Origin: Sulfitobacter mediterraneus
Lineage (GTDB): Bacteria > Pseudomonadota > Alphaproteobacteria > Rhodobacterales > Rhodobacteraceae
Direction of reading: 5' to 3'
Assembly (NCBI RefSeq): GCF_016801775.1
Contig: NZ_CP069004.1
Coordinates: forward strand, 434,001 to 498,000
DNA: 64,000 nt
How positions within the stretch are numbered: the stretch's first letter is position 1; each line of letters starts with the position of its first letter. The notes beneath the pieces were generated by a model, which had not been told where the DNA came from, did no database searches, and worked only from the letters and a program-made list of their open reading frames with translations. Shown one piece after another: positions 1-64,000 of this stretch. A program made the position numbers and the translations under genes.

Positions 1-90
1 ATGCGGTGATCTTTACCATTCATACATGGGTTGTTCGGCGTTAGTATTGGGCCGCGTCGGGCGCAGATCAAACGACCTGCGCCCCTTTGC

Positions 91-519
91 TCAGGCGACA
101 TCCAGCACCATATGCGGCACCCCGTTCGACGTTTTCTGCGGTGACACACCGGCTGCATTCACGGTGGTATTCACCTGCCGCCGGTACGAACTGAACAGCT
201 CGGACGCCACCACATCGATCGCCTCGTCAAAGCGAAGGGTCAGCGACCAATAGCCATTGGACGACAGCCGCGCCGCCTTGACCTCGCCGCGAAAGGCATG
301 GCCCAGATAGCGCCCCGATATCCGCTGGCCGGGGGTCCAGCCGGGATGGGCATTGGCCGCTTTGGCCGCGATGGTGTTCCAATCGCGCATGCCCCACTGA
401 TGGGCAATGGTTTCCAGCGCTTCTGCGTGACTGATGGTCTGGCCGCGTGCATTCAAATCACTGCGCAGGCGTTTGGCCTGTGCCTTGAGCACATCACGGG
501 ACGGAATAGGATTGGTCAT
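91..519 (-). CDS. Glyoxalase-superfamily-like protein (short)
   Basis: This 142-residue protein resembles the small Rhodobacterales proteins annotated as glyoxalase superfamily proteins: an N-terminal helical segment with the pattern K-x-x-A-K-x-L-R and a W-G-x-x-D-W-N-T motif near residues 43-50, followed by a beta-rich half. I chose the ATG at 519 because a GGAG sits 8 bases before it; a GTG three codons upstream (528) is also possible. No catalytic metal ligands can be assigned. It has no signal peptide and stands alone, upstream of a 240-base gap. The family call is from overall pattern only and the function is unknown. Confidence 0.6.
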   Translation of the reverse strand: MTNPIPSRDVLKAQAKRLRSDLNARGQTISHAEALETIAHQWGMRDWNTIAAKAANAHPGWTPGQRISGRYLGHAFRGEVKAARLSSNGYWSLTLRFDEAIDVVASELFSSYRRQVNTTVNAAGVSPQKTSNGVPHMVLDVA

Positions 520-761
520 ATCAAACACTCCTGCACTCGCGTCGGGTGAAAGGGATCCGCGTTGCCTGTCAATCAGCGAGATTGAAGGTTTGAAAACAAT
601 TCAGGACTTCACCGGATTGCGGATGGCAGGGGCCTGACCCTTGGCGGTCATATAGGGGGAGGAATGGCGGTGTGCAAGGGGGCGTGGGTTGAAGAGCGGC
701 AGAGGGCAATTGGGGGGCAGAGACGGCTTTGCGGACTTTGCGGCATATCTCTGAAACCACC

Positions 762-1187
762 TCACAATCCAAGGCATCTCTTGAGCCAGTTCCATATGGT
801 CGAGCCGTTTTGCTTCTTGTCGGCAACAACTCCCGAGTTGTCGTTAAGTATTGCCGAGCCAGAATCCACTGATATCCCTAATTCTCGATAATACTCAGGA
901 AAGTCGTCTTCGCCAAAACTAAAGCATTCAAGCATAAGTTCTTGATCTTCTATGAAGATGACAAAACCGATCGGTTTGCCATCTACTTCGCCCGATGCCC
1001 CTTCACTGCAAACTACTCTTTCTGAAGGAAGTTCGTCGTGTTTGACGGTTAAAAAATACCCGCAACCAGAAAAGCTGAGATCAACCAACACAGCTTCACT
1101 GTCTAATTTAGACCTCAATTCTTGGGAGAGGACGTTCGAAGTGAGTATGTCGACGACTTCCAACTCGAAGTCTTTGAAGATGGACAT
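762..1187 (-). CDS. Hypothetical acidic protein, AT-richer than surroundings
   Basis: I do not recognise this 141-residue protein. It is acidic, soluble in appearance, starts with M-S-I-F-K-D-F-E-L-E and ends with a basic-aromatic tail W-N-W-L-K-R-C-L-G-L. The coding strand uses visibly more A/T third positions than either neighbour, which suggests recent acquisition. There is no partner gene next to it; the next gene (lytic transglycosylase) starts well away on the same strand. An orphan immunity or antitoxin protein would fit its size and acidity, but nothing in the sequence proves that. Confidence 0.6.
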   Translation of the reverse strand: MSIFKDFELEVVDILTSNVLSQELRSKLDSEAVLVDLSFSGCGYFLTVKHDELPSERVVCSEGASGEVDGKPIGFVIFIEDQELMLECFSFGEDDFPEYYRELGISVDSGSAILNDNSGVVADKKQNGSTIWNWLKRCLGL

Positions 1188-1325
1188 CTATGATCCTCGG
1201 AAATCCCAGTTGATTAGCCAAGATTGCCTTGGGGGCAGAAGAGAGCATATCTCACCATAATAGGGGACTACATTGGGCTCAAAGCAGCCTTTGATACAGT
1301 CTCGACCGGTCGAAATTCTCCCCTA

Positions 1326-2141
1326 TTACTCCACCAATCCGGCGGCATAGGCGATGGCGCGTTGGTAGTTGCCGCTGTCATTCCAAACCGACAACACTTT
1401 GAAGTTGCGGGTGCCCTGGCCGAAGGGTTTGCCGGGCTTCCAGCCGTTTTTGCGCAGCATATTGGCCGCGGTGGCCAGGGCATCTGCGGCGGTATAGGGG
1501 TCGGCACGGCCATCACCATTGCCATCCACCCCATAGCGCAGCCAGTTGCCCGCCAGAAACTGCATATGCCCCAATTCGCCCGAAGGGCCGCCGCGGGTCT
1601 TGCCGGAGATCACACCGCGATCGGCCATCTTGAGCGCGGCAATGGCGTGGGTTTCAAACTTGGGATGGCGGCGGCAATAGGATGCCAAAGTCACCGCACC
1701 GCTCACAATGGGTGTCTTTCCCAAATAGCCGCCCCAGCTTGTCTCAAGTCCCCAGATCGTTGCCAAAAGGCTGGCCGGAACTCCGTATGTCCGCTCAATC
1801 GCGGCGAAGGTATTGGGATTGCGGGCAATCTTCTTGCGTGTCTGGTTGACAAAGTTTTGCGCCGAACTGCCGGATCGCTTGGCCAGGAACCGCGCCGGAT
1901 CACCCTGCGATACGCCGGTCTGGCTGGAGGGGCGCGATTCAAAACGCCAGGTGATGTCTGACAGGCTGGCCGCGTTCAACGCCTGAAGTCCCCGTTGGCC
2001 CACGCCCGCCTTGGCTGCGTCTTTTGCCAAGCTCTGCTTGTAGGCGCCGAAGCTGCCTTTGCTGGTGATGCATTCTGCTGACAGGGCAGGGGTTGCCAGG
2101 ACGGCAAGCGCCGCAACGGTAAGGAGTGACTTTTTAAACAT
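1326..2141 (-). CDS. Lytic murein transglycosylase (MltB/SLT_2 type)
   Basis: The 271-residue product starts with a Sec signal peptide (about residues 1-21, ending A-L-S-A) and then carries a transglycosylase SLT_2 domain. The motif I-W-G-L-E-T-S-W-G at residues 129-137 contains the expected catalytic Glu133, and a Y-C-R-R-H-P-K-F-E-T-H-A-I-A-A-L stretch follows. It would cleave the glycan strands of peptidoglycan in the periplasm. It lacks the C-terminal peptidoglycan-binding domain present in longer relatives. The start is fixed by the signal peptide. The gene appears monocistronic. Confidence 0.9.
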   Translation of the reverse strand: MFKKSLLTVAALAVLATPALSAECITSKGSFGAYKQSLAKDAAKAGVGQRGLQALNAASLSDITWRFESRPSSQTGVSQGDPARFLAKRSGSSAQNFVNQTRKKIARNPNTFAAIERTYGVPASLLATIWGLETSWGGYLGKTPIVSGAVTLASYCRRHPKFETHAIAALKMADRGVISGKTRGGPSGELGHMQFLAGNWLRYGVDGNGDGRADPYTAADALATAANMLRKNGWKPGKPFGQGTRNFKVLSVWNDSGNYQRAIAYAAGLVE

Positions 2142-2224
2142 ACTGGGGGAACCTCAAAAATCCGAACTTAACGAAGATTAACAAGGTTTGGATTTGTTTC
2201 AACGGGCAACTGCGGCCTGTTGCA

Positions 2225-2470
2225 TCAACCGTTGGTCCAAGTGGTCAGAACCATCACCCATTGCGGATCGGCCCGCGTCACGACCCAGGCATACGCCGAA
2301 CCGCCCGTCAGAATGCCGACACCAAAGAAGAACGGAAACGTAAACCGTGTCCGCCTGGTTTTACCCGCACTCAACTGGGGACTGCTGCACGTTTCGACTG
2401 TCAGCCTTCCGCTCTGGTGCTTCTCTATCCGGCCGATGCGTTCTGCAAAGGTTGTGGTTGAGATTGCCAT
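2225..2470 (-). CDS. Small hypothetical membrane protein
   Basis: An 81-residue ORF with an ATG start, a basic central stretch (K-T-R-R-T-R) and one probable membrane helix around residues 47-68 (F-T-F-P-F-F-F-G-V-G...Y-A-W-V-V). No homologous family is recognised. The ribosome binding site is weak. It sits alone between the lytic transglycosylase and the glnA terminator. Overlapping forward ORFs lack any such organisation, so this is the more plausible reading, but it could be non-coding. Confidence 0.45.
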   Translation of the reverse strand: MAISTTTFAERIGRIEKHQSGRLTVETCSSPQLSAGKTRRTRFTFPFFFGVGILTGGSAYAWVVTRADPQWVMVLTTWTNG

Positions 2471-2569
2471 CGTATGCTCACTAATTATTCACGAGCCCGT
2501 TTATTCGAGGCAATTCTGGCCATATTGGGGCGCAATCATGGTTTGGCCGCGACGATTTGGACAAACCAA

Positions 2570-2598
2570 AAAGGGCGCCCGCAAATGGGACGCCCTTT
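2570..2598 (-). terminator. Rho-independent terminator of glnBA
   Basis: A perfect 8-bp inverted repeat (AAAGGGCG / CGCCCTTT) with a 13-base loop lies just past the glnA stop codon; read on the minus strand it is followed by a T-rich stretch, as expected for an intrinsic terminator of the glnB-glnA transcript. Confidence 0.85.
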
Positions 2599-2622
2599 CG
2601 TGAATAGTGTAAGTCTCTGAAA

Positions 2623-4029
2623 TTACACGCTGTAATACATGCCAAACTCAACAGGGTGAGGCGTGTGCTCGTATTTGTGCACTTCTTCCATCTTCAGCTC
2701 GATATAACCTTCGATCTGATCACGGGTGAACACGTCACCGGCCAGCAGGAAGTCCATGTCTGCTTCCAGCTCTTCCATTGCTTCGCGCAGGGAACCACAA
2801 ACCGTCGGGATGCCGGCCAGCTCTTCGGCAGGCAGATCATACAGGTTCTTGTCCATCGCCTCGCCGGGATCGATCTTGTTCTTGATGCCGTCAAGACCGG
2901 CCATCAGCAGGGCCGCAAAGCAAAGGTAGGGGTTGGCCGCCGGATCAGGGAAGCGGGCTTCCACACGCTTGGCCTTTGGGCTTTCGGTCCATGGGATACG
3001 CACACAGCCGGAGCGGTTACGCGCGGAATAGGCCCGCAGAACAGGCGCTTCGAAACCAGGGATCAGACGCTTGTAGCTGTTGGTCGCCGGGTTGGTGAAG
3101 GCATTGAGCGCCTTGGCGTGGGACAGGATGCCGCCAATGAACCAGATCGCCTCTTGGGACAGGTCGGCATATTTGTCGCCTGCAAACAATGGCTTGCCGT
3201 CTTTCCAGATCGACATGTTCACGTGCATGCCAGATCCGTTGTCACCATAGATCGGCTTGGGCATGAAGGTTGCGGATTTGCCGTAGGCATGCGCAACGTT
3301 GTGGATCACGTATTTATACTTCTGCAGCTCATCGGCCTGTTCGGTCAGGGAGCCAAAGATCAGACCCAATTCGTGCTGGCAGGACGCAACCTCGTGGTGA
3401 TGCTTGTCCACTTTCATGCCCAAACGCTTCATCGTGGACAGCATTTCCGCCCGCAGATCCTGCGCTTCATCTGTTGGGTTCACAGGGAAATAGCCGCCCT
3501 TGAGGCCTGGACGGTGCCCCATGTTGCCCATTTCATACTCGGTGTCCGTGTTCCAGGATGCGTCAGAGGCGTCCACTTCGTAGGACACTTTGTTGATCGA
3601 GTTGGAGAACCGCACATCGTCAAAGAGGAAGAATTCCGCTTCGGGGCCGAAGTAGGAAATGTCACCAATGCCGGAAGACTTCAGATAGGCTTCGGCCTTC
3701 TGCGCCGTGCCGCGCGGGTCACGCTCGTAAGCTTCACCCGTGTCAGGCTCAACAATGGAGCAATGCACACAGATGGTCTTTTCCGCATAGAACGGATCAA
3801 TATAGGCGCTGGACACATCCGGCATCAGCTTCATGTCGGAGGCTTCGATGCTTTTCCAGCCCGCGATGGAGGAGCCGTCAAACATAAAGCCTTCTTCGAG
3901 AAAGTCTTCGTCAACCAGATCGTTTACAACTGTCACGTGCTGCAGCTTGCCGCGGGTGTCGGTGAAACGGATGTCGACATATTCGATGTCTTCGTCCTTG
4001 ATCTTTTTCAGGAACTCTTTGTTGTTCAT
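2623..4029 (-). CDS. glnA: Glutamine synthetase type I
   Basis: This 468-residue protein is a full-length GSI-beta glutamine synthetase, making glutamine from glutamate, ammonia and ATP in the cytoplasm. Family landmarks are all present: the N-terminal beta-grasp domain, D-G-S-S-I, the [10 protein letters not shown] segment, [13 protein letters not shown] and the adenylylation loop K-N-L-Y-D-L-P, where the modified tyrosine falls at residue 397, the classical position. It lies 33 bases downstream of glnB, so the two form the usual alphaproteobacterial glnBA operon, ended by the hairpin at 2570-2598. Confidence 0.98.
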
Positions 4030-4062
4030 GATGATACCTATTTCTTAAGATGGATGGATAGA

Positions 4063-4437
<375 letters not shown>

Positions 4438-4575
4438 TCATTTCATTTAACCTGTTGAGAATCCATCTGCTGCGGTAGCTTGGGACAAATGGGCGCGGTG
4501 ATTTTCTGCGCCCCGCTTGGTATTTGGGCAGAGCGCACAAAAAACAGGCAGAAATGAATCGGGGGATCTCGGGCC

Positions 4576-6219
4576 ATGACCGAATTGCTGACATCCGCGC
4601 AAATGCGCGCGGTGGAACAGGCCGCAATGGACAGCGGCGCCGTCACCGGATTGGACCTGATGGAGCGGGCCGGGCAGGGCGTGATCGACGCTGCATTTTC
4701 GCATTGGCCAGAGCTGGCGCAAGTGCCGCACCGCGCGCTTGTTCTATGCGGGCCGGGTAACAACGGCGGAGATGGATTTGTCATTGCGCGGTTGCTCAAG
4801 GATGCAGGCTGGGAGGTCGATCTGTTTCTTTTTGGTGACGCAGACAAACTGCCCCCAGATGCCAAAGCCAATTATACCCGCTGGACCGCGCTGGGCGGCG
4901 TCTTGGAGCTAACAGCCAAAAACCTGCGAGTGGCGGCGCGGCCCGATTTGATTGTTGATGCGGTCTTTGGCACTGGTCTGACGCGCCCACTACCACCCAA
5001 GGTGCAGCAGGCTCTTGCCGCCTTGGGCAAAACCAAATGGAATAGCCGGTCCTCGATCCGGCGCGTTGCGGTGGATTGTCCGTCGGGGCTGAACCTTGAC
5101 ACTGGCATGGTGCCGCAAGATCAGGAGAAGACCGGCGGCGTCATATCCACCAACCTGGCGCAGCTGACCGTCACCTTTCACACACCCAAACCGGGGCATT
5201 ATCTGGGTGCCGGGCCGTTGGTTTGCGGGGCGGTCGTGATCGCGGATATTGGTTTGCGCAAATCCGATCCGGAACGCAGCATGCTGGGCCAGCCGCCTGA
5301 CGACAGCCGCGCCCGGCTGGTGACGCCGGTCTTTGCAGGATCAAAGTTGCCCCCGCGCATCTGGCCGGGATCCTTTATCGGGAAATCCCGACACAACGGT
5401 CACAAGTTCGACCATGGGCATGTGATGGTTTTTGCAGGCGGGGTCGGACGCGGCGGGGCGGGGCGGCTTGCCGCGCGGGCGGCGCTGAGGTCAGGGGCGG
5501 GGGTCGTGACGCTGCTTTGCCCGCCCTCCGCCTTGATCGAGAACGCCTGCCAATTGGATGCGATCATGCTGCGCCCCTTGGCCAAGGACGCACCGCTGAG
5601 CACCGTCGCGGATGACAGGGTCACAGCCTATTGCATCGGCCCCGGCCTTGGTGTGAATGACCGCACCCGCGATCTGGTCGGCCAGGTTTTGGCGCAGCGC
5701 GCCGGTGCACGGGCGTGGCGCGATCCGGCTGTGGTGCTGGACGCAGATGCGCTTGGCAGTTTTGCCGACGATCCCGCTGCGCTTTTTGCCCAATGTCATC
5801 CGCGCACTGTCCTCACCCCGCATGAGGGCGAATTTGCCCGGCTCTTCCCCGATCTGGCCTTGTCGCGGCGGGATGGTCTTTCCAAGATCGACGTCGCACG
5901 GCAGGCGGCGGAGCGGGCAGGGTGCATCGTCCTTCTGAAAGGGCCAGACACCGTGATTGCCACGCCGGAGGGCGGCGCAAGCGTGCATGCGGCGGCCTAT
6001 GACCGGCAGGTGCCGTGGCTGGCAACCGCTGGTGCGGGTGATGTTCTGGCCGGATTAATCGCGGGCCTTGCCGCCTCTGACAACAGCGCGGAACTGATCA
6101 CCATGGCCGAGATCGCCGCCTACCTTCACGTGGAATGTGCCGCCTCTTTTGGTCCGGGTCTGATTGCCGAAGATCTGCCAGAAGAACTGCCCAAGGTGTT
6201 CCGCGCAATGGGGCTTTAG
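4576..6219 (+). CDS. nnr: Bifunctional NAD(P)H-hydrate epimerase / dehydratase
   Basis: The 547-residue protein fuses an N-terminal YjeF/NAXE epimerase domain (about residues 1-225, with G-P-G-N-N-G-G-D-G-F-V near 58-68) to a C-terminal ribokinase-like ADP/ATP-dependent NAD(P)HX dehydratase (about 250-547, with T-A-G-A-G-D-V-L-A-G-L near 487-497). It repairs hydrated NADH and NADPH. It is transcribed divergently from glnB, sharing a 174-base intergenic region, and its last 4 bases overlap the end of the convergent Hint gene. Confidence 0.95.
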   Translation: MTELLTSAQMRAVEQAAMDSGAVTGLDLMERAGQGVIDAAFSHWPELAQVPHRALVLCGPGNNGGDGFVIARLLKDAGWEVDLFLFGDADKLPPDAKANYTRWTALGGVLELTAKNLRVAARPDLIVDAVFGTGLTRPLPPKVQQALAALGKTKWNSRSSIRRVAVDCPSGLNLDTGMVPQDQEKTGGVISTNLAQLTVTFHTPKPGHYLGAGPLVCGAVVIADIGLRKSDPERSMLGQPPDDSRARLVTPVFAGSKLPPRIWPGSFIGKSRHNGHKFDHGHVMVFAGGVGRGGAGRLAARAALRSGAGVVTLLCPPSALIENACQLDAIMLRPLAKDAPLSTVADDRVTAYCIGPGLGVNDRTRDLVGQVLAQRAGARAWRDPAVVLDADALGSFADDPAALFAQCHPRTVLTPHEGEFARLFPDLALSRRDGLSKIDVARQAAERAGCIVLLKGPDTVIATPEGGASVHAAAYDRQVPWLATAGAGDVLAGLIAGLAASDNSAELITMAEIAAYLHVECAASFGPGLIAEDLPEELPKVFRAMGL

Positions 6220-6722
6220 CCGTCAAGGCCATCGCCGCAGCCCGCCGTAGACAGCTCGACCCCGCCTGCATAAATCACCTGCGGCGGGCCGCAGCAGATG
6301 GCAAACACAAGGGACGGGCCAATGTCACAGGTTTCGAAACCTGACTGTCCCACCAGTTCAGACAGCGGCATCAGAACCTGCGTCTGGCCCGCAATCGCCA
6401 CGGCCAGATCGCCCCGCAGCAGCACCTGTTGCGCCGCCGGCAATGGCAGATCCACCTCGGGCATGCCCGGACCAAATGCGCCCGCACGCACCATTGCCCA
6501 TGCGCCGCCCCAAAAATCGCGCCGCACCCCGCGCACGGCCACAAACCCCCCATCACGGCTGACAATCCGGTCCCCCGCAGATAGGAATTCAACCGGCAAG
6601 GCGCCGTCGGAGGTAAGCACGTTCGTGCCTGCCGGCACGCCTCCGCACGGCAAAAGATGTGGTGTCATCCTGTGCGGGGGACCGGGTTGATGGACGCCGC
6701 GATCGCTTGGGTTCGGTTCCAT
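6216..6722 (-). CDS. Hint-domain protein, small
   Basis: A 168-residue protein with a Hedgehog/intein (Hint_2-like) core: V-P-A-G-T-N-V-L-T-S-D-G near residue 28 and L-S-A-G-D-R-I-V-S-R-D-G-G near 46, then a segment like the L-P-Q-Q-V-L-L part of the family. The usual nucleophilic Cys directly before the P-G-T motif is replaced by Val, though a Cys lies two residues earlier in P-C-G-G. I chose 6722 because GGAGGGG lies 7 bases upstream; an internal ATG at 6668 is an alternative. Typical Rhodobacterales Hint domains sit on larger RTX proteins; here it stands alone. Confidence 0.65.
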   Translation of the reverse strand: MEPNPSDRGVHQPGPPHRMTPHLLPCGGVPAGTNVLTSDGALPVEFLSAGDRIVSRDGGFVAVRGVRRDFWGGAWAMVRAGAFGPGMPEVDLPLPAAQQVLLRGDLAVAIAGQTQVLMPLSELVGQSGFETCDIGPSLVFAICCGPPQVIYAGGVELSTAGCGDGLDG

Positions 6723-6856
6723 TCTGCCCCTCCAGTGCCCGCTTTGCTCCGGTTGTCGGGCATAGATGCAAAGATCATCTTAAGGGCAGTCATTTTTGCC
6801 CTCGCCAAGCGTTTGAGGTTTTGATAGTCACCCGCCTGTTGCCTTTGGCAAATCGT

Positions 6857-6941
6857 GCGGGTGTGGCGGAATTGGTAGACGCACCAGATTTAGGTTCTGG
6901 CGCCGCAAGGCGTGGGGGTTCAAGTCCCTTCACCCGCACCA
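6857..6941 (+). tRNA. tRNA-Leu (anticodon TAG)
   Basis: The 85-base sequence folds as a class II tRNA: acceptor stem GCGGGTG paired with CACCCGC, D arm GGCGGAATTGGTAGACGCA, anticodon stem CCAGA/TCTGG with loop TTTAGGT (anticodon TAG at 6891-6893), a short variable arm CGCCGCAAGGCG-like, T arm GGGGTTCAAGTCCC and an encoded CCA at 6939-6941. It reads CUN leucine codons. Confidence 0.97.
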
Positions 6942-6945
6942 CAGT

Positions 6946-6966
6946 TCCTTTGCGCAACAAAGGGAC
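6946..6966 (+). terminator. Weak hairpin after tRNA-Leu
   Basis: TTCCTTT and AAAGGGA flank a short GCGCAAC loop directly after the tRNA 3' end. It could serve as a terminator or processing stem, but there is no strong T-run after it. Confidence 0.35.
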
Positions 6967-7021
6967 CACCCCCTTCGAAATGGTGTACTGGGCGGCAGTC
7001 GATCTGAAAGAGCGATGAGAG

Positions 7022-7068
7022 CTTCGACAGTTCTAGCTTCGTCCCACCGCCCGCACCACAGATCCTTT
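7022..7068 (+). repeat. Degraded second copy of the tRNA-Leu 3' end
   Basis: At 7050-7068 the sequence repeats, with one mismatch in 19, the last bases of tRNA-Leu plus the following ACAG-TCCTTT (6933-6951). Upstream of it, GTTCTAG...GTCCC resembles a decayed T arm. This is not a functional tRNA. It could be a remnant of a duplicated tRNA or of an attachment site; the rest of a mobile element is not visible. Confidence 0.45.
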
Positions 7069-7139
7069 CGCGGAATAAAGCGCCCCTCTTTAGAACCGAA
7101 AGACGGGAGGGCAGTTGCGCCTGCAATCAGGCCAAACCT

Positions 7140-8345
7140 TCACTCCGGGAGGCGCCAGACCAGGGCAACGGCTGCAAGTTTCAAAACGCAAGGCAGCACC
7201 GCATAGCAAAGCGTCAACGCCCAAAGCGCCTGATCGCTATTGGCCTGGCCGGGCGTGAAGCCTGCCCCTTGCAGCAGCGGGAGCAGGGCAAAAGAGGTCA
7301 GCGCGAGCCCGAGTTTTCCGGCAAACGACCATAGGCCAAACCCTTCTGAGGCTTTTAGTCCGGCTTTGTTGAGGGCGCCTGCAAACAGCACCGGCAGGAT
7401 CACCATCTCGGCCCCGAGGGCCGCGCCGGATGCGGCGCAGATCGCTGCCATACCAAGACCACTGCCTACCGGCAAAAACGCCGCGCCGATGAACCCTGCA
7501 ATCGCGAGCGGCATCGCCAGCAACAGCACCTTGCGCGGCGATATATGCCGCGCAAGGACCGTCCAGCCCGGCACGCTGACCAAAGCGGCAGCAAAAAACA
7601 CCAGCAGCAAAAGACCGGCCTGGCCCTGCAATTGCAACCGGTCCTCGACAAAGAACACAAAAAGGGTGGATGTCACCGCAACCGGCAACCCATTGACCAA
7701 GGCCAGCAACAACAGCCGCCCAATCACCGGATCGCGATACCGTTCGATGGAGAACCCCTTGGCGGGCAGGGGGATGCGCCGCCAAAGGGGCGCGGTGAGC
7801 AGGGCGGCCACAACCCCGACCGCACAAAGTGAAAGGCCAAACATCAAATATCCATCGCCGCCCAATGCCGCAAACCCAAGCGGCGCAAGGGCGGCAAAGA
7901 TCACCCCGGCCAACATCCCCGTCTCGCGAAACGCCGCCAGCCGCATGGTGTCGGGCAGGGCGTTGCCCGGTGCCAGGGAGGCCGTGCGCCCATAAAGCAG
8001 GATCATCCCCAGGCTATAGGCCGAAAACAGAAGCACCAAGGTCAGGGTCAAGCGCAGTGCCACTTGCGGACCGGCATCAAGCGAAAACAACAAGGGAAAA
8101 CCAATGGATAGGCCAAGCAGCGCCGCTGTGCCAAAGATCCATTGGGCCCGTGGCCAACGGTCAATGGCCCAGCCGATTGCCGGATCCTGCACCAGATCAA
8201 CAGCCCGGATGGCCAAAAGGATAACGCCAAGGGTGGCGAGGCTCATCTCAAGCTCGACCGCGGCAAACCTTGGCAGATGGATATAAAGCGGCACGCCCGC
8301 TGCGGCCAGAACAAAGGCAAACAGGCTCACTCGGGGAAGATGCAT
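7140..8345 (-). CDS. MFS transporter (sugar:cation symporter-like)
   Basis: A 401-residue integral membrane protein with about 12 hydrophobic segments. The D-L-V-Q-D-P-A-I-G-W-A-I-D-R segment after the second helix matches the GPH/MFS_2 type symporters, which have a related D-x-x-x-D-P-x-x-G motif. Substrate cannot be read from the sequence. The ATG at 8345 follows a GAGG; upstream TTG and GTG codons in frame make a slightly longer form possible. Divergence from neighbours is nil: the TetR gene upstream reads in the same direction, 91 bases away. Confidence 0.8.
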   Translation of the reverse strand: MHLPRVSLFAFVLAAAGVPLYIHLPRFAAVELEMSLATLGVILLAIRAVDLVQDPAIGWAIDRWPRAQWIFGTAALLGLSIGFPLLFSLDAGPQVALRLTLTLVLLFSAYSLGMILLYGRTASLAPGNALPDTMRLAAFRETGMLAGVIFAALAPLGFAALGGDGYLMFGLSLCAVGVVAALLTAPLWRRIPLPAKGFSIERYRDPVIGRLLLLALVNGLPVAVTSTLFVFFVEDRLQLQGQAGLLLLVFFAAALVSVPGWTVLARHISPRKVLLLAMPLAIAGFIGAAFLPVGSGLGMAAICAASGAALGAEMVILPVLFAGALNKAGLKASEGFGLWSFAGKLGLALTSFALLPLLQGAGFTPGQANSDQALWALTLCYAVLPCVLKLAAVALVWRLPE

Positions 8346-8436
8346 CACTGGCGGCCTCACATTGCTCAAGAACGGTCTTGCCTATGCTACGGCTGGTGCT
8401 GCGTAATGGATCACTCAGGGTGGCTGCGGCACAACA

Positions 8437-8991
8437 TTAGCCCGCCAGCAGAACCTTGGCGATTTCCTTGGCTTCATCAGCGCTGGCTGTGGTGTGGGAC
8501 ATCGCGGCCATCACGATCGCTCCTTCCTTGAGGATCACCAACTTGCGCGCCAAATCTTCGGGGTGTGGGTAGCCGGCCTGCGTCGCGAGCTTGGCCAGAT
8601 GATCGGTCAGCAATTGTTTATGCGCAAAGGCCTGCGCGTTGATTGCGTGGTTCTTGTCCTGAAATTCGGCGCTGGCCTTGATGAACATACAGCCCTTAAA
8701 ACTGTCCTCCTTGAACCAGTCCTTGAGCACGTCGAAAAGCGCAAGCAATTGCCCTTGCGGCGTTTCGGATGTCTCTTCCATGCGGCGGTAAAGGTCATTG
8801 CGAAAGCCCTCGTCGCGCAAACGCAGCACCGCGAGGATCAATTCTTCCTTGGTGCGGAAGTGTTTGTAGATCGAGGTTTTGGAGACGCCGGTCTCTTTGG
8901 CCACGAGATCCATGCCCGTGGCGTGAAAGCCGTTCCGATAGAACAGCAGCAAGGCTTTTTGAAGCAATTCACTTCGCTTGTTCTTGCTCAT
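8437..8991 (-). CDS. TetR family transcriptional regulator
   Basis: The 184-residue product has a TetR_N helix-turn-helix in its first 55 residues (F-Y-R-N-G-F-H-A-T-G-M-D-L-V-A-K-E-T-G-V then S-I-Y-K-H-F) and a helical effector domain behind it. The start at 8991 (M-S-K-N-K-R) is preferred over an upstream in-frame codon at 9045 because the longer form would run into an operator-like site. It is divergent from the FMN-binding protein at 9238 and three copies of an operator-like 10-mer lie in the shared region, so it probably represses itself and that gene. Confidence 0.88.
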   Translation of the reverse strand: MSKNKRSELLQKALLLFYRNGFHATGMDLVAKETGVSKTSIYKHFRTKEELILAVLRLRDEGFRNDLYRRMEETSETPQGQLLALFDVLKDWFKEDSFKGCMFIKASAEFQDKNHAINAQAFAHKQLLTDHLAKLATQAGYPHPEDLARKLVILKEGAIVMAAMSHTTASADEAKEIAKVLLAG

Positions 8992-9004
8992 CCGGGCCTC
9001 AACA

Positions 9005-9017
9005 TTGACTGATCTGT
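9005..9017. promoter_or_regulatory. Putative TetR operator, copy 1
   Basis: TTGACTGATCTGT; its reverse complement ACAGATCAGTCAA matches the copy at 9171 except at one position. It lies immediately before the TetR start codon. Confidence 0.5.
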
Positions 9018-9139
9018 AAATTACTTCAAATCTGTTGCTGGTCAAGTAAATCTCGAAAAATCAGTGGTTTCCCATCGTGTTTTGAGCCGGTTATGACGTG
9101 TAGATACGCGGTAACGCAAAAATTGATTTGATAACATTA

Positions 9140-9153
9140 ACCGATCAGTACAA
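9140..9153. promoter_or_regulatory. Putative TetR operator, copy 2
   Basis: ACCGATCAGTACAA, sharing the AC-x-GATC-x-GT core with the other two sites; GATC-centred dyads are typical of TetR-family operators. Confidence 0.45.
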
Positions 9154-9170
9154 CAATGCGTTTTATGTGA

Positions 9171-9185
9171 ACAGATCAGTTAACC
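9171..9185. promoter_or_regulatory. Putative TetR operator, copy 3
   Basis: ACAGATCAGTTAACC, 31 bases after the start of copy 2, i.e. about three helical turns, and 53 bases before the FMN-protein start codon. The position suits repression of that gene. Confidence 0.5.
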
Positions 9186-9237
9186 TTGTGGAGACATTCC
9201 CGGCTGATCGTGAATTATTGAACTAGAGGAACAGACC

Positions 9238-9840
9238 ATGGCCTATGCCTTTGCTGAAATTGCATTCACCCCCGCCGTGCGTGCCGCACAGGACCGAAAC
9301 GGATCGGGCAGCTACGCAAAATTCCTGACCGATGAACGGTCCGGCGGCGACACACTTGGCCCCGAAGAGGCGACGTTTGTCCATGCGAGGGACGGGTTTT
9401 ACCAAGCCACCGTGTCCGAGACCGGCTGGCCCTATGTTCAATTTCGCGGCGGCACGCCCGGTTTTCTGCGTGTGCTGGATGCCAAAACCCTTGCTTATGC
9501 GGATGTACGCGGCAATCGGCAGTATCTGAGCCTTGGCAACCTCAGTGGAAATGACCGTGTCTCGTTGATCTTGATGGATTATCCCAATGCCCGCCGACTG
9601 AAAATCTGGGGCCGTGCACAAACGATTGAACAGGCCAGCCCCGATTGGCCGGCGCAATTGCCGGATCTCTCACCGCCGGGCACGGAACGGCTGATGAAGA
9701 TAACCGTGGACGCATTTGATTGGAACTGCCCGCGTCACATTCCGCGCCGTTTAACCGATGCAGAGGCAGGCGGGGAAATCGCTGCCCTTCAGGAGGAAAA
9801 CCAACGGCTGCGTGCGGCATTGGTCGCGCGACAGGCCTGA
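9238..9840 (+). CDS. Pyridoxamine 5'-phosphate oxidase-like FMN-binding protein
   Basis: This 200-residue protein has the split-barrel flavin-binding fold of PNPOx-related proteins: an N-terminal helix, then F-Y-Q-A-T-V-S-E-T-G-W-P-Y-V-Q-F-R-G-G and L-S-G-N-D-R-V-S-L-I-L-M-D-Y, and the R-R-L-K-I-W-G-R-A segment. A C-terminal coiled helix (E-E-N-Q-R-L-R-A-A-L) ends the protein. The exact reaction is unknown; this group often reduces or detoxifies small electrophiles. An AGAGGAAC site precedes the ATG. It is divergent from, and probably controlled by, the TetR gene at 8437-8991. Confidence 0.85.
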   Translation: MAYAFAEIAFTPAVRAAQDRNGSGSYAKFLTDERSGGDTLGPEEATFVHARDGFYQATVSETGWPYVQFRGGTPGFLRVLDAKTLAYADVRGNRQYLSLGNLSGNDRVSLILMDYPNARRLKIWGRAQTIEQASPDWPAQLPDLSPPGTERLMKITVDAFDWNCPRHIPRRLTDAEAGGEIAALQEENQRLRAALVARQA

Positions 9841-9947
9841 ATATTCAATTCGGAACCGATAGATACCCAAAGGAAGACACTGCACAGGTAACCAAGAGGT
9901 ACAGCTTGAGAGGTTTCTGGATTATGCCGTCCACCTAGATCAAAGCC

Positions 9948-9969
9948 GCGCCCGGTTCAGGCCGGGCGC
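9948..9969. terminator. Bidirectional terminator hairpin
   Basis: A perfect 8-bp stem, GCGCCCGG and CCGGGCGC, with a 6-base loop lies between the convergent genes ending at 9840 and 9986. T-runs on either side are weak. Confidence 0.6.
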
Positions 9970-9985
9970 AACAATCGGTTCCGGA

Positions 9986-10339
9986 TCATTCAGCGCTGCC
10001 GCCAAATTGTTCCCATGCGTCCATGGCTTGGGCCGCATACATCAGCGAAGGGCCACCGCCCATATAGATCGCCACGCCCAGCATTTCCTGAAATTCCTGC
10101 CGCGTTGCCCCCAGCCGCAACAGCGCCTTGGTGTGAAACCCGATGCACCCGTCACAGCGCAGGGCAATCGCGATTCCCATCGAAATCAGCTCTTTGGTTT
10201 TGCCATCCAATGCGCCCTCGGCCTCGGCGTGTTTGGCCATATCGCCAAAGCCCTTCATCGTGTCTGGGATGCCCTTGCGCAGTGCACCGATCTGGGTTGC
10301 GATGCCTTTGGTCAGGTCAGGATAATTCTGTGTGCCCAC
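9986..10339 (-). CDS. Carboxymuconolactone decarboxylase / AhpD-like protein
   Basis: The 117-residue protein belongs to the CMD family. The C-D-G-C-I-G-F-H motif near residues 56-63 is the C-x-x-C-x-x-x-H signature of the AhpD-like alkylhydroperoxidase branch, so a peroxidase or thiol-disulfide role is more likely than ring decarboxylation. It starts with GTG at 10339, preceded by AAGGA. It is monocistronic, convergent with the FMN-protein gene. Confidence 0.88.
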   Translation of the reverse strand: MGTQNYPDLTKGIATQIGALRKGIPDTMKGFGDMAKHAEAEGALDGKTKELISMGIAIALRCDGCIGFHTKALLRLGATRQEFQEMLGVAIYMGGGPSLMYAAQAMDAWEQFGGSAE

Positions 10340-10447
10340 GGGGGTGGTCCTTTGCTTTGTTGCCGTCCCCTTAAGTTTAGCTGCGATGCTGTATTGCCGC
10401 GTTGAGGTGGATCAAACCGGCCGCTGGATCAGGTGCCTGACGCTGCG

Positions 10448-12046
10448 TCAAAACCCGATGGCGGCCCCGTCCTTGCGCGGGTCCGATCCGCCAGCGTAAC
10501 CGCCGCCGCCCGGCAAACGCCGGATCAATTGCGCCCCGCCAAAGCCAAAGGCATTGTCAGGTGCCTCCAGCGTGATTTCGTGCCCCAATCCGGTGAGCGC
10601 GGCCAGGGTCGCTTCTGGCAGGGTGGTCTCGCAGGCCAGACCCAACCCTTCGGTCACGCGCCAGCGTGGCGCATCTGCGGCCATCTGCGGGTCTTGGCCA
10701 AACAACTCGCAGCGCAGCACCATTTGCACATGCCCTTGCGCCTGCATCGGCCCGCCCATCACTCCAAAACTCATGCGCGGCCCCTCGGGCCCCATAACGA
10801 AACCGGGAATGATCGTGTGAAACGGGCGCTTGTTCGGGCCGACATAGTTTTGATTGCGTGGGTCAAGCGAGAACCCCGCGCCACGGTTTTGCAAGGCAAT
10901 GCCGGTTCCGGGCACCACTACGCCAGAGCCAAAACCGGCATAGTTGGACTGGATGAAGGACACCATCATGCCTGATGCATCCGCCGCCGTCAGATAAACC
11001 GTGCCGCCTTGTTTGGGCGCACCCGCACCAAAATCCTGCGCCCGCGCCGGATCAATCAATGCGGCCCGCGCCTTGAGGTAATCGTCATCCAGCAAATCAT
11101 CCGCCCCGACGCGGTCCATATGGCCCGGATCGCCCACATAGGTTTCTGCATCTGCCAGGGCCAGCTTCATCGCCTCGATCTGCAAATGCATCGCTTGTGG
11201 ATCATCAGCATCCAGATCGCGGATCGCGGTATGGCTCAGCATCCCCAGCGCCATCAACGCCGCAATGCCCTGACCGTTTGGGGGGATCTCGTGCAGCGTT
11301 ACATCGTCAAAGTTTTTTGAGATCGTACCGCACCAATCTGCCTCATGCGCTGCCAGATCATCCGCTGTCAGGGCTGCGCCATGTTCGGCAGCAAATGCCG
11401 CAACCTTTTGTGCGATGTCACCGTGATAAAAGGCAGCGCCCTCTGTGTCGGCAATCCGGCGCAGGGTGTGGGCATGGCCGGGGCTGGCAAATATCTCTCC
11501 GGCCTGTGGGGCGCGGCCATTTGGCATGAAGGTCTCGGCAAAACCGGGTTGCGCGTGCAACTCCTCTGCCGCCCGCGCCCAGAGGCTGGCAATGACGGGC
11601 GAGACCGGGAAGCCGCTTTCGGCATAGCGGATGGCGGGTGCGAACAGATCGGCAAAAGGCAGCTTGCCAAACCGGTCTGACAGCATCACCCAAGCCGAAA
11701 CCGCGCCGGGCACTGTCACACTTTCCCAGCCGCGAAAGGGCATTTCGGTTTGGCCAGCAAACCGGTCAGCCGTCCACCCCGCAGGGGAGCGGCCAGAGGC
11801 ATTGAGCCCGTGCAGCTCAGCGCCATCCCAAAGGATCGCAAAGGCGTCTGACCCGATGCCATTGCCTGTCGGTTCCAGCACCGTCAAAGCAATCGCCGCA
11901 GCCAGCGCCGCATCCACCGCATTGCCGCCCCGCGCCAACATCGCAACCCCGGCCTGCGCCGCCAATGGCTGCGAGGTGGCCACCATATTGCCAGCCAGAA
12001 CCGCCGACCGGCGAGAGGGATAGGGGTGATGGGCGCGCAGTTGCAT
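10448..12046 (-). CDS. Gamma-glutamyltransferase family protein
   Basis: A 532-residue member of the gamma-glutamyltransferase/cephalosporin acylase family of N-terminal nucleophile hydrolases. The large-subunit start (G-N-M-V-A-T-S-Q-P-L-A-A-Q-A-G, A-R-G-G-N-A-V-D-A-A-L-A) and the small-subunit start K-Q-G-G-T-V-Y-L-T-A-A-D are visible; autocleavage would occur before that Thr. No signal peptide is present, so it is probably cytoplasmic, unlike classical GGT. The ATG at 12046 was chosen because the long upstream extension is low-complexity, Arg-rich and runs into the divergent gene. It is divergent from the PLP dehydratase at 12187. Confidence 0.88.
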   Translation of the reverse strand: MQLRAHHPYPSRRSAVLAGNMVATSQPLAAQAGVAMLARGGNAVDAALAAAIALTVLEPTGNGIGSDAFAILWDGAELHGLNASGRSPAGWTADRFAGQTEMPFRGWESVTVPGAVSAWVMLSDRFGKLPFADLFAPAIRYAESGFPVSPVIASLWARAAEELHAQPGFAETFMPNGRAPQAGEIFASPGHAHTLRRIADTEGAAFYHGDIAQKVAAFAAEHGAALTADDLAAHEADWCGTISKNFDDVTLHEIPPNGQGIAALMALGMLSHTAIRDLDADDPQAMHLQIEAMKLALADAETYVGDPGHMDRVGADDLLDDDYLKARAALIDPARAQDFGAGAPKQGGTVYLTAADASGMMVSFIQSNYAGFGSGVVVPGTGIALQNRGAGFSLDPRNQNYVGPNKRPFHTIIPGFVMGPEGPRMSFGVMGGPMQAQGHVQMVLRCELFGQDPQMAADAPRWRVTEGLGLACETTLPEATLAALTGLGHEITLEAPDNAFGFGGAQLIRRLPGGGGYAGGSDPRKDGAAIGF

Positions 12047-12186
12047 GAGAAACCTCCAGACAATTGGATTTATCGCCAGTAAGGCCCATTTTTCGCCAAG
12101 GTGCCAGTGGCCAAACCAAGGGTGTGTGCGGGTGGATTGTGCCTGCCGCATGGGCCGCATAGATTGGCCGGGCAAGGAGACACCAC

Positions 12187-13155
12187 ATGACCCCATCGCC
12201 CCTCGTCCTGCAACAGGCCGCCGCCAGCGTTCAGGCCCGCCGCCGCATTGCGCAATGGTTGCCGCCGACCCCCTGTCTGCCGTCAAAACGGGTGTTTGAG
12301 GATGGCACAGGTCTGTTCTTCAAGGCCGAGAATTTTCAGCGCACGGGATCGTTCAAGTTTCGCGGGGCGCTGTCGAAACTGACGTCCCTGCCAGTGGCCC
12401 AGCCGGTGATCACCGCCTCCTCGGGCAATCACGGCATCGCGCTTTCAACGGCGGCGCAGATCACGGGCCATCAACTGGCCGTGGTGCTGCCTGAAACGGT
12501 GGCAAAAGATAAGCTTAACAAGATCAAGGCCTTGGGTGTTGAGGTGATCCTGCATTCCAATGATTCCGGGCTGGCTGAACGTCATGCGCGGGTTGTCGCA
12601 GAAGAGCGCGGTCATACCTATGTCTCGCCCTATAACGATGCGCAGATCATCGCCGGACAAGGCACTCTGGCGCTCGAGCTGTTGGAACAATTTCCGCAGA
12701 TCGACAACGTTTTTGTGTCGCTTGGTGGTGGTGGCCTCATCTCGGGCATCGGATCGGTGCTCAAGGCGTTTTCGCCGCGTACCCGCATGATCGGGGTCAG
12801 CGCCATCAATTCCGCTGCGCTGGACGCCAGTGTGAAAGCGGGCAAAACCGTTGGTGTGGTACATTCCGATACGCTTGCAGATGGCTGCGCGGGCGGCATC
12901 GACGAAGGTACGATCACCCTGCCGCTGGTAACGGAGGTGGTAGATGAGTTCATCACCTGCACCGAAAACCAGATTGCCGAAGGCATGCGGCGCATCGCCT
13001 GGGATGAAAAGATGCTTGTGGAAGGCTCCGCCGGGTTGGCCTTGGCCCCCTGGCTGGAGGATCGGCCACGCTTTGCCGGGCAAACGTCAGTCATCGTGCT
13101 GTGCGGAGCCAATTTTGATCAGGCCACGGTCGCGCCGGTTCTGGGGCTCGCCTGA
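12187..13155 (+). CDS. Threonine/serine dehydratase-type PLP enzyme
   Basis: This 322-residue fold-type II PLP enzyme has the Schiff-base lysine in S-F-K-F-R-G-A (about residue 56) , the N-H-G loop T-A-S-S-G-N-H-G and the phosphate loop S-L-G-G-G-G-L-I-S-G. It lacks the C-terminal ACT/regulatory domain of biosynthetic IlvA, so it is of the catabolic threonine dehydratase / serine racemase / EutB group. It faces an AEC carrier gene on the other strand, only 4 bases from its stop codon. Confidence 0.88.
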   Translation: MTPSPLVLQQAAASVQARRRIAQWLPPTPCLPSKRVFEDGTGLFFKAENFQRTGSFKFRGALSKLTSLPVAQPVITASSGNHGIALSTAAQITGHQLAVVLPETVAKDKLNKIKALGVEVILHSNDSGLAERHARVVAEERGHTYVSPYNDAQIIAGQGTLALELLEQFPQIDNVFVSLGGGGLISGIGSVLKAFSPRTRMIGVSAINSAALDASVKAGKTVGVVHSDTLADGCAGGIDEGTITLPLVTEVVDEFITCTENQIAEGMRRIAWDEKMLVEGSAGLALAPWLEDRPRFAGQTSVIVLCGANFDQATVAPVLGLA

Positions 13156-13159
13156 GCGT

Positions 13160-14089
13160 TTAGGGCAATGCGCCCAGCCAGAACCAGACCGACAGGATTG
13201 ATATCGCGGTGGCAATCAACACCGACGAGGCCGCAACTCGCCGCGCCCGGCCATACATATTTGCAAAGATATAGGCGTTGAAACCTGGTGCCATTGCGGC
13301 GGTCAAGACGCCGGATCGAAAGGCGTCCGTTGGCAATGACAGTGCCGATCCGAATGTCCAGACCAAGGCCGGATGCACCAAAAGCGCAATGCCGCAAACC
13401 ATGGCGATGGCTTTCATGTCGCCCTCGGGCCGGTATTGGATCAACACACCGCCAAGCGCGAACAGCGCGGCGGGCAGGGCAGCGCGGACAATCAGGGACA
13501 GCGCGTCTTCGACAACGGTGGGGATGGTCAGCCCGCTAAGGTTGACTGCAAAGCCTGCCAGAATGCCAATGACCAGCGCATTGCGGAACATCGCCCGCCC
13601 CACATTGCGCAGCATGGTCAGCCCGGTTTCACCGCGGTTGCGCACCACCTCCATCACCGTAATGCCCAGCCCGTAGCAGAACGGCGCGTGAAAAGCGACG
13701 ATGGCAAAGTTGCCCGCCAGCGCATCCGTGCCGTAGGCCCGTTCAGTGATCGGCAGGCCCAGCAGGACAGAGTTGGAAAACAGGCAGCAAAAACCGATGG
13801 CAACGCAGTCTTCCCAATCGCGCTTGAACAACAGCCGGGCACCAAAGATGCCGAGGGCAAAACAGATCGCCGCGCCGCCAAAAAAGCTGGTCATCAGGGC
13901 CGGGGTCAGCGAGGCGGAGAGATCCAGATGGGCGATGGCCTGAAACAGCAGGCAGGGGATGGCGAAGTTCTGGGTGAACTTCATCACCCCGTCGATGCCA
14001 GAGGCCGGAAACAGGTTTTTCCACACCGCCACATAGCCAAAGCCGATGACCAGAAAGACGGGCAGAATGACATCAAGCAGGGTTTGCAC
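13160..14089 (-). CDS. AEC family transporter
   Basis: A 309-residue membrane protein with about ten hydrophobic helices in the two-times-five arrangement of auxin efflux carrier family proteins; P-V-F-L-V-I-G-F-G-Y and the central N-S-V-L-L-G-L-P-I segment are typical. Such proteins export or exchange organic acids or amino acid derivatives, but the substrate is not readable. It ends 4 bases from the convergent dehydratase gene. Confidence 0.88.
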   Translation of the reverse strand: MQTLLDVILPVFLVIGFGYVAVWKNLFPASGIDGVMKFTQNFAIPCLLFQAIAHLDLSASLTPALMTSFFGGAAICFALGIFGARLLFKRDWEDCVAIGFCCLFSNSVLLGLPITERAYGTDALAGNFAIVAFHAPFCYGLGITVMEVVRNRGETGLTMLRNVGRAMFRNALVIGILAGFAVNLSGLTIPTVVEDALSLIVRAALPAALFALGGVLIQYRPEGDMKAIAMVCGIALLVHPALVWTFGSALSLPTDAFRSGVLTAAMAPGFNAYIFANMYGRARRVAASSVLIATAISILSVWFWLGALP

Positions 14090-14122
14090 GTCGTGGGCCT
14101 TGGGTTTGGTGGGGGCGTTGCG

Positions 14123-14143
14123 GTGGGGGTTTCACACCCCCAC
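14123..14143. terminator. GC-rich hairpin between MBL and AEC genes
   Basis: GTGGGGGT and ACCCCCAC form a perfect 8-bp stem around a 5-base loop (TTCAC). It lies after the MBL stop and before the AEC start on the same strand and could terminate or process the upstream transcript. Confidence 0.5.
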
Positions 14144-14176
14144 ACCCCCGTGGAGGTTTAAAGGGCCAAATGAAGT

Positions 14177-14977
14177 TCAGTCGATCTCGAAGTTGAGCGT
14201 CATACCGTCATAGGCGGGCGAAATATGTGCGGGCAGTTCGCCGCGCAGGGTTTGATAGTCCAGATCGTTGTGCATGTTGGTCAGCACCGCCTCTTGCGGA
14301 GCCATGTCGGCGATCCATTGCAAAGTTTGGTCCAGATGGCTGTGGGTGGGGTGTGGATCGCGGCGCAGGGCATCGACGATCCAGCAGCGCAAGCCCTGGA
14401 GATGCGGCCAGACATCATCGGGAATGGTTGCAACATCAGGCAGATAGGCAACGTTATTCATCTTGAAGCCAAGTGCATCCATGCCGCCGTGGTTGACCAG
14501 AAACGGCGTAAAGTTCAATGCGCCGCCGGGGCCGTCGATTGTGACATCGCCCTCAATGTCGTGCATGTCGAGGATCGGCGGATACATTGAGCCTTCGGGG
14601 CGGATAAAGGCATAACCGAACCGTTCCAGCAGGGCCGCGCGCGTGGGTGCATCCGCCCAGACCGGCAGGCGGGCGCGCATGTTGATCACGATCATGCGCA
14701 GATCATCGAGCCCATGCACGTGGTCGGCGTGAGAATGGGTATAGAGCACCGCATCGAGGCGGCTGACCCCGGCATTCAAGAGCTGTTGGCGCATATCGGG
14801 GGAGGTGTCGATCAGCACGGATGTTGTGCCCTCGGGCCCGATCCGTTCCACCAAAGCGGAACAGCGGCCTCTGCGGTTTTTTGGCTCCTCCGGATCGCAT
14901 GCGCCCCAATGCCCGCCAAGGCGTGGCACCCCGCCAGAAGAGCCGCAGCCCAGGATGGTGATGCGCATTTGAGCCAT
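14177..14977 (-). CDS. MBL-fold metal-dependent hydrolase (PhnP/lactonase-like)
   Basis: The 266-residue protein carries the metallo-beta-lactamase metal motif H-S-H-A-D-H near residues 82-87, G-C-G-S-S-G-G-V-P-R at the start and later His residues (H-S-H-L-D-Q, N-M-H-N-D). It belongs to the PhnP-like phosphodiesterase group. The ATG overlaps the tatD stop (TGATG), so the two are translationally coupled. An alternative start is three codons downstream. Confidence 0.92.
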   Translation of the reverse strand: MAQMRITILGCGSSGGVPRLGGHWGACDPEEPKNRRGRCSALVERIGPEGTTSVLIDTSPDMRQQLLNAGVSRLDAVLYTHSHADHVHGLDDLRMIVINMRARLPVWADAPTRAALLERFGYAFIRPEGSMYPPILDMHDIEGDVTIDGPGGALNFTPFLVNHGGMDALGFKMNNVAYLPDVATIPDDVWPHLQGLRCWIVDALRRDPHPTHSHLDQTLQWIADMAPQEAVLTNMHNDLDYQTLRGELPAHISPAYDGMTLNFEID

Positions 14978-15783
14978 CAGGCGGGCACCTGATAGGCCGC
15001 AGCCTTGGCAAAGAGGCGGTCAAAGTTGGCCTGCGTCTGGGCCGCGAATTCGGCGTAATCCAGCCCGAAGGTTTCTGCCGCTTTTTGCGCGGTATGGGCG
15101 GTATAGGCCGGCTCATTTCGCTTGCCGCGATGGGGCGGCGGCGCAAGATAGGGCGCGTCGGTTTCGACCAGAACGCGGTCCAGCGGGCAGTTGGCAAAAA
15201 TCTCGCGCAGTTCGGTGGATTTGGGGAAGGCGGTGATGCCTGACATGCTGAGGTAAAACCCCAGGTCAAGCGCGGCACGGGCCAGCGCGGGGGAGGAGGA
15301 AAAGCAATGCATCACGCAAGCATAAGACCCTTGCTTGAACTCTTCGGCAAGAATGCGGGCCATATCATCATCGGCGTCGCGGGCATGAATGATCAGGGGC
15401 AGGCCGGTTTGCCGCGCCGCGTCGATATGGATGCGCAGCGAGGTTTTCTGCACCTCGGCGCTGTCGGCGGTGTAATGATAATCAAGGCCGGTCTCGCCAA
15501 TGCCAACAAACTTGGGATGCTGCGCCAGCGCGATCAGCTCGTCCGTGCTGGTCAGCGGCTCTGACGCGGCGGACATCGGGTGGGTGCCAGCGGCATAAAA
15601 GACCGGATCGTGCGCCTCTGCGATGGCACGCACGGAAGGTTCGTTCTTGAGCTTGGTGCAGATCGTGACCATGCGCGTCACACCGGCACGGGCGGCGCGG
15701 GCGACAATCTCGTCCAGCTGGCCTTCGAAGTCGGGGAAATCAAGGTGACAATGGCTGTCTGTGATCTGCGGCGTTTGCGTCAT
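14977..15783 (-). CDS. tatD: TatD family hydrolase
   Basis: A 268-residue TIM-barrel metal-dependent hydrolase with D-S-H-C-H-L-D near residues 9-15, the G-E-T-G-L-D-Y-H-Y motif, H-A-R-D-A-D-D and the late E-T-D-A-P-Y-L segment. TatD proteins are 3'-5' DNA exonucleases or deoxyribonucleases acting in the cytoplasm. It follows holB by 15 bases and precedes the MBL gene, the common order in this group. Confidence 0.95.
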   Translation of the reverse strand: MTQTPQITDSHCHLDFPDFEGQLDEIVARAARAGVTRMVTICTKLKNEPSVRAIAEAHDPVFYAAGTHPMSAASEPLTSTDELIALAQHPKFVGIGETGLDYHYTADSAEVQKTSLRIHIDAARQTGLPLIIHARDADDDMARILAEEFKQGSYACVMHCFSSSPALARAALDLGFYLSMSGITAFPKSTELREIFANCPLDRVLVETDAPYLAPPPHRGKRNEPAYTAHTAQKAAETFGLDYAEFAAQTQANFDRLFAKAAAYQVPA

Positions 15784-15798
15784 GCCTGCGGTCCTGTC

Positions 15799-16914
15799 TT
15801 ATCGCGGGGCCGCTTGGGCCATCTTCTGCAGGGTATCTAGGACCAGCGCGGCAGGGTCAAGGTTGACCGCGAGCCCGTGGCGGGCGCGTGCCGAAATCTC
15901 TGCTGCGACATCGGCCCAGATCCGGCCTTGGTAAGGTGTTGGTGACAAACGGGCCAACACAGCCGCTTCACCCTGCGCAGCCTCGGTGGCGGGCGGGGAT
16001 CCGGTGGCGCCGGTGCGGGCCAGCCGCGCCAAAAGCAGTTCAACCAATGTGAACAGCAAGGTCAGTTTTTCTTCCGCCCCGCGTTGCGCGGCGGCTTCGG
16101 CGAGTTTGAGGGCGCGGGCGCGGTCCATCTGGGGCAGGGACGACATCAGCGCGATCAATTCAGCATAGATTTGTAGCCCACCCATCAAAGACAGACGCAT
16201 CGCACCGCCCACTGATCCGCCAGAAAGTTCCGCCAAGGCTGCCGCGTCGCCGCTGACTTCAATCTCTGAGGCGCCGAGCGCCTGCGCCATCTCATCAGGT
16301 GACAGGGTTCCAAGCCGCAGGGTCCGGCAGCGCGACCGGATCGTTGGCAGCAGGCCCGAGGGTTGATGGCTGATCAGCAGCAGCACCGCCCGTTCAGGTG
16401 GCTCTTCCAGCATCTTGAGCAGGGCGTTGGCGGCGTTCGGGTTCATCTCATCAGCATCATCGATGATCACCACACGCCGACCGCCATCCGCTGCGGACAT
16501 CTGGAAAAATCCGTTGAGCGCCCGCACGTCGTCGACGACAATCTGTTTGCGCATCTTTTTGGTGTCAGGATTGATGGAGCGCGTGACCGACTTCACCGCA
16601 CCTTCGCCGCCAGAAGCGATGCGCCGGGCAACGGGATGATCTTCGGGGATGCTCAGGCTGGTTGCCGGTTCGGCTGCAAACATGCCGCCATCATCGGGGT
16701 CCGGTGTCGCCAGCAAGAACCGCGCCAGCCGCCAAGCCAGCGTGGCCTTGCCCACCCCGCGCGGACCAGAAAGCAGCCACGCGTGGTGCAATTTACCTGC
16801 GTTGAATGCGTCAAGAAAGGCCGCCTCAGCCGCGCCTTGCCCGATCAAGCGGAGCGTGTCGCGGGGGTGCAGCGCACCGGTTACGCGATCGGGTTGAGGG
16901 GCGTCATCAGTCAT
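15799..16914 (-). CDS. holB: DNA polymerase III subunit delta'
   Basis: The 371-residue protein is the clamp-loader delta' subunit. It has a degenerate Walker A (S-G-P-R-G-V-G-K-A-T-L), the V-V-I-I-D-D-A-D-E-M-N Walker-B-like segment, N-A-L-L-K-M-L-E-E-P-P and the S-R-C sensor region (R-S-R-C-R-T-L). Together with delta and tau it opens the sliding clamp. It is normally next to tmk in this bacterial group, but here an XRE regulator and a membrane protein separate them. Confidence 0.95.
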   Translation of the reverse strand: MTDDAPQPDRVTGALHPRDTLRLIGQGAAEAAFLDAFNAGKLHHAWLLSGPRGVGKATLAWRLARFLLATPDPDDGGMFAAEPATSLSIPEDHPVARRIASGGEGAVKSVTRSINPDTKKMRKQIVVDDVRALNGFFQMSAADGGRRVVIIDDADEMNPNAANALLKMLEEPPERAVLLLISHQPSGLLPTIRSRCRTLRLGTLSPDEMAQALGASEIEVSGDAAALAELSGGSVGGAMRLSLMGGLQIYAELIALMSSLPQMDRARALKLAEAAAQRGAEEKLTLLFTLVELLLARLARTGATGSPPATEAAQGEAAVLARLSPTPYQGRIWADVAAEISARARHGLAVNLDPAALVLDTLQKMAQAAPR

Positions 16915-16999
16915 GCCAATCGTTTAGCATGTTTGCGGGCGGATGGAATGGGGCAGGGCAGCGGTGGCGGCGAAAAACCCCGACCGCTGCCGAAGGGTA

Positions 17000-17440
17000 T
17001 CAAACGGTCTGAGCGCGGTCCACGGCCCGGCTGCGCATCCAATAGGCCGCACCAAACATCACCAGAAAGCTGAGGTTGAGCCAGGCGTTCAGCCACGCGC
17101 CGGACAAGACCGATCCGGTGCTGTCCACCACGTACCAACAGGCCAGCCCCGGAAACACCAGCAAGCACCAAAGGCGGTTGTTGGTGTCAAAAAGATGGTT
17201 GGTGATCAGCAGCAAGTTGATGCCCCAGCCGACCATGACCCCGCCTGCGATCGCCGCGATGACGCGGGCGGCGGGGGTATCCACCTGTTCAAGCCCGTTG
17301 AAAGGCCAATGCAGCAGATCCACAAGGACGTTGGGCAGAGCATTGGTTGCAGGGTTGGAGCCAAGGGCGGTGATTAGGCCAAAGCCGATCACGGTGATGG
17401 CCGCGAACTGGCCAAGTCTTTTTGCAGATTGTGCTGGCAT
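17000..17440 (-). CDS. Hypothetical membrane protein
   Basis: A 146-residue protein with four probable membrane helices (about residues 10-28, 55-80, 88-105 and 115-132) and no recognised family. I chose the ATG at 17440 (M-P-A-Q-S-A-K-R), which follows GGAGGC; the longer form would start inside the divergent promoter. It is divergent from the XRE regulator at 17551, and the intergenic region holds a perfect palindrome, so regulator and membrane protein are probably one functional pair. Confidence 0.65.
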   Translation of the reverse strand: MPAQSAKRLGQFAAITVIGFGLITALGSNPATNALPNVLVDLLHWPFNGLEQVDTPAARVIAAIAGGVMVGWGINLLLITNHLFDTNNRLWCLLVFPGLACWYVVDSTGSVLSGAWLNAWLNLSFLVMFGAAYWMRSRAVDRAQTV

Positions 17441-17500
17441 GGCAGCCTCCTGTGACGTTGAAGTGGCACAGTGATGCGCCATTGGAAGGAGGCAAATCAA

Positions 17501-17515
17501 TTACCTCAGAGGTAA
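17501..17515. promoter_or_regulatory. Perfect palindromic operator for the XRE regulator
   Basis: TTACCTC-A-GAGGTAA is a perfect 7+7 inverted repeat with one central base, midway between the divergent genes starting at 17440 and 17551. This is the shape expected of a dimeric HTH repressor site. Confidence 0.65.
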
Positions 17516-17550
17516 CTGCGCCGCGCCAATATTCGTGATAGCCTGATCCC

Positions 17551-18309
17551 ATGACCACATTTTCAGACAGCCTCAAATCCTGGCGCAAGCAGCGCCGTTT
17601 CAGTCAACTTGATCTGGCGCTGGAGGCAGGGGTCTCTTCGCGGCATCTGTCGTTTTTGGAAACAGGACGCGCCAAGCCCAGCCGCGAGATGGTGGAACGT
17701 TTGGGCGCGGCGCTGTATCTGCCTCTGGCGGTGCGCAATCAGATGCTGACCCTTGCAGGCTTTGCCGCGCGATATCCGGGGCGGGATTGGCAGGATGCGC
17801 AGATGGCCCCGATCCGCGCCGCGATTGATCACATGTTGATGCGCCATGATCCCTATCCCGGTTTTGCGCTGGACCGGATGTGGCGGGTGGTGCGGATGAA
17901 CCAATCGGCGCAGCGACTGTTTGGCATGTTGGGGGTCAACGAAGGGGCGGATTTGCTGGAAATCTCAAGCTCTGACTTGCTGCCGCAGGTGATTGTAAAC
18001 TGGCCCGAAGTGGCACAGCATCTGGCGCTGCGGCTGCGCACGGAAAGTGCGGGGCGTGGCGGCGATGCGCGGTTTGATGCGGTGGCGGAGGAATTGACCA
18101 AAGCGGCGGGGCCATCAGGCACAGAGGATACGCCGCCGGTTATTCCCACAATCTACCGCATCGGCGATCAGCAGTTGTCATTGTTCTCGACCATCGCGCA
18201 GTTCGGCACGGCAGAGGATCTGTCCTTGGATGATCTCAAGATCGAGTTGTTTTTTCCATCCGATGAGGCAAGCAAAGCGGTGCTTTTGGGGATGGCCGGG
18301 GCAGCCTGA
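17551..18309 (+). CDS. XRE-family regulator with MmyB-like ligand domain
   Basis: A 252-residue regulator: an HTH_31/XRE domain in residues 1-65 (R-R-F-S-Q-L-D-L-A-L-E-A-G-V-S-S-R-H-L-S-F-L-E-T-G-R) followed by an MmyB-like PAS-type ligand-binding domain (P-I-R-A-A-I-D-H-M-L-M-R-H-D-P-Y-P, N-Q-S-A-Q-R-L-F-G). In this family the second domain binds a small hydrophobic ligand. It converges on tmk, whose stop lies 2 bases past its own, and it is divergent from the membrane protein at 17000-17440. Confidence 0.9.
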   Translation: MTTFSDSLKSWRKQRRFSQLDLALEAGVSSRHLSFLETGRAKPSREMVERLGAALYLPLAVRNQMLTLAGFAARYPGRDWQDAQMAPIRAAIDHMLMRHDPYPGFALDRMWRVVRMNQSAQRLFGMLGVNEGADLLEISSSDLLPQVIVNWPEVAQHLALRLRTESAGRGGDARFDAVAEELTKAAGPSGTEDTPPVIPTIYRIGDQQLSLFSTIAQFGTAEDLSLDDLKIELFFPSDEASKAVLLGMAGAA

Positions 18310-18311
18310 GA

Positions 18312-18953
18312 TCAGCTTTGCACTGCCTTTTCCAGCCGCGTTTGAACAACGGCCAGAACATCGCCCGCGACCTCGTCAATCTGGCGGGCGCCGTCGATCA
18401 CCTCGAACCGCTCTGCATATTCTTTGGCCAGTGCCAGAAACCCGGCTCGCATCGCCTTTTGCAGATCTTCGCCAAAGTCCTCGAACCGCTCTTCCACCGT
18501 CTGGCGCGACAGGGCACGCGATAGGCCTTTCGCCGGATCCATGTCGATCAGGATGGTCAGGTCCGGCTCCACCCCGATCATCAGGCTGTGCAACTGATCG
18601 ACGATGCCGCGCAGATCGCCGCGCGACAGCCCCTGATACATCCGCGTGGAATCGGCAAAACGGTCGCAGATCACCACTTTTCCCGCATCCAGTGCCGGCT
18701 GGATCGTGCGTTCCAGATGATCCCGGCGGGCCGCGGTGAACAGCAGGATTTCTGTTCGGGCTGACCAACGATCCGGATCACCCTGCAACACCAAGGCGCG
18801 AATCTCTTCCGCGCCGGGCGAACCGCCCGGCTCACGGGTCAGGACAACGTCGATACCCTGCGCCTCAAGCGTTTCGGCCAAAAGACGCGCCTGCGTCGAT
18901 TTACCAGAACCATCGATGCCTTCAAAACTGATAAAAAGTCCCGGTTGGCTCAC
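18312..18953 (-). CDS. tmk: Thymidylate kinase
   Basis: The 213-residue product phosphorylates dTMP to dTDP. F-E-G-I-D-G-S-G-K-S-T-Q forms the P-loop, R-E-P-G-G-S follows as the DR/E region, I-C-D-R-F-A-D-S-T holds the D-R-F/Y motif, and the lid R-Q-T-V-E-E-R is of the Arg-containing type. Its start overlaps the dac stop by 4 bases (ATGA). Confidence 0.96.
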   Translation of the reverse strand: MSQPGLFISFEGIDGSGKSTQARLLAETLEAQGIDVVLTREPGGSPGAEEIRALVLQGDPDRWSARTEILLFTAARRDHLERTIQPALDAGKVVICDRFADSTRMYQGLSRGDLRGIVDQLHSLMIGVEPDLTILIDMDPAKGLSRALSRQTVEERFEDFGEDLQKAMRAGFLALAKEYAERFEVIDGARQIDEVAGDVLAVVQTRLEKAVQS

Positions 18954-20119
18954 GATGCGTCCTGCGGTCCGGCATTCAGACGCGCCAGCAAATGCTTTGC
19001 GGCGGCCGTCACCTTGACCATGAAGCCGCCCGGTTCAACCGCGTCAGAGGCGACCAGCGGCACGCGCACTTCGGGCAGATCGCCCCGCTCAACCCGCAAT
19101 TCCCCAAGCACGTCCCCCTTGGCAATTGGCGCATGGATCGGGCCGGTGTAGATTACCTCTCCGGTCACTTTGACACCGCCGGAGACCGGCACGAGAACCG
19201 ACAGATCATCCTGCAACTCAAGGCCCACACTGTCGGACACGCCCATGGCAACAGGCGCATCGGCCAGACGTTTGCCGGCCGCGCCCAGCGATTTTTGCGA
19301 GAACTGCCGGAAGGCCCAATTGACGATGGCTTCGGCTTCTTGCGCCCGCTCCGACGAACTGCCCAGACCCGAAAGCACAAAGATCACCCGGCGGTCGCCC
19401 TGTTTGGCCGATCCAACCAAGCCATAACCGGCCTCATTGGTGTGTCCGGTCTTCAGCCCGTCCGCCCCGATCCCAAGGCCGAGCAATGGGTTGCGGTTCG
19501 TGGTGTTTTTTGGCGCACGACCGTCAAAGGCAAACGTGCGCTCCGAGAACAGCGGATAATATTGGGGGAAATCAGTGATGATCCGGTTCGCCAATAGGCC
19601 AAGATCGCGCACCGACATCAGATGTCCGGCCTGCGGCCAGCCATTGGAATTGGCAAAGGTGGAATTGGTCATGCCCAATTGCTGTGCCCGCTGGGTCATC
19701 ATTCGGGCAAAGCCGTATTCGGTGCCATCGGGCGACAAAGCCTCGGCAATCACAGCACAGGCGTCATTGCCGGACAGCACGATAATCCCTCGCAGCAGGT
19801 CTTCGACCTTGACCCGGTCCGTGGTGTCCAGAAACATCGTCGACCCACCATAGGCCATCGCATGGCTGGAGACTGGCAGCTTTTCCACCAGATCCAGACC
19901 GCCGTTCTGTTTGCCCCGTTCAATGGCCTCAAACGCCATGTATAGCGTCATCAGTTTGGACATCGACGCAGGCGGCAAGGGGGTGTCCGCGTTCTTGGTC
20001 AGCAAGACGGTGCCGGTGGTCTGGTCAAAGACATAGGCCGCTGTGGCCTTGGTATCGAAGGCCGCGGCGGGAAGGGCCAGTAGGATCAGCGCCAGGCAGG
20101 CAGCAAAGAAGCGGATCAT
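18950..20119 (-). CDS. D-alanyl-D-alanine carboxypeptidase (PBP5/6 type)
   Basis: This 389-residue penicillin-binding protein has a signal peptide (about 1-20), the S-M-S-K nucleophile tetrad in P-P-A-S-M-S-K-L-M, S-G-N-D and L-K-T-G-H-T motifs, and a C-terminal PBP5_C beta domain (about 290-380). It trims terminal D-Ala from peptidoglycan pentapeptides in the periplasm. It is followed by tmk with a 4-base overlap and preceded by the SPOR lipoprotein 27 bases away. Confidence 0.95.
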   Translation of the reverse strand: MIRFFAACLALILLALPAAAFDTKATAAYVFDQTTGTVLLTKNADTPLPPASMSKLMTLYMAFEAIERGKQNGGLDLVEKLPVSSHAMAYGGSTMFLDTTDRVKVEDLLRGIIVLSGNDACAVIAEALSPDGTEYGFARMMTQRAQQLGMTNSTFANSNGWPQAGHLMSVRDLGLLANRIITDFPQYYPLFSERTFAFDGRAPKNTTNRNPLLGLGIGADGLKTGHTNEAGYGLVGSAKQGDRRVIFVLSGLGSSSERAQEAEAIVNWAFRQFSQKSLGAAGKRLADAPVAMGVSDSVGLELQDDLSVLVPVSGGVKVTGEVIYTGPIHAPIAKGDVLGELRVERGDLPEVRVPLVASDAVEPGGFMVKVTAAAKHLLARLNAGPQDAS

Positions 20120-20146
20120 GAGGGGGGTATGCTCCTGTCGTTCAGA

Positions 20147-21043
20147 TCAATTGGTGACGGCGTATGCGTCAGAGAACCCTTCGGCCTTGATCTTTTTGAT
20201 CAGGTCATTGAGCTCGGATTTGTTGCTGGCCGGGCCAACGACAACGCGCCAGAACGGTTTGCCGTTGGTTTCGCCGCGCTTGATGGTCGGGACAATCCCG
20301 GCGCCGCGCATCTGCTTGGCCACGCGTTTGGCGTTGGCCTCGACGCTGAAGATGCCGATCTGGACATAGGGCCGTTTGAGCGATGAGGCGCTGCGCTTGG
20401 GCGCGGCTTTGGCGGGTTTCGGAGCAGGGGCTTCGGCCACGGGCGTGGCAGGGGCGGCCTCAATCGCAGCGCCAGCGGCGGCGATGGGATCCAGCGTGGT
20501 TTCTGACACCTCGGCGGGCGCGGCCACTGTATCGGTGGTTTCGGGGGCAGGGGCCGGCGCCGTTGGCACGGCGGTCTCTTCGCGGCGCAATGCGGTCACG
20601 TTCAGCTCTGTCGGCGCACCGGCCAGAATGCTGAGCGCCGCCGCCGCATCGGAGGAGATCTGCAGGCGCGGCCCGGGCAATTCGCGCTCGCGACGGAACA
20701 ATGCGCCGATTACGAACTTGCCATTGGCTTGGTTGCGGATGATCACGCGCTCCGGCTCTTGTACATCGGGATGGGCCACCCAGACACCGCCCAGCGAGGG
20801 CCGTCCGTCCCAAAGCCCTTGTTCGGTGGCCGAAAAAATTTCCGGCGCTTCGACGTCGCGTTCAATCAGCTTGGTCGATTGCGTGCTGCCCGCGGCGCTG
20901 GCCTCCGCCTTGGGCTTGGGCAACGGCAGGTTGAACTGCCCGTTCTCATCGCAGCCCGCGAGAAGCGTCAGAGAAAGCGCCGCACCGGTAAAAAGGCGCA
21001 AGCGGGGGCGGGTAAATTGCATGCGGTCAACGGGCCTGCTCAT
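20147..21043 (-). CDS. SPOR-domain lipoprotein
   Basis: The 298-residue product begins with a short leader and lipobox L-L-A-G-C (cleavage before Cys about residue 29), then a Pro/Ala/Glu-rich central region (about 130-215) and a C-terminal SPOR domain (about 220-298, R-P-Y-V-Q-I-G-I-F-S-V-E-A-N-A). SPOR domains bind denuded glycan at division sites. I set the start at 21043; an ATG at 21022 is also possible. Longer in-frame readings run through tRNA-Ser and are excluded. It heads the dac-tmk series. Confidence 0.88.
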   Translation of the reverse strand: MSRPVDRMQFTRPRLRLFTGAALSLTLLAGCDENGQFNLPLPKPKAEASAAGSTQSTKLIERDVEAPEIFSATEQGLWDGRPSLGGVWVAHPDVQEPERVIIRNQANGKFVIGALFRRERELPGPRLQISSDAAAALSILAGAPTELNVTALRREETAVPTAPAPAPETTDTVAAPAEVSETTLDPIAAAGAAIEAAPATPVAEAPAPKPAKAAPKRSASSLKRPYVQIGIFSVEANAKRVAKQMRGAGIVPTIKRGETNGKPFWRVVVGPASNKSELNDLIKKIKAEGFSDAYAVTN

Positions 21044-21258
21044 GATGTTCTGTCCTTGCCTGTGTGTCCCTGTCGGGCACGTTTTTGCCGATTTTCCGGC
21101 AGCACCAATCGTCCCCTGACGGGGATCTTTGCGGCATCCTAACGCGGCAAGTCGCACCTGAAAAGGCTGGCGAGGGCGGATCGGCAAAATTCCCCGACCC
21201 GTCGCGCCATTTCTCGGTTTGCCGAATCGTAACAGGTTGATTAAGGGAGACATATCGC

Positions 21259-21348
21259 GGAGGTTTGGCAGAGTGGTCGAATGCACCGGTCTTGAAAACC
21301 GACGGGCGTGAAAGCGTCCCCAGGGTTCGAATCCCTGAGCCTCCGCCA
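21259..21348 (+). tRNA. tRNA-Ser (anticodon TGA)
   Basis: A 90-base class II tRNA: acceptor GGAGGTT with AGCCTCC (one G-T pair), D arm TGGCAGAGTGGTCGAATGCA, anticodon loop CTTGAAA with TGA at 21293-21295, long variable arm CGGGCGTGAAAGCGTCC, T arm CAGGGTTCGAATCCCTG, discriminator G and encoded CCA. The top anticodon-stem pair is a C-A mismatch. Confidence 0.97.
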
Positions 21349-21373
21349 CCTTTTCCCTCTTCTCGTTGTCATC

Positions 21374-21402
21374 AGGCCGCCCTGCGCGGCCTTTGTGTTT
21401 TT
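21374..21402 (+). terminator. Terminator after tRNA-Ser
   Basis: AGGCCGC and GCGGCCT form a 7-bp stem with a 5-base loop, followed by TTGTGTTTTTC, a good intrinsic terminator 26 bases after the tRNA. Confidence 0.8.
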
Positions 21403-21675
21403 CAGGTCTGTGCATCCCTCGCCAGATCCGGCAGCGGGCCGCTTGGTTCTCGAAAAACATTGTCTCGCCCTGTTGGGGCGGACGACTCTCGTGGAGATCA
21501 CGGGCCAATTGATACGGTCACAACTGGTCAGAAGCCAATCAATAGCCGTTTCACCCTGATGCCTCGAACGATGAACGCCAAGGAAAAGTTCACTTGGCTG
21601 GCGATGGCTCTGCGCAGCATGTGACCCACCGAAAAGATCGGGGGAGAAATGCGAAAACACAAAGAAAGACATGAC
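21403..21675. other. Intergenic region without recognised gene
   Basis: Between the tRNA-Ser terminator and the small lipoprotein I see no conserved protein or RNA. It presumably contains the lipoprotein promoter. Confidence 0.5.
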
Positions 21676-21858
21676 ATGAAACGATACCTTATCCTTGCGG
21701 TTCTGGGCCTCAGCGCCTGCGAAACGCCTGCGGAAATTTCTGCGCGGGAGCAGCTTGATGCCGCCTGTCTGGCAGGAAACCTGCAAGCCTGCGCTGCGGT
21801 TCAGCAACGTGTGGCGGCCGAGAACCTTGCTCTTGCTACAAGTTCTTTGGCGTTCTGA
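21676..21858 (+). CDS. Small lipoprotein
   Basis: A 60-residue protein that starts with a lipoprotein signal peptide, M-K-R-Y-L-I-L-A-V-L-G-L-S-A-C, with Cys15 as the lipidated residue, followed by an Ala-rich helical segment with two further Cys (A-A-C-L-A-G-N-L-Q-A-C). An upstream in-frame ATG at 21649 would put charged residues before the signal peptide and is less likely. The gene is too short for a family call; it resembles the tiny entericidin-like or envelope stress lipoproteins only in form. Confidence 0.6.
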   Translation: MKRYLILAVLGLSACETPAEISAREQLDAACLAGNLQACAAVQQRVAAENLALATSSLAF

Positions 21859-22166
21859 AGAACCAACAGATGGAGCAGACCGAGGTTGGTTGAGCCGCGA
21901 GCGCGCCAGCCAGATTGCTGGGTGAGGGCGGACGCCGCAAATCAGCTTTCTCTGCGCTGGGTCTCTACCTCGCGGGGCGGCGCGACCACCAGTCACCGCT
22001 TGGCTGGGCATGCGAAGTGTCCAGCCAATCAAGAAGGCCATGACCGCCGCGCAGTCGCGACAACTGGGAGAACAGAGAATGGCTATGATATGTATGGTTG
22101 CCGATCTGTCATTGCACTGTCATGCACAGGGACCCGATCTGTGCTTGAATTATGAAAAGATGCTGA
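21859..22166. promoter_or_regulatory. Upstream region of the AraC gene with direct repeats
   Basis: CCGATCTGT occurs at 22101-22109 and again at 22134-22142, 33 bases apart (about three helical turns), just before the AraC-type start at 22167. GTCATTGCAC and GTCATGCAC lie between them. Directly repeated half-sites are usual for AraC regulators, so this may be an autoregulatory site. The rest of the gap shows no gene. Confidence 0.4.
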
Positions 22167-23333
22167 ATGACCTTTGCAAGCATTGACCTGTTTTTTAACA
22201 TCGCCTTGACGGGCATCTGTCTGTTTTGTGCGCATCTGTTGATGCTCAGGCGTCGCGACCCAGGGGTATATTTTCCGCTGGCGTTGCTGTTCCTGTTTCA
22301 GGGCATCTCAACGGGCGTGGCGGTTTTGACCGAGGCTTATGACCCCTCCGGGACCGGGGTGCTGTCGCGGATTAATCTGATCACCGGCGCATTGGAAATC
22401 GCCTGTCCTTTCCTGTTCTGGGTCTATGTGCGCGCATTGACCACAGAAGGCGTGCCAGAGCGCATTGCGAACATTCGAAACCACATTGTTCCGATTGTTT
22501 TCGTGACGCTGTGTTTCTGGACTCTGTTCTTCTTTCCCGTCGAACTGTCTGAGCCCCAATTGGAGGAGGATGTTGCGCAACTGGTGGTGGTTTTGCTTGT
22601 CGGCCTGGCGGTGTTGGTTGCAGATATTGCCTTCAAGATCATGATCGGCACCTATGTCTATCTTACGGTGCGTCGATTGATGGCTTATCAGACCCGGCTG
22701 AAAGATGTTTTTGCCAGCACCGAAAACAGGGAATTGACCTGGGTTTGGGTTATTCTCGCAAGTGCCGGCTTTTATCTCTGCGTCAACTTGGCCTTCACGG
22801 GCTTGATCTGGGTCGGCGCATTTTCCGAAGAAGCGTATGGGCCGTGGGTCTCGACATTGAGCAGTTTTTCACTGCTCGCGTTGTTCTGGGTGATCGGCGT
22901 TTGGGGGCTGCGGCAACGTCCAGGCCTGGTCCGCGGCCCGCTGGTCGAACCGCGCATGCCGGATCTGCCACCCGCTCAAAAATACGAAAAATCCGCACTC
23001 GATCCGGACCGCGCCGAACGCATCGCCCGCAAGATCGAAGCGGCAATGTCCAAGGATCTGCTCTACCGCGATCCGAACCTGTCGCTTTGGGATCTGGCCA
23101 AGCACATCGGCGTGACCTCGCATTATGTCTCGCAAACTCTCAACACCCATCTGGGCAAAAGCTTTTTCGAGCTGGTGAACGGCTGGCGGATCAAGGATGC
23201 GATCAAGCAACTGACAACGACGGACGCGACCATCCTTGTGATCACCTATGACGTCGGCTTCAACTCGCGCTCCGCATTTTACAAGGCCTTCAAACGTGAG
23301 ACCGGCAAGACCCCTACAGATCTGCGCAAGTAG
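22167..23333 (+). CDS. Seven-helix membrane sensor fused to AraC-type DNA-binding domain
   Basis: The 388-residue protein has about seven hydrophobic helices in residues 1-250, followed by a short linker and a C-terminal AraC HTH pair (about 285-388: L-W-D-L-A-K-H-I-G-V-T-S-H-Y-V-S-Q-T-L-N and I-T-Y-D-V-G-F-N-S-R-S-A-F-Y-K-A-F-K-R-E-T-G-K-T-P). It should be a one-component membrane-bound regulator. Its target is not evident: neighbours on both sides are transcribed independently. The ligand is unknown. Confidence 0.88.
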   Translation: MTFASIDLFFNIALTGICLFCAHLLMLRRRDPGVYFPLALLFLFQGISTGVAVLTEAYDPSGTGVLSRINLITGALEIACPFLFWVYVRALTTEGVPERIANIRNHIVPIVFVTLCFWTLFFFPVELSEPQLEEDVAQLVVVLLVGLAVLVADIAFKIMIGTYVYLTVRRLMAYQTRLKDVFASTENRELTWVWVILASAGFYLCVNLAFTGLIWVGAFSEEAYGPWVSTLSSFSLLALFWVIGVWGLRQRPGLVRGPLVEPRMPDLPPAQKYEKSALDPDRAERIARKIEAAMSKDLLYRDPNLSLWDLAKHIGVTSHYVSQTLNTHLGKSFFELVNGWRIKDAIKQLTTTDATILVITYDVGFNSRSAFYKAFKRETGKTPTDLRK

Positions 23334-23386
23334 AAACGCTGAGCCTTTGGGGGAACAAGCGGTGGGGTGAGACGGTGGCAAAGCCG

Positions 23387-23716
23387 CTACTTTGCCAATA
23401 ACGCCTTTTGCACCGTTTCATCCCAGCCCAGATAAAACGCGGTTTGGTCGCGGATCACAGGACGGGTCATGACTTTGGGCTGGGCTGCGATTTGCGCTTC
23501 GGCTTCTGACTCTTTCAACCAGGCATTCAGTCCGCGATAGTCATTGGTGCTGCGATCCACAAGCCGGTCTCCGAATTCTGCAATCAGCTCCGCCAGTTCA
23601 GCTTCGCTCAACGGCTCGGCGCGGACATCGCGAAATCGGATATCCTTGTGTTCCGCTTCCAGCGCCTTGCGGGCCTTTTGGCAAATCGCGCAGGTGCTTA
23701 GACCGTAAATTATCAT
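23387..23716 (-). CDS. ArsC/Spx-family protein
   Basis: A 109-residue thioredoxin-fold protein of the ArsC/YffB family. The N-terminal Cys motif is S-T-C-A-I-C-Q-K-A-R, with a C-x-x-C pair rather than the single Cys of YffB, and the R-P-V-I-R-D segment near residue 85 is the family's Arg motif. The ATG at 23716 follows AGGAGAT; the upstream extension is not needed. It may be an arsenate reductase or a glutathione-dependent thiol reductase. No ars genes are adjacent. Confidence 0.85.
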   Translation of the reverse strand: MIIYGLSTCAICQKARKALEAEHKDIRFRDVRAEPLSEAELAELIAEFGDRLVDRSTNDYRGLNAWLKESEAEAQIAAQPKVMTRPVIRDQTAFYLGWDETVQKALLAK

Positions 23717-23826
23717 CTTGATATCTCCTTGGCGGTGGTGACGCACCTTCAAACGCGCCTCTGCACCCGCCCGTTTTTATTGCTACGTCCCACGCCGCGA
23801 ACGGCACGGGCGGTTGGCTTCAGCCT

Positions 23827-24234
23827 TCAGGCCATCGGTGCGCCGACTTTGCAGCGGGTGATCGCCGCATCGACGTTGAAAAACGCCTGTTCGATGGCCC
23901 TGTCGTCCAGGCTGTTCAGCCGGATCTGAAACACCTTTTCGGCACCGGTTTTGCATTTGACCTTCACCACACCGTTTTGAAGGGGGCCGCTGAAGGTTAC
24001 GGTCGCGTCAACCTCGGTCGGATTGGCAAGGTTCTGTGCCGTGCGTCTGGCGGCTGCCTGACCCTCGGGGTTGAGCCAGCCATCCTTGCCCAGCTTGGCC
24101 TCCGCTTGGCGGAAGGCCGTAACCTTGGCGCTGCGATCATAAAGGGTCGCCTGCGGGAACCGCTTCATCGCGTGGGTGGGCCAGATTTGAAACAACTGTC
24201 CTTCCCCGGTGAATGCAATCAAAAGACCGGCCAT
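23827..24234 (-). CDS. Hypothetical protein
   Basis: I do not recognise this 135-residue protein. It begins M-A-G-L-L-I-A-F-T-G-E-G-Q-L-F and contains alternating basic and hydrophobic stretches, with a single Cys pair (K-C-K, T-R-C-K) in the second half. GGAG lies 9 bases before the ATG at 24234. A conserved-looking beta-rich pattern V-T-F-S-G-P-L-Q-N-G-V-V-K-V-K-C suggests a small barrel. It lies downstream of the caspase gene's stop on the same strand. Confidence 0.6.
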   Translation of the reverse strand: MAGLLIAFTGEGQLFQIWPTHAMKRFPQATLYDRSAKVTAFRQAEAKLGKDGWLNPEGQAAARRTAQNLANPTEVDATVTFSGPLQNGVVKVKCKTGAEKVFQIRLNSLDDRAIEQAFFNVDAAITRCKVGAPMA

Positions 24235-24385
24235 AAAAATACTCCTAGAGGGTCTGCAATGCGGAACCGGTAGCATGGCCGGGCGGTGCAATCCATTGCC
24301 TCAACCAATCAACCTCTGGCGGGGCCAGTGGTGGAGGTCGTGCATAATGTCTTGCCTTAGCCAAAGGTACCCGGCGCAAGCGGCC

Positions 24386-25942
24386 CTATTTACATTTGCC
24401 CGTCGCCCAGTCGCGCAGGCCCTGCTTGAAGACACCGCCGAATGGATGCTGTTTGGACAAGGCCCGGACGTTGTTGTTCTGGGTGTAAGTGGTGCCCTGG
24501 GCGCAAAGCGCTTCTTTGGTCCACTCATGGCAGTTGGAACAGGTCTGATCCTTCCACAATTCCTCCGGAATGCCCTCAATCGGCGCAAACATCGGTGCAA
24601 GCTCTACAATCTCTGAGATACTGAGACCTTGAATGGGCGCACCGCCTGTCGGGAATGGCGTGTCGAAGGTCAGACCAGACAGATCGGCCACCGCAGGTGT
24701 TTCGGGCGTCGCGGCAATGGTTTGGGTTTGGGGCTCAACAGGCGTATCTGCAGCGGCAGCGCGTTCAGCTTTTTCCTTGATGATTTTCAGTTCAAAGGCC
24801 GCCAGCTCGGCATATGTGCCTTGCGGGAACACGTCCAGATATGCCTGATAATCCACCGCTGATCCGCTGCTTTGTGCGGCGGCGATCAGTTCGTCCTCGC
24901 TTGCACTTGGCGTTTGCGGGGCAGGGGGCTCGGGCGCGGCAGCGGTGTCCTGCGTCTTGGGTGCAGGCACGGCGGGTTCTGCGGTGTCCTGGGCGGCGCC
25001 GTCTGAAGGGGCCGCAGGCCCGGTGCCCAGCTCTTTTTCCAACAGGGCGGTCAGGCGCTGACGCCCCTCTTCTTGATACCGGCCCGCAGGATAGCTGCGC
25101 AGGAACAGCATAAGCTGCACGGGATCGTCGCTGACCTTCACGGAATCCCACAACTGCTTTTCCTGCAACTCTTGCGCTGTCAGCTGCTGCTTGGCCTCAA
25201 AAAAGAAATCCCCGGTCAGTGAAGACGTATCCCACGGGGTCTGACGGCCATTGGTCTGTTCAATCACTTCAATACGGGTGCGTTTGAAGGTCTGTTCAAT
25301 CGGCAATCCGACAACGTTGATCTGCACGGCCAAAGCTTTGGTAAAGGGGCTATTGCCGTCCAAACCGTCCAATGCAACGGCGCCCGGCGCCGTGGAATAG
25401 GACAGGAACGTACCAGTCGGCGCTTTCATCTCGGCCAAGCCGTTGTCGTTGAGATCGCGAATGGCCTCAAACGGGTTGTTCCGGCAGGCATCCAGAATGA
25501 CGATATTGGTCTTGTTCTGCGCAGATCGCATTTGCCGCAGGACGGCCTCTGCCTGAACAGCGACCAAGGACAAATCCGCAGCATCGGTCAGGCTGGCATC
25601 CACCGGCAACAGGTAGTTTTCGCCAAACGACTGCACCGCGTGACCGGCGTAGTAGAACAAACCGGTTGCATCCTTTCCTGCCGCACGCAGATCGCGCCCG
25701 AATTGCGCGATCCCTTGGTTCAGCGCGGTTTGCCCGACATCGGTCAGCATCGTGACCTCGAACCCCTTTGCGGTCAGTGCCTGCGCCATCAGAGCGGCAT
25801 CATGCACCGGATTGTCCAGCTGCGTGACAGAAGAATAGCTTCCATTGCCCACAATCAGCGCCAGCCGGGTCTCGGCCCACGCGGACTGCGCCCCGAAACT
25901 CAGCACCAGCAGCGCTGTCCAAAGTCGAAAGATCTGTTTCAT
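24386..25942 (-). CDS. Caspase-like (peptidase C14) protein with C-terminal CXXCH
   Basis: The 518-residue protein has a signal peptide (1-23, ending S-A-W-A), then a caspase p20-like domain (about 24-250) with the catalytic His in Y-Y-A-G-H-A-V-Q and Cys in L-D-A-C-R-N-N-P-F. A Pro/Ala/Glu-rich region spans about 305-450. The last 55 residues contain C-S-N-C-H at 468-472 plus Cys480 and Cys517, the pattern of a covalent heme c site. It is exported, so the protease would act in the periplasm. The gene abuts, without a gap, the YceI-OmpA gene upstream, implying one operon. Confidence 0.88.
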   Translation of the reverse strand: MKQIFRLWTALLVLSFGAQSAWAETRLALIVGNGSYSSVTQLDNPVHDAALMAQALTAKGFEVTMLTDVGQTALNQGIAQFGRDLRAAGKDATGLFYYAGHAVQSFGENYLLPVDASLTDAADLSLVAVQAEAVLRQMRSAQNKTNIVILDACRNNPFEAIRDLNDNGLAEMKAPTGTFLSYSTAPGAVALDGLDGNSPFTKALAVQINVVGLPIEQTFKRTRIEVIEQTNGRQTPWDTSSLTGDFFFEAKQQLTAQELQEKQLWDSVKVSDDPVQLMLFLRSYPAGRYQEEGRQRLTALLEKELGTGPAAPSDGAAQDTAEPAVPAPKTQDTAAAPEPPAPQTPSASEDELIAAAQSSGSAVDYQAYLDVFPQGTYAELAAFELKIIKEKAERAAAADTPVEPQTQTIAATPETPAVADLSGLTFDTPFPTGGAPIQGLSISEIVELAPMFAPIEGIPEELWKDQTCSNCHEWTKEALCAQGTTYTQNNNVRALSKQHPFGGVFKQGLRDWATGKCK

Positions 25943-27004
25943 CTAGTTTTCAAGCACCTTGAATTCGATCCGGCGGTTGTCCCAGCGCCCTTTTTTGGTG
26001 GCGTTGTCTGCAATCGGTTGCGTCTCTCCGTAACCCTTGGCGACCATTGTGTCTTTTGCAAGGCCCTTGCCCTCCAGATAGGTCACGACCGAGGCTGCAC
26101 GAAATTCGGAAAGACGTTGGTTGGAGGCAGCAGAACCGACGCTATCCGTGTGACCGCCCACCTCGATGATCATACCGGGACAGCGCGACATGATGCTGGC
26201 GAGGCTGTCTAACAATGGGCCGGATTTGTTTTCCAAACGTGAAGAACCGGAGGCAAAGTAGATATTCCCTGTGCGCGAAAGGATTTCGAACCGCCCTTTG
26301 CAGGCCGCCTTGTCAAAATCTCCTTCGGCCTCAAGCGCGGCATTGGCCGGCTGCGCGGGCGCGGCCGCAGGGGCCACGGCGAGGGTCGAGGTGTTGCGGG
26401 CAAAAACCCAGTCAAAGGAAACCGTGGCGGAGGGAATGATCTCGACATTTGCGGCATCCTGCAACTTGCCCAAACCTTCGGTCAGGTTGAAATCGGCCAC
26501 AGGCACAGAGATCGGCGTGGCCGAGGCGATGGAAACCAGATCGTCGGTCAGCAAGGTTGCGGTGACCATGGATTGATAGGATTGCTGCACGCCGTGCAGG
26601 TCGACCGTGTAATCCACAGCCACTTTCTTGCGCCGGACTGTCGCCAGATCAGCAATGTCGGCAGGATTGATCTGCGCCGTGATCGTGGCCTCGGGGAATT
26701 TGAACGTTTCAAAGAATAAGAACCGCATGCGGACGTTGCGCAGGTCGATCTTGGTGTCTACGGAATCAAGCAAGACCGTGACCTTGGCCATCCCGCTTTC
26801 GTCGATTGTGCCTTGAAAGGTGGCAAAGCCGCTGGATTCCACAACGGTCTGTTTCTTGACCGACTGGAAACTGAGGTTGGACATCTCTGTGTTGAGCGTC
26901 CAGCCACCCTCAAAAGGGGATTGCGCAGCGGCTGGCAGTGCTGCGATCAAAGAGGATAACAGCGCTGCACAGATCATGCTGAGCCAGGTTTTGCTTTGTG
27001 TCAT
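25943..27004 (-). CDS. YceI-like / OmpA C-terminal fusion protein
   Basis: A 353-residue exported protein: signal peptide (about 1-27), a YceI-like lipocalin-type domain (about 30-215; G-G-W-T-L-N...S-N-L-S-F-Q-S-V-K, K-F-P-E-A-T-I-T) and an OmpA-type peptidoglycan-binding domain (about 245-353; F-A-S-G-S-S-R-L, I-I-E-V-G-G-H-T-D-S-V-G, N-Q-R-L-S-E-F-R-A). It would hold a lipid-binding domain at the cell wall. The ATG at 27004 gives a proper signal peptide; the longer ORF does not. It is the first gene of the pair with the caspase gene. Confidence 0.88.
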   Translation of the reverse strand: MTQSKTWLSMICAALLSSLIAALPAAAQSPFEGGWTLNTEMSNLSFQSVKKQTVVESSGFATFQGTIDESGMAKVTVLLDSVDTKIDLRNVRMRFLFFETFKFPEATITAQINPADIADLATVRRKKVAVDYTVDLHGVQQSYQSMVTATLLTDDLVSIASATPISVPVADFNLTEGLGKLQDAANVEIIPSATVSFDWVFARNTSTLAVAPAAAPAQPANAALEAEGDFDKAACKGRFEILSRTGNIYFASGSSRLENKSGPLLDSLASIMSRCPGMIIEVGGHTDSVGSAASNQRLSEFRAASVVTYLEGKGLAKDTMVAKGYGETQPIADNATKKGRWDNRRIEFKVLEN

Positions 27005-27331
27005 CTTTGATCGCCCTTCTGACGCGGCCGTAAGCACCGCCCGACATTTTTGAATAAATTGTATGAACCGCGCGATGGTGGCCCCATCTTGGATACCGAT
27101 CAAGGGTTTACCGCAGGATTTGTTGTTTTTGTGCGCATGGGCGGTGGTCGAGGTTCGGTCGCGATCTGAGGGGAGGGCGATGCGCGGCCTTCTGGCATTT
27201 GCAGGGCGGGGTCCAAGCGCCGCGTCCATCCTTGCCAGAAAGACAGGAAAAAGGCCAGCAAGCATATCCCGCTCACTGGCCACTAAAAATCACATCCGGC
27301 GCTGCATTCCAGCGCGGCTGTTGATCAACCC
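27005..27331. other. Intergenic region upstream of the YceI-OmpA gene
   Basis: About 330 bases between the cytochrome c' stop and the OmpA start. I see no credible gene or RNA; it must contain the promoter of the OmpA-caspase pair. Confidence 0.5.
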
Positions 27332-27814
27332 TTAGTTCTTTTGACGATAGCTTTCGTGGCATGCGCCGCAGGATTTGCCAACCGCGCCAATTGCACCGCG
27401 CAATGAATCGAGCCCGGCGCCGGCTGATTGCTCCATCGCGATCGCAGCCTCGGCAAGTGCCATACCCTTTTCTGCGGCGGTGCTGCCGGGTTGCCAGATC
27501 GCGGGCAGTGCCGCAGTGGCTTCTGTGCCAAGCGCCTCGTTGTCGGATCCTTGCGGCCACATGCGCGACTGATCCATCTGCGCCAATGCCGCCAGATTGC
27601 TGGCCGCGGCACTGGCCGCCTCCGCGTCATAGGCAATGTCACCCTTGGCCATGCCGCCCAGAACGCTGATGTTAAATGAATACAGTGTCATCTGTGATTG
27701 CCGCGCTTTGACGGCTGCCATGATCGCCTTGTCCGCGTGGCCATCGCCCATCGCTGATGTGGCAACAACCGCCGCTGTGATCATGCCGCCAAGTGCGCAA
27801 ATTCCCAGTTTCAT
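27332..27814 (-). CDS. Cytochrome c'
   Basis: The 160-residue protein has a signal peptide (about 1-22) and a four-helix cytochrome c' domain ending with C-G-A-C-H near residue 148, which is the expected position for the single C-terminal heme c site, followed by E-S-Y-R-Q-K. Members bind NO and may protect against nitrosative stress in the periplasm. The ATG at 27814 (M-K-L-G-I-C) is preferred to the one at 27829. It is divergent from the LysR regulator at 27906. Confidence 0.92.
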   Translation of the reverse strand: MKLGICALGGMITAAVVATSAMGDGHADKAIMAAVKARQSQMTLYSFNISVLGGMAKGDIAYDAEAASAAASNLAALAQMDQSRMWPQGSDNEALGTEATAALPAIWQPGSTAAEKGMALAEAAIAMEQSAGAGLDSLRGAIGAVGKSCGACHESYRQKN

Positions 27815-27905
27815 CCGCAGTCCTCCCAAAAATATATATGCGGATCAGTCTAGCTGTGTGAATATTCAAAGGAAGTAGGAATAATTGCATAGGGTTTGCG
27901 AAATT

Positions 27906-28763
27906 ATGCACAGCTCAAACTGGGACAACCTGCGGTACGTCCTGTCGGTGATCGAGGCCGGATCGGTCAGCGCGGCCGCCCGTGATCTGGGCGTGAACCA
28001 TGCAACCGTGCTGAGGCGCGTCGCTGCATTTGAAGCGCAGAACGGTGGCGCAATCTTTGACCGAAACGCAAACGGCTACCGGGTGTTGCCCGGCAAGGAG
28101 GCGCTGGTTCAGGCGGTGCGGGAGGTTGAAAACGCGGTCCTGGGCGTTGAGCGGCTGATGCTGGGGGCAAATCCACAGCTGAGCGGGGTGGTGCGCATTT
28201 CATCCACGGATACCATTTGCCAGTATTTGTTGCCGGATGTCTTGCAGACCCTGAAGGCCGAAGCCCCGCAGCTTGAGATCGAATTGCTGAGCAATAACAG
28301 CCACCTCAATTTCGCGCGGATGGAGGCCGATCTGTTCGTGCGCCCCGCGATGACATTGCCGGAGGACATGATTGCCACATCCGTGACCCCGCTTGTGTTC
28401 CGGGCCTATGCCACCTCGGCGGATCTGGACAAATGGTTCAGGCTGCAAGGCCCATTGGCGCGATCAGTCCCGGCAAAATGGCTGTCTGCCAATGTGCCGG
28501 GCGACAGCATGCAGTCCGGATCGGACAGTTTTGTGGTTTTGTCCCGCATGGCGCAATCGGGGGCCGGGATTGCGGTCTTGCCATCATTCGTTGGCGACCG
28601 TGTTCCGGACCTTTTGCATCTGGCGGATAGAATGCCCGACATTGAAGTGCCGATCTGGGTGGGATCACATCAAGACTTGCGGGACATCCCCCGCATTCGC
28701 GCCGTTAGAAAAAGCGTGATTGCCCATCTTTCGGGACCGCGGATCCAAAGTCCCCCCGCATAG
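27906..28763 (+). CDS. LysR-type regulator
   Basis: The 285-residue protein has the LysR winged HTH (residues 1-60: L-R-Y-V-L-S-V-I-E-A-G-S-V-S-A-A-A-R-D-L) and a substrate-binding effector domain. I use the ATG at 27906 (M-H-S-S-N-W-D-N-L), which puts the HTH close to the N-terminus. It lies divergent from cytochrome c', 91 bases apart, and may regulate it. It converges on the VOC protein gene, leaving 2 bases between stops. Confidence 0.88.
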   Translation: MHSSNWDNLRYVLSVIEAGSVSAAARDLGVNHATVLRRVAAFEAQNGGAIFDRNANGYRVLPGKEALVQAVREVENAVLGVERLMLGANPQLSGVVRISSTDTICQYLLPDVLQTLKAEAPQLEIELLSNNSHLNFARMEADLFVRPAMTLPEDMIATSVTPLVFRAYATSADLDKWFRLQGPLARSVPAKWLSANVPGDSMQSGSDSFVVLSRMAQSGAGIAVLPSFVGDRVPDLLHLADRMPDIEVPIWVGSHQDLRDIPRIRAVRKSVIAHLSGPRIQSPPA

Positions 28764-28765
28764 AC

Positions 28766-29182
28766 CTAATCGTCCCGGCCGGGCTCATTTGGGTTGCTGG
28801 AAAACAATGCGATCTTGTTGCCTTGCGGGTCACGCAAGTAACAGACGTAAAAACGCGGCCCATAAGATGCACGAAACCCCGGCTGCCCTTCGTCCTGCCC
28901 GCCAGCGGCGAGGGCGGCGGCGTGCAATTGGCGCACCTGGCTTTGGCTGCCGGCCTCGAAGGCAACCATCGCGCCGTTTCCGGCTGTGGCCGGTTGCCCG
29001 TTAAAGGTCGGTTTGACGTAAAAATCCGGCAGGACCGGAGACTGCCCCGGTGCCACCGGCAGTGCAAAGCTGAGCCCCTCCGCACCCTCTGTCAGGCCGT
29101 AACCAAGCGCTGGCAAAAACGCAGAGTAGAACCGTTTCGCAAGTGCGATATCATCCGCACCAACAGTAACGTAGGCAATCAT
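28766..29182 (-). CDS. VOC family protein
   Basis: A 138-residue vicinal-oxygen-chelate/glyoxalase-fold protein (Y-V-T-V-G-A-D-D-I-A-L-A-K-R-F-Y at the start, G-P-R-F-Y-V-C-Y-L-R-D-P-Q-G-N-K near the end). Substrate unknown. It lies 87 bases from the IclR gene on the same strand and could be read from its own promoter. Confidence 0.85.
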   Translation of the reverse strand: MIAYVTVGADDIALAKRFYSAFLPALGYGLTEGAEGLSFALPVAPGQSPVLPDFYVKPTFNGQPATAGNGAMVAFEAGSQSQVRQLHAAALAAGGQDEGQPGFRASYGPRFYVCYLRDPQGNKIALFSSNPNEPGRDD

Positions 29183-29268
29183 AGCGGGCTGTTCCTTTCC
29201 GTGGCTTTCCGCCAGGTCATTTGGTTTCTGCCTGATTGCGGGCCAACGTGCAATCGGGCATGGCGGTG

Positions 29269-30015
29269 TTACCTGCGCAGGCTCATCGCCGCCTTGCGCA
29301 GGATATCGAGGACGTGATCAAGCTGGCTTTGCCGGTCAAGGTAATTGACCGATGCAGTGGTCGCCAAGACCGCCTGCGTTTGTGAAATGCCGTGAACCGG
29401 TACTGCCACCCCGGCGGCGCCCATCTCGAACTCGTTGGCGGCAAAGGCAAAGCCCTGGGTGGCGGCCTTGTGAATTTCGGCCTCAAGGGCAGGGCGGTCC
29501 AGTGTCGTCTGTTCGGTAAACCGCACCATCCCGCAATCGTTGATGATCTGTTCCCGCTCTGGCCCAGAGCAACCGGCCAGCAGCATGCGCCCGACCGCCG
29601 TGGGTAACAGCGGCAGTGTGCTGCCGACCGACAGGCCCAGAGACAGGCGCGCCGAAGGCACGGCGGATCGCGCCACATAGATGGCCCGTGTGCCATCGCG
29701 CACCGCAAGTGCAATCTCTCCGTCCAGCTCTCTGGCGAATTGATCCAGTGTCGGCTGCACGGACTTGCCTATATATTCTGCCTTGAGATAACCGCCCGCG
29801 ATGGCCAGCACCTTGGGTGTCAGCCGCAAGGCCTTTTCGTGTTTGTAAAGGTAGCCACTGCTTTGCAATGTCAGGCACAGGCGGCGGGCTGTGGCCCGAT
29901 CAAAGCCGGTCAGCCGAGCAATGTCGGCCATGGTCAGATCGTTCCGCCCGCCCTCAAAGCAGCTCAGAACGGCAAGGCCTTTGGCAAATGTTGATGCGGT
30001 GTCACGCGTGGTCAT
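29269..30015 (-). CDS. IclR-type regulator of the split oxygenase operon
   Basis: The 248-residue protein has an IclR winged HTH in residues 8-70 (L-A-V-L-S-C-F...M-A-D-I-A-R-L-T-G-F-D-R-A-T-A-R-R-L) and a C-terminal IclR effector domain (about 80-245). It resembles the PcaR/PobR-like activators of aromatic catabolism. It is divergent from the Rieske gene at 30100 with an 84-base shared region that contains a direct repeat. Regulation of the oxygenase operon is inferred from position. Confidence 0.9.
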   Translation of the reverse strand: MTTRDTASTFAKGLAVLSCFEGGRNDLTMADIARLTGFDRATARRLCLTLQSSGYLYKHEKALRLTPKVLAIAGGYLKAEYIGKSVQPTLDQFARELDGEIALAVRDGTRAIYVARSAVPSARLSLGLSVGSTLPLLPTAVGRMLLAGCSGPEREQIINDCGMVRFTEQTTLDRPALEAEIHKAATQGFAFAANEFEMGAAGVAVPVHGISQTQAVLATTASVNYLDRQSQLDHVLDILRKAAMSLRR

Positions 30016-30043
30016 GTTGACGGGGGTCCAATTGTTGGGTTAC

Positions 30044-30076
30044 GTTCATATTACGCATTTAAGTTCATATATCGCA
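30044..30076. promoter_or_regulatory. Direct-repeat IclR operator candidate
   Basis: GTTCATATTACGCA at 30044-30057 and GTTCATATATCGCA at 30063-30076 match in 12 of 14 bases, 19 bases apart (about two helical turns), between the divergent IclR and Rieske genes. Confidence 0.55.
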
Positions 30077-30099
30077 CAAATGAAGAGGGTTCAACAATC

Positions 30100-30495
30100 A
30101 TGACAACCTCCCCGATCACTGCGGACAATCACGCTGAGGGTCATTGGAAGGTCATCGCGCAATCCGCGACGCTGGATGCGGGCCGTCCACTTTTGCCGAT
30201 CACCCTTGGCAGTGATCGTTATGTCCTGTTCCGTGATGAGGAAGGCGGCTTGGGGTTGATTGGCAGGAACTGCCCGCACCGGGGGGCAGATCTGTGCTTT
30301 GGCCGGCTTGAAGACAACGGGTTGCGCTGCCCCTTTCATGGCTGGCACTTTGACCGGACCGGCCAATGCGTGGAACAACCTGCCGAACCGGAAGGGTCCA
30401 AAATGTACACCCAGATCAAAGTGCCGATGGTGCCGGTGAAAGAGGAAAACGGTGTCATCTCGGCATGGTGCGAAACACAGGGGGACAACACATGA
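30100..30495 (+). CDS. Stand-alone Rieske [2Fe-2S] protein, partner of split oxygenase
   Basis: The 131-residue protein is a full Rieske domain. Cluster ligands are Cys58 and His60 in C-P-H-R-G-A-D-L and Cys77 and His80 in C-P-F-H-G-W-H-F (C-x-H, 16 residues, C-x-x-H). Its sequence looks like the Rieske half of phthalate-dioxygenase-type terminal oxygenases rather than a separate ferredoxin (V-E-Q-P-A-E-P-E after the second loop). It ends in ATGA, overlapping the start of the next gene by 4 bases. It would pass electrons from a reductase to the mononuclear iron of the large subunit; no reductase gene is seen here. Confidence 0.85.
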   Translation: MTTSPITADNHAEGHWKVIAQSATLDAGRPLLPITLGSDRYVLFRDEEGGLGLIGRNCPHRGADLCFGRLEDNGLRCPFHGWHFDRTGQCVEQPAEPEGSKMYTQIKVPMVPVKEENGVISAWCETQGDNT

Positions 30496-31718
30496 TCAGC
30501 CAGGCCTTGAACGACCAGATCACGCGCATTGGTCCAAACACCGATGCAGGCAACGTGCTGCGCCACTATTGGCAGCCTGCCGCGCTAAGCGACGAATTGC
30601 GGGGCGATTTTCCCGTTGCGGTCAATCTGCTGGGTGAACGTCTGGCCCTTGTTCGCGCCGATAGCGGCACACTGAACCTGAGAACACGCATCGCACCGGA
30701 GGGAGAGCCACCGGCCTATTGTCCCGCACCGCAAGAGATCATCCTTGATCCAAACGGACCGAGCTATCCCGTCCATGAGATCAAAGGGGCGGTCTTTGCC
30801 TATATGGGGCCTGGCGATCCGCCTAAGTTCCCAAACTTTGATTGTTTCCGCGCACCGGACAGCCATGTTTTTGCGTTCAAAGGCCTGTGGCGCTGCAACT
30901 GGCTTCAGGCATTGGAGATCGGTATTGATCCGGCCCATGCCTCGTTCCTGCACAGGTTCCTGGAAGACGAAGACCCAAGCGACAGCTATGGCAAACAATT
31001 CCGGGACAAGGCGGCCCATACCGACATGCCCATGACGCAGGTGCTGCGCGAATACCCACGGCCAGAGATCAAGGTGGACGAGACCGACTATGGCCTCAAG
31101 ATCACCGCGCTGCGCCATATGGACAACGACCTGACCCATGTCCGCGTGACCAACCAGATTTTTCCCGAGGCGATCTGCATTCCGATGTCGCGCGAGATGA
31201 CGATCACCCAGTGGCATGTGCCGATCGATGATGAAAACTGCTATTGGTTCACGATCTTCACCAGCTTCAAAAACCCGGTGAACAAGGAACTGATGCGAGA
31301 ACAGCGGCTCAAAGAGCACAGCTTGCCGGATTACGCGCCACTGAAGAACCGCGACAACAACTATCACTACGATCCGGCCGAACAGGAGACCCTGACCTAT
31401 ACAGGCATGGGGCTGGACATTAACGTGCATGATCAATGGGCGGTTGAAGGGATGGGCGCAATTCAGGACCGGAGACAAGAACATCTGGGCCGCAGTGATG
31501 TGGCGATCATCCGTTATCGGCGGATGTTGCGAAAGGCGATTGCAGATCTCGCGGCGGAGCGGCCTGAGGATTTGCCGATGCAAGGCCGGGCGGATGTAAT
31601 GGGGATTCTTGGCCCACTGTCAAACGACGCCATCGCGCCGACCGCCAACTGGCAAAGCGCAAGCCATGCGGCAGATATTGCACGGCGGTCAGAATGCCCT
31701 TGGGACGCATCGGTTTAA
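30492..31718 (+). CDS. Rieske-less catalytic subunit of an aromatic-ring-hydroxylating-type oxygenase
   Basis: A 408-residue protein homologous to the alpha subunits of phthalate-dioxygenase-like oxygenases. The N-terminal start L-R-H-Y-W-Q-P-A-A-L and Y-P-V-H-E-I-K-G-A-V-F-A-Y-M-G-P-G are typical, but between them the two cluster loops are missing and replaced by about 28 residues with a lone Cys77. The mononuclear iron site is intact: D-P-A-H-A-S-F-L-H gives Asp146, His149 and His154, and I-Q-D-R-R-Q-E-H-L-G-R-S-D follows near the C-terminus. Its start overlaps the Rieske gene stop (ATGA), which implies coupled synthesis of equal amounts. Substrate unknown. Confidence 0.85.
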   Translation: MISQALNDQITRIGPNTDAGNVLRHYWQPAALSDELRGDFPVAVNLLGERLALVRADSGTLNLRTRIAPEGEPPAYCPAPQEIILDPNGPSYPVHEIKGAVFAYMGPGDPPKFPNFDCFRAPDSHVFAFKGLWRCNWLQALEIGIDPAHASFLHRFLEDEDPSDSYGKQFRDKAAHTDMPMTQVLREYPRPEIKVDETDYGLKITALRHMDNDLTHVRVTNQIFPEAICIPMSREMTITQWHVPIDDENCYWFTIFTSFKNPVNKELMREQRLKEHSLPDYAPLKNRDNNYHYDPAEQETLTYTGMGLDINVHDQWAVEGMGAIQDRRQEHLGRSDVAIIRYRRMLRKAIADLAAERPEDLPMQGRADVMGILGPLSNDAIAPTANWQSASHAADIARRSECPWDASV

Positions 31719-31724
31719 GTATTT

Positions 31725-33128
31725 ATGAACACCCGCGCAGAACTCATTTCGCATGTCCTTGAAACCGTTGCGCAACAGGGTGTTGAGACCCTGCGCATCT
31801 GTTTTGTCGATCAACACGGTATCTTGCGCGGCAAGACCATCGTCGCCGGCGCTTTGGAAACCGCCTTTGAAAAGGGCATCGGCATCCCCTCTACGCTGCT
31901 GCTCAAAGACACGTCCAACAGCACCGTCTTCCCGGTCTGGACCGAAGGGGCGCAGGTCGCGGATCTGCCCTTGGCAGGCGCGGGTGATGTGTTGATCCGA
32001 CCGGACCCGGCACGGTTTTTCATCCTGCCATGGTCGCCCCATTCAGCGATTTTGCTTTGCGATGTGCTGGACCGAAGCGGCGCCGAGGTGCCCTTTGCCT
32101 GCGGCGCAGTACTGGCCAAGGCGGTGGCTGATCTGGACGCTGCGGGCTATCAGGCGGTCTTTGGGCTTGAGGTCGAATTTCAGGTTTTTCAGTTGCGCGA
32201 TGCCGCGCTGGGACATGCGCAAGCCACCATGCCCCCCGCGCCCGTGCAGACATCCAACCTGACCCAGGGCCATCAGTACCTCAGCGAAACCCGCTATTCC
32301 GAAGCGCAGGATCTTTTGGATGATCTGCGCCGCAACGCCGATGCCATGGGGCTTGAGCCGCGTTCGATGGAAATCGAAATGGGGCCAAGCCAGTTCGAGT
32401 TCACCTTTGCCCCGTCAGACCCGCAGACCCAAGCGGATCGGTTTGTGCTGTTTCGCACAATGGTCAAGGAGGTCTGCCAGACGCGGGGGCTCCATGCCAC
32501 ATTCATGGCCAAACCCAACCTGCCCAATGCGGCGGCGAACGGCTGGCACATCCATCAGTCCCTGATTGCAAACGACACGGGCCAGAACGTATTTGTGCCA
32601 AAGGCAGATGGCGGGCTGACGCCGCAAGCCGATGGCTGGATCGCGGGTTTGTTGGCACATGCCACTGCGTCCTGCTTGCTGACGAACCCGACGGTGAACA
32701 GCTACAAACGATTCACGCCTTTCCAACTGGCCCCGAACCGCATTCAATGGGGCTGGGACAATCGCGGCGCGATGGTGCGGGCGCTGATGTATCCCGGTGA
32801 CGCCGCGTCGCGCATTGAAAACCGTGTGGCCGACACCACCGCAAATCCGCATTTCGCCTTTGCCGCGCAAATTTATGCAGGGCTGGCCGGGCTGCGATCC
32901 CAAACACCTGCGCCGCCTGCCACGGAATCCCCTTACGGCGAAGGCGCAGACCGGTTGCCGCAAAGCCTGCTGGCGGCGATTGAAGCCTTTGACGGATCAG
33001 GCCACATCCGGCAAAGTTTTGGTGCGGAATTCACATCCTACCTGGCCACACTCAAACGCGCAGAATGGGACCGGTACCTGATGACCGTTTCGGAGTGGGA
33101 ACAGCAAGAATACTTTGGCTTGTTCTGA
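31725..33128 (+). CDS. Glutamine-synthetase-like gamma-glutamyl ligase
   Basis: This 467-residue protein is a GS-family member distinct from glnA. It keeps N-P-T-V-N-S-Y-K-R-F and a W-H-I-H-Q-S-L segment, but has A-N-G where true GS has G-S-G and N-R-G-A-M-V-R in place of the usual N-R-S-A-x-x-R, and it lacks the K-N-L-Y adenylylation loop. Such paralogues (PuuA, IpuC, aniline-type enzymes) attach glutamate to amines. It lies 6 bases after the oxygenase gene, so a gamma-glutamylated amine intermediate is a reasonable inference. Confidence 0.85.
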   Translation: MNTRAELISHVLETVAQQGVETLRICFVDQHGILRGKTIVAGALETAFEKGIGIPSTLLLKDTSNSTVFPVWTEGAQVADLPLAGAGDVLIRPDPARFFILPWSPHSAILLCDVLDRSGAEVPFACGAVLAKAVADLDAAGYQAVFGLEVEFQVFQLRDAALGHAQATMPPAPVQTSNLTQGHQYLSETRYSEAQDLLDDLRRNADAMGLEPRSMEIEMGPSQFEFTFAPSDPQTQADRFVLFRTMVKEVCQTRGLHATFMAKPNLPNAAANGWHIHQSLIANDTGQNVFVPKADGGLTPQADGWIAGLLAHATASCLLTNPTVNSYKRFTPFQLAPNRIQWGWDNRGAMVRALMYPGDAASRIENRVADTTANPHFAFAAQIYAGLAGLRSQTPAPPATESPYGEGADRLPQSLLAAIEAFDGSGHIRQSFGAEFTSYLATLKRAEWDRYLMTVSEWEQQEYFGLF

Positions 33129-33550
33129 TGATGGACGCTGTTGTGCGATCGCAAGCGCCGGGTCGTTTTGGCGATTTCATCGATGGCTATTTCCCACTGG
33201 AAATTTCCATTCTTCACCTGATGCAGCGGCGCGGGTTGTCTCATGCGCGGCTGACGCTCAGCCATGCCCCTATCATGCATATCCCGGATCTGCACCCCGA
33301 TGCGCCGGTCCCGTTGAACATCACCGCCGGGCGGGCAGGGATGATTGATCAGATGGTGTTGGCGGTACATGCGGCGGGCCGGATATGCCGCCTGCAGGGC
33401 CACGCGTCTTGGCGGTGGCTGGATGGCTCAGAGACGGGCCGAACCTTTGATCCGCTAACGCGGCTGGCCGAGCCGGCCTATTTGCAAGGCGAAGCCATAA
33501 CCGCCGCCGACGTACCGCCCTTTGAGGGCGCGGCCATTCTGCGGGCGTAG
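33128..33550 (+). CDS. Uncharacterised protein of the oxygenase operon
   Basis: A 140-residue soluble protein with no recognised family. It starts by overlapping the ligase stop (TGATGATG); ATG 33131 is an alternative. Notable segments are F-G-D-F-I-D-G-Y-F-P-L-E-I-S-I-L-H-L, the His-rich middle S-H-A-P-I-M-H-I-P-D-L-H and A-G-M-I-D-Q-M-V-L-A-V-H-A-A-G. The clustered His and Asp residues could bind metal, but no known motif matches. The tight coupling suggests it is part of the same pathway. Confidence 0.65.
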   Translation: MMDAVVRSQAPGRFGDFIDGYFPLEISILHLMQRRGLSHARLTLSHAPIMHIPDLHPDAPVPLNITAGRAGMIDQMVLAVHAAGRICRLQGHASWRWLDGSETGRTFDPLTRLAEPAYLQGEAITAADVPPFEGAAILRA

Positions 33551-33591
33551 CGGCACGCTGGCGCGGCGCGCGAAGGGCCAACCGCCCCAGC

Positions 33592-36500
33592 CTAGAAGCC
33601 CAGCAACGGGTCTTCCATTTCATCGGGATCATCCGGCGGAATCAGGCTGTCATCGGCACTTTCCGGCAGGGCGAGCGCCGCCATGATCTCTTCGCCTGTC
33701 ATCTCTTCTGGTCCCGTTGCCAGGGCAGGGGCATCTTGCCAGAAGCTATCGGTTTGCGTGACCACAAGTTGCAGCGCATCGCGGCCGATCTCATCGCCCG
33801 CCTCGTCAAACTCCACCACCGACACGTCATAGATGTGGTCGCCGTTGGTGTCCCAGAGTTGATCATATGACGGGGTGAACCAGCTTTTGTTGCTGATCTC
33901 GCCGGTGTCATTGTCCACATTGAAGTGGCCCGCGTCCGGCCCTTCGAGGGCAAAGCGCAAGACAGCCTCATCCGTGCCGCCGCCGTTATCGCCACCAGTG
34001 TCACCGCCTGTGCCGCCATCGGGATCAATGTCATCGCCAGTGCCCGGTTCATCGCCCGGATCGGTGTCGCCGCCATCGCCGTCAGGGGCATCGCCAACCT
34101 GCCAGAACGTGTCTGTGGGGGTCACAACCAGTTCGAAATGGCTGGCGCTGATCTCTTCGCCGTTTGCGTCCAGACCAAGCACGGAAACCTCGTAGATGTG
34201 ATCGCCATTGGTATCCCAAACCTGATCGTAGTTCGGCGTGAACCAATCCTTGTTGGTAACTTCGCCGGTGTCCGGATCAAGGTCGAAATGTCCTGCATCC
34301 GTGCCGGCCAAAACGTATGTTTCGCCTGCGCCGGTGCCGCCATCCAACGGATCGCCGCCACTGCCCCCATCGACGGTGTCATCGCCATTGCCGCCATCGA
34401 CGGTGTCATCGCCACTGCCGCCATCGACGGTATCATCGCCACTGCCGCCATCGACGGTGTCATCGCCAATGCCGCCGTCGACGGTGTCATCACCATTGCC
34501 ATCATCGACCGTGTCGTCACCACCCGACAGATCAATCGCATCGCGCCAGATCGCCTCTGTTGGGGTCACCACCAATTGCAGATCGCTTCGGCCAATTTCG
34601 GCTCCGGTGGCATCATGTTCCACGACTGAGGCTTCATAGATGTGATCGCCATTGGTGTCCCAAACCTGCGCGTAGTTCGGTGTGAACCAATCCTTGTTGC
34701 TGACCTCGCCTGTGACGGTATCAATGTCAAAATGGCCTGCGTCCGGCCCGTCCAGTGAATAGTATGGACCATCGCCCGTACCGCCATCGACGGTATCATC
34801 TCCATTGCCGCCACCGACGGTATCATCACCATTGCCGCCATCGACAGTGTCATCGTCGCTGCCATCATCAACGGTGTCTTCAACGACCTCGGGCAGAACC
34901 AGATCACCAGTGAGACCAAAATCACCGGCGCTCAGCGGCGCATCGGACAGAACAGTGACTGTCAAGACACCGTCGGTCACGGGCAGGGTTATGGTCATTT
35001 CGCCATTCACCCAAGACAGGGCCGTTGAAAGGTCTTCTACCCTATCAAAACCTGCAATCTCGGAGAGGTCGATCTGGTCTGCCGCGCCATTGGCGCCAAA
35101 ATCGGTGATGCGCACGCTGCCGGGCAGGTCTTGCAAAAAGAACACGTCATCGCCATCGCCGCCGGTCACAATATCGCTGCCGCCACCTGCATACAGCAGA
35201 TCATCGCCAGCGCCGCTGTTGATCTGGTCATTCCCCGCACCGCCCAGCAACGTGTCATTGCCAACGCCGGAGTTCATCAGATCGTTGCCATTGCCGCCCT
35301 CGGCATAAAAGCCGGACCCGGCGCTGCCGCCATCCAGTATGTCATTGCCATCATCCAGAAAAATCCGGTCGGATCCTTCAGGCGTGCCGATAAACACCAG
35401 ATCATTGCCGTCGCCGCCGTGGATTTCGTCATCAAGCTGGCTGCCTGCAATCAGGTCATCGCCTGCGCCGCCATATATCGTGTCGGTGCCGCGCCCGCCG
35501 ATCAATGTGTCATTTCCGTCATTGCCATAAACGATATCGTCTTCGTCGCGGGCAAAAACGTGATCGTTGCCGGCACCGGCGGTGATCACGTCGTCGCCAT
35601 AAAGCCCCTCGATCTGGTCATCGCCATCACCGCCGTTGATCGTATCGGCCCCATGACCTCCGCGCAGCGTATCTGCGCCATCGCCGCCATCGATCAGATC
35701 GTCGCCCATATCCCCTTCGACGGAATCGTCACCGCCAAGGGCAAGGATCGTGTCATCGCCGGTGGTGCCAACCAGAGTGTCGTCCCCTTCGGTGCCTTGG
35801 CTTGCGTCAGGCTCTTCCTCCGGCGGGTTGCTGTCGGAAACATAAGCTGCCGTTTCAAAATCCTGCACCAGCGGCGCGCCATCAACCTGTTCAAATCCGG
35901 TGCCTGTAGAAAGGGCGACCTGCACCCCCTCTGCGCCAAAGCCGACCAGATCTGCCAGGCCATCGCCATTCACATCACCGACGCTGCGTGCGTCATCCGC
36001 ATTGGTCCAGCCATCGGATGTGCCCATGAGCGTGGTCCAGAGCGTTGCATCGTTAAACCCGGTGCCGGTTGCGGTTGCGACATAGACACCATCCGCACCG
36101 AAGGACACGATATCGGCCCGCCCATCGCCATCAACATCTGCAACTGTGCGGGTGTGATCCGCTGCGTTCCAGTCACTGCCCGCCGCAGCCTCATCCAGCC
36201 AAAGCTCGGTCTCGTCAAAGCCATTGCCGTTGGAGGTGGCGACCGATACGCCATCACTGCCAAATCCGACAATATCGGCCAGCCCGTCACCGTTCACATC
36301 ATCCAACACCCGTACATGGGCATCCATGCGCCAGCCGTCGTTATATCCAAAATCGGTTGACCATCCTTGGCCCGCCTCAAATTCCGTTCCGTTGGACAAG
36401 GCCACGGTCACGCGGTTCTCGCCAAAGGCCACCACATCGGCCAGCCCGTCGCCGTCCACATCAGCAACCTCACGTTCATGGCGGCTGCTGTCCCATCCGG

Positions 36501-37695
36501 CGTCGCTGTCAAAGCCGTTTGACCACAGCTCGATGGCGTCGAAATCGGTTGCATCGGACAACGCCACAATGACGTTGCTGCCGCCAAAGCCGACAATATC
36601 AGCCATGCCGTCGCCGTTCACATCGGCGATGGCGCGGTCATGGGTATCGATGCGCCAGCCACCTGCGTTCTGGGTAAAGTCATTGATCGCCGAGGTTGCA
36701 GCCTCAAACTGGGTGCCGTCCGACTGGGCGATGTCGACGCTGCTGTCGCCAAAACCAACGATATCGGCCATACCGTCACCGTTCACATCGGCCAATGTGC
36801 GGATGTGTTCGCCATTATCCCAGCCGCCTGCGCCACTCGCAAATTGATCCGTCCAGTTTTCGGGATGAGCATGGGGATCTGGCAGGTTGCCGACCTCATA
36901 GCTGGCTTCGGTCCATGCGCGGTAGGTGTCTGAAATGATCGGATTGCCCTCCGCGTCCGTGCCATTGGCGACATGCGGGTCATGGGCAGCGTATTCGTAA
37001 AAGGTATCAAGGTTTTGCGCCGCATCTTCATCCGACAGGTTCGCGCCCAGATCGGCAGTGGCATATTCGACATAGGAAATCAGCTCATGATCGCTGCTGT
37101 AGAATTGCTGTGCCTCATAGGCAAATTGTGAGGAATTCACATGGTCCGAATGGTTGCCGCCCGCATGTTCGGAGCTGTGGTCTTGAATGAGAATGGCATC
37201 CGGCTGATGATGTTCCATGATCCCGAGCAGGAGACCGGAGACATCATCCGCAGACAGGGTATTGGCCCCATCCACACTGTCAATCAAGGCAATATCGCCA
37301 TCCCAGAGCTGTTCAAGGCTTTGCTGGTCCGTACTGGCATAGCCGGACCCGTTTGGATTGCCATCGGGCAGCCGCAGGAAATAGAGCCGGATGTCAGGGT
37401 CGCTTTCCAAATAGGAGGCGCGGACCTCAAAATCATCGGTGCCGTTGTGAAAGGTTGTGAGAGTGTCGACCCAATCATCCGCGCCCGCCATATGGCCATA
37501 GGCCGCCTTCGCACCCATTTCGCGCCCTTCCCAATAGGCGGCGTCCTGACCGGCATCACCGGCTGTCAGGTAGACTGTCGTATGCCCACCACCCGCAGAA
37601 ATACTGTTCTGGATATCGGGGTTCTGAAACAGCAGATCGTCATCAATATGAGCGACAATGGATAGTGTTGCGCCCGCCGCGTTTGAAAGAGGCAT
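33592..37695 (-). CDS. Secreted PIG-L deacetylase / FG-GAP / RTX multidomain protein
   Basis: The 1367-residue protein begins with a PIG-L (LmbE-like) zinc deacetylase domain (about 1-245; A-H-I-D-D-D near residue 15 and H-S-D-H-V). It continues with about seven FG-GAP/VCBS-type beta-propeller repeats (about 283-610; A-D-V-N-G-D-G-x-A-D-I-V-G-F-G), RTX nonapeptides (about 634-880, ending in an I-T-D-F-G-A-N...D-Q-I-D-L-S segment as in serralysin-type C-termini), more nonapeptides (about 939-972 and 1059-1116), and three copies of a cadherin-like module near 977-1050, 1124-1200 and 1246-1320. There is no Sec signal; export by a type I system is implied but its genes are not here. Confidence 0.85.
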   Translation of the reverse strand: MPLSNAAGATLSIVAHIDDDLLFQNPDIQNSISAGGGHTTVYLTAGDAGQDAAYWEGREMGAKAAYGHMAGADDWVDTLTTFHNGTDDFEVRASYLESDPDIRLYFLRLPDGNPNGSGYASTDQQSLEQLWDGDIALIDSVDGANTLSADDVSGLLLGIMEHHQPDAILIQDHSSEHAGGNHSDHVNSSQFAYEAQQFYSSDHELISYVEYATADLGANLSDEDAAQNLDTFYEYAAHDPHVANGTDAEGNPIISDTYRAWTEASYEVGNLPDPHAHPENWTDQFASGAGGWDNGEHIRTLADVNGDGMADIVGFGDSSVDIAQSDGTQFEAATSAINDFTQNAGGWRIDTHDRAIADVNGDGMADIVGFGGSNVIVALSDATDFDAIELWSNGFDSDAGWDSSRHEREVADVDGDGLADVVAFGENRVTVALSNGTEFEAGQGWSTDFGYNDGWRMDAHVRVLDDVNGDGLADIVGFGSDGVSVATSNGNGFDETELWLDEAAAGSDWNAADHTRTVADVDGDGRADIVSFGADGVYVATATGTGFNDATLWTTLMGTSDGWTNADDARSVGDVNGDGLADLVGFGAEGVQVALSTGTGFEQVDGAPLVQDFETAAYVSDSNPPEEEPDASQGTEGDDTLVGTTGDDTILALGGDDSVEGDMGDDLIDGGDGADTLRGGHGADTINGGDGDDQIEGLYGDDVITAGAGNDHVFARDEDDIVYGNDGNDTLIGGRGTDTIYGGAGDDLIAGSQLDDEIHGGDGNDLVFIGTPEGSDRIFLDDGNDILDGGSAGSGFYAEGGNGNDLMNSGVGNDTLLGGAGNDQINSGAGDDLLYAGGGSDIVTGGDGDDVFFLQDLPGSVRITDFGANGAADQIDLSEIAGFDRVEDLSTALSWVNGEMTITLPVTDGVLTVTVLSDAPLSAGDFGLTGDLVLPEVVEDTVDDGSDDDTVDGGNGDDTVGGGNGDDTVDGGTGDGPYYSLDGPDAGHFDIDTVTGEVSNKDWFTPNYAQVWDTNGDHIYEASVVEHDATGAEIGRSDLQLVVTPTEAIWRDAIDLSGGDDTVDDGNGDDTVDGGIGDDTVDGGSGDDTVDGGSGDDTVDGGNGDDTVDGGSGGDPLDGGTGAGETYVLAGTDAGHFDLDPDTGEVTNKDWFTPNYDQVWDTNGDHIYEVSVLGLDANGEEISASHFELVVTPTDTFWQVGDAPDGDGGDTDPGDEPGTGDDIDPDGGTGGDTGGDNGGGTDEAVLRFALEGPDAGHFNVDNDTGEISNKSWFTPSYDQLWDTNGDHIYDVSVVEFDEAGDEIGRDALQLVVTQTDSFWQDAPALATGPEEMTGEEIMAALALPESADDSLIPPDDPDEMEDPLLGF
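33738..34765 (-). repeat. Three copies of a 75-residue cadherin-like module
   Basis: Copies lie at about 33738-33960, 34099-34326 and 34546-34765. All encode D-A-G-H-F-x-x-D...T-G-E-x-x-N-K-x-W-F-T-P-x-Y-x-Q-x-W-D-T-N-G-D-H-I-Y and are nearly identical at the DNA level in the N-G-D-H-I-Y part, which points to recent duplication. Confidence 0.8.
34362..34520 (-). repeat. 27-bp tandem repeats encoding RTX nonapeptides
   Basis: About six 27-bp units encode G-D-D-T-V-D-G-G-x. The RTX motif binds Ca2+ in parallel beta-rolls. Differences between units are mainly silent third-position changes, so the array has expanded recently. Not a CRISPR: there are no spacers and the reading frame is kept. Confidence 0.85.
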
Positions 37696-37974
37696 CGGGT
37701 GGTCTCACAGTTCTATTTGGTCCTAAACAAGGCAGAGAATGCCCGTAAAAATGGCCACCTGGCAACGCCTGAGAACAGCGCTATATTAGATTAAATATAA
37801 TTAAAACAATGCATTAGTTTGAGGTTTGTAAAAGTGCCTTCCGCCAAATAAGCGCTAAATAAGGCGGACGCCATGCGCCCTTGGGGGACAATGATCAGAG
37901 ATATTCGCAATTGTTTCGATTCAATCACCGGATGAATCCGCAAATGGGCCGAATCAATCGCCGTAAATGCGTCC
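37696..37974. other. Intergenic region between RTX gene and kinase gene
   Basis: AT-richer than flanking genes, with runs such as TTAGATTAAATATAATTAAAA near 37785-37805, probably the promoter of the RTX gene. No gene is supported here. Confidence 0.45.
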
Positions 37975-38589
37975 TTAAGCCGATTTAAGGCGGATATCGG
38001 GAACAATCGATTGCGCCATGACCGTTTGAGCATTGGGCAGATCATTTGATGCGGCGCGATCTTGCGCCTGTTGCGGGGTCAGGTCATGGTCTGTCCAGCG
38101 GCGCACCAGCCGCCTGCGCAATTCATCTGGCGGAACATCCAAGAGCACCGTCAGATCCCACATTTCGTGCATTTCGCGCCAACCGGGCGTGTCCAACAAC
38201 AGATAATTGCCTTCCACAAGGATGATATCGGCTGTGGCCGGGATCAACGCGCCATCTGGCACCACGGCATCGGCACCGCGGTCAAAAACCGGCACCGACA
38301 CCGCGCCTCCACGCGCGACCTCTTGCAACACCCGCAGCATTGCGCCTGTGTCAAAGGTGTCTGGCGCCCCCTTCCGGTGCAGGCGGCCGCGCGCCGTAAG
38401 GATGTCATTGTCCTGATGAAACCCATCCATCGGAACGATCGCACTGCCCGGTATCCGCTTGGCCAGTTCCGCAACGATGGTGGATTTGCCTGACCCCGGC
38501 GCACCGGCGATTGCGATCATGCGGCGTGTCCTGCCATCACTGAGCGCCGCGATTTGGCCTGCCAGTTGCGTGACATGCGGCTGGGTCAT
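37975..38589 (-). CDS. Nucleoside/sugar-kinase-like P-loop protein (FrcK-like)
   Basis: The 204-residue protein has a P-loop A-G-A-P-G-S-G-K-S-T-I and M-D-G-F-H-Q-D-N-D, features of the pantothenate kinase/uridine kinase superfamily, and matches the type of small kinase-like protein encoded with fructose-type ABC systems. The reaction is not proven. The start at 38589 overlaps the fructokinase stop by 4 bases (ATGA), so it is the last gene of the polyol operon. Confidence 0.8.
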   Translation of the reverse strand: MTQPHVTQLAGQIAALSDGRTRRMIAIAGAPGSGKSTIVAELAKRIPGSAIVPMDGFHQDNDILTARGRLHRKGAPDTFDTGAMLRVLQEVARGGAVSVPVFDRGADAVVPDGALIPATADIILVEGNYLLLDTPGWREMHEMWDLTVLLDVPPDELRRRLVRRWTDHDLTPQQAQDRAASNDLPNAQTVMAQSIVPDIRLKSA

Positions 38590-39521
38590 TCCGAAAGATC
38601 CAGTTCCGATGCCCAAGGCGGATTTGCACCGGCCCGCGAGACAGTCACAGCCGCCGCGCGTGCGCCCAGCGTGAGGGCGGGGCGCAATTGTGGAACCTGT
38701 GCTGCAGCCAGGCTGGCCTTGTTCAACAGGCCCAAACGGTCCAGACCCAGCATCAAACCGGCGTTAAAGGTATCGCCCGCACCAACGGTGTCGACCACTT
38801 GCGCGGATAATGCCGGGCTGTCCAACTGGGCGGTGCGGCTCACCACAGTAGCGCCCTTGTCGCCTTTGGTTACCACGACAAACTGCGGTCCGGCCTCGCA
38901 CAACCGGCGGGCGCGATCCGTGAGCGATCCGCCACCTTGGTCGATCCAGTCCAGATCTTCGTCGGACACCTTGACGATGTCGCTTTTTGCGATCATTCGC
39001 GCCAGCCGCGCACGAAAGGCCGGTTCATCTGTGATGAACCCCGGACGGATATTGGGATCCAGCACAATGGTGTTGCGGCCTGCCGCCTGCGCCATCAGCG
39101 CCTCATAGGCGGTGGCCGCAGGTTCCGCGACCAAGCTGATCCCGCCAAAATACAGGGCGGTGAGATCGTCCGGCAGGGCGGGCATGTCCGCCGCTGCAAA
39201 TGCGGAACCGGCAGAGTTCTCATCATAGAAGGAATAAACCGCCTTGCCCTCTGTCAGGTGCACAATCGCCAAAGTGGTCAGTCGATCCGAGCGGATCAGG
39301 TGATCCGTCTTGACGTTATTGGCCCGCAGCGAGGCAACCAACATCTCACCAAATCCGTCAGTGGACACCCCGCTGAGCAGTGCTGCATCCGCGCCAAGGC
39401 GGCCCAGTGCGATAGCGGTGTTAAAGATCGCGCCGCCCGTATGCGGGGCGTAGGCCATGCCGCCCGATGCGGTGGGTGTCGGGATCATGTCGATCAGGGC
39501 TTCGCCGCAACACAGTATCAT
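38586..39521 (-). CDS. PfkB-family carbohydrate kinase (probable fructokinase)
   Basis: A 311-residue ribokinase-fold sugar kinase with the catalytic G-A-G-D-T-F-N-A-G-L motif and N-terminal G-E-A-L-I-D-M-I-P and G-G-A-I-F-N-T-A-I-A-L-G-R-L-G motifs. Within a mannitol/sorbitol locus the obvious substrate is fructose, the product of both dehydrogenases, giving fructose-6-phosphate. It is 3 bases downstream of the mannitol dehydrogenase gene. Confidence 0.9.
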   Translation of the reverse strand: MILCCGEALIDMIPTPTASGGMAYAPHTGGAIFNTAIALGRLGADAALLSGVSTDGFGEMLVASLRANNVKTDHLIRSDRLTTLAIVHLTEGKAVYSFYDENSAGSAFAAADMPALPDDLTALYFGGISLVAEPAATAYEALMAQAAGRNTIVLDPNIRPGFITDEPAFRARLARMIAKSDIVKVSDEDLDWIDQGGGSLTDRARRLCEAGPQFVVVTKGDKGATVVSRTAQLDSPALSAQVVDTVGAGDTFNAGLMLGLDRLGLLNKASLAAAQVPQLRPALTLGARAAAVTVSRAGANPPWASELDLSE

Positions 39522-39524
39522 CGC

Positions 39525-41021
39525 TCAAAGGTCCAGATATTGGGTCAAGGTTGCCTCAACGCCGTCTGAATGCAGCAGCTTCATCCAGCCGGAGAAGGCT
39601 GCTGCAAAAGCCGTGGCTGACGACAGATCACCATAGATCTGCCTTTGCGCCAACCAAAGGTCAGGTTCGACAGCCGCCTGCTTGGCCAGCTCGGTCAGCG
39701 CCTGCCAATTGGGATCATTGGCTTCAATCGATGTCCCATCCTCGCGGGTTCCAAGGCAATACCGCGCCCAGATGGCCGAAACCAGTGCCAGACCGGACAC
39801 CGGCGTGCCTGCGGCCAGACCGTCGCGTGCCGATGGCAGAATAAACCCCGGCTGGCGGCTTGACCCGTCATAGGCCACCCGCCGCGTGGTGTCGCGGATC
39901 TCGGGATTGGCAAAACGGCGGTCGATCAGATCGAGATAGGCGAGGGGGGTCATGCCGGGCACATCAGCCACATGGGGCGCGATCTCTTGCTGAATGATCT
40001 TGCGCAGGGTTTGACGGATCAGCGGATGATCCATCGTCTGGGCGATGGTTTCGATGCCCAGCAGATCTCCTGCGGCGGCGATGATCTGATGCCCACCATT
40101 AAGTATGCGCAGCTTCATCGCTTCAAACTGGTGTACGTCGTCGCAAAAGGTCGCGCCGGCCTCTTCGAGTGGCGGACGCCCGGCGCAGAAATCATCCTCG
40201 ATCACCCATTGGCGAAAGTTCTCATGGGTCACTGGCGCGGCATCGTCTATGCCAAAACGGTTGGCCAGCGCCCGTTCGGCTGTACCGGTGGCCGGAACGA
40301 TGCAATCGACCATAGAATTGGGGAAACTGCACTCTGCCGCGATCCAGTCTGCCAGCGCCGGATCGGACATCCGCGCCAGGGACAGCACCGTCTGGCGCAG
40401 CACATCGCCGTTGCTTTGCAGATTGTCGCAGCTCATCACCGTGAAGGGGCCGGTCCCTTGGACGCGGCGCAGGCCAAGCGCGGCGATGATCGCGCCAAAG
40501 GCGGTGCGCGGGCTGCCGGGATGGGCGGCGTCATGCGTGATGTCGGCATGGCCTGCGTCGAAGCCGCCAGACGCCGGATCGACGTAATAGCCCCCCTCGG
40601 TCACGGTGAGCGACACAATGCGGATTTCCGGATCGGCCATCTGTGCGATCAACGGCGCGTTGTCCGCGGCCACAGGCAGAAAAGCTATCATCGCGCCCGA
40701 TACTTCTGCGGACATGCCCGCGGGGTCCAGTTCAATCAGCGTGGTCAGGCAATCCTGCCCCAACAGGCGGCTGCGCTGGGCGCTGTCGGCCGCCCGCACA
40801 CCTGCGCCGATGATGGCCCAATCCTGCGCTTTTCCCATTTGCATCAACCGATGCAGATACCACGCCTGATGGGCGCGGTGGAAATTGCCCAGACCGATAT
40901 GCACAATACCTGCGGTGAGGGCTTGGCGGTTGTAGGTTGGTCGCGCAACACCGCCGGGCAGCACGCTGAGGGTCTGATCGCTCAGCCGGACCAGACCATT
41001 GCCGTTTGCACCATCTGCCAT
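39525..41021 (-). CDS. mtlK: Mannitol 2-dehydrogenase (long-chain polyol dehydrogenase)
   Basis: This 498-residue NAD-dependent long-chain polyol dehydrogenase oxidises mannitol to fructose. It has the G-L-G-N-F-H-R-A-H-Q segment at the N-terminus and the catalytic K-x-x-x-x-N-x-x-H motif in K-L-R-I-L-N-G-G-H. The ATG at 41021 overlaps the smoS stop (TGATG); an ATG four codons earlier (41033) is an alternative. Context: smoS upstream, fructokinase downstream. Confidence 0.93.
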   Translation of the reverse strand: MADGANGNGLVRLSDQTLSVLPGGVARPTYNRQALTAGIVHIGLGNFHRAHQAWYLHRLMQMGKAQDWAIIGAGVRAADSAQRSRLLGQDCLTTLIELDPAGMSAEVSGAMIAFLPVAADNAPLIAQMADPEIRIVSLTVTEGGYYVDPASGGFDAGHADITHDAAHPGSPRTAFGAIIAALGLRRVQGTGPFTVMSCDNLQSNGDVLRQTVLSLARMSDPALADWIAAECSFPNSMVDCIVPATGTAERALANRFGIDDAAPVTHENFRQWVIEDDFCAGRPPLEEAGATFCDDVHQFEAMKLRILNGGHQIIAAAGDLLGIETIAQTMDHPLIRQTLRKIIQQEIAPHVADVPGMTPLAYLDLIDRRFANPEIRDTTRRVAYDGSSRQPGFILPSARDGLAAGTPVSGLALVSAIWARYCLGTREDGTSIEANDPNWQALTELAKQAAVEPDLWLAQRQIYGDLSSATAFAAAFSGWMKLLHSDGVEATLTQYLDL

Positions 41022-41794
41022 CAGCTCATCCATTGACCGCCATCGACGTTGTAGCATTGCGCCACCACGTACTCCGCCTCGTCACTGGCCAAAAAGACCG
41101 CCATACCTGTCAAATCCTCTGCGCGGCCCATCCGGCCGTATGGCACGCTTGCCGCGACCTCTTGTTTCTTCTGGCCCGGTGCCTTGCCCTCGTATTTGGC
41201 AAAGAACGCATCGACCCCGTCCCAATGTTCGCCGTCCACCACACCGGGAGCGATGGCATTGACGTTGATGCCGTGTTTGATCAGATCGAGCCCTGCCGAC
41301 TGCGTCAGACTGATCACCGCAGCCTTGGTTGCGCAGTAGATTGCGACCAATGGCTCTCCGCGGCGACCGGCCTGACTGGCCATGTTGATGATCCGGCCCT
41401 TGGTGCCACATTCGATCATGTGGCGGGCCACGGCCTGTAGCGTAAACAGCGTGCCACCCACGTTGATGTCGAAAACCCGCGCATAATCGGCGCGGTCAAT
41501 TTCGACTACGGGTGCTGCGGTAAAGAGCGCGGCGTTGTTGATCAGAATGTCGATCTGCCCAAAGTCATCGGTGACCTGTGCCACGGCGCGGTCGATGCTG
41601 GCCTGATCGGTCACATCCATCTGCACCGCAATCGCCGCATCGCCCAATCCGGTGGCGGCGGTCTGGGCGCGGTCAATGTCGATGTCCGCAATGGCCACAC
41701 GCGCCCCTTCAGCCACGTAAGCCTTGGCAAAGGCCAGACCGATCCCGCGCGCCGCACCCGTGATCAGGGCGTTCTTACCGGCCAGCCGTGTCAT
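41021..41794 (-). CDS. smoS: Sorbitol dehydrogenase (SDR family)
   Basis: A 257-residue short-chain dehydrogenase with the [10 protein letters not shown] cofactor loop, N-N-A-A, and catalytic Y-C-A-T-K. It ends V-D-G-G-Q-W-M-S, as do Rhodobacter-type SmoS L-iditol/sorbitol dehydrogenases. It turns sorbitol into fructose. Its start overlaps the smoK stop by 4 bases. Confidence 0.9.
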
Positions 41795-42795
41795 GCGATG
41801 CGCAACCCCTGCGCGTCAAAGCGGTGCATCACATCTTCGCGCGGGGTCAGATGTACGGTATCCCCATGGCGAAACCCGACCTCGCCGCCCGCACGCACCG
41901 TGATGGTTTCAGCCAGACCCGTGTCATGGATATGAAAGAACGTGTCAGAGCCCAGATGCTCGGACACGCCCACAACACCTTTCCAAGCACCTTCCTTGTC
42001 GGAGACCGTGATATGTTCGGGGCGAATACCGATGGTTGTGGCATCACGCTTGGCTGCCTCCGGTCCGCTGATCAGGTTCATGGTGGGCGAGCCGATAAAG
42101 CCTGCCACAAAGAGGTTGCGGGGATTGTGATACAGCTCAAGCGGGCTGCCGACCTGTTCGATATGGCCTGCCCGTAGCACCACGATCTTGTCCGCCATGG
42201 TCATCGCTTCGACCTGATCGTGGGTCACGTAAACCATCGTGGTGGCAAGTTTTTTGTGCAGCTCGGAGATTTCCATGCGCATCCCGACCCGAAGGGCCGC
42301 GTCAAGGTTGGACAAAGGCTCATCAAACAGAAACGCCGAAGGTTCGCGCACAATGGCGCGGCCGATGGCAACACGCTGGCGCTGGCCACCGGACAACTGG
42401 CCGGGCTTGCGATCCAGATAATCGGCGAGGTTCAGAACCGCCGCCGCCTGTTCGACGCGGCGGTCCTGTTCGGCCTTGTCCAGCTTGGCCATGCGCAGCG
42501 GAAAGGCGATGTTCTTGCGCACCGACATATGCGGATAGAGCGCATAGGACTGAAACACCATCGCAAGACCGCGCTTGGACGGCGGCACGTTGGTGGCATC
42601 GGTGCCGTCAATCCGGATCTGCCCCGAGGTGATATCCTCAAGACCTGCGATCAGTCGCAGCAAGGTGGATTTGCCGCAACCGGACGGGCCGACAAAAACG
42701 GTAAACTCACCGTCTTCGATGGTCAGGTCCAAGGGTGGAATAACTTCGACATCGCCAAAGCTTTTCGTGACTTTGTCCAGTGTGATACGTCCCAT
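41791..42795 (-). CDS. smoK: Polyol ABC transporter ATP-binding protein
   Basis: The 334-residue ATPase is of the MalK/UgpC group: Walker [10 protein letters not shown], signature [12 protein letters not shown], Walker [10 protein letters not shown], and a TOBE regulatory domain (about 235-334). It energises the SmoEFG transporter. Gap to smoG is 17 bases. Confidence 0.95.
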
Positions 42796-42812
42796 AATCT
42801 TTGGTTCCTGTC

Positions 42813-43643
42813 TTATTTCACGGCGCCGAAGGTCAGACCGCGCACCAGTTGTTTTTGGCTGAACCAGCCCAGAACAAGGATGGGTGCGATCGCCATTGTC
42901 GATGCGGCGGAGAGTTTGGCGTAGAAAAGCCCTTCAGGGCTGGAGTAGCTGGCGATGAACGCGGTCAGCGGTGCGGCCTTCGCGGCGGTCAGGTTGAGTG
43001 TCCAGAACGCCTCGTTCCAGGCCAGGATGAAGTTCAGCAGCAAGGTTGACGCAATGCCGGGGATGGCCATGGGCGTCAGCACATAGAGGATCTCTTCGCG
43101 CAGGGTGGCACCGTCCATGCGGGCCGCCTCAAGAATCTCGCCGGGAATTTCGCGGAAATAGGTGTAAAGCATCCAGACGATGATCGGCAGGTTGATCAGC
43201 ATCAGCACAATCACCAGACCCAGACGGCTGTCGAGCAGGCCAAACTGGATGAAGATCAGGTAGATCGGATACAAAACCCCAACCGCCGGCAACATCTTGG
43301 TGGAGAGCATCCACAGCAGGATATCCTTGGTCCGCTTGGAGGGCACAAAGGCCATCGACCACGCGGCGGGAATGGCAATCATCACGCCCAGAATGGTGGA
43401 ACCGCCCGCGATGAACACAGAGTTCCACAAGAACCGCATATAGTTGGAGCGTTCCTGCACCACGGTGTAATTCTCAAGCGTCCAGTCAAAGAACAGGAAC
43501 AGCGGCGGGTCGTTGATCGCCTGCGCCTCGGTTTTGAAGCTGGTCAGGATGGTCCAGAGGATCGGAAAGAAGATCAGCAAACCAACGGCCCAAGCCACTG
43601 CAGTGTTGATCGCCTTGCGTTGTGAGGTGACAGAGCGGGCCAT
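42813..43643 (-). CDS. smoG: Polyol ABC transporter permease
   Basis: A 276-residue MalG-type inner-membrane permease with six helices and the EAA loop [14 protein letters not shown], which contacts the ATPase. It follows smoF by 66 bases. Confidence 0.93.
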
Positions 43644-43709
43644 CAGACAGTCCTTTGGTTGAAAAAGCTGCGGGGCGAGGTGCCGTAACGGGCGGGGGTG
43701 CGGTGTGGA

Positions 43710-44576
43710 TCAAGCATCGAGGTTCTTCCCCACAATCCGCATCAAGAAGATAGCGACGATATTAGCGAGGATGATTGCATAGACGCCGCCTGCCGATCCC
43801 AGGCCAACGTTCTGGCTTTCCAGCACCCGCTGGAAGATCAGGTAGGTCAGGGTTTTTGATCCGAAGGCACCGCCGGTGGTCACGAAAATCTCGGCGAATA
43901 TCGACAGAAGGAAAATCGTCTGGATCAGCACGACAATGGTGATTGCACGCGCCAGATGCGGCAGGATGATGAACCAGAACCGCTTGAGATGCGGTGCGCC
44001 GTCCATTTCGGCGGCTTCCAACTGTTCACTGTCCAGCGATTGAATCGCGGTGAGCAGGATCAGCGTCGCGAAAGGCAGCCATTGCCAGCTGACGATCAGG
44101 ATGATCGAGGGCAGGGAGGCCTGCGACAGCCACGAGACCGGATCGGCCCCGAAAAATTTCCAAAGATGCGCAAACAGACCGTTGGTGGGGTCCATAAAGA
44201 TGTTCTTCCACACCAGCGCAGATACGGTGGGCATCACGAAGAACGGTGCAATCACGAGGATACGGACAACGCCTTGCCCCCACATCGGCTGGTCCAGCAA
44301 CATCGCCAGCAACACGCCAAGGCAAACGGTGATCACCAGAACAGAACCCACGATGATGAGGGTGGCCTGTACACTGGGCCAAAAGGCGCTGGAACTGACG
44401 AAACGGGTGTAATTGTCAAACCCGGCCCATCCCAGATCACCGCCGCGCAGGGGCAGGTATTTGCGGAACGAGAACCAAAGCGTCATGGTCAGGGGCACCA
44501 ACATCCAGCCCAAAAGCAGGATCACAGCAGGGGCCATCATTACGCGGGCGGCGGATCTGGATGCTTTGGTGGCCAT
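43710..44576 (-). CDS. smoF: Polyol ABC transporter permease
   Basis: A 288-residue MalF-type permease with six helices and the EAA loop E-A-A-E-M-D-G-A-P-H-L-K-R-F. It is separated from smoE by 119 bases that contain a strong hairpin (44651-44677). Confidence 0.93.
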   Translation of the reverse strand: MATKASRSAARVMMAPAVILLLGWMLVPLTMTLWFSFRKYLPLRGGDLGWAGFDNYTRFVSSSAFWPSVQATLIIVGSVLVITVCLGVLLAMLLDQPMWGQGVVRILVIAPFFVMPTVSALVWKNIFMDPTNGLFAHLWKFFGADPVSWLSQASLPSIILIVSWQWLPFATLILLTAIQSLDSEQLEAAEMDGAPHLKRFWFIILPHLARAITIVVLIQTIFLLSIFAEIFVTTGGAFGSKTLTYLIFQRVLESQNVGLGSAGGVYAIILANIVAIFLMRIVGKNLDA

Positions 44577-44650
44577 TTTGGATACACCTTTCTCGGGGGC
44601 GGACTTGCCGCCAGAATAAGATCAGAGTGAATGAAAAGGTCGTCTGGGTG

Positions 44651-44677
44651 AAGGGCGGCGACCGGGCCGCCGCCCTT
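44651..44677 (-). terminator. Intra-operon hairpin between smoE and smoF
   Basis: AAGGGCGGCG and CGCCGCCCTT form a perfect 10-bp stem with a 7-base loop right after the smoE stop. The absence of a T-run suggests it stabilises the smoE 3' end or partially attenuates the operon so that binding protein exceeds permease. Confidence 0.7.
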
Positions 44678-44695
44678 ACTGGATGTCAGCGCGGC

Positions 44696-45997
44696 TTATT
44701 TGTAGCCAGCCGCTTCCATGGCGTCGTTGGTCAGGGCCTGCGCCTTGGCCAGCGCTTCTTCGACGGTCTGCTGACCGGCATAAGCCGCTGAGAACTCCTG
44801 GCTCACGTCTGTTGCGATGCCTGCGAACTCCGGGATCGCCGCGAACTGCACACCCACATATGGGCTTGGCTCAACGGTGGAGTTGTTAGGATCGGCTGAC
44901 AGGATAGAATCCAGCGTCATCTGCGCGAAAGGCACGGCCTGGTAGTTGGGGTTTTCATACAGGGAAGTACGTGCGCCCGGAGGAACGTTGGCCCAGCCTT
45001 CTTTGCCCGCGACCAGTTCGATGTAGTCTTTGCTGGTGGCCCATTCGATGAACTGCAGTGCGGCGTCCTGCTTCTGAGTGCCGGCAGGAATGGCCAGCGC
45101 CCAAGCCCAGAGCCAGTTGGAGCGTTTGCCCAGACCGTTGTCCGGTGCCAGCGCAAAGCCAACGTGATCTGCAACGGTGGAATCCTTGCCCGTCACGAAA
45201 GAGGCCGCGACCGTGGCGTCGATCCACATGCCGCATTTGCCCTGATTGAACAGCGACAGGTTCTCGTTGAAGCCGTTGGTTGCATAACCGGCGGGGCCGG
45301 AGGCATCCATCATGTTCTTGAAGAAGTTGAGCGTGTCTGCCCATGGCTGCGTGTCGAACTGGGCGTTCCAGTCCATGTCGAACCAGCGTGCGCCAAAGGA
45401 ATTGGACATCGCGGTGATGAACGCGCCACCTTCACCCCAACCGGCCTTGCCGCGCAGGCAGATGCCGTTGATGTCATTGTCGCGGTCGGTCATCGCGGCT
45501 GCGGCCTCGGCGATAAAGTCCCATGTAGGGGCTTTTGGCATTTCCAAGCCAGCCGCTTCCATCAGGTCGGTGCGATACATGATCATGGAACTTTCGCCAT
45601 AGAACGGTGCCGCATACAGCGTGCCATCATGGCTCAGACCGCCGGCCATCGCTGGCAGGATGTCATCGACGTCGTATTCTTCAGACAGATTGTCCAGTGG
45701 CACCAGCCAGCCGTTTGCGCCCCAGATCGGCGTTTCGTACATGCCGATTGTCATGATGTCGAAGGAACCACCCTTGGTGGTGATATCGGTTGTCACACGC
45801 TGGCGCAGCACGTTTTCTTCCAGCGTAACCCACTCTACCTCGTGGCCGGTTTTGGCGGTGAAGTCATCGGTCAAACCCTGCATGCGGATCATGTCGCCGT
45901 TATTCACTGTCGCGATGGTGATGGTGTCGGCGAATGCGCCACCGGCGGTGATCAAAGTGACCGCAGTTGCCGCACGAAATGCGTTTCTCAAAGACAT
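44696..45997 (-). CDS. smoE: Polyol ABC transporter substrate-binding protein
   Basis: A 433-residue family-1 solute-binding protein with a Sec signal peptide (residues 1-23) and the N-N-G-D-M-I-R-M...F-T-A-K-T-G-H-E-V-E-W start. It binds sorbitol/mannitol in the periplasm in the Rhodobacter smo system, to which this whole operon corresponds gene by gene. It is the first gene of the operon, and a near-perfect palindrome lies 69 bases upstream of its start. Confidence 0.93.
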   Translation of the reverse strand: MSLRNAFRAATAVTLITAGGAFADTITIATVNNGDMIRMQGLTDDFTAKTGHEVEWVTLEENVLRQRVTTDITTKGGSFDIMTIGMYETPIWGANGWLVPLDNLSEEYDVDDILPAMAGGLSHDGTLYAAPFYGESSMIMYRTDLMEAAGLEMPKAPTWDFIAEAAAAMTDRDNDINGICLRGKAGWGEGGAFITAMSNSFGARWFDMDWNAQFDTQPWADTLNFFKNMMDASGPAGYATNGFNENLSLFNQGKCGMWIDATVAASFVTGKDSTVADHVGFALAPDNGLGKRSNWLWAWALAIPAGTQKQDAALQFIEWATSKDYIELVAGKEGWANVPPGARTSLYENPNYQAVPFAQMTLDSILSADPNNSTVEPSPYVGVQFAAIPEFAGIATDVSQEFSAAYAGQQTVEEALAKAQALTNDAMEAAGYK

Positions 45998-46065
45998 CCG
46001 AATCCTCCCTAAGCTGGATGTTATATGGCCGCAGACTAAGCGAGAGAGGCGACGGGCGTCAATCT

Positions 46066-46087
46066 AAAATTAACGCGCGTAAATTTT
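46066..46087. promoter_or_regulatory. LacI-type operator of the polyol operon
   Basis: Half-sites AAAATTAACGC and GCGTAAATTTT abut and are inverted repeats with one mismatch, a 22-bp dyad with the CG centre characteristic of LacI-family sites. It lies between the LacI gene and smoE. Confidence 0.75.
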
Positions 46088-46095
46088 GTGATGAT

Positions 46096-47127
46096 TTATG
46101 CCGACGCCCTCAGCACCAGTTGTGCGGCGCATAGGGTATCGGTGCGTTCGGCAAACCGCTCTCCGGTTTCGATCAGCTTCAAGAGACGCTCAACGCTGCC
46201 CTTGGCCACGCCGTCATAATCGTGCCCGGCCGTGGTGAGGGAGGGGCAGGTGAAACGCGAGAACGGGTGATCATCATGCGAGGCCACGCGCAGCGCACAG
46301 CCGGAGCCGCGCCCGACCCGCAGGCCTTTTTCATAGCAGGCCGAAAGAAAGCCGATCGCCAAACGGTCATTGCTGCACAGGATCGTGCTGCTGGGCAGGC
46401 TGTTGTCCTCCAGCACCCGCAGCCCGCCTTGCTTGCCAATCTCTTCGAAATGCCAGCCGGTGCCTTCGACACGGATCACATGCGGCTCATGCCCGCGTGC
46501 TTCCATGTTCTGGATGAAGGCGGCCCTGCGCTTGTTCGCGTTGGGATTGGCCGGATTGCGCATCTCGAAGAAACAGGGCGGTTCACCCGTTCTGCAAAGA
46601 TAATCAACGGTCTGGGAGACAAAGCTCGCGTTGTCAGATCCGACAAAGGCCTCCCCCAGGCCATCAAGATTGCTGTCGAACAGAACAGTGAACACCTCAT
46701 TGCAAAAGGCCTCGATAATGCTGCGGTCCGAGGCGCGCCCAAGCGGGGCCAGCAGCACGCCTGCGGGTTTGAGAAGGCGCAGGTTATCAAGGATTTGCCG
46801 TTCGAGATCAGGATCACCGTGAGAACTGAACAACGTCGGGGAATAGCCAGCATCAATGCAGCGGGTTTCGATGTTTCGGGCGATCTCAGCAAAAAACGGA
46901 TCGGCCAGATAGGGCACCACGATACCGATGTTCTTGGTCAACTTGCGGTTCTGGTTCATCGCATAGATGTTTGGCCGGTAGTCATGGGCCTCAAGCGCCT
47001 CCTCGATCCGCTGGCGGGTGCTGGCCCGAACGCTATTGGGGTCGTGAAAATACTTGGACACCGTTGGTCGGGACAGCCCGCTGATCTGGGCAAACTCTTC
47101 CATATTCTTGATCTTGGTGTCGGACAT
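46096..47127 (-). CDS. LacI-type regulator of polyol operon
   Basis: The 343-residue protein has a LacI HTH in its first 55 residues (E-F-A-Q-I-S-G-L-S-R-P-T-V-S-K-Y-F) and a periplasmic-binding-protein-like effector domain. It is transcribed in the same direction as the smo operon, just upstream of smoE, where its presumed operator is found; a second half-site lies in its own upstream region. Confidence 0.92.
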   Translation of the reverse strand: MSDTKIKNMEEFAQISGLSRPTVSKYFHDPNSVRASTRQRIEEALEAHDYRPNIYAMNQNRKLTKNIGIVVPYLADPFFAEIARNIETRCIDAGYSPTLFSSHGDPDLERQILDNLRLLKPAGVLLAPLGRASDRSIIEAFCNEVFTVLFDSNLDGLGEAFVGSDNASFVSQTVDYLCRTGEPPCFFEMRNPANPNANKRRAAFIQNMEARGHEPHVIRVEGTGWHFEEIGKQGGLRVLEDNSLPSSTILCSNDRLAIGFLSACYEKGLRVGRGSGCALRVASHDDHPFSRFTCPSLTTAGHDYDGVAKGSVERLLKLIETGERFAERTDTLCAAQLVLRASA

Positions 47128-47494
47128 TGCGGCGCCCCCTCATTTGTGGTCAGTCGCATGTTAGGTGATAAAGTTTTACATTGTTATCAAAAAATTTACT
47201 CGCGATATGTTTTTCTTTCTGAAAGGGATGAAAGCCCCGTTTTTCAACACGAAACGCGGCCCGGACTTTGCAAATGGCAAGTTTTGGGTGAGCGAGCAAA
47301 GCTGCAACGCCTTGACAGTGCCTGTTTGAAATGCAGCCCCGCCTGAGCGTTGATGCAATCAAGCGATAGGCGGAGCCGCGTGCAAAGTTAAACGTTCCGT
47401 TAAGCTATGCACGCGGCACGGTCCGTTCTTTGCAAATGTCACCTCGGTTTTGTTCCCCGATGTCGCGACGGCGGTGTTTCCCCGCTGGCCGTCG
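47128..47494. promoter_or_regulatory. Upstream region of the LacI gene
   Basis: AAAATTTACTCGCG at 47191-47204 matches one half and centre of the smoE operator, and TGATAA/TTATCA flank 47166-47189 as an inverted repeat, so autoregulation is plausible. CTTTGCAAATG occurs twice (47266 and 47428) with no evident meaning. No gene is supported in the remaining ~280 bases. Confidence 0.4.
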
Positions 47495-48625
47495 TCACTC
47501 TGCGGTGTTGCCCGCCGGAATGCGGTAGATGGCATAGGGCGCCGATTGCTTCATGACCTCGGCCGAGGCGGGATTGCCAAATGGATCAAGCAGATCGGTC
47601 AAGCGGCTGTCGGTAAACCAGATGTCGCCATTCGGGGCCACCGTCACGCTGTCGGCCCAATCAACGCCGTCCAAGGCCACAAGCGTTTGCAATCTGCCAT
47701 CCTCAAGGACCGCCAGTCCGCCATTTTCCACGTCCGTCAGGATCACTGCCCCCGCCGGGGTCAGCGCGATGCCATCGCTCATCGGGGCGGGGCCGAGTTT
47801 TTCGATGGCGTTCTCGATGTCTTCAGGGCGGCTGTCGAAATTGGTCAAAAGAGCGGTTGGCACACGGTAAACACTGTCATGGCTCATCGCCGCATAGATC
47901 AGCCAATCGCCATCTTCGGACAATTCCAATCCGTCCACGCCCACCTGAAAACTGACCAAACCATAGCCCAGACGATAGGCACTGCCATCGGTGCGCCGCA
48001 TGACCCAATTTTGCGGCGCGATCGTTTCATGGCCCTCCAGCACCTTGCGGACCTCTTTGGTTTGGGTGTCGAGTACCAGCAGCGCCGCATCGGTGAACCG
48101 TAGCAATCCGGTGTCGGCCAGATAGACATACCGGCCATCAGCCGAGACCCGCAGATCCTGCGCAAAACCGCCCATGCCATCGGGGAATGTATGTTCAAAG
48201 GCAATCTGGCCGTTGTCGATGTCGATGGCCACGACCTGCGTCGGGCGGCCTTCCATGGCGCCGGGGCGCACGACCCAAAGCCGGTTTTGGCGGTCCACGG
48301 TGATGCCGAACACACCGTGCAATTGCGCGGCAATTTCAGGCGCCAGGGGCACCGCGCCGCCAGGGGTCCATTCAAAGATCAGATGTTCTGTATGGTCCTG
48401 CGGGCGATGAAACGGGTGATAGGTGAAAAAGATCCGCCCTTGCGGCCCTGCGGCAACCATACCCGGCGGCAAGGGCAGCGTGATTGCGGGCGCCGCATCG
48501 CTGCGCAGAGGCGGCGTTGAAACATCAGGGTAGGGCTTGCCCATCCCATAGATCAGCTTGATCGCCAGCAAGGTGGCGATCACTGTTCCGAGAAGGGCGA
48601 GAAGGGCCCACTTGATGATTTTCAT
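47495..48625 (-). CDS. Membrane-anchored beta-propeller protein (SMP-30/MRJP-like)
   Basis: The 376-residue protein has an N-terminal membrane anchor (about 4-24; W-A-L-L-A-L-L-G-T-V-I-A-T-L-L-A-I) and a six-bladed propeller-like region similar to major royal jelly/yellow and SMP-30 lactonase proteins (L-W-V-V-R-P-G, Y-V-Y-L-A-D-T-G, M-S-D-G-I-A-L-T, I-W-F-T-D-S-R). It may be a lactonase or binding protein at the periplasmic face. The ATG at 48625 avoids running into the inverted repeat. It is divergent from the TetR gene. Confidence 0.8.
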   Translation of the reverse strand: MKIIKWALLALLGTVIATLLAIKLIYGMGKPYPDVSTPPLRSDAAPAITLPLPPGMVAAGPQGRIFFTYHPFHRPQDHTEHLIFEWTPGGAVPLAPEIAAQLHGVFGITVDRQNRLWVVRPGAMEGRPTQVVAIDIDNGQIAFEHTFPDGMGGFAQDLRVSADGRYVYLADTGLLRFTDAALLVLDTQTKEVRKVLEGHETIAPQNWVMRRTDGSAYRLGYGLVSFQVGVDGLELSEDGDWLIYAAMSHDSVYRVPTALLTNFDSRPEDIENAIEKLGPAPMSDGIALTPAGAVILTDVENGGLAVLEDGRLQTLVALDGVDWADSVTVAPNGDIWFTDSRLTDLLDPFGNPASAEVMKQSAPYAIYRIPAGNTAE

Positions 48626-48631
48626 GACGCA

Positions 48632-48708
48632 GTTCCATTTTTTGAACAAGGAGAATCAAAACGAATTGAACGAATAGCGATCATAGTGTATAGTTTTGAA
48701 AATGGAAC
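48632..48708. promoter_or_regulatory. Inverted repeat flanking the divergent TetR promoter
   Basis: GTTCCATTTT at 48632-48641 and its exact complement AAAATGGAAC at 48699-48708 flank the shared promoter region, each next to a start codon. TetR-like proteins could bind both to repress in both directions. Confidence 0.5.
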
Positions 48709-48715
48709 AGCTTTT

Positions 48716-49282
48716 ATGACAGATGCCCTCAGCCCCCTCCGGTCCAGCCGCCGTGACCGTATCGTTTCATTGGCCCAACAGGCATTTGTGCAATCGGGTT
48801 TTCGCGCCACCTCGATGGAGGGACTGGCGCAAGCGGCGGGGGTCTCCAAGGCGACACTTTATAGCTATTTTCCTGACAAGGATGCGGTCTTTGTCGCGGT
48901 GGCCGATCATGTGGCGTCCCGTTTGATCAATGCGGTGGAGGCGGCGCTGGCCTCGGACGCGGCGACGGTCCAACAGCGGGTGAGGGCGGCCCTGACGGAC
49001 AAACACCGGATTGTGCATGATCTGGTGCGGCAATCGCCGCATGCCGCTGAGCTCTTTGCTGCCAAGACCCGTCTGCGGTCGGTTCAGTTTGTGGAAACCG
49101 ACAGTGTTATCGAAGACGCAATTGCAAAGGCCCTGGCGCAGGTCTCCCGCAATCCCCAGGAACTGGCTGCGCTGTTGCTCTCGGCCAGTCAGGGAATTGC
49201 CAATGCGGCACAGGATTTTCAAACCACTGAGGACAGGATTGCGCAGCTTTGCGTGTTGATCCCCAACGGCGACGCGGGTTGA
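48716..49282 (+). CDS. TetR family regulator
   Basis: The 188-residue protein has a TetR_N HTH (R-R-D-R-I-V-S-L-A-Q-Q-A-F-V-Q-S-G-F-R-A-T, V-S-K-A-T-L-Y-S-Y-F) in residues 8-55 and a helical ligand domain. An in-frame ATG at 48686 is possible, but the repeat and promoter lie across it. It is divergent from the propeller gene, which is the probable target. Confidence 0.88.
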   Translation: MTDALSPLRSSRRDRIVSLAQQAFVQSGFRATSMEGLAQAAGVSKATLYSYFPDKDAVFVAVADHVASRLINAVEAALASDAATVQQRVRAALTDKHRIVHDLVRQSPHAAELFAAKTRLRSVQFVETDSVIEDAIAKALAQVSRNPQELAALLLSASQGIANAAQDFQTTEDRIAQLCVLIPNGDAG

Positions 49283-49296
49283 CGAGGTGTCGGGCG

Positions 49297-49641
49297 CTAG
49301 GCCATTGCCGCTGTGATAATGATCTCGACCTTCAGCTCTGGCCGGGCCAAGGCTGCCTCGCCGCAGGCACGGGCGGGGGCCGCGCCCTCGGGCACCCAAC
49401 TGTCCCAAACCGCATTCATCGCCGCAAAGTCCGACATATCCGCCAGCCAGATCACCGCTTGAAGGATATGCGCAGGGCTTGATCCGGCTTCGGCCAGCAA
49501 CGTTTCGATCCGGCGCAGGCATTCGCGGGTCTGATCGGTGACATCGCCCTCGGCCCCGCCAACCTGACCGCAAAGATAGACGGTTTCCTTGTGGATCGTG
49601 ATCTTGCTCATGCGCTGTGCGGTGTGGCTGCGGGTGATCAT
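49297..49641 (-). CDS. RidA family protein
   Basis: A 114-residue RidA/YjgF-type protein (Y-L-C-G-Q-V-G-G near residue 22, [13 protein letters not shown] near 83, with the conserved Arg that contacts imine carboxylates). RidA proteins hydrolyse reactive enamine/imine intermediates. Its start overlaps the oxidase gene stop by 4 bases. It is the last gene of the dehydrogenase operon, as expected when flavin oxidases release imines. Confidence 0.9.
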
Positions 49642-51044
49642 GGGTCTTGTCCTTCGGGCTGTGATGGGGCGGGGCTGTGCAGGGCGGCAACTTCGCCCAA
49701 TGTGACGGGTTTCAGCGGGGCACGGATCCTGAAATATCCGGTGTCTTGATGGTTTTGCCCCGTGGCTTGCGCCAATAGTTCGGTCACCGTCAGTCCGCAA
49801 GAGCGCCCCTGACAGGGGCCCATCCCCGCGCGGCCAAAGGCCTTGGTCTGGCTTGGCCCTTTGCAGCCAAGGCGGGCATAGGCGCGAATGTCACCTGCGG
49901 TTACGTCTTCGCAGCGACAGACGATCACCTCATCAGGGGGCTGCATGACCCCGGCGGGCGGGGCATAAAGCGCATCCAGAAACGGGCGCAGCGCCCGTTC
50001 GCGGGCGAGGTTTCGTTTGGCGGAGGCCGCGAGGCCATCACGCTGGGCGGTGGTGATCCGGCCAGCGCTGCGCAAGATATCAGCAGCGGCGCATTGACCG
50101 GCGTGCTCTGCCGCTCTGGCCCCGCCGATTGCCGCACCATCACCGGCGATGTAAATCTGTGGATGGCTGCTTTGCCCCCATTCGGAAACAGACGGGTGGA
50201 AACAGCGTTGCCCCGCGTGCCAGCGATGATCCAGGCGCAAGGCGCGGGTGATCTGTGTGTTTGGCACCACCCCTTGATGCAACAGCACGGTCGTGCATTC
50301 CAGATGATGTGCCTGACCCAGAGCCGTGAACCGCAGCCCACTGGTGGCAGTATCGCCCGTGATGGCCAGATCGCTGGCAGCCGTGTAACGCGGCACAGCG
50401 GCGCGGCGCAGATCGCGCAGCATCCGCGCCCCTTTCGCCAAGGTCTTCCAGCCGCGCAATGCGCCGACCGCATGGCGCAACGCGGCGCGGTAGTGGGCGG
50501 GTGTCTGGGTCTCGACCAACGCCTTGGGCGGCGTGCCTGCCTGCACCATCTGCACTGCGACCAGATAAAGCAGTGGACCGGACCCCGCCAGAACGGCGTC
50601 CTTGCACAATAATCCGCTGGTCTTCATCAAGATCTGCGCCGCGCCTGCAGTCATCACCCCTGGCAAGGTCCAACCGGGCAGCGGCACAGGCCGTTCCGTT
50701 GCGCCCGTGCAAATCAGCAGGTGATCTGCCTTGGCGCGATAGGCCTGGCCGTCTTTGGAATAGGTGACGGTGCAATCTTGATCCACATCCCAAACCACCG
50801 CGCTTGAGATCACCGTGAGGGGGGCCGCAGTCAAGCCATCAATCAGCCGCAGGCCTGCGGCATAGTCCGGACCCATAACAGCCCTTTGTGTTGCCGTGGA
50901 TGTTGCCAGATTGCGGTAAATCTGGCCGCCCGGCGCGGGGTTTTCATCCAGCACCAGCACAGACATGCCCTGCTGCGCGGCCAGCATGGCGGCGGCCATG
51001 CCAGCTGGACCTGCACCGATGACAATCAAGTCGGAGCGGGTCAT
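49638..51044 (-). CDS. FAD/NAD-linked oxidoreductase subunit (HcnB/opine oxidase A-like)
   Basis: This 468-residue protein has a Rossmann FAD site near the start ([12 protein letters not shown]), a second nucleotide site and a C-terminal BFD-like [2Fe-2S] module: C-R-C-E-D-V-T and C-Q-G-R-S-C with spacing as in OoxA, HcnB and alpha subunits of proline/amino-acid dehydrogenases. It pairs with the small 2Fe-2S protein and the FAD protein at 51324. The start at 51044 overlaps the preceding gene's stop by 4 bases. Confidence 0.88.
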
Positions 51045-51331
51045 GGGATGTCCTTTACAGGGGGCGGCGATGTAACGGTCAGACCGTCCTGCGCTGCGGT
51101 CTGGCAGGCTTGCACCGTTTCGCCATCCACCACCACAAGACACTCAAGACAACTGCCCATCATGCAATAAGGCCCGCGGGGCGCGCCGGTTGTCGGGGTC
51201 TGGCGAAACACCCTATGGCCCTTTGCCAGCAATGCCGCGGCGATGGTATCGCCGGATTGGCCAGTGACCTCTGCGCCGTTGAAGGTGAAGCGCAGGCGGT
51301 CACGCTGGCCCTTGTCCATCCGTTCAAACAT
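51041..51331 (-). CDS. Small [2Fe-2S] subunit (HcnA-like)
   Basis: The 96-residue protein is a plant-type ferredoxin-like subunit with C-M-M-G-S-C-L-E-C-L and a later Cys in V-Q-A-C-Q. It corresponds to HcnA, or the gamma subunit of amino-acid dehydrogenases. ATG 51331 follows GAGGA; it overlaps the FAD gene stop by 8 bases, so the three subunits are tightly coupled. Confidence 0.88.
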   Translation of the reverse strand: MFERMDKGQRDRLRFTFNGAEVTGQSGDTIAAALLAKGHRVFRQTPTTGAPRGPYCMMGSCLECLVVVDGETVQACQTAAQDGLTVTSPPPVKDIP

Positions 51332-52424
51332 CAAACCGGTCCTCACCAAAAGCTGTCAGATCAGGCTGCTCCGCGCTGTCGGTCAACCAATCACCCAATA
51401 CCCCTGCATGTGCCGCCGCCAGCGTGATGCCGCTGTGGCAGGTCACAAAAAAAGCGCCGGGATGCTGCACCGACCGCTGGTAGATCGGCAGTCCATCGGG
51501 TGACATGATCCGCAACGCGGCCCAGCTGCGCAGCATTCTGGCGTGGGCCAGTTTGGGAAACATATCCACTGCATGCGCCGCCAGTCCGGCCACCGTTGCC
51601 ACATCCTCGCGATCATTGAGACCAACCTCGGCGCTGCTGGCACCGATCTGGATGCCGCCTTCGTCGACCTGCCGGACCTCGACATTGGGCCGGTTCATCA
51701 GTTTGGGCAGCTTTTCGGTGATGATGATCTGCCCCTGCTGCGGCCGGATGGGGGCAGTGAACCCCAGCTGCGGCCCCAGCGTCATCGCGCCCAACCCGGC
51801 GGCCAGCACAACCTTTTCTGCAACCATAGTTGTGTTGTTCTGGTCGGTAATGGTGAACCCCGCCGATTGCGGCTGGATGTCTGTCACCCTGTGGCCGGTC
51901 CGCACCGTGCCGCCCAACTGGCGCACCGCGATGGTCAGCCCGCGCAACAGCCGCAAAGGGTTCACATGCCCGTCCTCACGGCAATAGAGCGCGCCCGCCA
52001 CCTTGGGTCCGATGTTGGGCTCTTCTGTCTTGAGCGCGTTGTGGCCCATCACCTCGAACGGATAATCGCCCCCCAGACGGTTGCGCAACCCATCGTAAAG
52101 CTTGCGGTCGGCATCAAGGCTGTCTTCGCTCATGTGGATGATATAGCCGCCATCCTGTTGCAGGTTCAGTGGCAGGCCAGAGACAGTTTCGATCTCATCG
52201 GCAAAGCTCCGGTAGGCGCGGGCAGAGGCCCTTGTCCATTGCGCATAGGCCGGTTGATGCAATCCCTTGCTTTGCACCCAGACCAGCCCGAAATTGCCCC
52301 GAGAGGCGCGAAAGGCGCTGTCACCTTCATCCCAGATGCAAACCGATTTGCCACGCTTGAGCAGGCCATAGGCAAGCGACAGCCCGACAATCCCGCCTCC
52401 GATGATGGCAAATTCCGCTTCCAC
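51324..52424 (-). CDS. FAD-dependent dehydrogenase catalytic subunit (DadA/HcnC/opine oxidase B-like)
   Basis: A 366-residue DAO-family FAD protein (I-I-G-G-G-I-V-G-L-S-L-A-Y at the N-terminus, long substrate domain, and R-S-W-A-A-L-R-I-M-S-P-D-G-L-P near the end). In three-component complexes this subunit oxidises a C-N bond of opines, glycine or D/L-amino acids and passes electrons through the Fe-S subunits. It starts with GTG at 52424, after a GGAG. It is the first gene of the operon; the LysR gene reads in the same direction 90 bases upstream. Confidence 0.88.
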   Translation of the reverse strand: MEAEFAIIGGGIVGLSLAYGLLKRGKSVCIWDEGDSAFRASRGNFGLVWVQSKGLHQPAYAQWTRASARAYRSFADEIETVSGLPLNLQQDGGYIIHMSEDSLDADRKLYDGLRNRLGGDYPFEVMGHNALKTEEPNIGPKVAGALYCREDGHVNPLRLLRGLTIAVRQLGGTVRTGHRVTDIQPQSAGFTITDQNNTTMVAEKVVLAAGLGAMTLGPQLGFTAPIRPQQGQIIITEKLPKLMNRPNVEVRQVDEGGIQIGASSAEVGLNDREDVATVAGLAAHAVDMFPKLAHARMLRSWAALRIMSPDGLPIYQRSVQHPGAFFVTCHSGITLAAAHAGVLGDWLTDSAEQPDLTAFGEDRFDV

Positions 52425-52514
52425 TGTGTCTCCGGCCTTGTGTGATGATCAAGGGATGCACCGCAAAAGAGGGAAGGGCAAGGCCGGCGCAGGCCAGCAC
52501 ACTGACCGGGCGGT

Positions 52515-53435
52515 TCAAAGTTCTCCGCGTTGCGACAATTGTGTCTGTTCCTCGCATTTGATCTTGAGCCAGTTCACAAAGTCCACAACGTTGGAATTGT
52601 GCGAATTTTTTGCCGGATACACGGCATAATACCGTTCCTTGCAGACCAAGCGATGCTCATGGGCGAGCCTGAGCATGCCGCGCTCCAACTCGTTCTGGAT
52701 CAGGAACTCTGGCAGAACCGCAACGCCGATGCCGGCCAGCGCGGCCTCGATCACATGGGCGTAGAATTCAAACCGCGGGCCAACTGTTGCGCCCACTGGC
52801 CGGGTGCCGCAACTTTTCAGCCAATCATTCCAAAGATAGGGGCGCGTGGTGTGCTGGATCAACGTATGTGAGGCTATCTCGTTGGCCTGCATCATGGGTT
52901 GGTCCAGTTCAAGCACGGAAGGGGCGCAAACGGCCACGACGGCCTCGTCCATCAGGTATTCACAATGGGCCTTGTCCCATTCAGGCAGGCCAAAGTGGAT
53001 GGCCAGATCCGTGACTTCGTTTTCAAAATCAAAGGGGCTGATCTTCGAGATCAAGTTCAGCTCAATCAATGGGTGTTCTGACAGAAACTCACTCAGGCGC
53101 GGCACCAGCCATCTGGTGCCAAAGGTCGGCAGAATGGCAACGGTCAGCACACCGCCATGCCGGCCCTGAGAGATCAGCCGCGCGGTTGAAATTTCCAATC
53201 GGTTGATAATCTCGCTGACTTCTTTGGCATATTCACGCGCTGCCGGTGTCGGGGTGAGCTGTCGCTGCTCGCGGGTGAACAATTTACGCCCCAACAAATC
53301 TTCAAGCCCCGAAAGGCGTTTGCTTACAGCGCTTTGCGTCAGGTTCAGCTCCTCCGCGGCCAAGGTGACGCTGCCCAGGCGGACGGTCGATTCAAAGCAG
53401 GCCAAAGAACTGGTTGGCGGCAATGTGCGTCTCAT
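52515..53435 (-). CDS. LysR-type regulator between the dehydrogenase operon and ABC operon
   Basis: The 306-residue protein is a GcvA-like LysR regulator: HTH in residues 5-62 (L-A-C-F-E-S-T-V-R-L-G-S-V-T-L-A-A-E-E-L) and an effector domain. It precedes the dehydrogenase operon on the same strand and is divergent from the ABC operon at 53660, so it probably controls both. A palindrome TCCATTTTGGA lies at 53467-53477 in the shared region. Confidence 0.9.
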   Translation of the reverse strand: MRRTLPPTSSLACFESTVRLGSVTLAAEELNLTQSAVSKRLSGLEDLLGRKLFTREQRQLTPTPAAREYAKEVSEIINRLEISTARLISQGRHGGVLTVAILPTFGTRWLVPRLSEFLSEHPLIELNLISKISPFDFENEVTDLAIHFGLPEWDKAHCEYLMDEAVVAVCAPSVLELDQPMMQANEIASHTLIQHTTRPYLWNDWLKSCGTRPVGATVGPRFEFYAHVIEAALAGIGVAVLPEFLIQNELERGMLRLAHEHRLVCKERYYAVYPAKNSHNSNVVDFVNWLKIKCEEQTQLSQRGEL

Positions 53436-53659
53436 CGGATGTCCCTCACGTCGGGTATTTTGTCATTCCATTTTGGACTGATAGAGCGGCGAAATCTTCA
53501 TTTTACATGTTTTGGCATTTCTCCAAACTAGAGGAACAAATTCACATTGGGCAACTCCAAACCCGCAATTTGGTCCGTTTTTCGGGCAAATATGCTTTGC
53601 AAAGGCAGATGTCGTGATTGGGGTGATCCTGTTTCTGACTTTCACATCGGGGAGGATGT
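53436..53659. promoter_or_regulatory. Divergent promoter region LysR / ABC transporter
   Basis: A 224-base AT-rich gap with TCCATTTTGGA (53467-53477), a T-N11-A-like dyad suited to LysR binding, and a GGAGG before the SBP start. No gene is supported. Confidence 0.45.
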
Positions 53660-55273
53660 ATGATGTTTCGGAATTTAATGGCCGCCTCTGCGCTGATGGC
53701 TTTGCCAATCAGCGCCATGGCCCAAGACGGCGAGATTGTGCCAGAGGTTGATTTCCTGACCTGGCCCGCCGCGAAATATTCGCACTACGCAGAAAGCTCA
53801 AACTACGTGGCAGAGCAGTGGGAGAAGCTGGGGCTTAAGGTCAATATCAATCCCGTCGCCTTCCCCAATCCGATGCTGTCTTTGTGGTTCAAGGAGCATA
53901 AGTTTGACGCGGTCTTGTCCTCGCTCTCGGGCAATCCGCTTCGGCTTGAGCCGGACTTTTTCACCAACTCTCAGTTCAACTCGGCAAATTCCGCCCCCGG
54001 CAACTGGAACGTAGGGGAATACAGCAACCCCATGGTGGACAAACTGGGCGAAAAGCAGCTGGGCATCTACGACCCCGAAGAACGCCGCGAAGTGATCTAT
54101 GCCTTGCAGGAGGAGCTGTACAACGATCCCCCCGAGGCCATCGTGACCTATGCCATCAGCACCCATGCGATCAACAGCGACAACATGGAGATCGACGGTT
54201 TTGAAGCCTCGCCCGAGGGCATCCGCGCCAACGACAATATCATGCGGATGAAGTCCAAACATGGTGGTCCCGTGCGCATCGGCTGGACGGTGGATTACAC
54301 CACGCTCAACCCGCTGGTGGCCAGCACCAATGAAGACCTGACCAATCTGGCCCTGATCTATGACAAGCTCGTGGTGCTTGCACCCGACGGATCGCCACGC
54401 ATGTGGTTGGCGGAGTCCATTGAGGTGGTCGATGACCTGACCGTGGATGTCAAAATGCGCACAGGTCACACGTTCTCTGACGGACAGCCGGTGACACCGG
54501 AGGACGTGAAATTCACCTTTGAGTATATGAAAAAGTGGGAATCCGCTTACTTCACCAAATATCTTGAAAAAGTGGCCTCGGTGAACGTTGTTGGTGATGA
54601 CACGGTCCGTTTCACACTCAACCAACCCTATGCGCCCTTTGTGATGAACACGCTGGGGCAGGTCTATGTCTTGCCGCAGCATGTCTGGGGCACGCTGGTA
54701 GAGGATCTGGGCATCGAAAAGCCACAGGATTTTGCCAATGATCGCCCAATCGGCAGCGGCCCCTACACCGTGAAATACCGCAAGGAGGGGCAGGAGATGT
54801 ACCTGTCTGCGCGCAAAGACCACTATGGCGAACCGCAGTCTGATATCCTGAGCATTGTCTACGGCTCTGCCGAGGTGGTGATGCAATCACTGCGCAAGGG
54901 CGAGATTGACGCCTCTTTCCAGCCGGTTGTTCCGATCACCATTGATGAATACCGCGGTCTCGACAACATCAAGCTCTATGAGGCGAAGTCGAACGGCTAC
55001 AACTCTGTGCGCTACAAGGTTACAGGGCCGGTGTTCTGGAACAAGGACCTGCGCCGCGCCTTGGCCCATGCCGTGCCTTATGATGCCATCATCAATGACA
55101 TCTTTGGTGGTCTCGCGGCGGCCTCGGGCAGTTCGATCGTGCCGGTCAACGCCTATTGGCACAATCCCGCACTGAAGCCTCCGGTCTTTGATCTCGATCT
55201 GGCCCGGCAGATGCTGAAGGACGCCGGGTTCACCTGGGATGACGACGGACGGCTGCACTTTCCGCCCAAGTGA
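53660..55273 (+). CDS. Family-5 (peptide/opine-type) substrate-binding protein, apparent circular permutation
   Basis: The 537-residue protein has a true Sec signal peptide (1-21, A-M-A). After it, residues 28-200 look like the C-terminal lobe of SBP_bac_5 proteins: Y-V-A-E-Q-W-E-K-L-G-L-K-V, K-F-D-A-V-L, Y-S-N-P-M-V-D-K-L, D-P-E-E-R-R-E-V-I-Y. Residues 203-537 then look like the family's N-terminal part: T-T-L-N-P-L-V, L-A-E-S-I-E-V-V-D-D-L-T-V, G-S-G-P-Y-T-V, V-F-W-N-K-D-L-R-R-A-L-A-H-A, and finish with L-A-R-Q-M-L-K-D-A-G-F, which usually lies in mid-protein just before the C-lobe. So the order is reversed while total length is normal. It should feed the permeases downstream; the ligand is unknown. 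Confidence 0.85.
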   Translation: MMFRNLMAASALMALPISAMAQDGEIVPEVDFLTWPAAKYSHYAESSNYVAEQWEKLGLKVNINPVAFPNPMLSLWFKEHKFDAVLSSLSGNPLRLEPDFFTNSQFNSANSAPGNWNVGEYSNPMVDKLGEKQLGIYDPEERREVIYALQEELYNDPPEAIVTYAISTHAINSDNMEIDGFEASPEGIRANDNIMRMKSKHGGPVRIGWTVDYTTLNPLVASTNEDLTNLALIYDKLVVLAPDGSPRMWLAESIEVVDDLTVDVKMRTGHTFSDGQPVTPEDVKFTFEYMKKWESAYFTKYLEKVASVNVVGDDTVRFTLNQPYAPFVMNTLGQVYVLPQHVWGTLVEDLGIEKPQDFANDRPIGSGPYTVKYRKEGQEMYLSARKDHYGEPQSDILSIVYGSAEVVMQSLRKGEIDASFQPVVPITIDEYRGLDNIKLYEAKSNGYNSVRYKVTGPVFWNKDLRRALAHAVPYDAIINDIFGGLAAASGSSIVPVNAYWHNPALKPPVFDLDLARQMLKDAGFTWDDDGRLHFPPK

Positions 55274-55325
55274 TCCGCACAGTCTAAACCATACCTCAGC
55301 CCGCAATCGACAACAGGTCACCCCA

Positions 55326-56321
55326 ATGATTGAAGCAAACAATCTCATTCGTCATTATCCGGTGGTGACCGGGCTGAGGTCTCTTTTTTCCGCGGACCGG
55401 CACAAGATGGTCCGCGCTGTGGACGGGATCAGTTTCAAGGTTGATGCAGGCAAGGTGCTGGGCATCGTCGGCGAAAGCGGATGCGGCAAATCCACCACGG
55501 CCAAGATGCTTGTGGGGCTGGAAAGCCCCACAGCTGGCAGCATCCTCATAAACAAGGACGATCTGGGTGAGATGCGCATCCGCGATCGCCATGCCTTTCA
55601 CCGGCAGATGCAGATGGTGTTTCAAGATCCTTACGGCTCCATCAACCCCAGCCATGATGTGTTTCAGATCGTTTCGCGCCCGCTGGTCTACCAGGGGGAG
55701 ACCGATACAGCCAAGATCCGCACAGCTGTTCTCAAAGCGATGGAACAGGTGGGACTAAACCCGCCCGAATTGTTCCTCAGCAAACATCCGCATCTTCTGA
55801 GTGGCGGGCAGCGGCAGCGCTTGTGCATCGCACGGGCGATTGTTCTGGACCCCACGTTTCTGGTCGCGGACGAACCCATCTCGATGCTGGACGTGTCGAT
55901 CAAATGGGACATCATCCGCCTGTTACGCCAGTTGGTGCGGGAACGCGATCTGTCGCTGGTTTACATCACACATGATCTGGCGACCGTTCCGACGATCTGT
56001 GACGATGTGGCGATCATGTATCTGGGCAAGATTGTCGAGATCGGCCCTGTTCGGGAAATCCTGAGAAACCCCAGCCATCCCTACACCAAGGCGCTGATAG
56101 CCTCGATTCCCAGCCATGTGCCGGGGGCGGAGAGGCCCGCCGCGCAGATCGAAGGGGCTTTGCCCGATGCGATCCGGCCGCAGGAGGGTTGCCTGTTTCG
56201 CGACCGTTGCCCAGTGGCGATTGCTGATTGCGCAACACAGGCGCCGCCATTGGCCTCAACGGGCAAACAGATGGTGGCCTGTCATCTGGCCAACACAGGG
56301 AAGGACGCCGCCCATGGGTAA
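55326..56321 (+). CDS. ABC transporter ATP-binding protein (Dpp/OppF type)
   Basis: A 331-residue ATPase with Walker [11 protein letters not shown], signature L-S-G-G-Q-R-Q-R-L, and the C-terminal oligopeptide-transporter domain C-L-F-R-D-R-C-P-V-A. The start at 55326 lies 52 bases after the SBP. Its stop overlaps the permease start by 8 bases. In most dpp operons this subunit comes last; here it comes right after the binding protein. Confidence 0.93.
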   Translation: MIEANNLIRHYPVVTGLRSLFSADRHKMVRAVDGISFKVDAGKVLGIVGESGCGKSTTAKMLVGLESPTAGSILINKDDLGEMRIRDRHAFHRQMQMVFQDPYGSINPSHDVFQIVSRPLVYQGETDTAKIRTAVLKAMEQVGLNPPELFLSKHPHLLSGGQRQRLCIARAIVLDPTFLVADEPISMLDVSIKWDIIRLLRQLVRERDLSLVYITHDLATVPTICDDVAIMYLGKIVEIGPVREILRNPSHPYTKALIASIPSHVPGAERPAAQIEGALPDAIRPQEGCLFRDRCPVAIADCATQAPPLASTGKQMVACHLANTGKDAAHG

Positions 56322-57285
56322 GTATCTTGTCACGCGTCTGGTCCATATGGTGCTGACCCTGCTGGCGATGCTGGTGCTGATGTTCTTTTTGTTCCGGCTG
56401 ATGCCGGGTGATCCTACGGCCATGGTGATCAGTGACGCGCTTTATCCCAAGGCCCAAGCCGCCATGATGGAGCAATTCGGCCTCGACAAACCACTGCACC
56501 AGCAATTCGTGATCTACCTCAAGAATTACGCCCAGTTCGACTTTGGTGTGTCTTTCCGGACCAATAGGTCGGTTGCGGAATTGATCGAGGGACGGCTGAT
56601 GAACACCATCATGCTGATCCTGCCGTCGCTCATAGCGGCCTATGGGTTGGGCATGATCATCGGCGCAGTGATGGCATGGTGGCGTGGCGGCAAGGCAGAG
56701 TTCTCTGTGGTGTTTGCGGCCACGGCCTTTCAATCGGCACCAGTGTTCTGGGTCGCGATGCTGGCGATCTTGGTGTTCTCGCTATGGCTGGACTGGTTTC
56801 CAGCGGGCCATATCGTCACCCCCGGTGCATTCCCGGACCCGACGCTGGCGATGTATCTTTCCAAGGATTTCCTGCACCATCTGGCACTGCCCTTCATGGT
56901 CAACACCGCCTATCAGATCTGTTTCCCGCTGCTGCTGATGCGCTCCAGCATGCTGGGCACGATCGGTGAGGACTTTATTGAACTGGCCCGTATGAAGGGG
57001 CTGAAGGAACGCCGCATCCTGTTTCACCACGCGGCGCGCAATTCCATGCTGCCAGTGGCGACCACGATCCCGATGATCCTTGGCTGGGCTGTCGCAGGCT
57101 CTGTCGTGATCGAAACCGTGTTTTCATGGCCGGGGCTGGGATTGCTGATGATCCAGGGCGTCGAGACATCGGATTATCCGGTGGTGCAGGCCGCTTTCTT
57201 CCTGATTGCCGTATTGACGGTGCTGGGCACCTTTGCGGCTGATCTTCTTTATGGGCTTTTGGATCCGAGGATTGTTTATGACTGA
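56314..57285 (+). CDS. ABC transporter permease (DppB type)
   Basis: A 323-residue permease of the DppB group with six helices; M-P-G-D-P-T near residue 28 and the EAA-type loop L-A-R-M-K-G-L-K-E-R-R-I. It starts at ATG 56314, overlapping the upstream ATPase gene, and its stop overlaps the next permease by 8 bases. Confidence 0.92.
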   Translation: MGKYLVTRLVHMVLTLLAMLVLMFFLFRLMPGDPTAMVISDALYPKAQAAMMEQFGLDKPLHQQFVIYLKNYAQFDFGVSFRTNRSVAELIEGRLMNTIMLILPSLIAAYGLGMIIGAVMAWWRGGKAEFSVVFAATAFQSAPVFWVAMLAILVFSLWLDWFPAGHIVTPGAFPDPTLAMYLSKDFLHHLALPFMVNTAYQICFPLLLMRSSMLGTIGEDFIELARMKGLKERRILFHHAARNSMLPVATTIPMILGWAVAGSVVIETVFSWPGLGLLMIQGVETSDYPVVQAAFFLIAVLTVLGTFAADLLYGLLDPRIVYD

Positions 57286-58210
57286 GATCACCGCCGATAC
57301 CGCCGCGACACAGATGGCGGCCAGCGAGGCGCGTCTTGAAAAAGGGCCGGTGGCCTTTGCCCGGCACTTCTTGCGCACCGTGCATCAGACCTGGTCTGGC
57401 AAGATCGCTTTCTGGATCTTTGTTTTCTGCGCCCTGATGGCGATCATTGGGCCGCTCATCGCGCCCTTTGACCCGATGGAGCGTAACTATGATGCGGCGG
57501 GCAAACTGGTGCGATTGGCCCCGCCATCGCTGGATCATTGGCTTGGCACCACGGCGCTGGGCCGGGATGTGTTCAGCCAGATCTTGTGGGGCGCAAGGCC
57601 CGCGATGCTGGTGGGAGTGCTGACAGCACTGGGCGTCGTAGTCATCGGCGTCAACGTCGGACTGATTTCCGGCTATTTCGGCGGCAAGACCGACGCCATC
57701 CTGATGCGCATAACAGACGTGTTTCTGGGTTTGCCCTTCTTGCCCTTCATCATTGTGGTGCTCTCGATTTCGGGGCGCAGCATCTGGACCATAATCTTTG
57801 CCATGACCCTTGTGATGTGGCGGTCCACCGCGCGGGTGATCCGGGCGCAGGTGCTGTCGCTCAAGGAAATGCCGTTTATTGCCGCCGCCCGTGTGTCCGG
57901 TGCCAGTGATTGGACCATCATTTACCGCGAAATTGCCCCGAACATCCTGCCATTGGCATTGGTGAACATCGCCTTTGCGCTGGCATGGGCCATCATCACC
58001 GAGGCCAGCATCGGATTTCTGGGCTACAGCGATCCCGAAGTCGTCAGCTGGGGATCGGTGATCTATCAGGCCTTCGCCAGCCAGATGATGTACCGCGCCC
58101 CATGGTGGGTGATCCCTCCGGGGGCCGCGATCATGGTTTTGGTCAGTTCCGTCTATTTCATCGGACGCGCCTATGAAGAAGCGGTCAATCCGCGCCTGCG
58201 GGGGCTTTGA
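57278..58210 (+). CDS. ABC transporter permease (DppC type)
   Basis: A 310-residue permease with the N-terminal extension and six helices of the DppC group; [13 protein letters not shown] near residue 86 and EAA loop [12 protein letters not shown] are typical. Overlaps the upstream permease by 8 bases. Confidence 0.92.
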
Positions 58211-58212
58211 TC

Positions 58213-59235
58213 ATGGCAAACCCGCGCCTGTCCGTCACTGATCTGTCCGTTCGTTATCGCACTGACCGCGGCCCTGCCGCCGCCTTGCAGGGGGTGAAGC
58301 TCACCCTTGAGGCCGGTGAAAACCTTGGTCTGGTCGGCGAATCCGGCTGCGGCAAAAGTACCTTCTTGAAATCGGTCATGGGGGTTCTGCCTGGCAACGC
58401 AGAGATCCTGTCCGGAGCGGTCTGTCTGAACGGAGAGGACATGATCGCCGCCACCCCGGAACGCCGCCGTCAGCGGCGCTGGAAAGACATGTCGATGATC
58501 ACCCAAAGTGCTTTGAATGCGCTTGATCCCGTGCATCGGGTGGGCGATCAGATCATTGATGCCATCAAGGCGCACGAGAATGTCTCACGCCGTGAGGCAA
58601 CGGCACGCGCCAAAGACCTGTTCGAACTTGTCGGTGTCGACCCCAAACGCTTTCGCGAATTCCCGCATCAGTTTTCGGGCGGTATGCGGCAACGGGCGAT
58701 CATTGCGATGGCATTGGTTCTGAACCCTTCTGTTGTCCTGGCGGATGAGCCGACAACCTCGCTTGATGTCATTGTCCAGGACCAGATCTTCCGCCGCATC
58801 CGTGATCTGCAAACCCAGTTCGGCTTTTCCATCCTGCTGGTCACCCATGATCTGGCGCTGGTGATCGAAAACTGTGACCGCATGGCGGTGATGTATGGCG
58901 GTGTCATCGTCGAAGAGGGGCCAACAGCGCAGGTCGTGAACACGCCGTTTCATCCCTATACCTTGGGGCTGAAGAACTCCCTTCCTGATCTGGACAGCGA
59001 GGCAGAGCCGATTGCCATCCCCGGCACGCCGCCTGATCTGGTGGATCCGCCCAGGGGCTGCCGCTTTGCGCCGCGATGCCCGTTTTCGCAAGATCAATGC
59101 CACCAGACCTTCCCGCAAATGCAGCAAGTCGCAGAAGGGCATCGCGCGGCCTGCCACCGAATTGCCGACATCGAAAATATTCGCGTGCAGGCCGCCCGCC
59201 CAGAAAAATGGAGCGTTGCCTCGGCGCTTGGGTGA
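58213..59235 (+). CDS. ABC transporter ATP-binding protein (Dpp/OppD type)
   Basis: The 340-residue partner ATPase: Walker [11 protein letters not shown], signature F-S-G-G-M-R-Q-R-A, Walker [10 protein letters not shown], and C-terminal C-R-F-A-P-R-C-P-F. The ATG at 58213 is used; a TTG at 58207 precedes it in frame. It completes an SBP-ATPase-permease-permease-ATPase operon. Confidence 0.93.
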
Positions 59236-59345
59236 ACCGGTTTCGCCGCCCCCCGCGCAGAAATGGGCGCGGTCCGGGTGCGGCACGATGTGGCCACTAA
59301 ACAGGTTTTTAAACGGTTGAATAAGATGAACGAAAGGAACAACAC

Positions 59346-59795
59346 ATGAATTACTTTGCCTACGGGACACTTCTGGATGTCGAAGGCATGCAAAAGTTTG
59401 CCCCCTCCGCCAAACCTTTGGGGATTATGAAACTCAAGGGATACCGGATGGGCTTTGGAGCGTGCAAACGCGATGGCGTGACCGGATGCACGCTGGATGT
59501 GGCTCCCGATGATGTCATGTACGGGATCCAATATGAGTTGAGCCAAGATGACATGGAAAAGCTGGATCAAGCCGCCGTGTCAGAGGATATGTGGGCCCGC
59601 AAAGAGATCACGCTCATTGATGCAGATGGCAATGAGGTGCCCTCGGTGACCTATGAAATACCCGGATTGACCCGCATGATCGCACCCAGTGACGACTATG
59701 TGCGCCCGATCCTCAAGGGGCTGGACGAACTGGACCTGCCCGAAAGCTATGTCGTTCATATGAGGCAGATTATCGCCCGCGCACAAACGGCCTGA
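59346..59795 (+). CDS. Gamma-glutamylcyclotransferase-like protein
   Basis: A 149-residue protein of the GGCT fold: N-terminal Y-F-A-Y-G-T-L (the Y-G-S/T-L substrate loop), G-Y-R-M-G-F and a Y-E-L-S-Q-D-D-M-E-K-L-D segment containing an acidic residue in the family's catalytic region. It may cleave gamma-glutamyl amines or peptides to 5-oxoproline. An AAAGGAAC site precedes the ATG. It is separate from the ABC operon upstream by 110 bases. Confidence 0.85.
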   Translation: MNYFAYGTLLDVEGMQKFAPSAKPLGIMKLKGYRMGFGACKRDGVTGCTLDVAPDDVMYGIQYELSQDDMEKLDQAAVSEDMWARKEITLIDADGNEVPSVTYEIPGLTRMIAPSDDYVRPILKGLDELDLPESYVVHMRQIIARAQTA

Positions 59796-59888
59796 CCCTG
59801 CGGATTTGGCATCGGGCCACTGGCAGGCTCGGCACTGGATGTGCTAGATCCAAAGTGATGCAGATCGCCGCAAGGATACCGGCCAACG

Positions 59889-61025
59889 ATGTTGAAACCC
59901 AGCCAGGCCTTTTTGGGCGCAAACATCCATGACGGAGAAACCTTGCACCGCGGGCATATGTTGATTGCAGATGCAGCGGGGCAGGTGGCGGCGGTGCCCG
60001 AAGGACCATTGCCGGAAGGCTGCGTTGCGACCGATCTGGCAGGTGGAACGATCATGCCGGGATATGTGGACTTGCAAGTCAACGGTGGCGGCGGCGTGAT
60101 GTTCAATGACGCGCCCAAGGTGGAAACCCTACAGCAGATGGCAGCGGCCCATGCCGCGCTGGGCACAGCCGCCTTGTTGCCCACGCTGATCACGGACACC
60201 CGTGCCCGGACGGAGGCGGCAATTGCCGCCGTGATCGAGGCGCAAGCGACCAGATTGCCGGGTATCGTCGGCCTGCATCTCGAAGGGCCCCATCTGGCGG
60301 TTTCCCGCAAGGGCGCGCATGACGGGGCACTGATCCGGCCTATGGAGGACGAGGATTTGCAGATGCTGCTGCGGGCAGCTGATCGCATTGCCACCCTCAA
60401 GGTCACGCTGGCCCCTGAAAACGCCAGCTTGGCGCAGATCAAAACCCTGTCAGACGCTGGCGTGGTTGTTTTCCTTGGCCATACCGATGCGGATTACGAG
60501 ACCTGCATGGCCGCCTTTGATGCGGGCGCGAAAGGCGCAACGCATCTGTTCAACGCCATGAGCCAGCTGACCAACCGCGCCCCCGGTCTGGTAGGGGCCG
60601 TGCTGGATCAGGACGATGTCTTTGCCGGGGTGATCGCTGACGGCATTCACGTGCATCCCGCAACGATGCGTCTGGCGCTGCGGGCCAAGGGGCGCAAGGA
60701 TCGGATATTTGCCGTGACAGATGCCATGGCCACAGCTGGCAGCGACGTGCACAGCTTTGCCCTCAATGGCCGCGAAATCCGGCGCTGCGGTGACCGGCTG
60801 ACGCTGGCGGATGGCACCTTGGCCGGGGCGCATCTGGATTTGACCCGCGCCATCGCGGTTTTGACGGAACAAGCCGGTGACAGCCTTGAAACGGCAATGG
60901 CGCGAACCACATCATGGCCAGCGGCGCTGCTGCGGGATGGTGGGAATTGGGGACGGCTCAATGCGGGGCTGACACATCTGGTCCACCTGCCTGACGCTGC
61001 GGCGCGGCCAAGGTGGTTGACCTGA
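59889..61025 (+). CDS. nagA: N-acetylglucosamine-6-phosphate deacetylase
   Basis: A 378-residue amidohydrolase with the NagA motifs: G-Y-V-D-L-Q-V-N-G, metal ligand Glu in H-L-E-G-P-H-L, H-T-D-A-D, H-L-F-N-A-M, and the catalytic Asp in V-T-D-A-M. It converts GlcNAc-6-P to glucosamine-6-P in the cytoplasm. No nagB or transporter is next to it. Confidence 0.95.
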   Translation: MLKPSQAFLGANIHDGETLHRGHMLIADAAGQVAAVPEGPLPEGCVATDLAGGTIMPGYVDLQVNGGGGVMFNDAPKVETLQQMAAAHAALGTAALLPTLITDTRARTEAAIAAVIEAQATRLPGIVGLHLEGPHLAVSRKGAHDGALIRPMEDEDLQMLLRAADRIATLKVTLAPENASLAQIKTLSDAGVVVFLGHTDADYETCMAAFDAGAKGATHLFNAMSQLTNRAPGLVGAVLDQDDVFAGVIADGIHVHPATMRLALRAKGRKDRIFAVTDAMATAGSDVHSFALNGREIRRCGDRLTLADGTLAGAHLDLTRAIAVLTEQAGDSLETAMARTTSWPAALLRDGGNWGRLNAGLTHLVHLPDAAARPRWLT

Positions 61026-61102
61026 GGCCGGTGTGAATACCCTTGCACTCTTGCCCAATCGCCTTATGAGGGATGCGGTACCTGCCACAAGGAAAAGACG
61101 CC

Positions 61103-61783
61103 ATGCAAATGATGGGCACCTTCATCAAACCAATGCACCCTGAAGGCATCAAATTTGTTGCCATATTTGCGGCTGTCACGTGTGTCCTGTTCGTGTTTTC
61201 GACCTTTCTGGGTTGGATCGGGGTTGGCTTGACGGTGTGGTGCTATTACTTTTTCCGCGATCCTGAACGGGTCACGCCGGACCGTCCGGGACTGATCATC
61301 AGCCCTGCCGATGGCGTGATCTCCCTGATTGAACCTGCGGTGCCGCCCGCGGAACTGGGCATGCCGGATGAGGCGCTGACCCGTGTGAGCGTATTCATGA
61401 ACGTGTTCAATTGCCACGTGAACCGCACGCCGGTTTCCGGCGAAATCCGCGCGGTCAGCTATCGCCCCGGCAAGTTTTTCAATGCCTCGCTGGACAAGGC
61501 CAGCGTGGACAACGAACGCAACAGCCTTTGCGTCAAGATGGACAACGGGCAGGAACTGGCCGTGGTGCAGATCGCCGGCCTGGTGGCCCGGCGCATCGTC
61601 TGTTTTGTCGAACCCGGCGCAACCTTGCAGCGCGGTGAACGCTTTGGGCTGATCCGCTTTGGCTCGCGGCTGGATGTCTATTTGCCCAAAGGGGTCGAGC
61701 CGATGGTCCGCATTGGCCAAACCATGATCGCGGGCGAAACGGTGTTGGCCGAACTGCCCGCCGCGACCGAAGAGGGCGCATGA
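61103..61783 (+). CDS. psd: Phosphatidylserine decarboxylase proenzyme
   Basis: A 226-residue short-type Psd: one N-terminal membrane segment, [24 protein letters not shown] and the F-G-S-R-L-D processing site where the Ser becomes the pyruvoyl group. Start 61103 has AAGGA upstream; an ATG at 61073 is in frame. It makes phosphatidylethanolamine and overlaps pssA by 4 bases. Confidence 0.95.
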
Positions 61784-62547
61784 GCAAACGGATGGGCGAT
61801 CTTCCTGAAAAGACCAAGGGTGAGTTTTCGCTGGTCCAGCTGATCCCGAATATGCTCACCATTGCGGCGATTTGCGCCGGTCTGTCGGCCATTCGTTATG
61901 GGGTTCAGGGCAATTTCGTTTTTGCGGTGCAGCTGATTGTAGTGGCCGGTGTTCTGGACGGTCTTGATGGCCGCATGGCGCGGCTTTTGGGCAGCGACAG
62001 CGCCATGGGTGCGGAACTCGATTCACTGGCCGATTTTCTGAACTTCGGGGTTGCGCCGCCGCTGATCCTGTATTTCTGGGCGCTGCAAGACATGAACAGT
62101 GCCGCATGGTTTTCGGTTCTGGTCTTTGCGGTCTGCTGCGTGGTGCGACTGGCGCGGTTCAACGTGTCCAGCAAGGCCGAAATCGACCAACCTCCCAGTC
62201 CGCATTTCACGGGCGTGCCGTCCCCCGCAGGCGCGCTCTTGGTCCTGTTGCCGATGTTCGCGACCTTTGCCTTTCCCAATACGCTGGTCCTGCCGGAGCT
62301 GGTGATCTGTGCCTATATGGTGGTGATTGGTCTGCTGCTGATCAGCCGGGTGCCGACTTGGTCGTTCAAGACCACCAAGGTCTCGCGCCACAATGTCAAA
62401 TACTACCTTGTTGGCGTGGCGGTCGTGGCGGCGGCGGTGCTGACCTATGTCTGGACCACCCTCGTGGTGCTGTGCCTTGCCTATATGGTTGTTGTCCTGT
62501 GGTCGTTGTTTACCGGCCGCGTGCCCGGCTTTCGCGGCAAATCCTGA
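61780..62547 (+). CDS. pssA: CDP-diacylglycerol-serine O-phosphatidyltransferase
   Basis: The 255-residue membrane enzyme has the CDP-alcohol phosphotransferase signature D-G-R-M-A-R-x8-G-x3-D-x3-D and several helices. It makes phosphatidylserine, the substrate of Psd encoded immediately upstream (4-base overlap). It is convergent with the binding-protein gene at 62557, 9 bases away. Confidence 0.96.
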
Positions 62548-62556
62548 GCCAGGTTT

Positions 62557-63567
62557 TCAGCGGTCCTGAATGATCGCGCTTTGCCATTCCTTGAGAAACG
62601 TGCGCCGCTTGAGCCGGTCAAGATAGGTCATCAACGCAGGCTCCAGTGCGATGGTGGATTGTGCAATGCTGCCTTGTTCCAAGTTGAGCGGGGGCAGGGG
62701 GAAATCCTGGGGCGTTCCGGCCGACTGCAGCGCAATGAGATAGCGGATGAACTCAGCGCCCATTTGCGGATGGCTGGCACCGCTGGGCACAAAGGCCGTG
62801 CGCATCATCGTGGTCGGAAAATCAGACGGCAAGATGATCTCAAGCGCATCGTGGGTGTCACGCCGCGCCAGCGCATAGCTGCCCAAAACATTGTAGGCGA
62901 CAGCAATCTTGCCGGAATAAAGATCGTCAATCATCTCGCCCGAACAGCAATAAAGCCGGATATCAAGCCCGCCCATCACCTCCATCAGCCGCCAGAACGT
63001 TTCGGATGCGCGGGCGTCCTGCGTGGCAAACAGATAGCCAAGCGCAGACTCGCGCACATCATAAGTGCCCAAACGTCCGCGAAACTGCTCCGGCCGCGCC
63101 CGCAACGCCCGGATCAGATCCTGACGGTTCTGGGGCATGTCATGTCCGGCAAAGGCGGCTCGGTTGATCACGATCGCTGCCGGTTCCGTGGTAAAGGCAA
63201 ACAGGCTCTGCCGCCATTGCGCCCAATCGGGGTGGCTTATGTCATTGATCTGCATGGCATATCCATCATTGGCCAGTTTAAGCTGCAAATCCATCGCGCT
63301 TGAGATCACCAAATCATAGCCATCGGGGTTATCGCGGAATCGCCGGTCAATCTCGGCGGTACTATGCACGAAGTATTCGATGGCCCATCCCGGCTGTTCA
63401 CGCAAGAACCGCTGGATGATGGGTGCAAAAAACGAGGTGTCGGTGCTGGACAACACCCGCAGTGTCTGGCTTGCCGCGCTGCCTTCAAATAGCTGCTGAT
63501 CTTCCCAGTCTTGTGCCAAACCTACCACGGGCCAAAGCAACAGAACTAGAACTGCAAGGATACGCAT
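62557..63567 (-). CDS. Periplasmic binding protein associated with a sensor kinase
   Basis: A 336-residue exported type-2 periplasmic binding protein (signal peptide about 1-18; S-S-T-D-T-S-F-F-A-P-I-I, Y-D-L-V-I-S-S-A-M-D, Y-N-V-L-G-S-Y-A) of the Fbp/AfuA type. Two Cys in Y-C-C-S-G are unusual. Its first 22 bases overlap the sensor kinase gene stop, so the pair is co-translated. In Pgt/Tct-like systems such proteins sense ligands for the kinase rather than serve a transporter; no permease is adjacent in the window. Confidence 0.82.
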   Translation of the reverse strand: MRILAVLVLLLWPVVGLAQDWEDQQLFEGSAASQTLRVLSSTDTSFFAPIIQRFLREQPGWAIEYFVHSTAEIDRRFRDNPDGYDLVISSAMDLQLKLANDGYAMQINDISHPDWAQWRQSLFAFTTEPAAIVINRAAFAGHDMPQNRQDLIRALRARPEQFRGRLGTYDVRESALGYLFATQDARASETFWRLMEVMGGLDIRLYCCSGEMIDDLYSGKIAVAYNVLGSYALARRDTHDALEIILPSDFPTTMMRTAFVPSGASHPQMGAEFIRYLIALQSAGTPQDFPLPPLNLEQGSIAQSTIALEPALMTYLDRLKRRTFLKEWQSAIIQDR

Positions 63568-64000
63568 GCGCCGCCCTCCACCCGGTTTGACAGGTTCAAT
63601 GTGCCGCCATGGGCCAAGGCCACATCCTGCGCAATGGTCAGGCCCAATCCGGATCCAATGATCCCCTCGGCGTTGTTACCGCGTTTGAACCGGGCCGCCA
63701 GCGTATCGATTTCCGCAGGGGGAAACCCCGGACCCTGGTCGCAAACCTGGATCTGCTTTACCGGATCGCCGGTCAGTGTGATGTCCACCGCGCTTTCTGT
63801 CGGAGCGTATTTCAGGGCGTTGTCGATCACGTTGCGGATGGCGTTCTGCAGCAGGATCGGATCACCTGAATAGGGCAGTTGCGCCGTGCCATGGACCCGC
63901 AGATCGACATCGCGCATATCCGCAACCGGTGTCAGGCGCAGGACCAGATCCTGCACCAATTCAACCAAATCAATGTCCTGCCGGTCCAGATGATCGGCGC
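63546..64000 (-). CDS. Sensor histidine kinase, C-terminal part (runs off the window)
   Basis: The reading frame stays open from the stop at 63546 to the window edge. It contains the ATPase N box N-A-I-R-N-V-I-D-N-A-L-K-Y-A-P, the D-Q-G-P-G-F-P motif and G-S-G-L-G-L-T-I-A-Q-D-V. The H box and sensor domain lie beyond position 64000. It is most like TctE/QseC-type kinases and is coupled to the periplasmic protein downstream. Confidence 0.9.
   Translation of the reverse strand, partial: ADHLDRQDIDLVELVQDLVLRLTPVADMRDVDLRVHGTAQLPYSGDPILLQNAIRNVIDNALKYAPTESAVDITLTGDPVKQIQVCDQGPGFPPAEIDTLAARFKRGNNAEGIIGSGLGLTIAQDVALAHGGTLNLSNRVEGGACVSLQF

Follow-up and report, generated by a model that had tools for sequence, protein, structure and literature searches.

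Natural circular permutation of an ABC substrate-binding protein has been published for Tp0684 (TpMglB-2) of Treponema pallidum, designated 'Type Ic / Cluster Bc', and the accessible sections of that report describe relatives in several groups, Gram-positive bacteria among them (PMC4990184). According to the same sections, Tp0684 belongs to the glucose/galactose class of type I/cluster B, its permutation concerns the N-lobe, and its chain makes a fourth hinge crossover (PMC4990184). Strands of binding-protein folds have also changed their order in the 'domain dislocation' that the accessible text of a second paper describes, by which type I gave rise to type II in an ancient shift between fold classes (PMC9815098). 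For the family-5, or cluster C, proteins (PF00496; DppA, OppA, NikA, AppA and GsiB), our searches of a literature collection that includes no bioRxiv preprints and only a minority of subscription papers listed no report of a permuted member, in agreement with the original prediction, which knew of none.

In this study, we describe a 537-residue protein encoded in a window of 64,000 nucleotides of the Sulfitobacter mediterraneus genome. Sequence and profile comparison identify it as an ABC binding protein of family 5 (SBP_bac_5, cluster C) whose chain is naturally circularly permuted (Table 1). It resembles the ordinary members of this family in that both of its parts are homologous to theirs, in its partner importer genes and in an apparent export signal judged by eye, and it differs from them in the order of the chain, which is altered around DppA residues 343/355. 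With Tp0684, as far as that protein is covered in the accessible sections, it shares natural circular permutation and the occurrence of relatives in several groups. However, its break would need no new crossover, as judged from the mapping onto DppA, and we found no sign of a type I/cluster B fold, the only Pfam match being PF00496 and the NCBIfam matches being binding proteins of the family-5 type. In contrast to domain dislocation, as presented in the accessible text on it, what has been permuted here is a whole and still recognisable gene.

Table 1. Features of the permuted binding-protein gene and its neighbours (positions in the window).
Feature	Position	Strand	Basis
Divergent LysR-family regulator (GcvA-like)	52515..53435	-	
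Circularly permuted family-5 (cluster C) ABC substrate-binding protein, 537 aa	53660..55273	+	ORF, Pfam, hhalign, predicted structure
Putative signal peptide, about residues 1-21, AMA/QD cleavage	53660..53722	+	Judged by eye from sequence
Moved segment, residues 26-200 = ordinary C-terminal part (DppA mature ~355-492)	53735..54259	+	Pfam, hhalign, DppA mapping, family profile
Seam, residues 198-203: ordinary C-terminus, short linker, ordinary mature N-terminus	54251..54268	+	Part order, alignments, DppA mapping
Residues 203-537 = ordinary N-terminal part (DppA mature 1-343)	54266..55270	+	Pfam, hhalign, superposition, DppA mapping
New C-terminus, residues 514-537: helix LARQMLKDAGF and short tail; family-wide breakpoint	55199..55270	+	Alignments
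OppF/DppF-type ATPase	55326..56321	+	
OppB/DppB-type permease	56311..57285	+	
OppC/DppC-type permease	57278..58210	+	
OppD/DppD-type ATPase	58213..59235	+	
GGACT/AIG2-like (gamma-glutamyl cyclotransferase family) protein	59346..59795	+	

The gene is a single open frame from ATG to stop without interruption, and its product matches PF00496 in two stretches (E 2.5e-61, 208 bits, cut-off 32.4). Residues 246-531 align to positions 2-285 of this 368-position profile, and residues 28-200, searched by themselves, align to positions 298-366 with E 6e-5 and 22.8 bits, a score under the Pfam cut-off. Positions 298-366 thus precede 2-285 in the protein instead of following them in the ordinary N-to-C order, and a split test of three haloarchaeal proteins gave the same outcome. 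NCBIfam and PDB searches also returned the reversed order, the first segment scoring weakly by itself; in PDB 5isu, residues 198-526 correspond to 13-338 and residues 47-165 to 357-468. In an hhalign comparison of two profiles, one built from 44 permuted proteins and the other from 24 ordinary ones (template of 531 columns), query 186-527 fell on template 7-343 (E 2.5e-84) and query 16-184 on template 342-505 (E 7.4e-29), the matches that followed having probabilities of 3.8% and 0.2%. These blocks meet at template columns 342/343 and cover the fold exactly once, with one copy of each part, and on E. coli DppA they represent mature residues 1-343 and 355-492. No full-length collinear alignment to ordinary members was found among the matches listed, which consisted either of two blocks in opposite order or of the N block only. 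The full-length chain was predicted with confidence (mean pLDDT 93, pTM 0.89), and the N part of this model superposes on DppA 1-343, with 318 residues aligned to 1dpe. The original prediction, which proposed swapped halves in single copy within an intact gene and called for separate searches of the two segments and a structure prediction, is therefore borne out as to part order, copy number and integrity of the frame. Its wording of a C-terminal and an N-terminal lobe does not hold, as the parts are not whole lobes and the cut, with the domain limits of DppA given below, lies inside lobe 2.

The order changes between mature residues 343 and 355 of DppA, whose lobe 1 we take to comprise residues 1-261 and 479-507 and whose lobe 2 we take to be 262-478. 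With these limits the cut falls inside lobe 2, so that lobe 1, ordinarily made of two pieces, would become one unbroken chain and lobe 2 would be split, with no additional hinge crossover needed. The sequence shows that the C-terminal 30% or so of the ordinary chain has been placed first and that the old C-terminus has been tied to the old N-terminus through a few residues; the new ends are found in the loop that connects the helix A-x-x-L-L-x-x-A-G-Y to the strand following it in lobe 2. The breakpoint is the same in every permuted protein with both ends intact, the fragments L034, L072 and L090 having only one end visible. In the alignments, intact permuted proteins stop shortly after the motif A-G-[YF] ... 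G-x-[LI], with C-terminal tails of at most 19 residues except in L008 (33), and the mature chain begins near the strand that follows the breakpoint loop in ordinary proteins. The linker at the seam measures 0-9 residues in 52 of the 55 permuted proteins and is longer in L074 (18), L112 (51) and L107 (67), the last two insertions being rich in acidic residues. The protein would be expected to adopt the usual two-lobed Venus flytrap fold and to close around its ligand by means of the two hinge crossovers usual in this fold, the signal peptide or lipid anchor presumably leading into lobe 2 rather than lobe 1. Of 50 permuted proteins scanned with a regular expression, 12 have a lipobox pattern ahead of the moved segment, and in these a membrane anchor would pull on lobe 2. 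The divergent members L008 and L123 carry an N-terminal extension of some 40 residues, similar in both, which separates the signal peptide from the moved segment. A relic of duplication in these extensions was considered and rejected, since a profile built from the C-termini of the family scored no better there than on shuffled sequences (797 and 310 of 2000); in a pairwise comparison of the L008 extension with its own C-terminus, the score was reached by 30 of 1000 shuffles.

The protein belongs to a widespread permuted family and is not a lone oddity. When frames of at least 350 aa in 121 loci (L001-L121) were sorted by the order of their N-part and C-part HMM matches, the 122 classified family proteins comprised 55 permuted (counting the gene described here, three fragments and a handful of near copies), 61 ordinary and six unassigned, the latter because a C-part match was absent; the HMMs were made from permuted members, so that ordinary C parts score lower. 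Permuted proteins occur in Pseudomonadota, Bacillota, Deinococcota, Thermodesulfobacteriota, haloarchaea and one Thermoproteota record, titled Desulfurococcaceae archaeon AG1. They are present in named strains of Maritalea, Nitratireductor, Martelella, Neorhizobium, Roseomonas, Ketogulonicigenium, Bosea, Oceanobacillus, Sedimentibacter, Dethiosulfatibacter, Halalkalicoccus, Natrononativus, Haladaptatus and Halorubrum, and in metagenome-assembled genomes of Burkholderiales, Desulfobacterales and Trueperaceae. The distribution is patchy: a match spanning the query was found in 8 of 40 genomes and, in a sample of 289 genomes from the class, in 11 (own genome included in both), with one more in that sample cut by a contig end. 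The S. mediterraneus genome has 12 family matches, own gene included, and of the 11 others the seven listed align only within residues 194-536, like ordinary members. Plasmid records with one place covering at least 80% of the query number 48, which is an upper bound; one match, H23 (locus L041), was two pieces joined and proved ordinary. In the annotated plasmid records examined, intact permuted genes are named 'ABC transporter substrate-binding protein', and the one on a Neorhizobium galegae plasmid (L034:8992-10645) is annotated as two coding sequences and appears broken; a Microvirga plasmid record has no gene table. At L115:5760-8945 there are two tandem binding-protein frames whose C part was not detected by the HMM used. 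Among solved structures, no permuted member was found in the best 60 of 69 and the best 60 of 98 sequences, where the best stretches listed never start before query residue 186, so that no listed structure is permuted; Foldseek with the whole model likewise returned no permuted structure among the best 50 of 1124 matches.

The permuted gene heads a complete Opp/Dpp-type operon in the window, and the protein would pass its ligand to the OppBCDF-type pump encoded directly downstream. Downstream sequence of at least 5.9 kb is available for 38 permuted loci, and in 33 of these all four importer genes lie downstream on the same strand; of the other five, L063 and L074 have OppB and OppC, and L040, L066 and L107 have none. 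Within the window's branch, six loci have this much downstream sequence, and in all six a GGACT-like homologue follows the importer genes. In other branches the nearby genes encode hydantoinase/oxoprolinase, M28 or M20 hydrolases, Asp/Glu/hydantoin racemase, creatininase, dipeptide epimerase or D-aminoacylase, and in L049, L053 and L076 the operon of the permuted protein itself includes a dipeptide-epimerase-like gene, placed between OppB and OppC. Divergent to the importer in the window is an oxidase-like set with a Rid-family gene (49297-52424, minus strand), which includes a small ORF (51041-51349) and two FAD proteins (49638-51053 and 51324-52424) and matches Pyr_redox_2, SO_alpha_A3 and DAO in Pfam. 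We take this set to resemble the HcnA/HcnB/HcnC-type subunits of amine or opine oxidases, and it may act as a partner that catabolises what the importer takes up.

In the accessible text on DppA, the E. coli protein holds its dipeptide through R383 and D436 (PMC12136057). The window protein appears to have neither, A37 and L94 standing in their places in an alignment that is uncertain near a two-residue insertion. R95, which adjoins L94, is shared by 41 of the 44 permuted rows (missing in L039, L040 and L112), and 28 of the 44 have E or D in the D436 column; together with the blurring of the alignment by the insertion, the latter count limits the hint of a non-dipeptide ligand to the window's branch at most. 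The neighbouring genes suggest blocked or cyclic amino-acid derivatives. We would therefore guess from this context that the ligand is not a free, ordinary dipeptide but probably a compound of that kind, for which gamma-glutamyl compounds, 5-oxoproline, hydantoins or the like are tentative candidates.

Could the unusual order be an artefact of assembly, frameshift or gene calling? Nothing was found in favour of this, and its chance is negligible, because the 55 proteins with this order come from named isolates and numerous independent records, those with intact ends have a common breakpoint, and the gene in the window is one open frame. The same can be said of the idea of a truncated binding protein preceded by an unrelated domain at residues 28-200. 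This idea could draw on the Pfam score of the segment as a single sequence, which is under the cut-off, and on its poor prediction in isolation (177 aa, pTM 0.47, best Foldseek E 6.4e-3). However, a family profile of residues 26-202 alone matches E. coli DppA chains at mature residues 356-497 (E 7e-17 to 1e-15), the hhalign probability is 99.8-99.9%, and the segment is confidently predicted within the whole chain. We put the overall reading, a secreted and naturally permuted binding protein of an Opp/Dpp-type importer with the fold and ligand handover and, more tentatively, the ligand class proposed here, at a probability of about 0.93.

As to origin, the best-supported view is that the permuted order arose once. 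For tree building, the N and C parts were aligned separately and then put back into the ordinary order. In the resulting trees the permuted proteins occupy one side of a branch with 87 SH-aLRT (106 rows) and one branch with 98/92 (63 rows, re-ordered whole) or, when three long rows are removed, 91/85; the N-part tree joins them with 99/98. A second permutation at the same loop, in the haloarchaeal Halorubrum/Haladaptatus branch, seems unlikely. In its favour, L040, L107 and L112 fall among ordinary rows in the C-part tree (153 columns), the C part still needs two changes after removal of the long rows, and none of the three has adjoining importer genes (L112 with only 2.7 kb downstream). However, the N-part and whole trees unite these three with the other permutants, their breakpoint is identical, the composition of L107 and L112 is odd, and a single permuted clade for the C part is not rejected (p 0.264). 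Still less probable is a chimera, made by joining a C-terminal piece from one binding protein to the front of the N-terminal piece of another, an idea raised for Tp0684 by its authors in the accessible part of their report (PMC4990184). The C-part tree is poorly resolved and differs from the N-part tree, as a chimera might lead one to expect. However, by eye the two trees attach the main permuted group to the ordinary proteins at nearly one place (L114 and L030 switch sides), which argues against it, as does the exact single tiling of the fold.

A bolder proposal, which we consider rather doubtful, is that these proteins are an unnamed importer class ('cluster Cc') in which ends in lobe 2, an unbroken lobe 1 and a lobe-2 anchor were selected for the uptake of blocked or cyclic amino-acid derivatives, perhaps with a second origin in haloarchaea. 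As judged from alignments and gene context, the permuted form is a real, widespread and structurally unusual variant of a well-known family, with a probable function in import. Family-5 binding proteins are well studied, yet this bacterial and archaeal branch is labelled as ordinary in the annotated plasmid records examined, and caution is warranted because profile searches rate permuted proteins as truncated. The breakpoint offers a naturally tested cut site that may be usable in sensor design, and the family as a whole is a natural experiment on whether the order of the chain and the position of its termini affect folding, secretion, hinge motion and docking.
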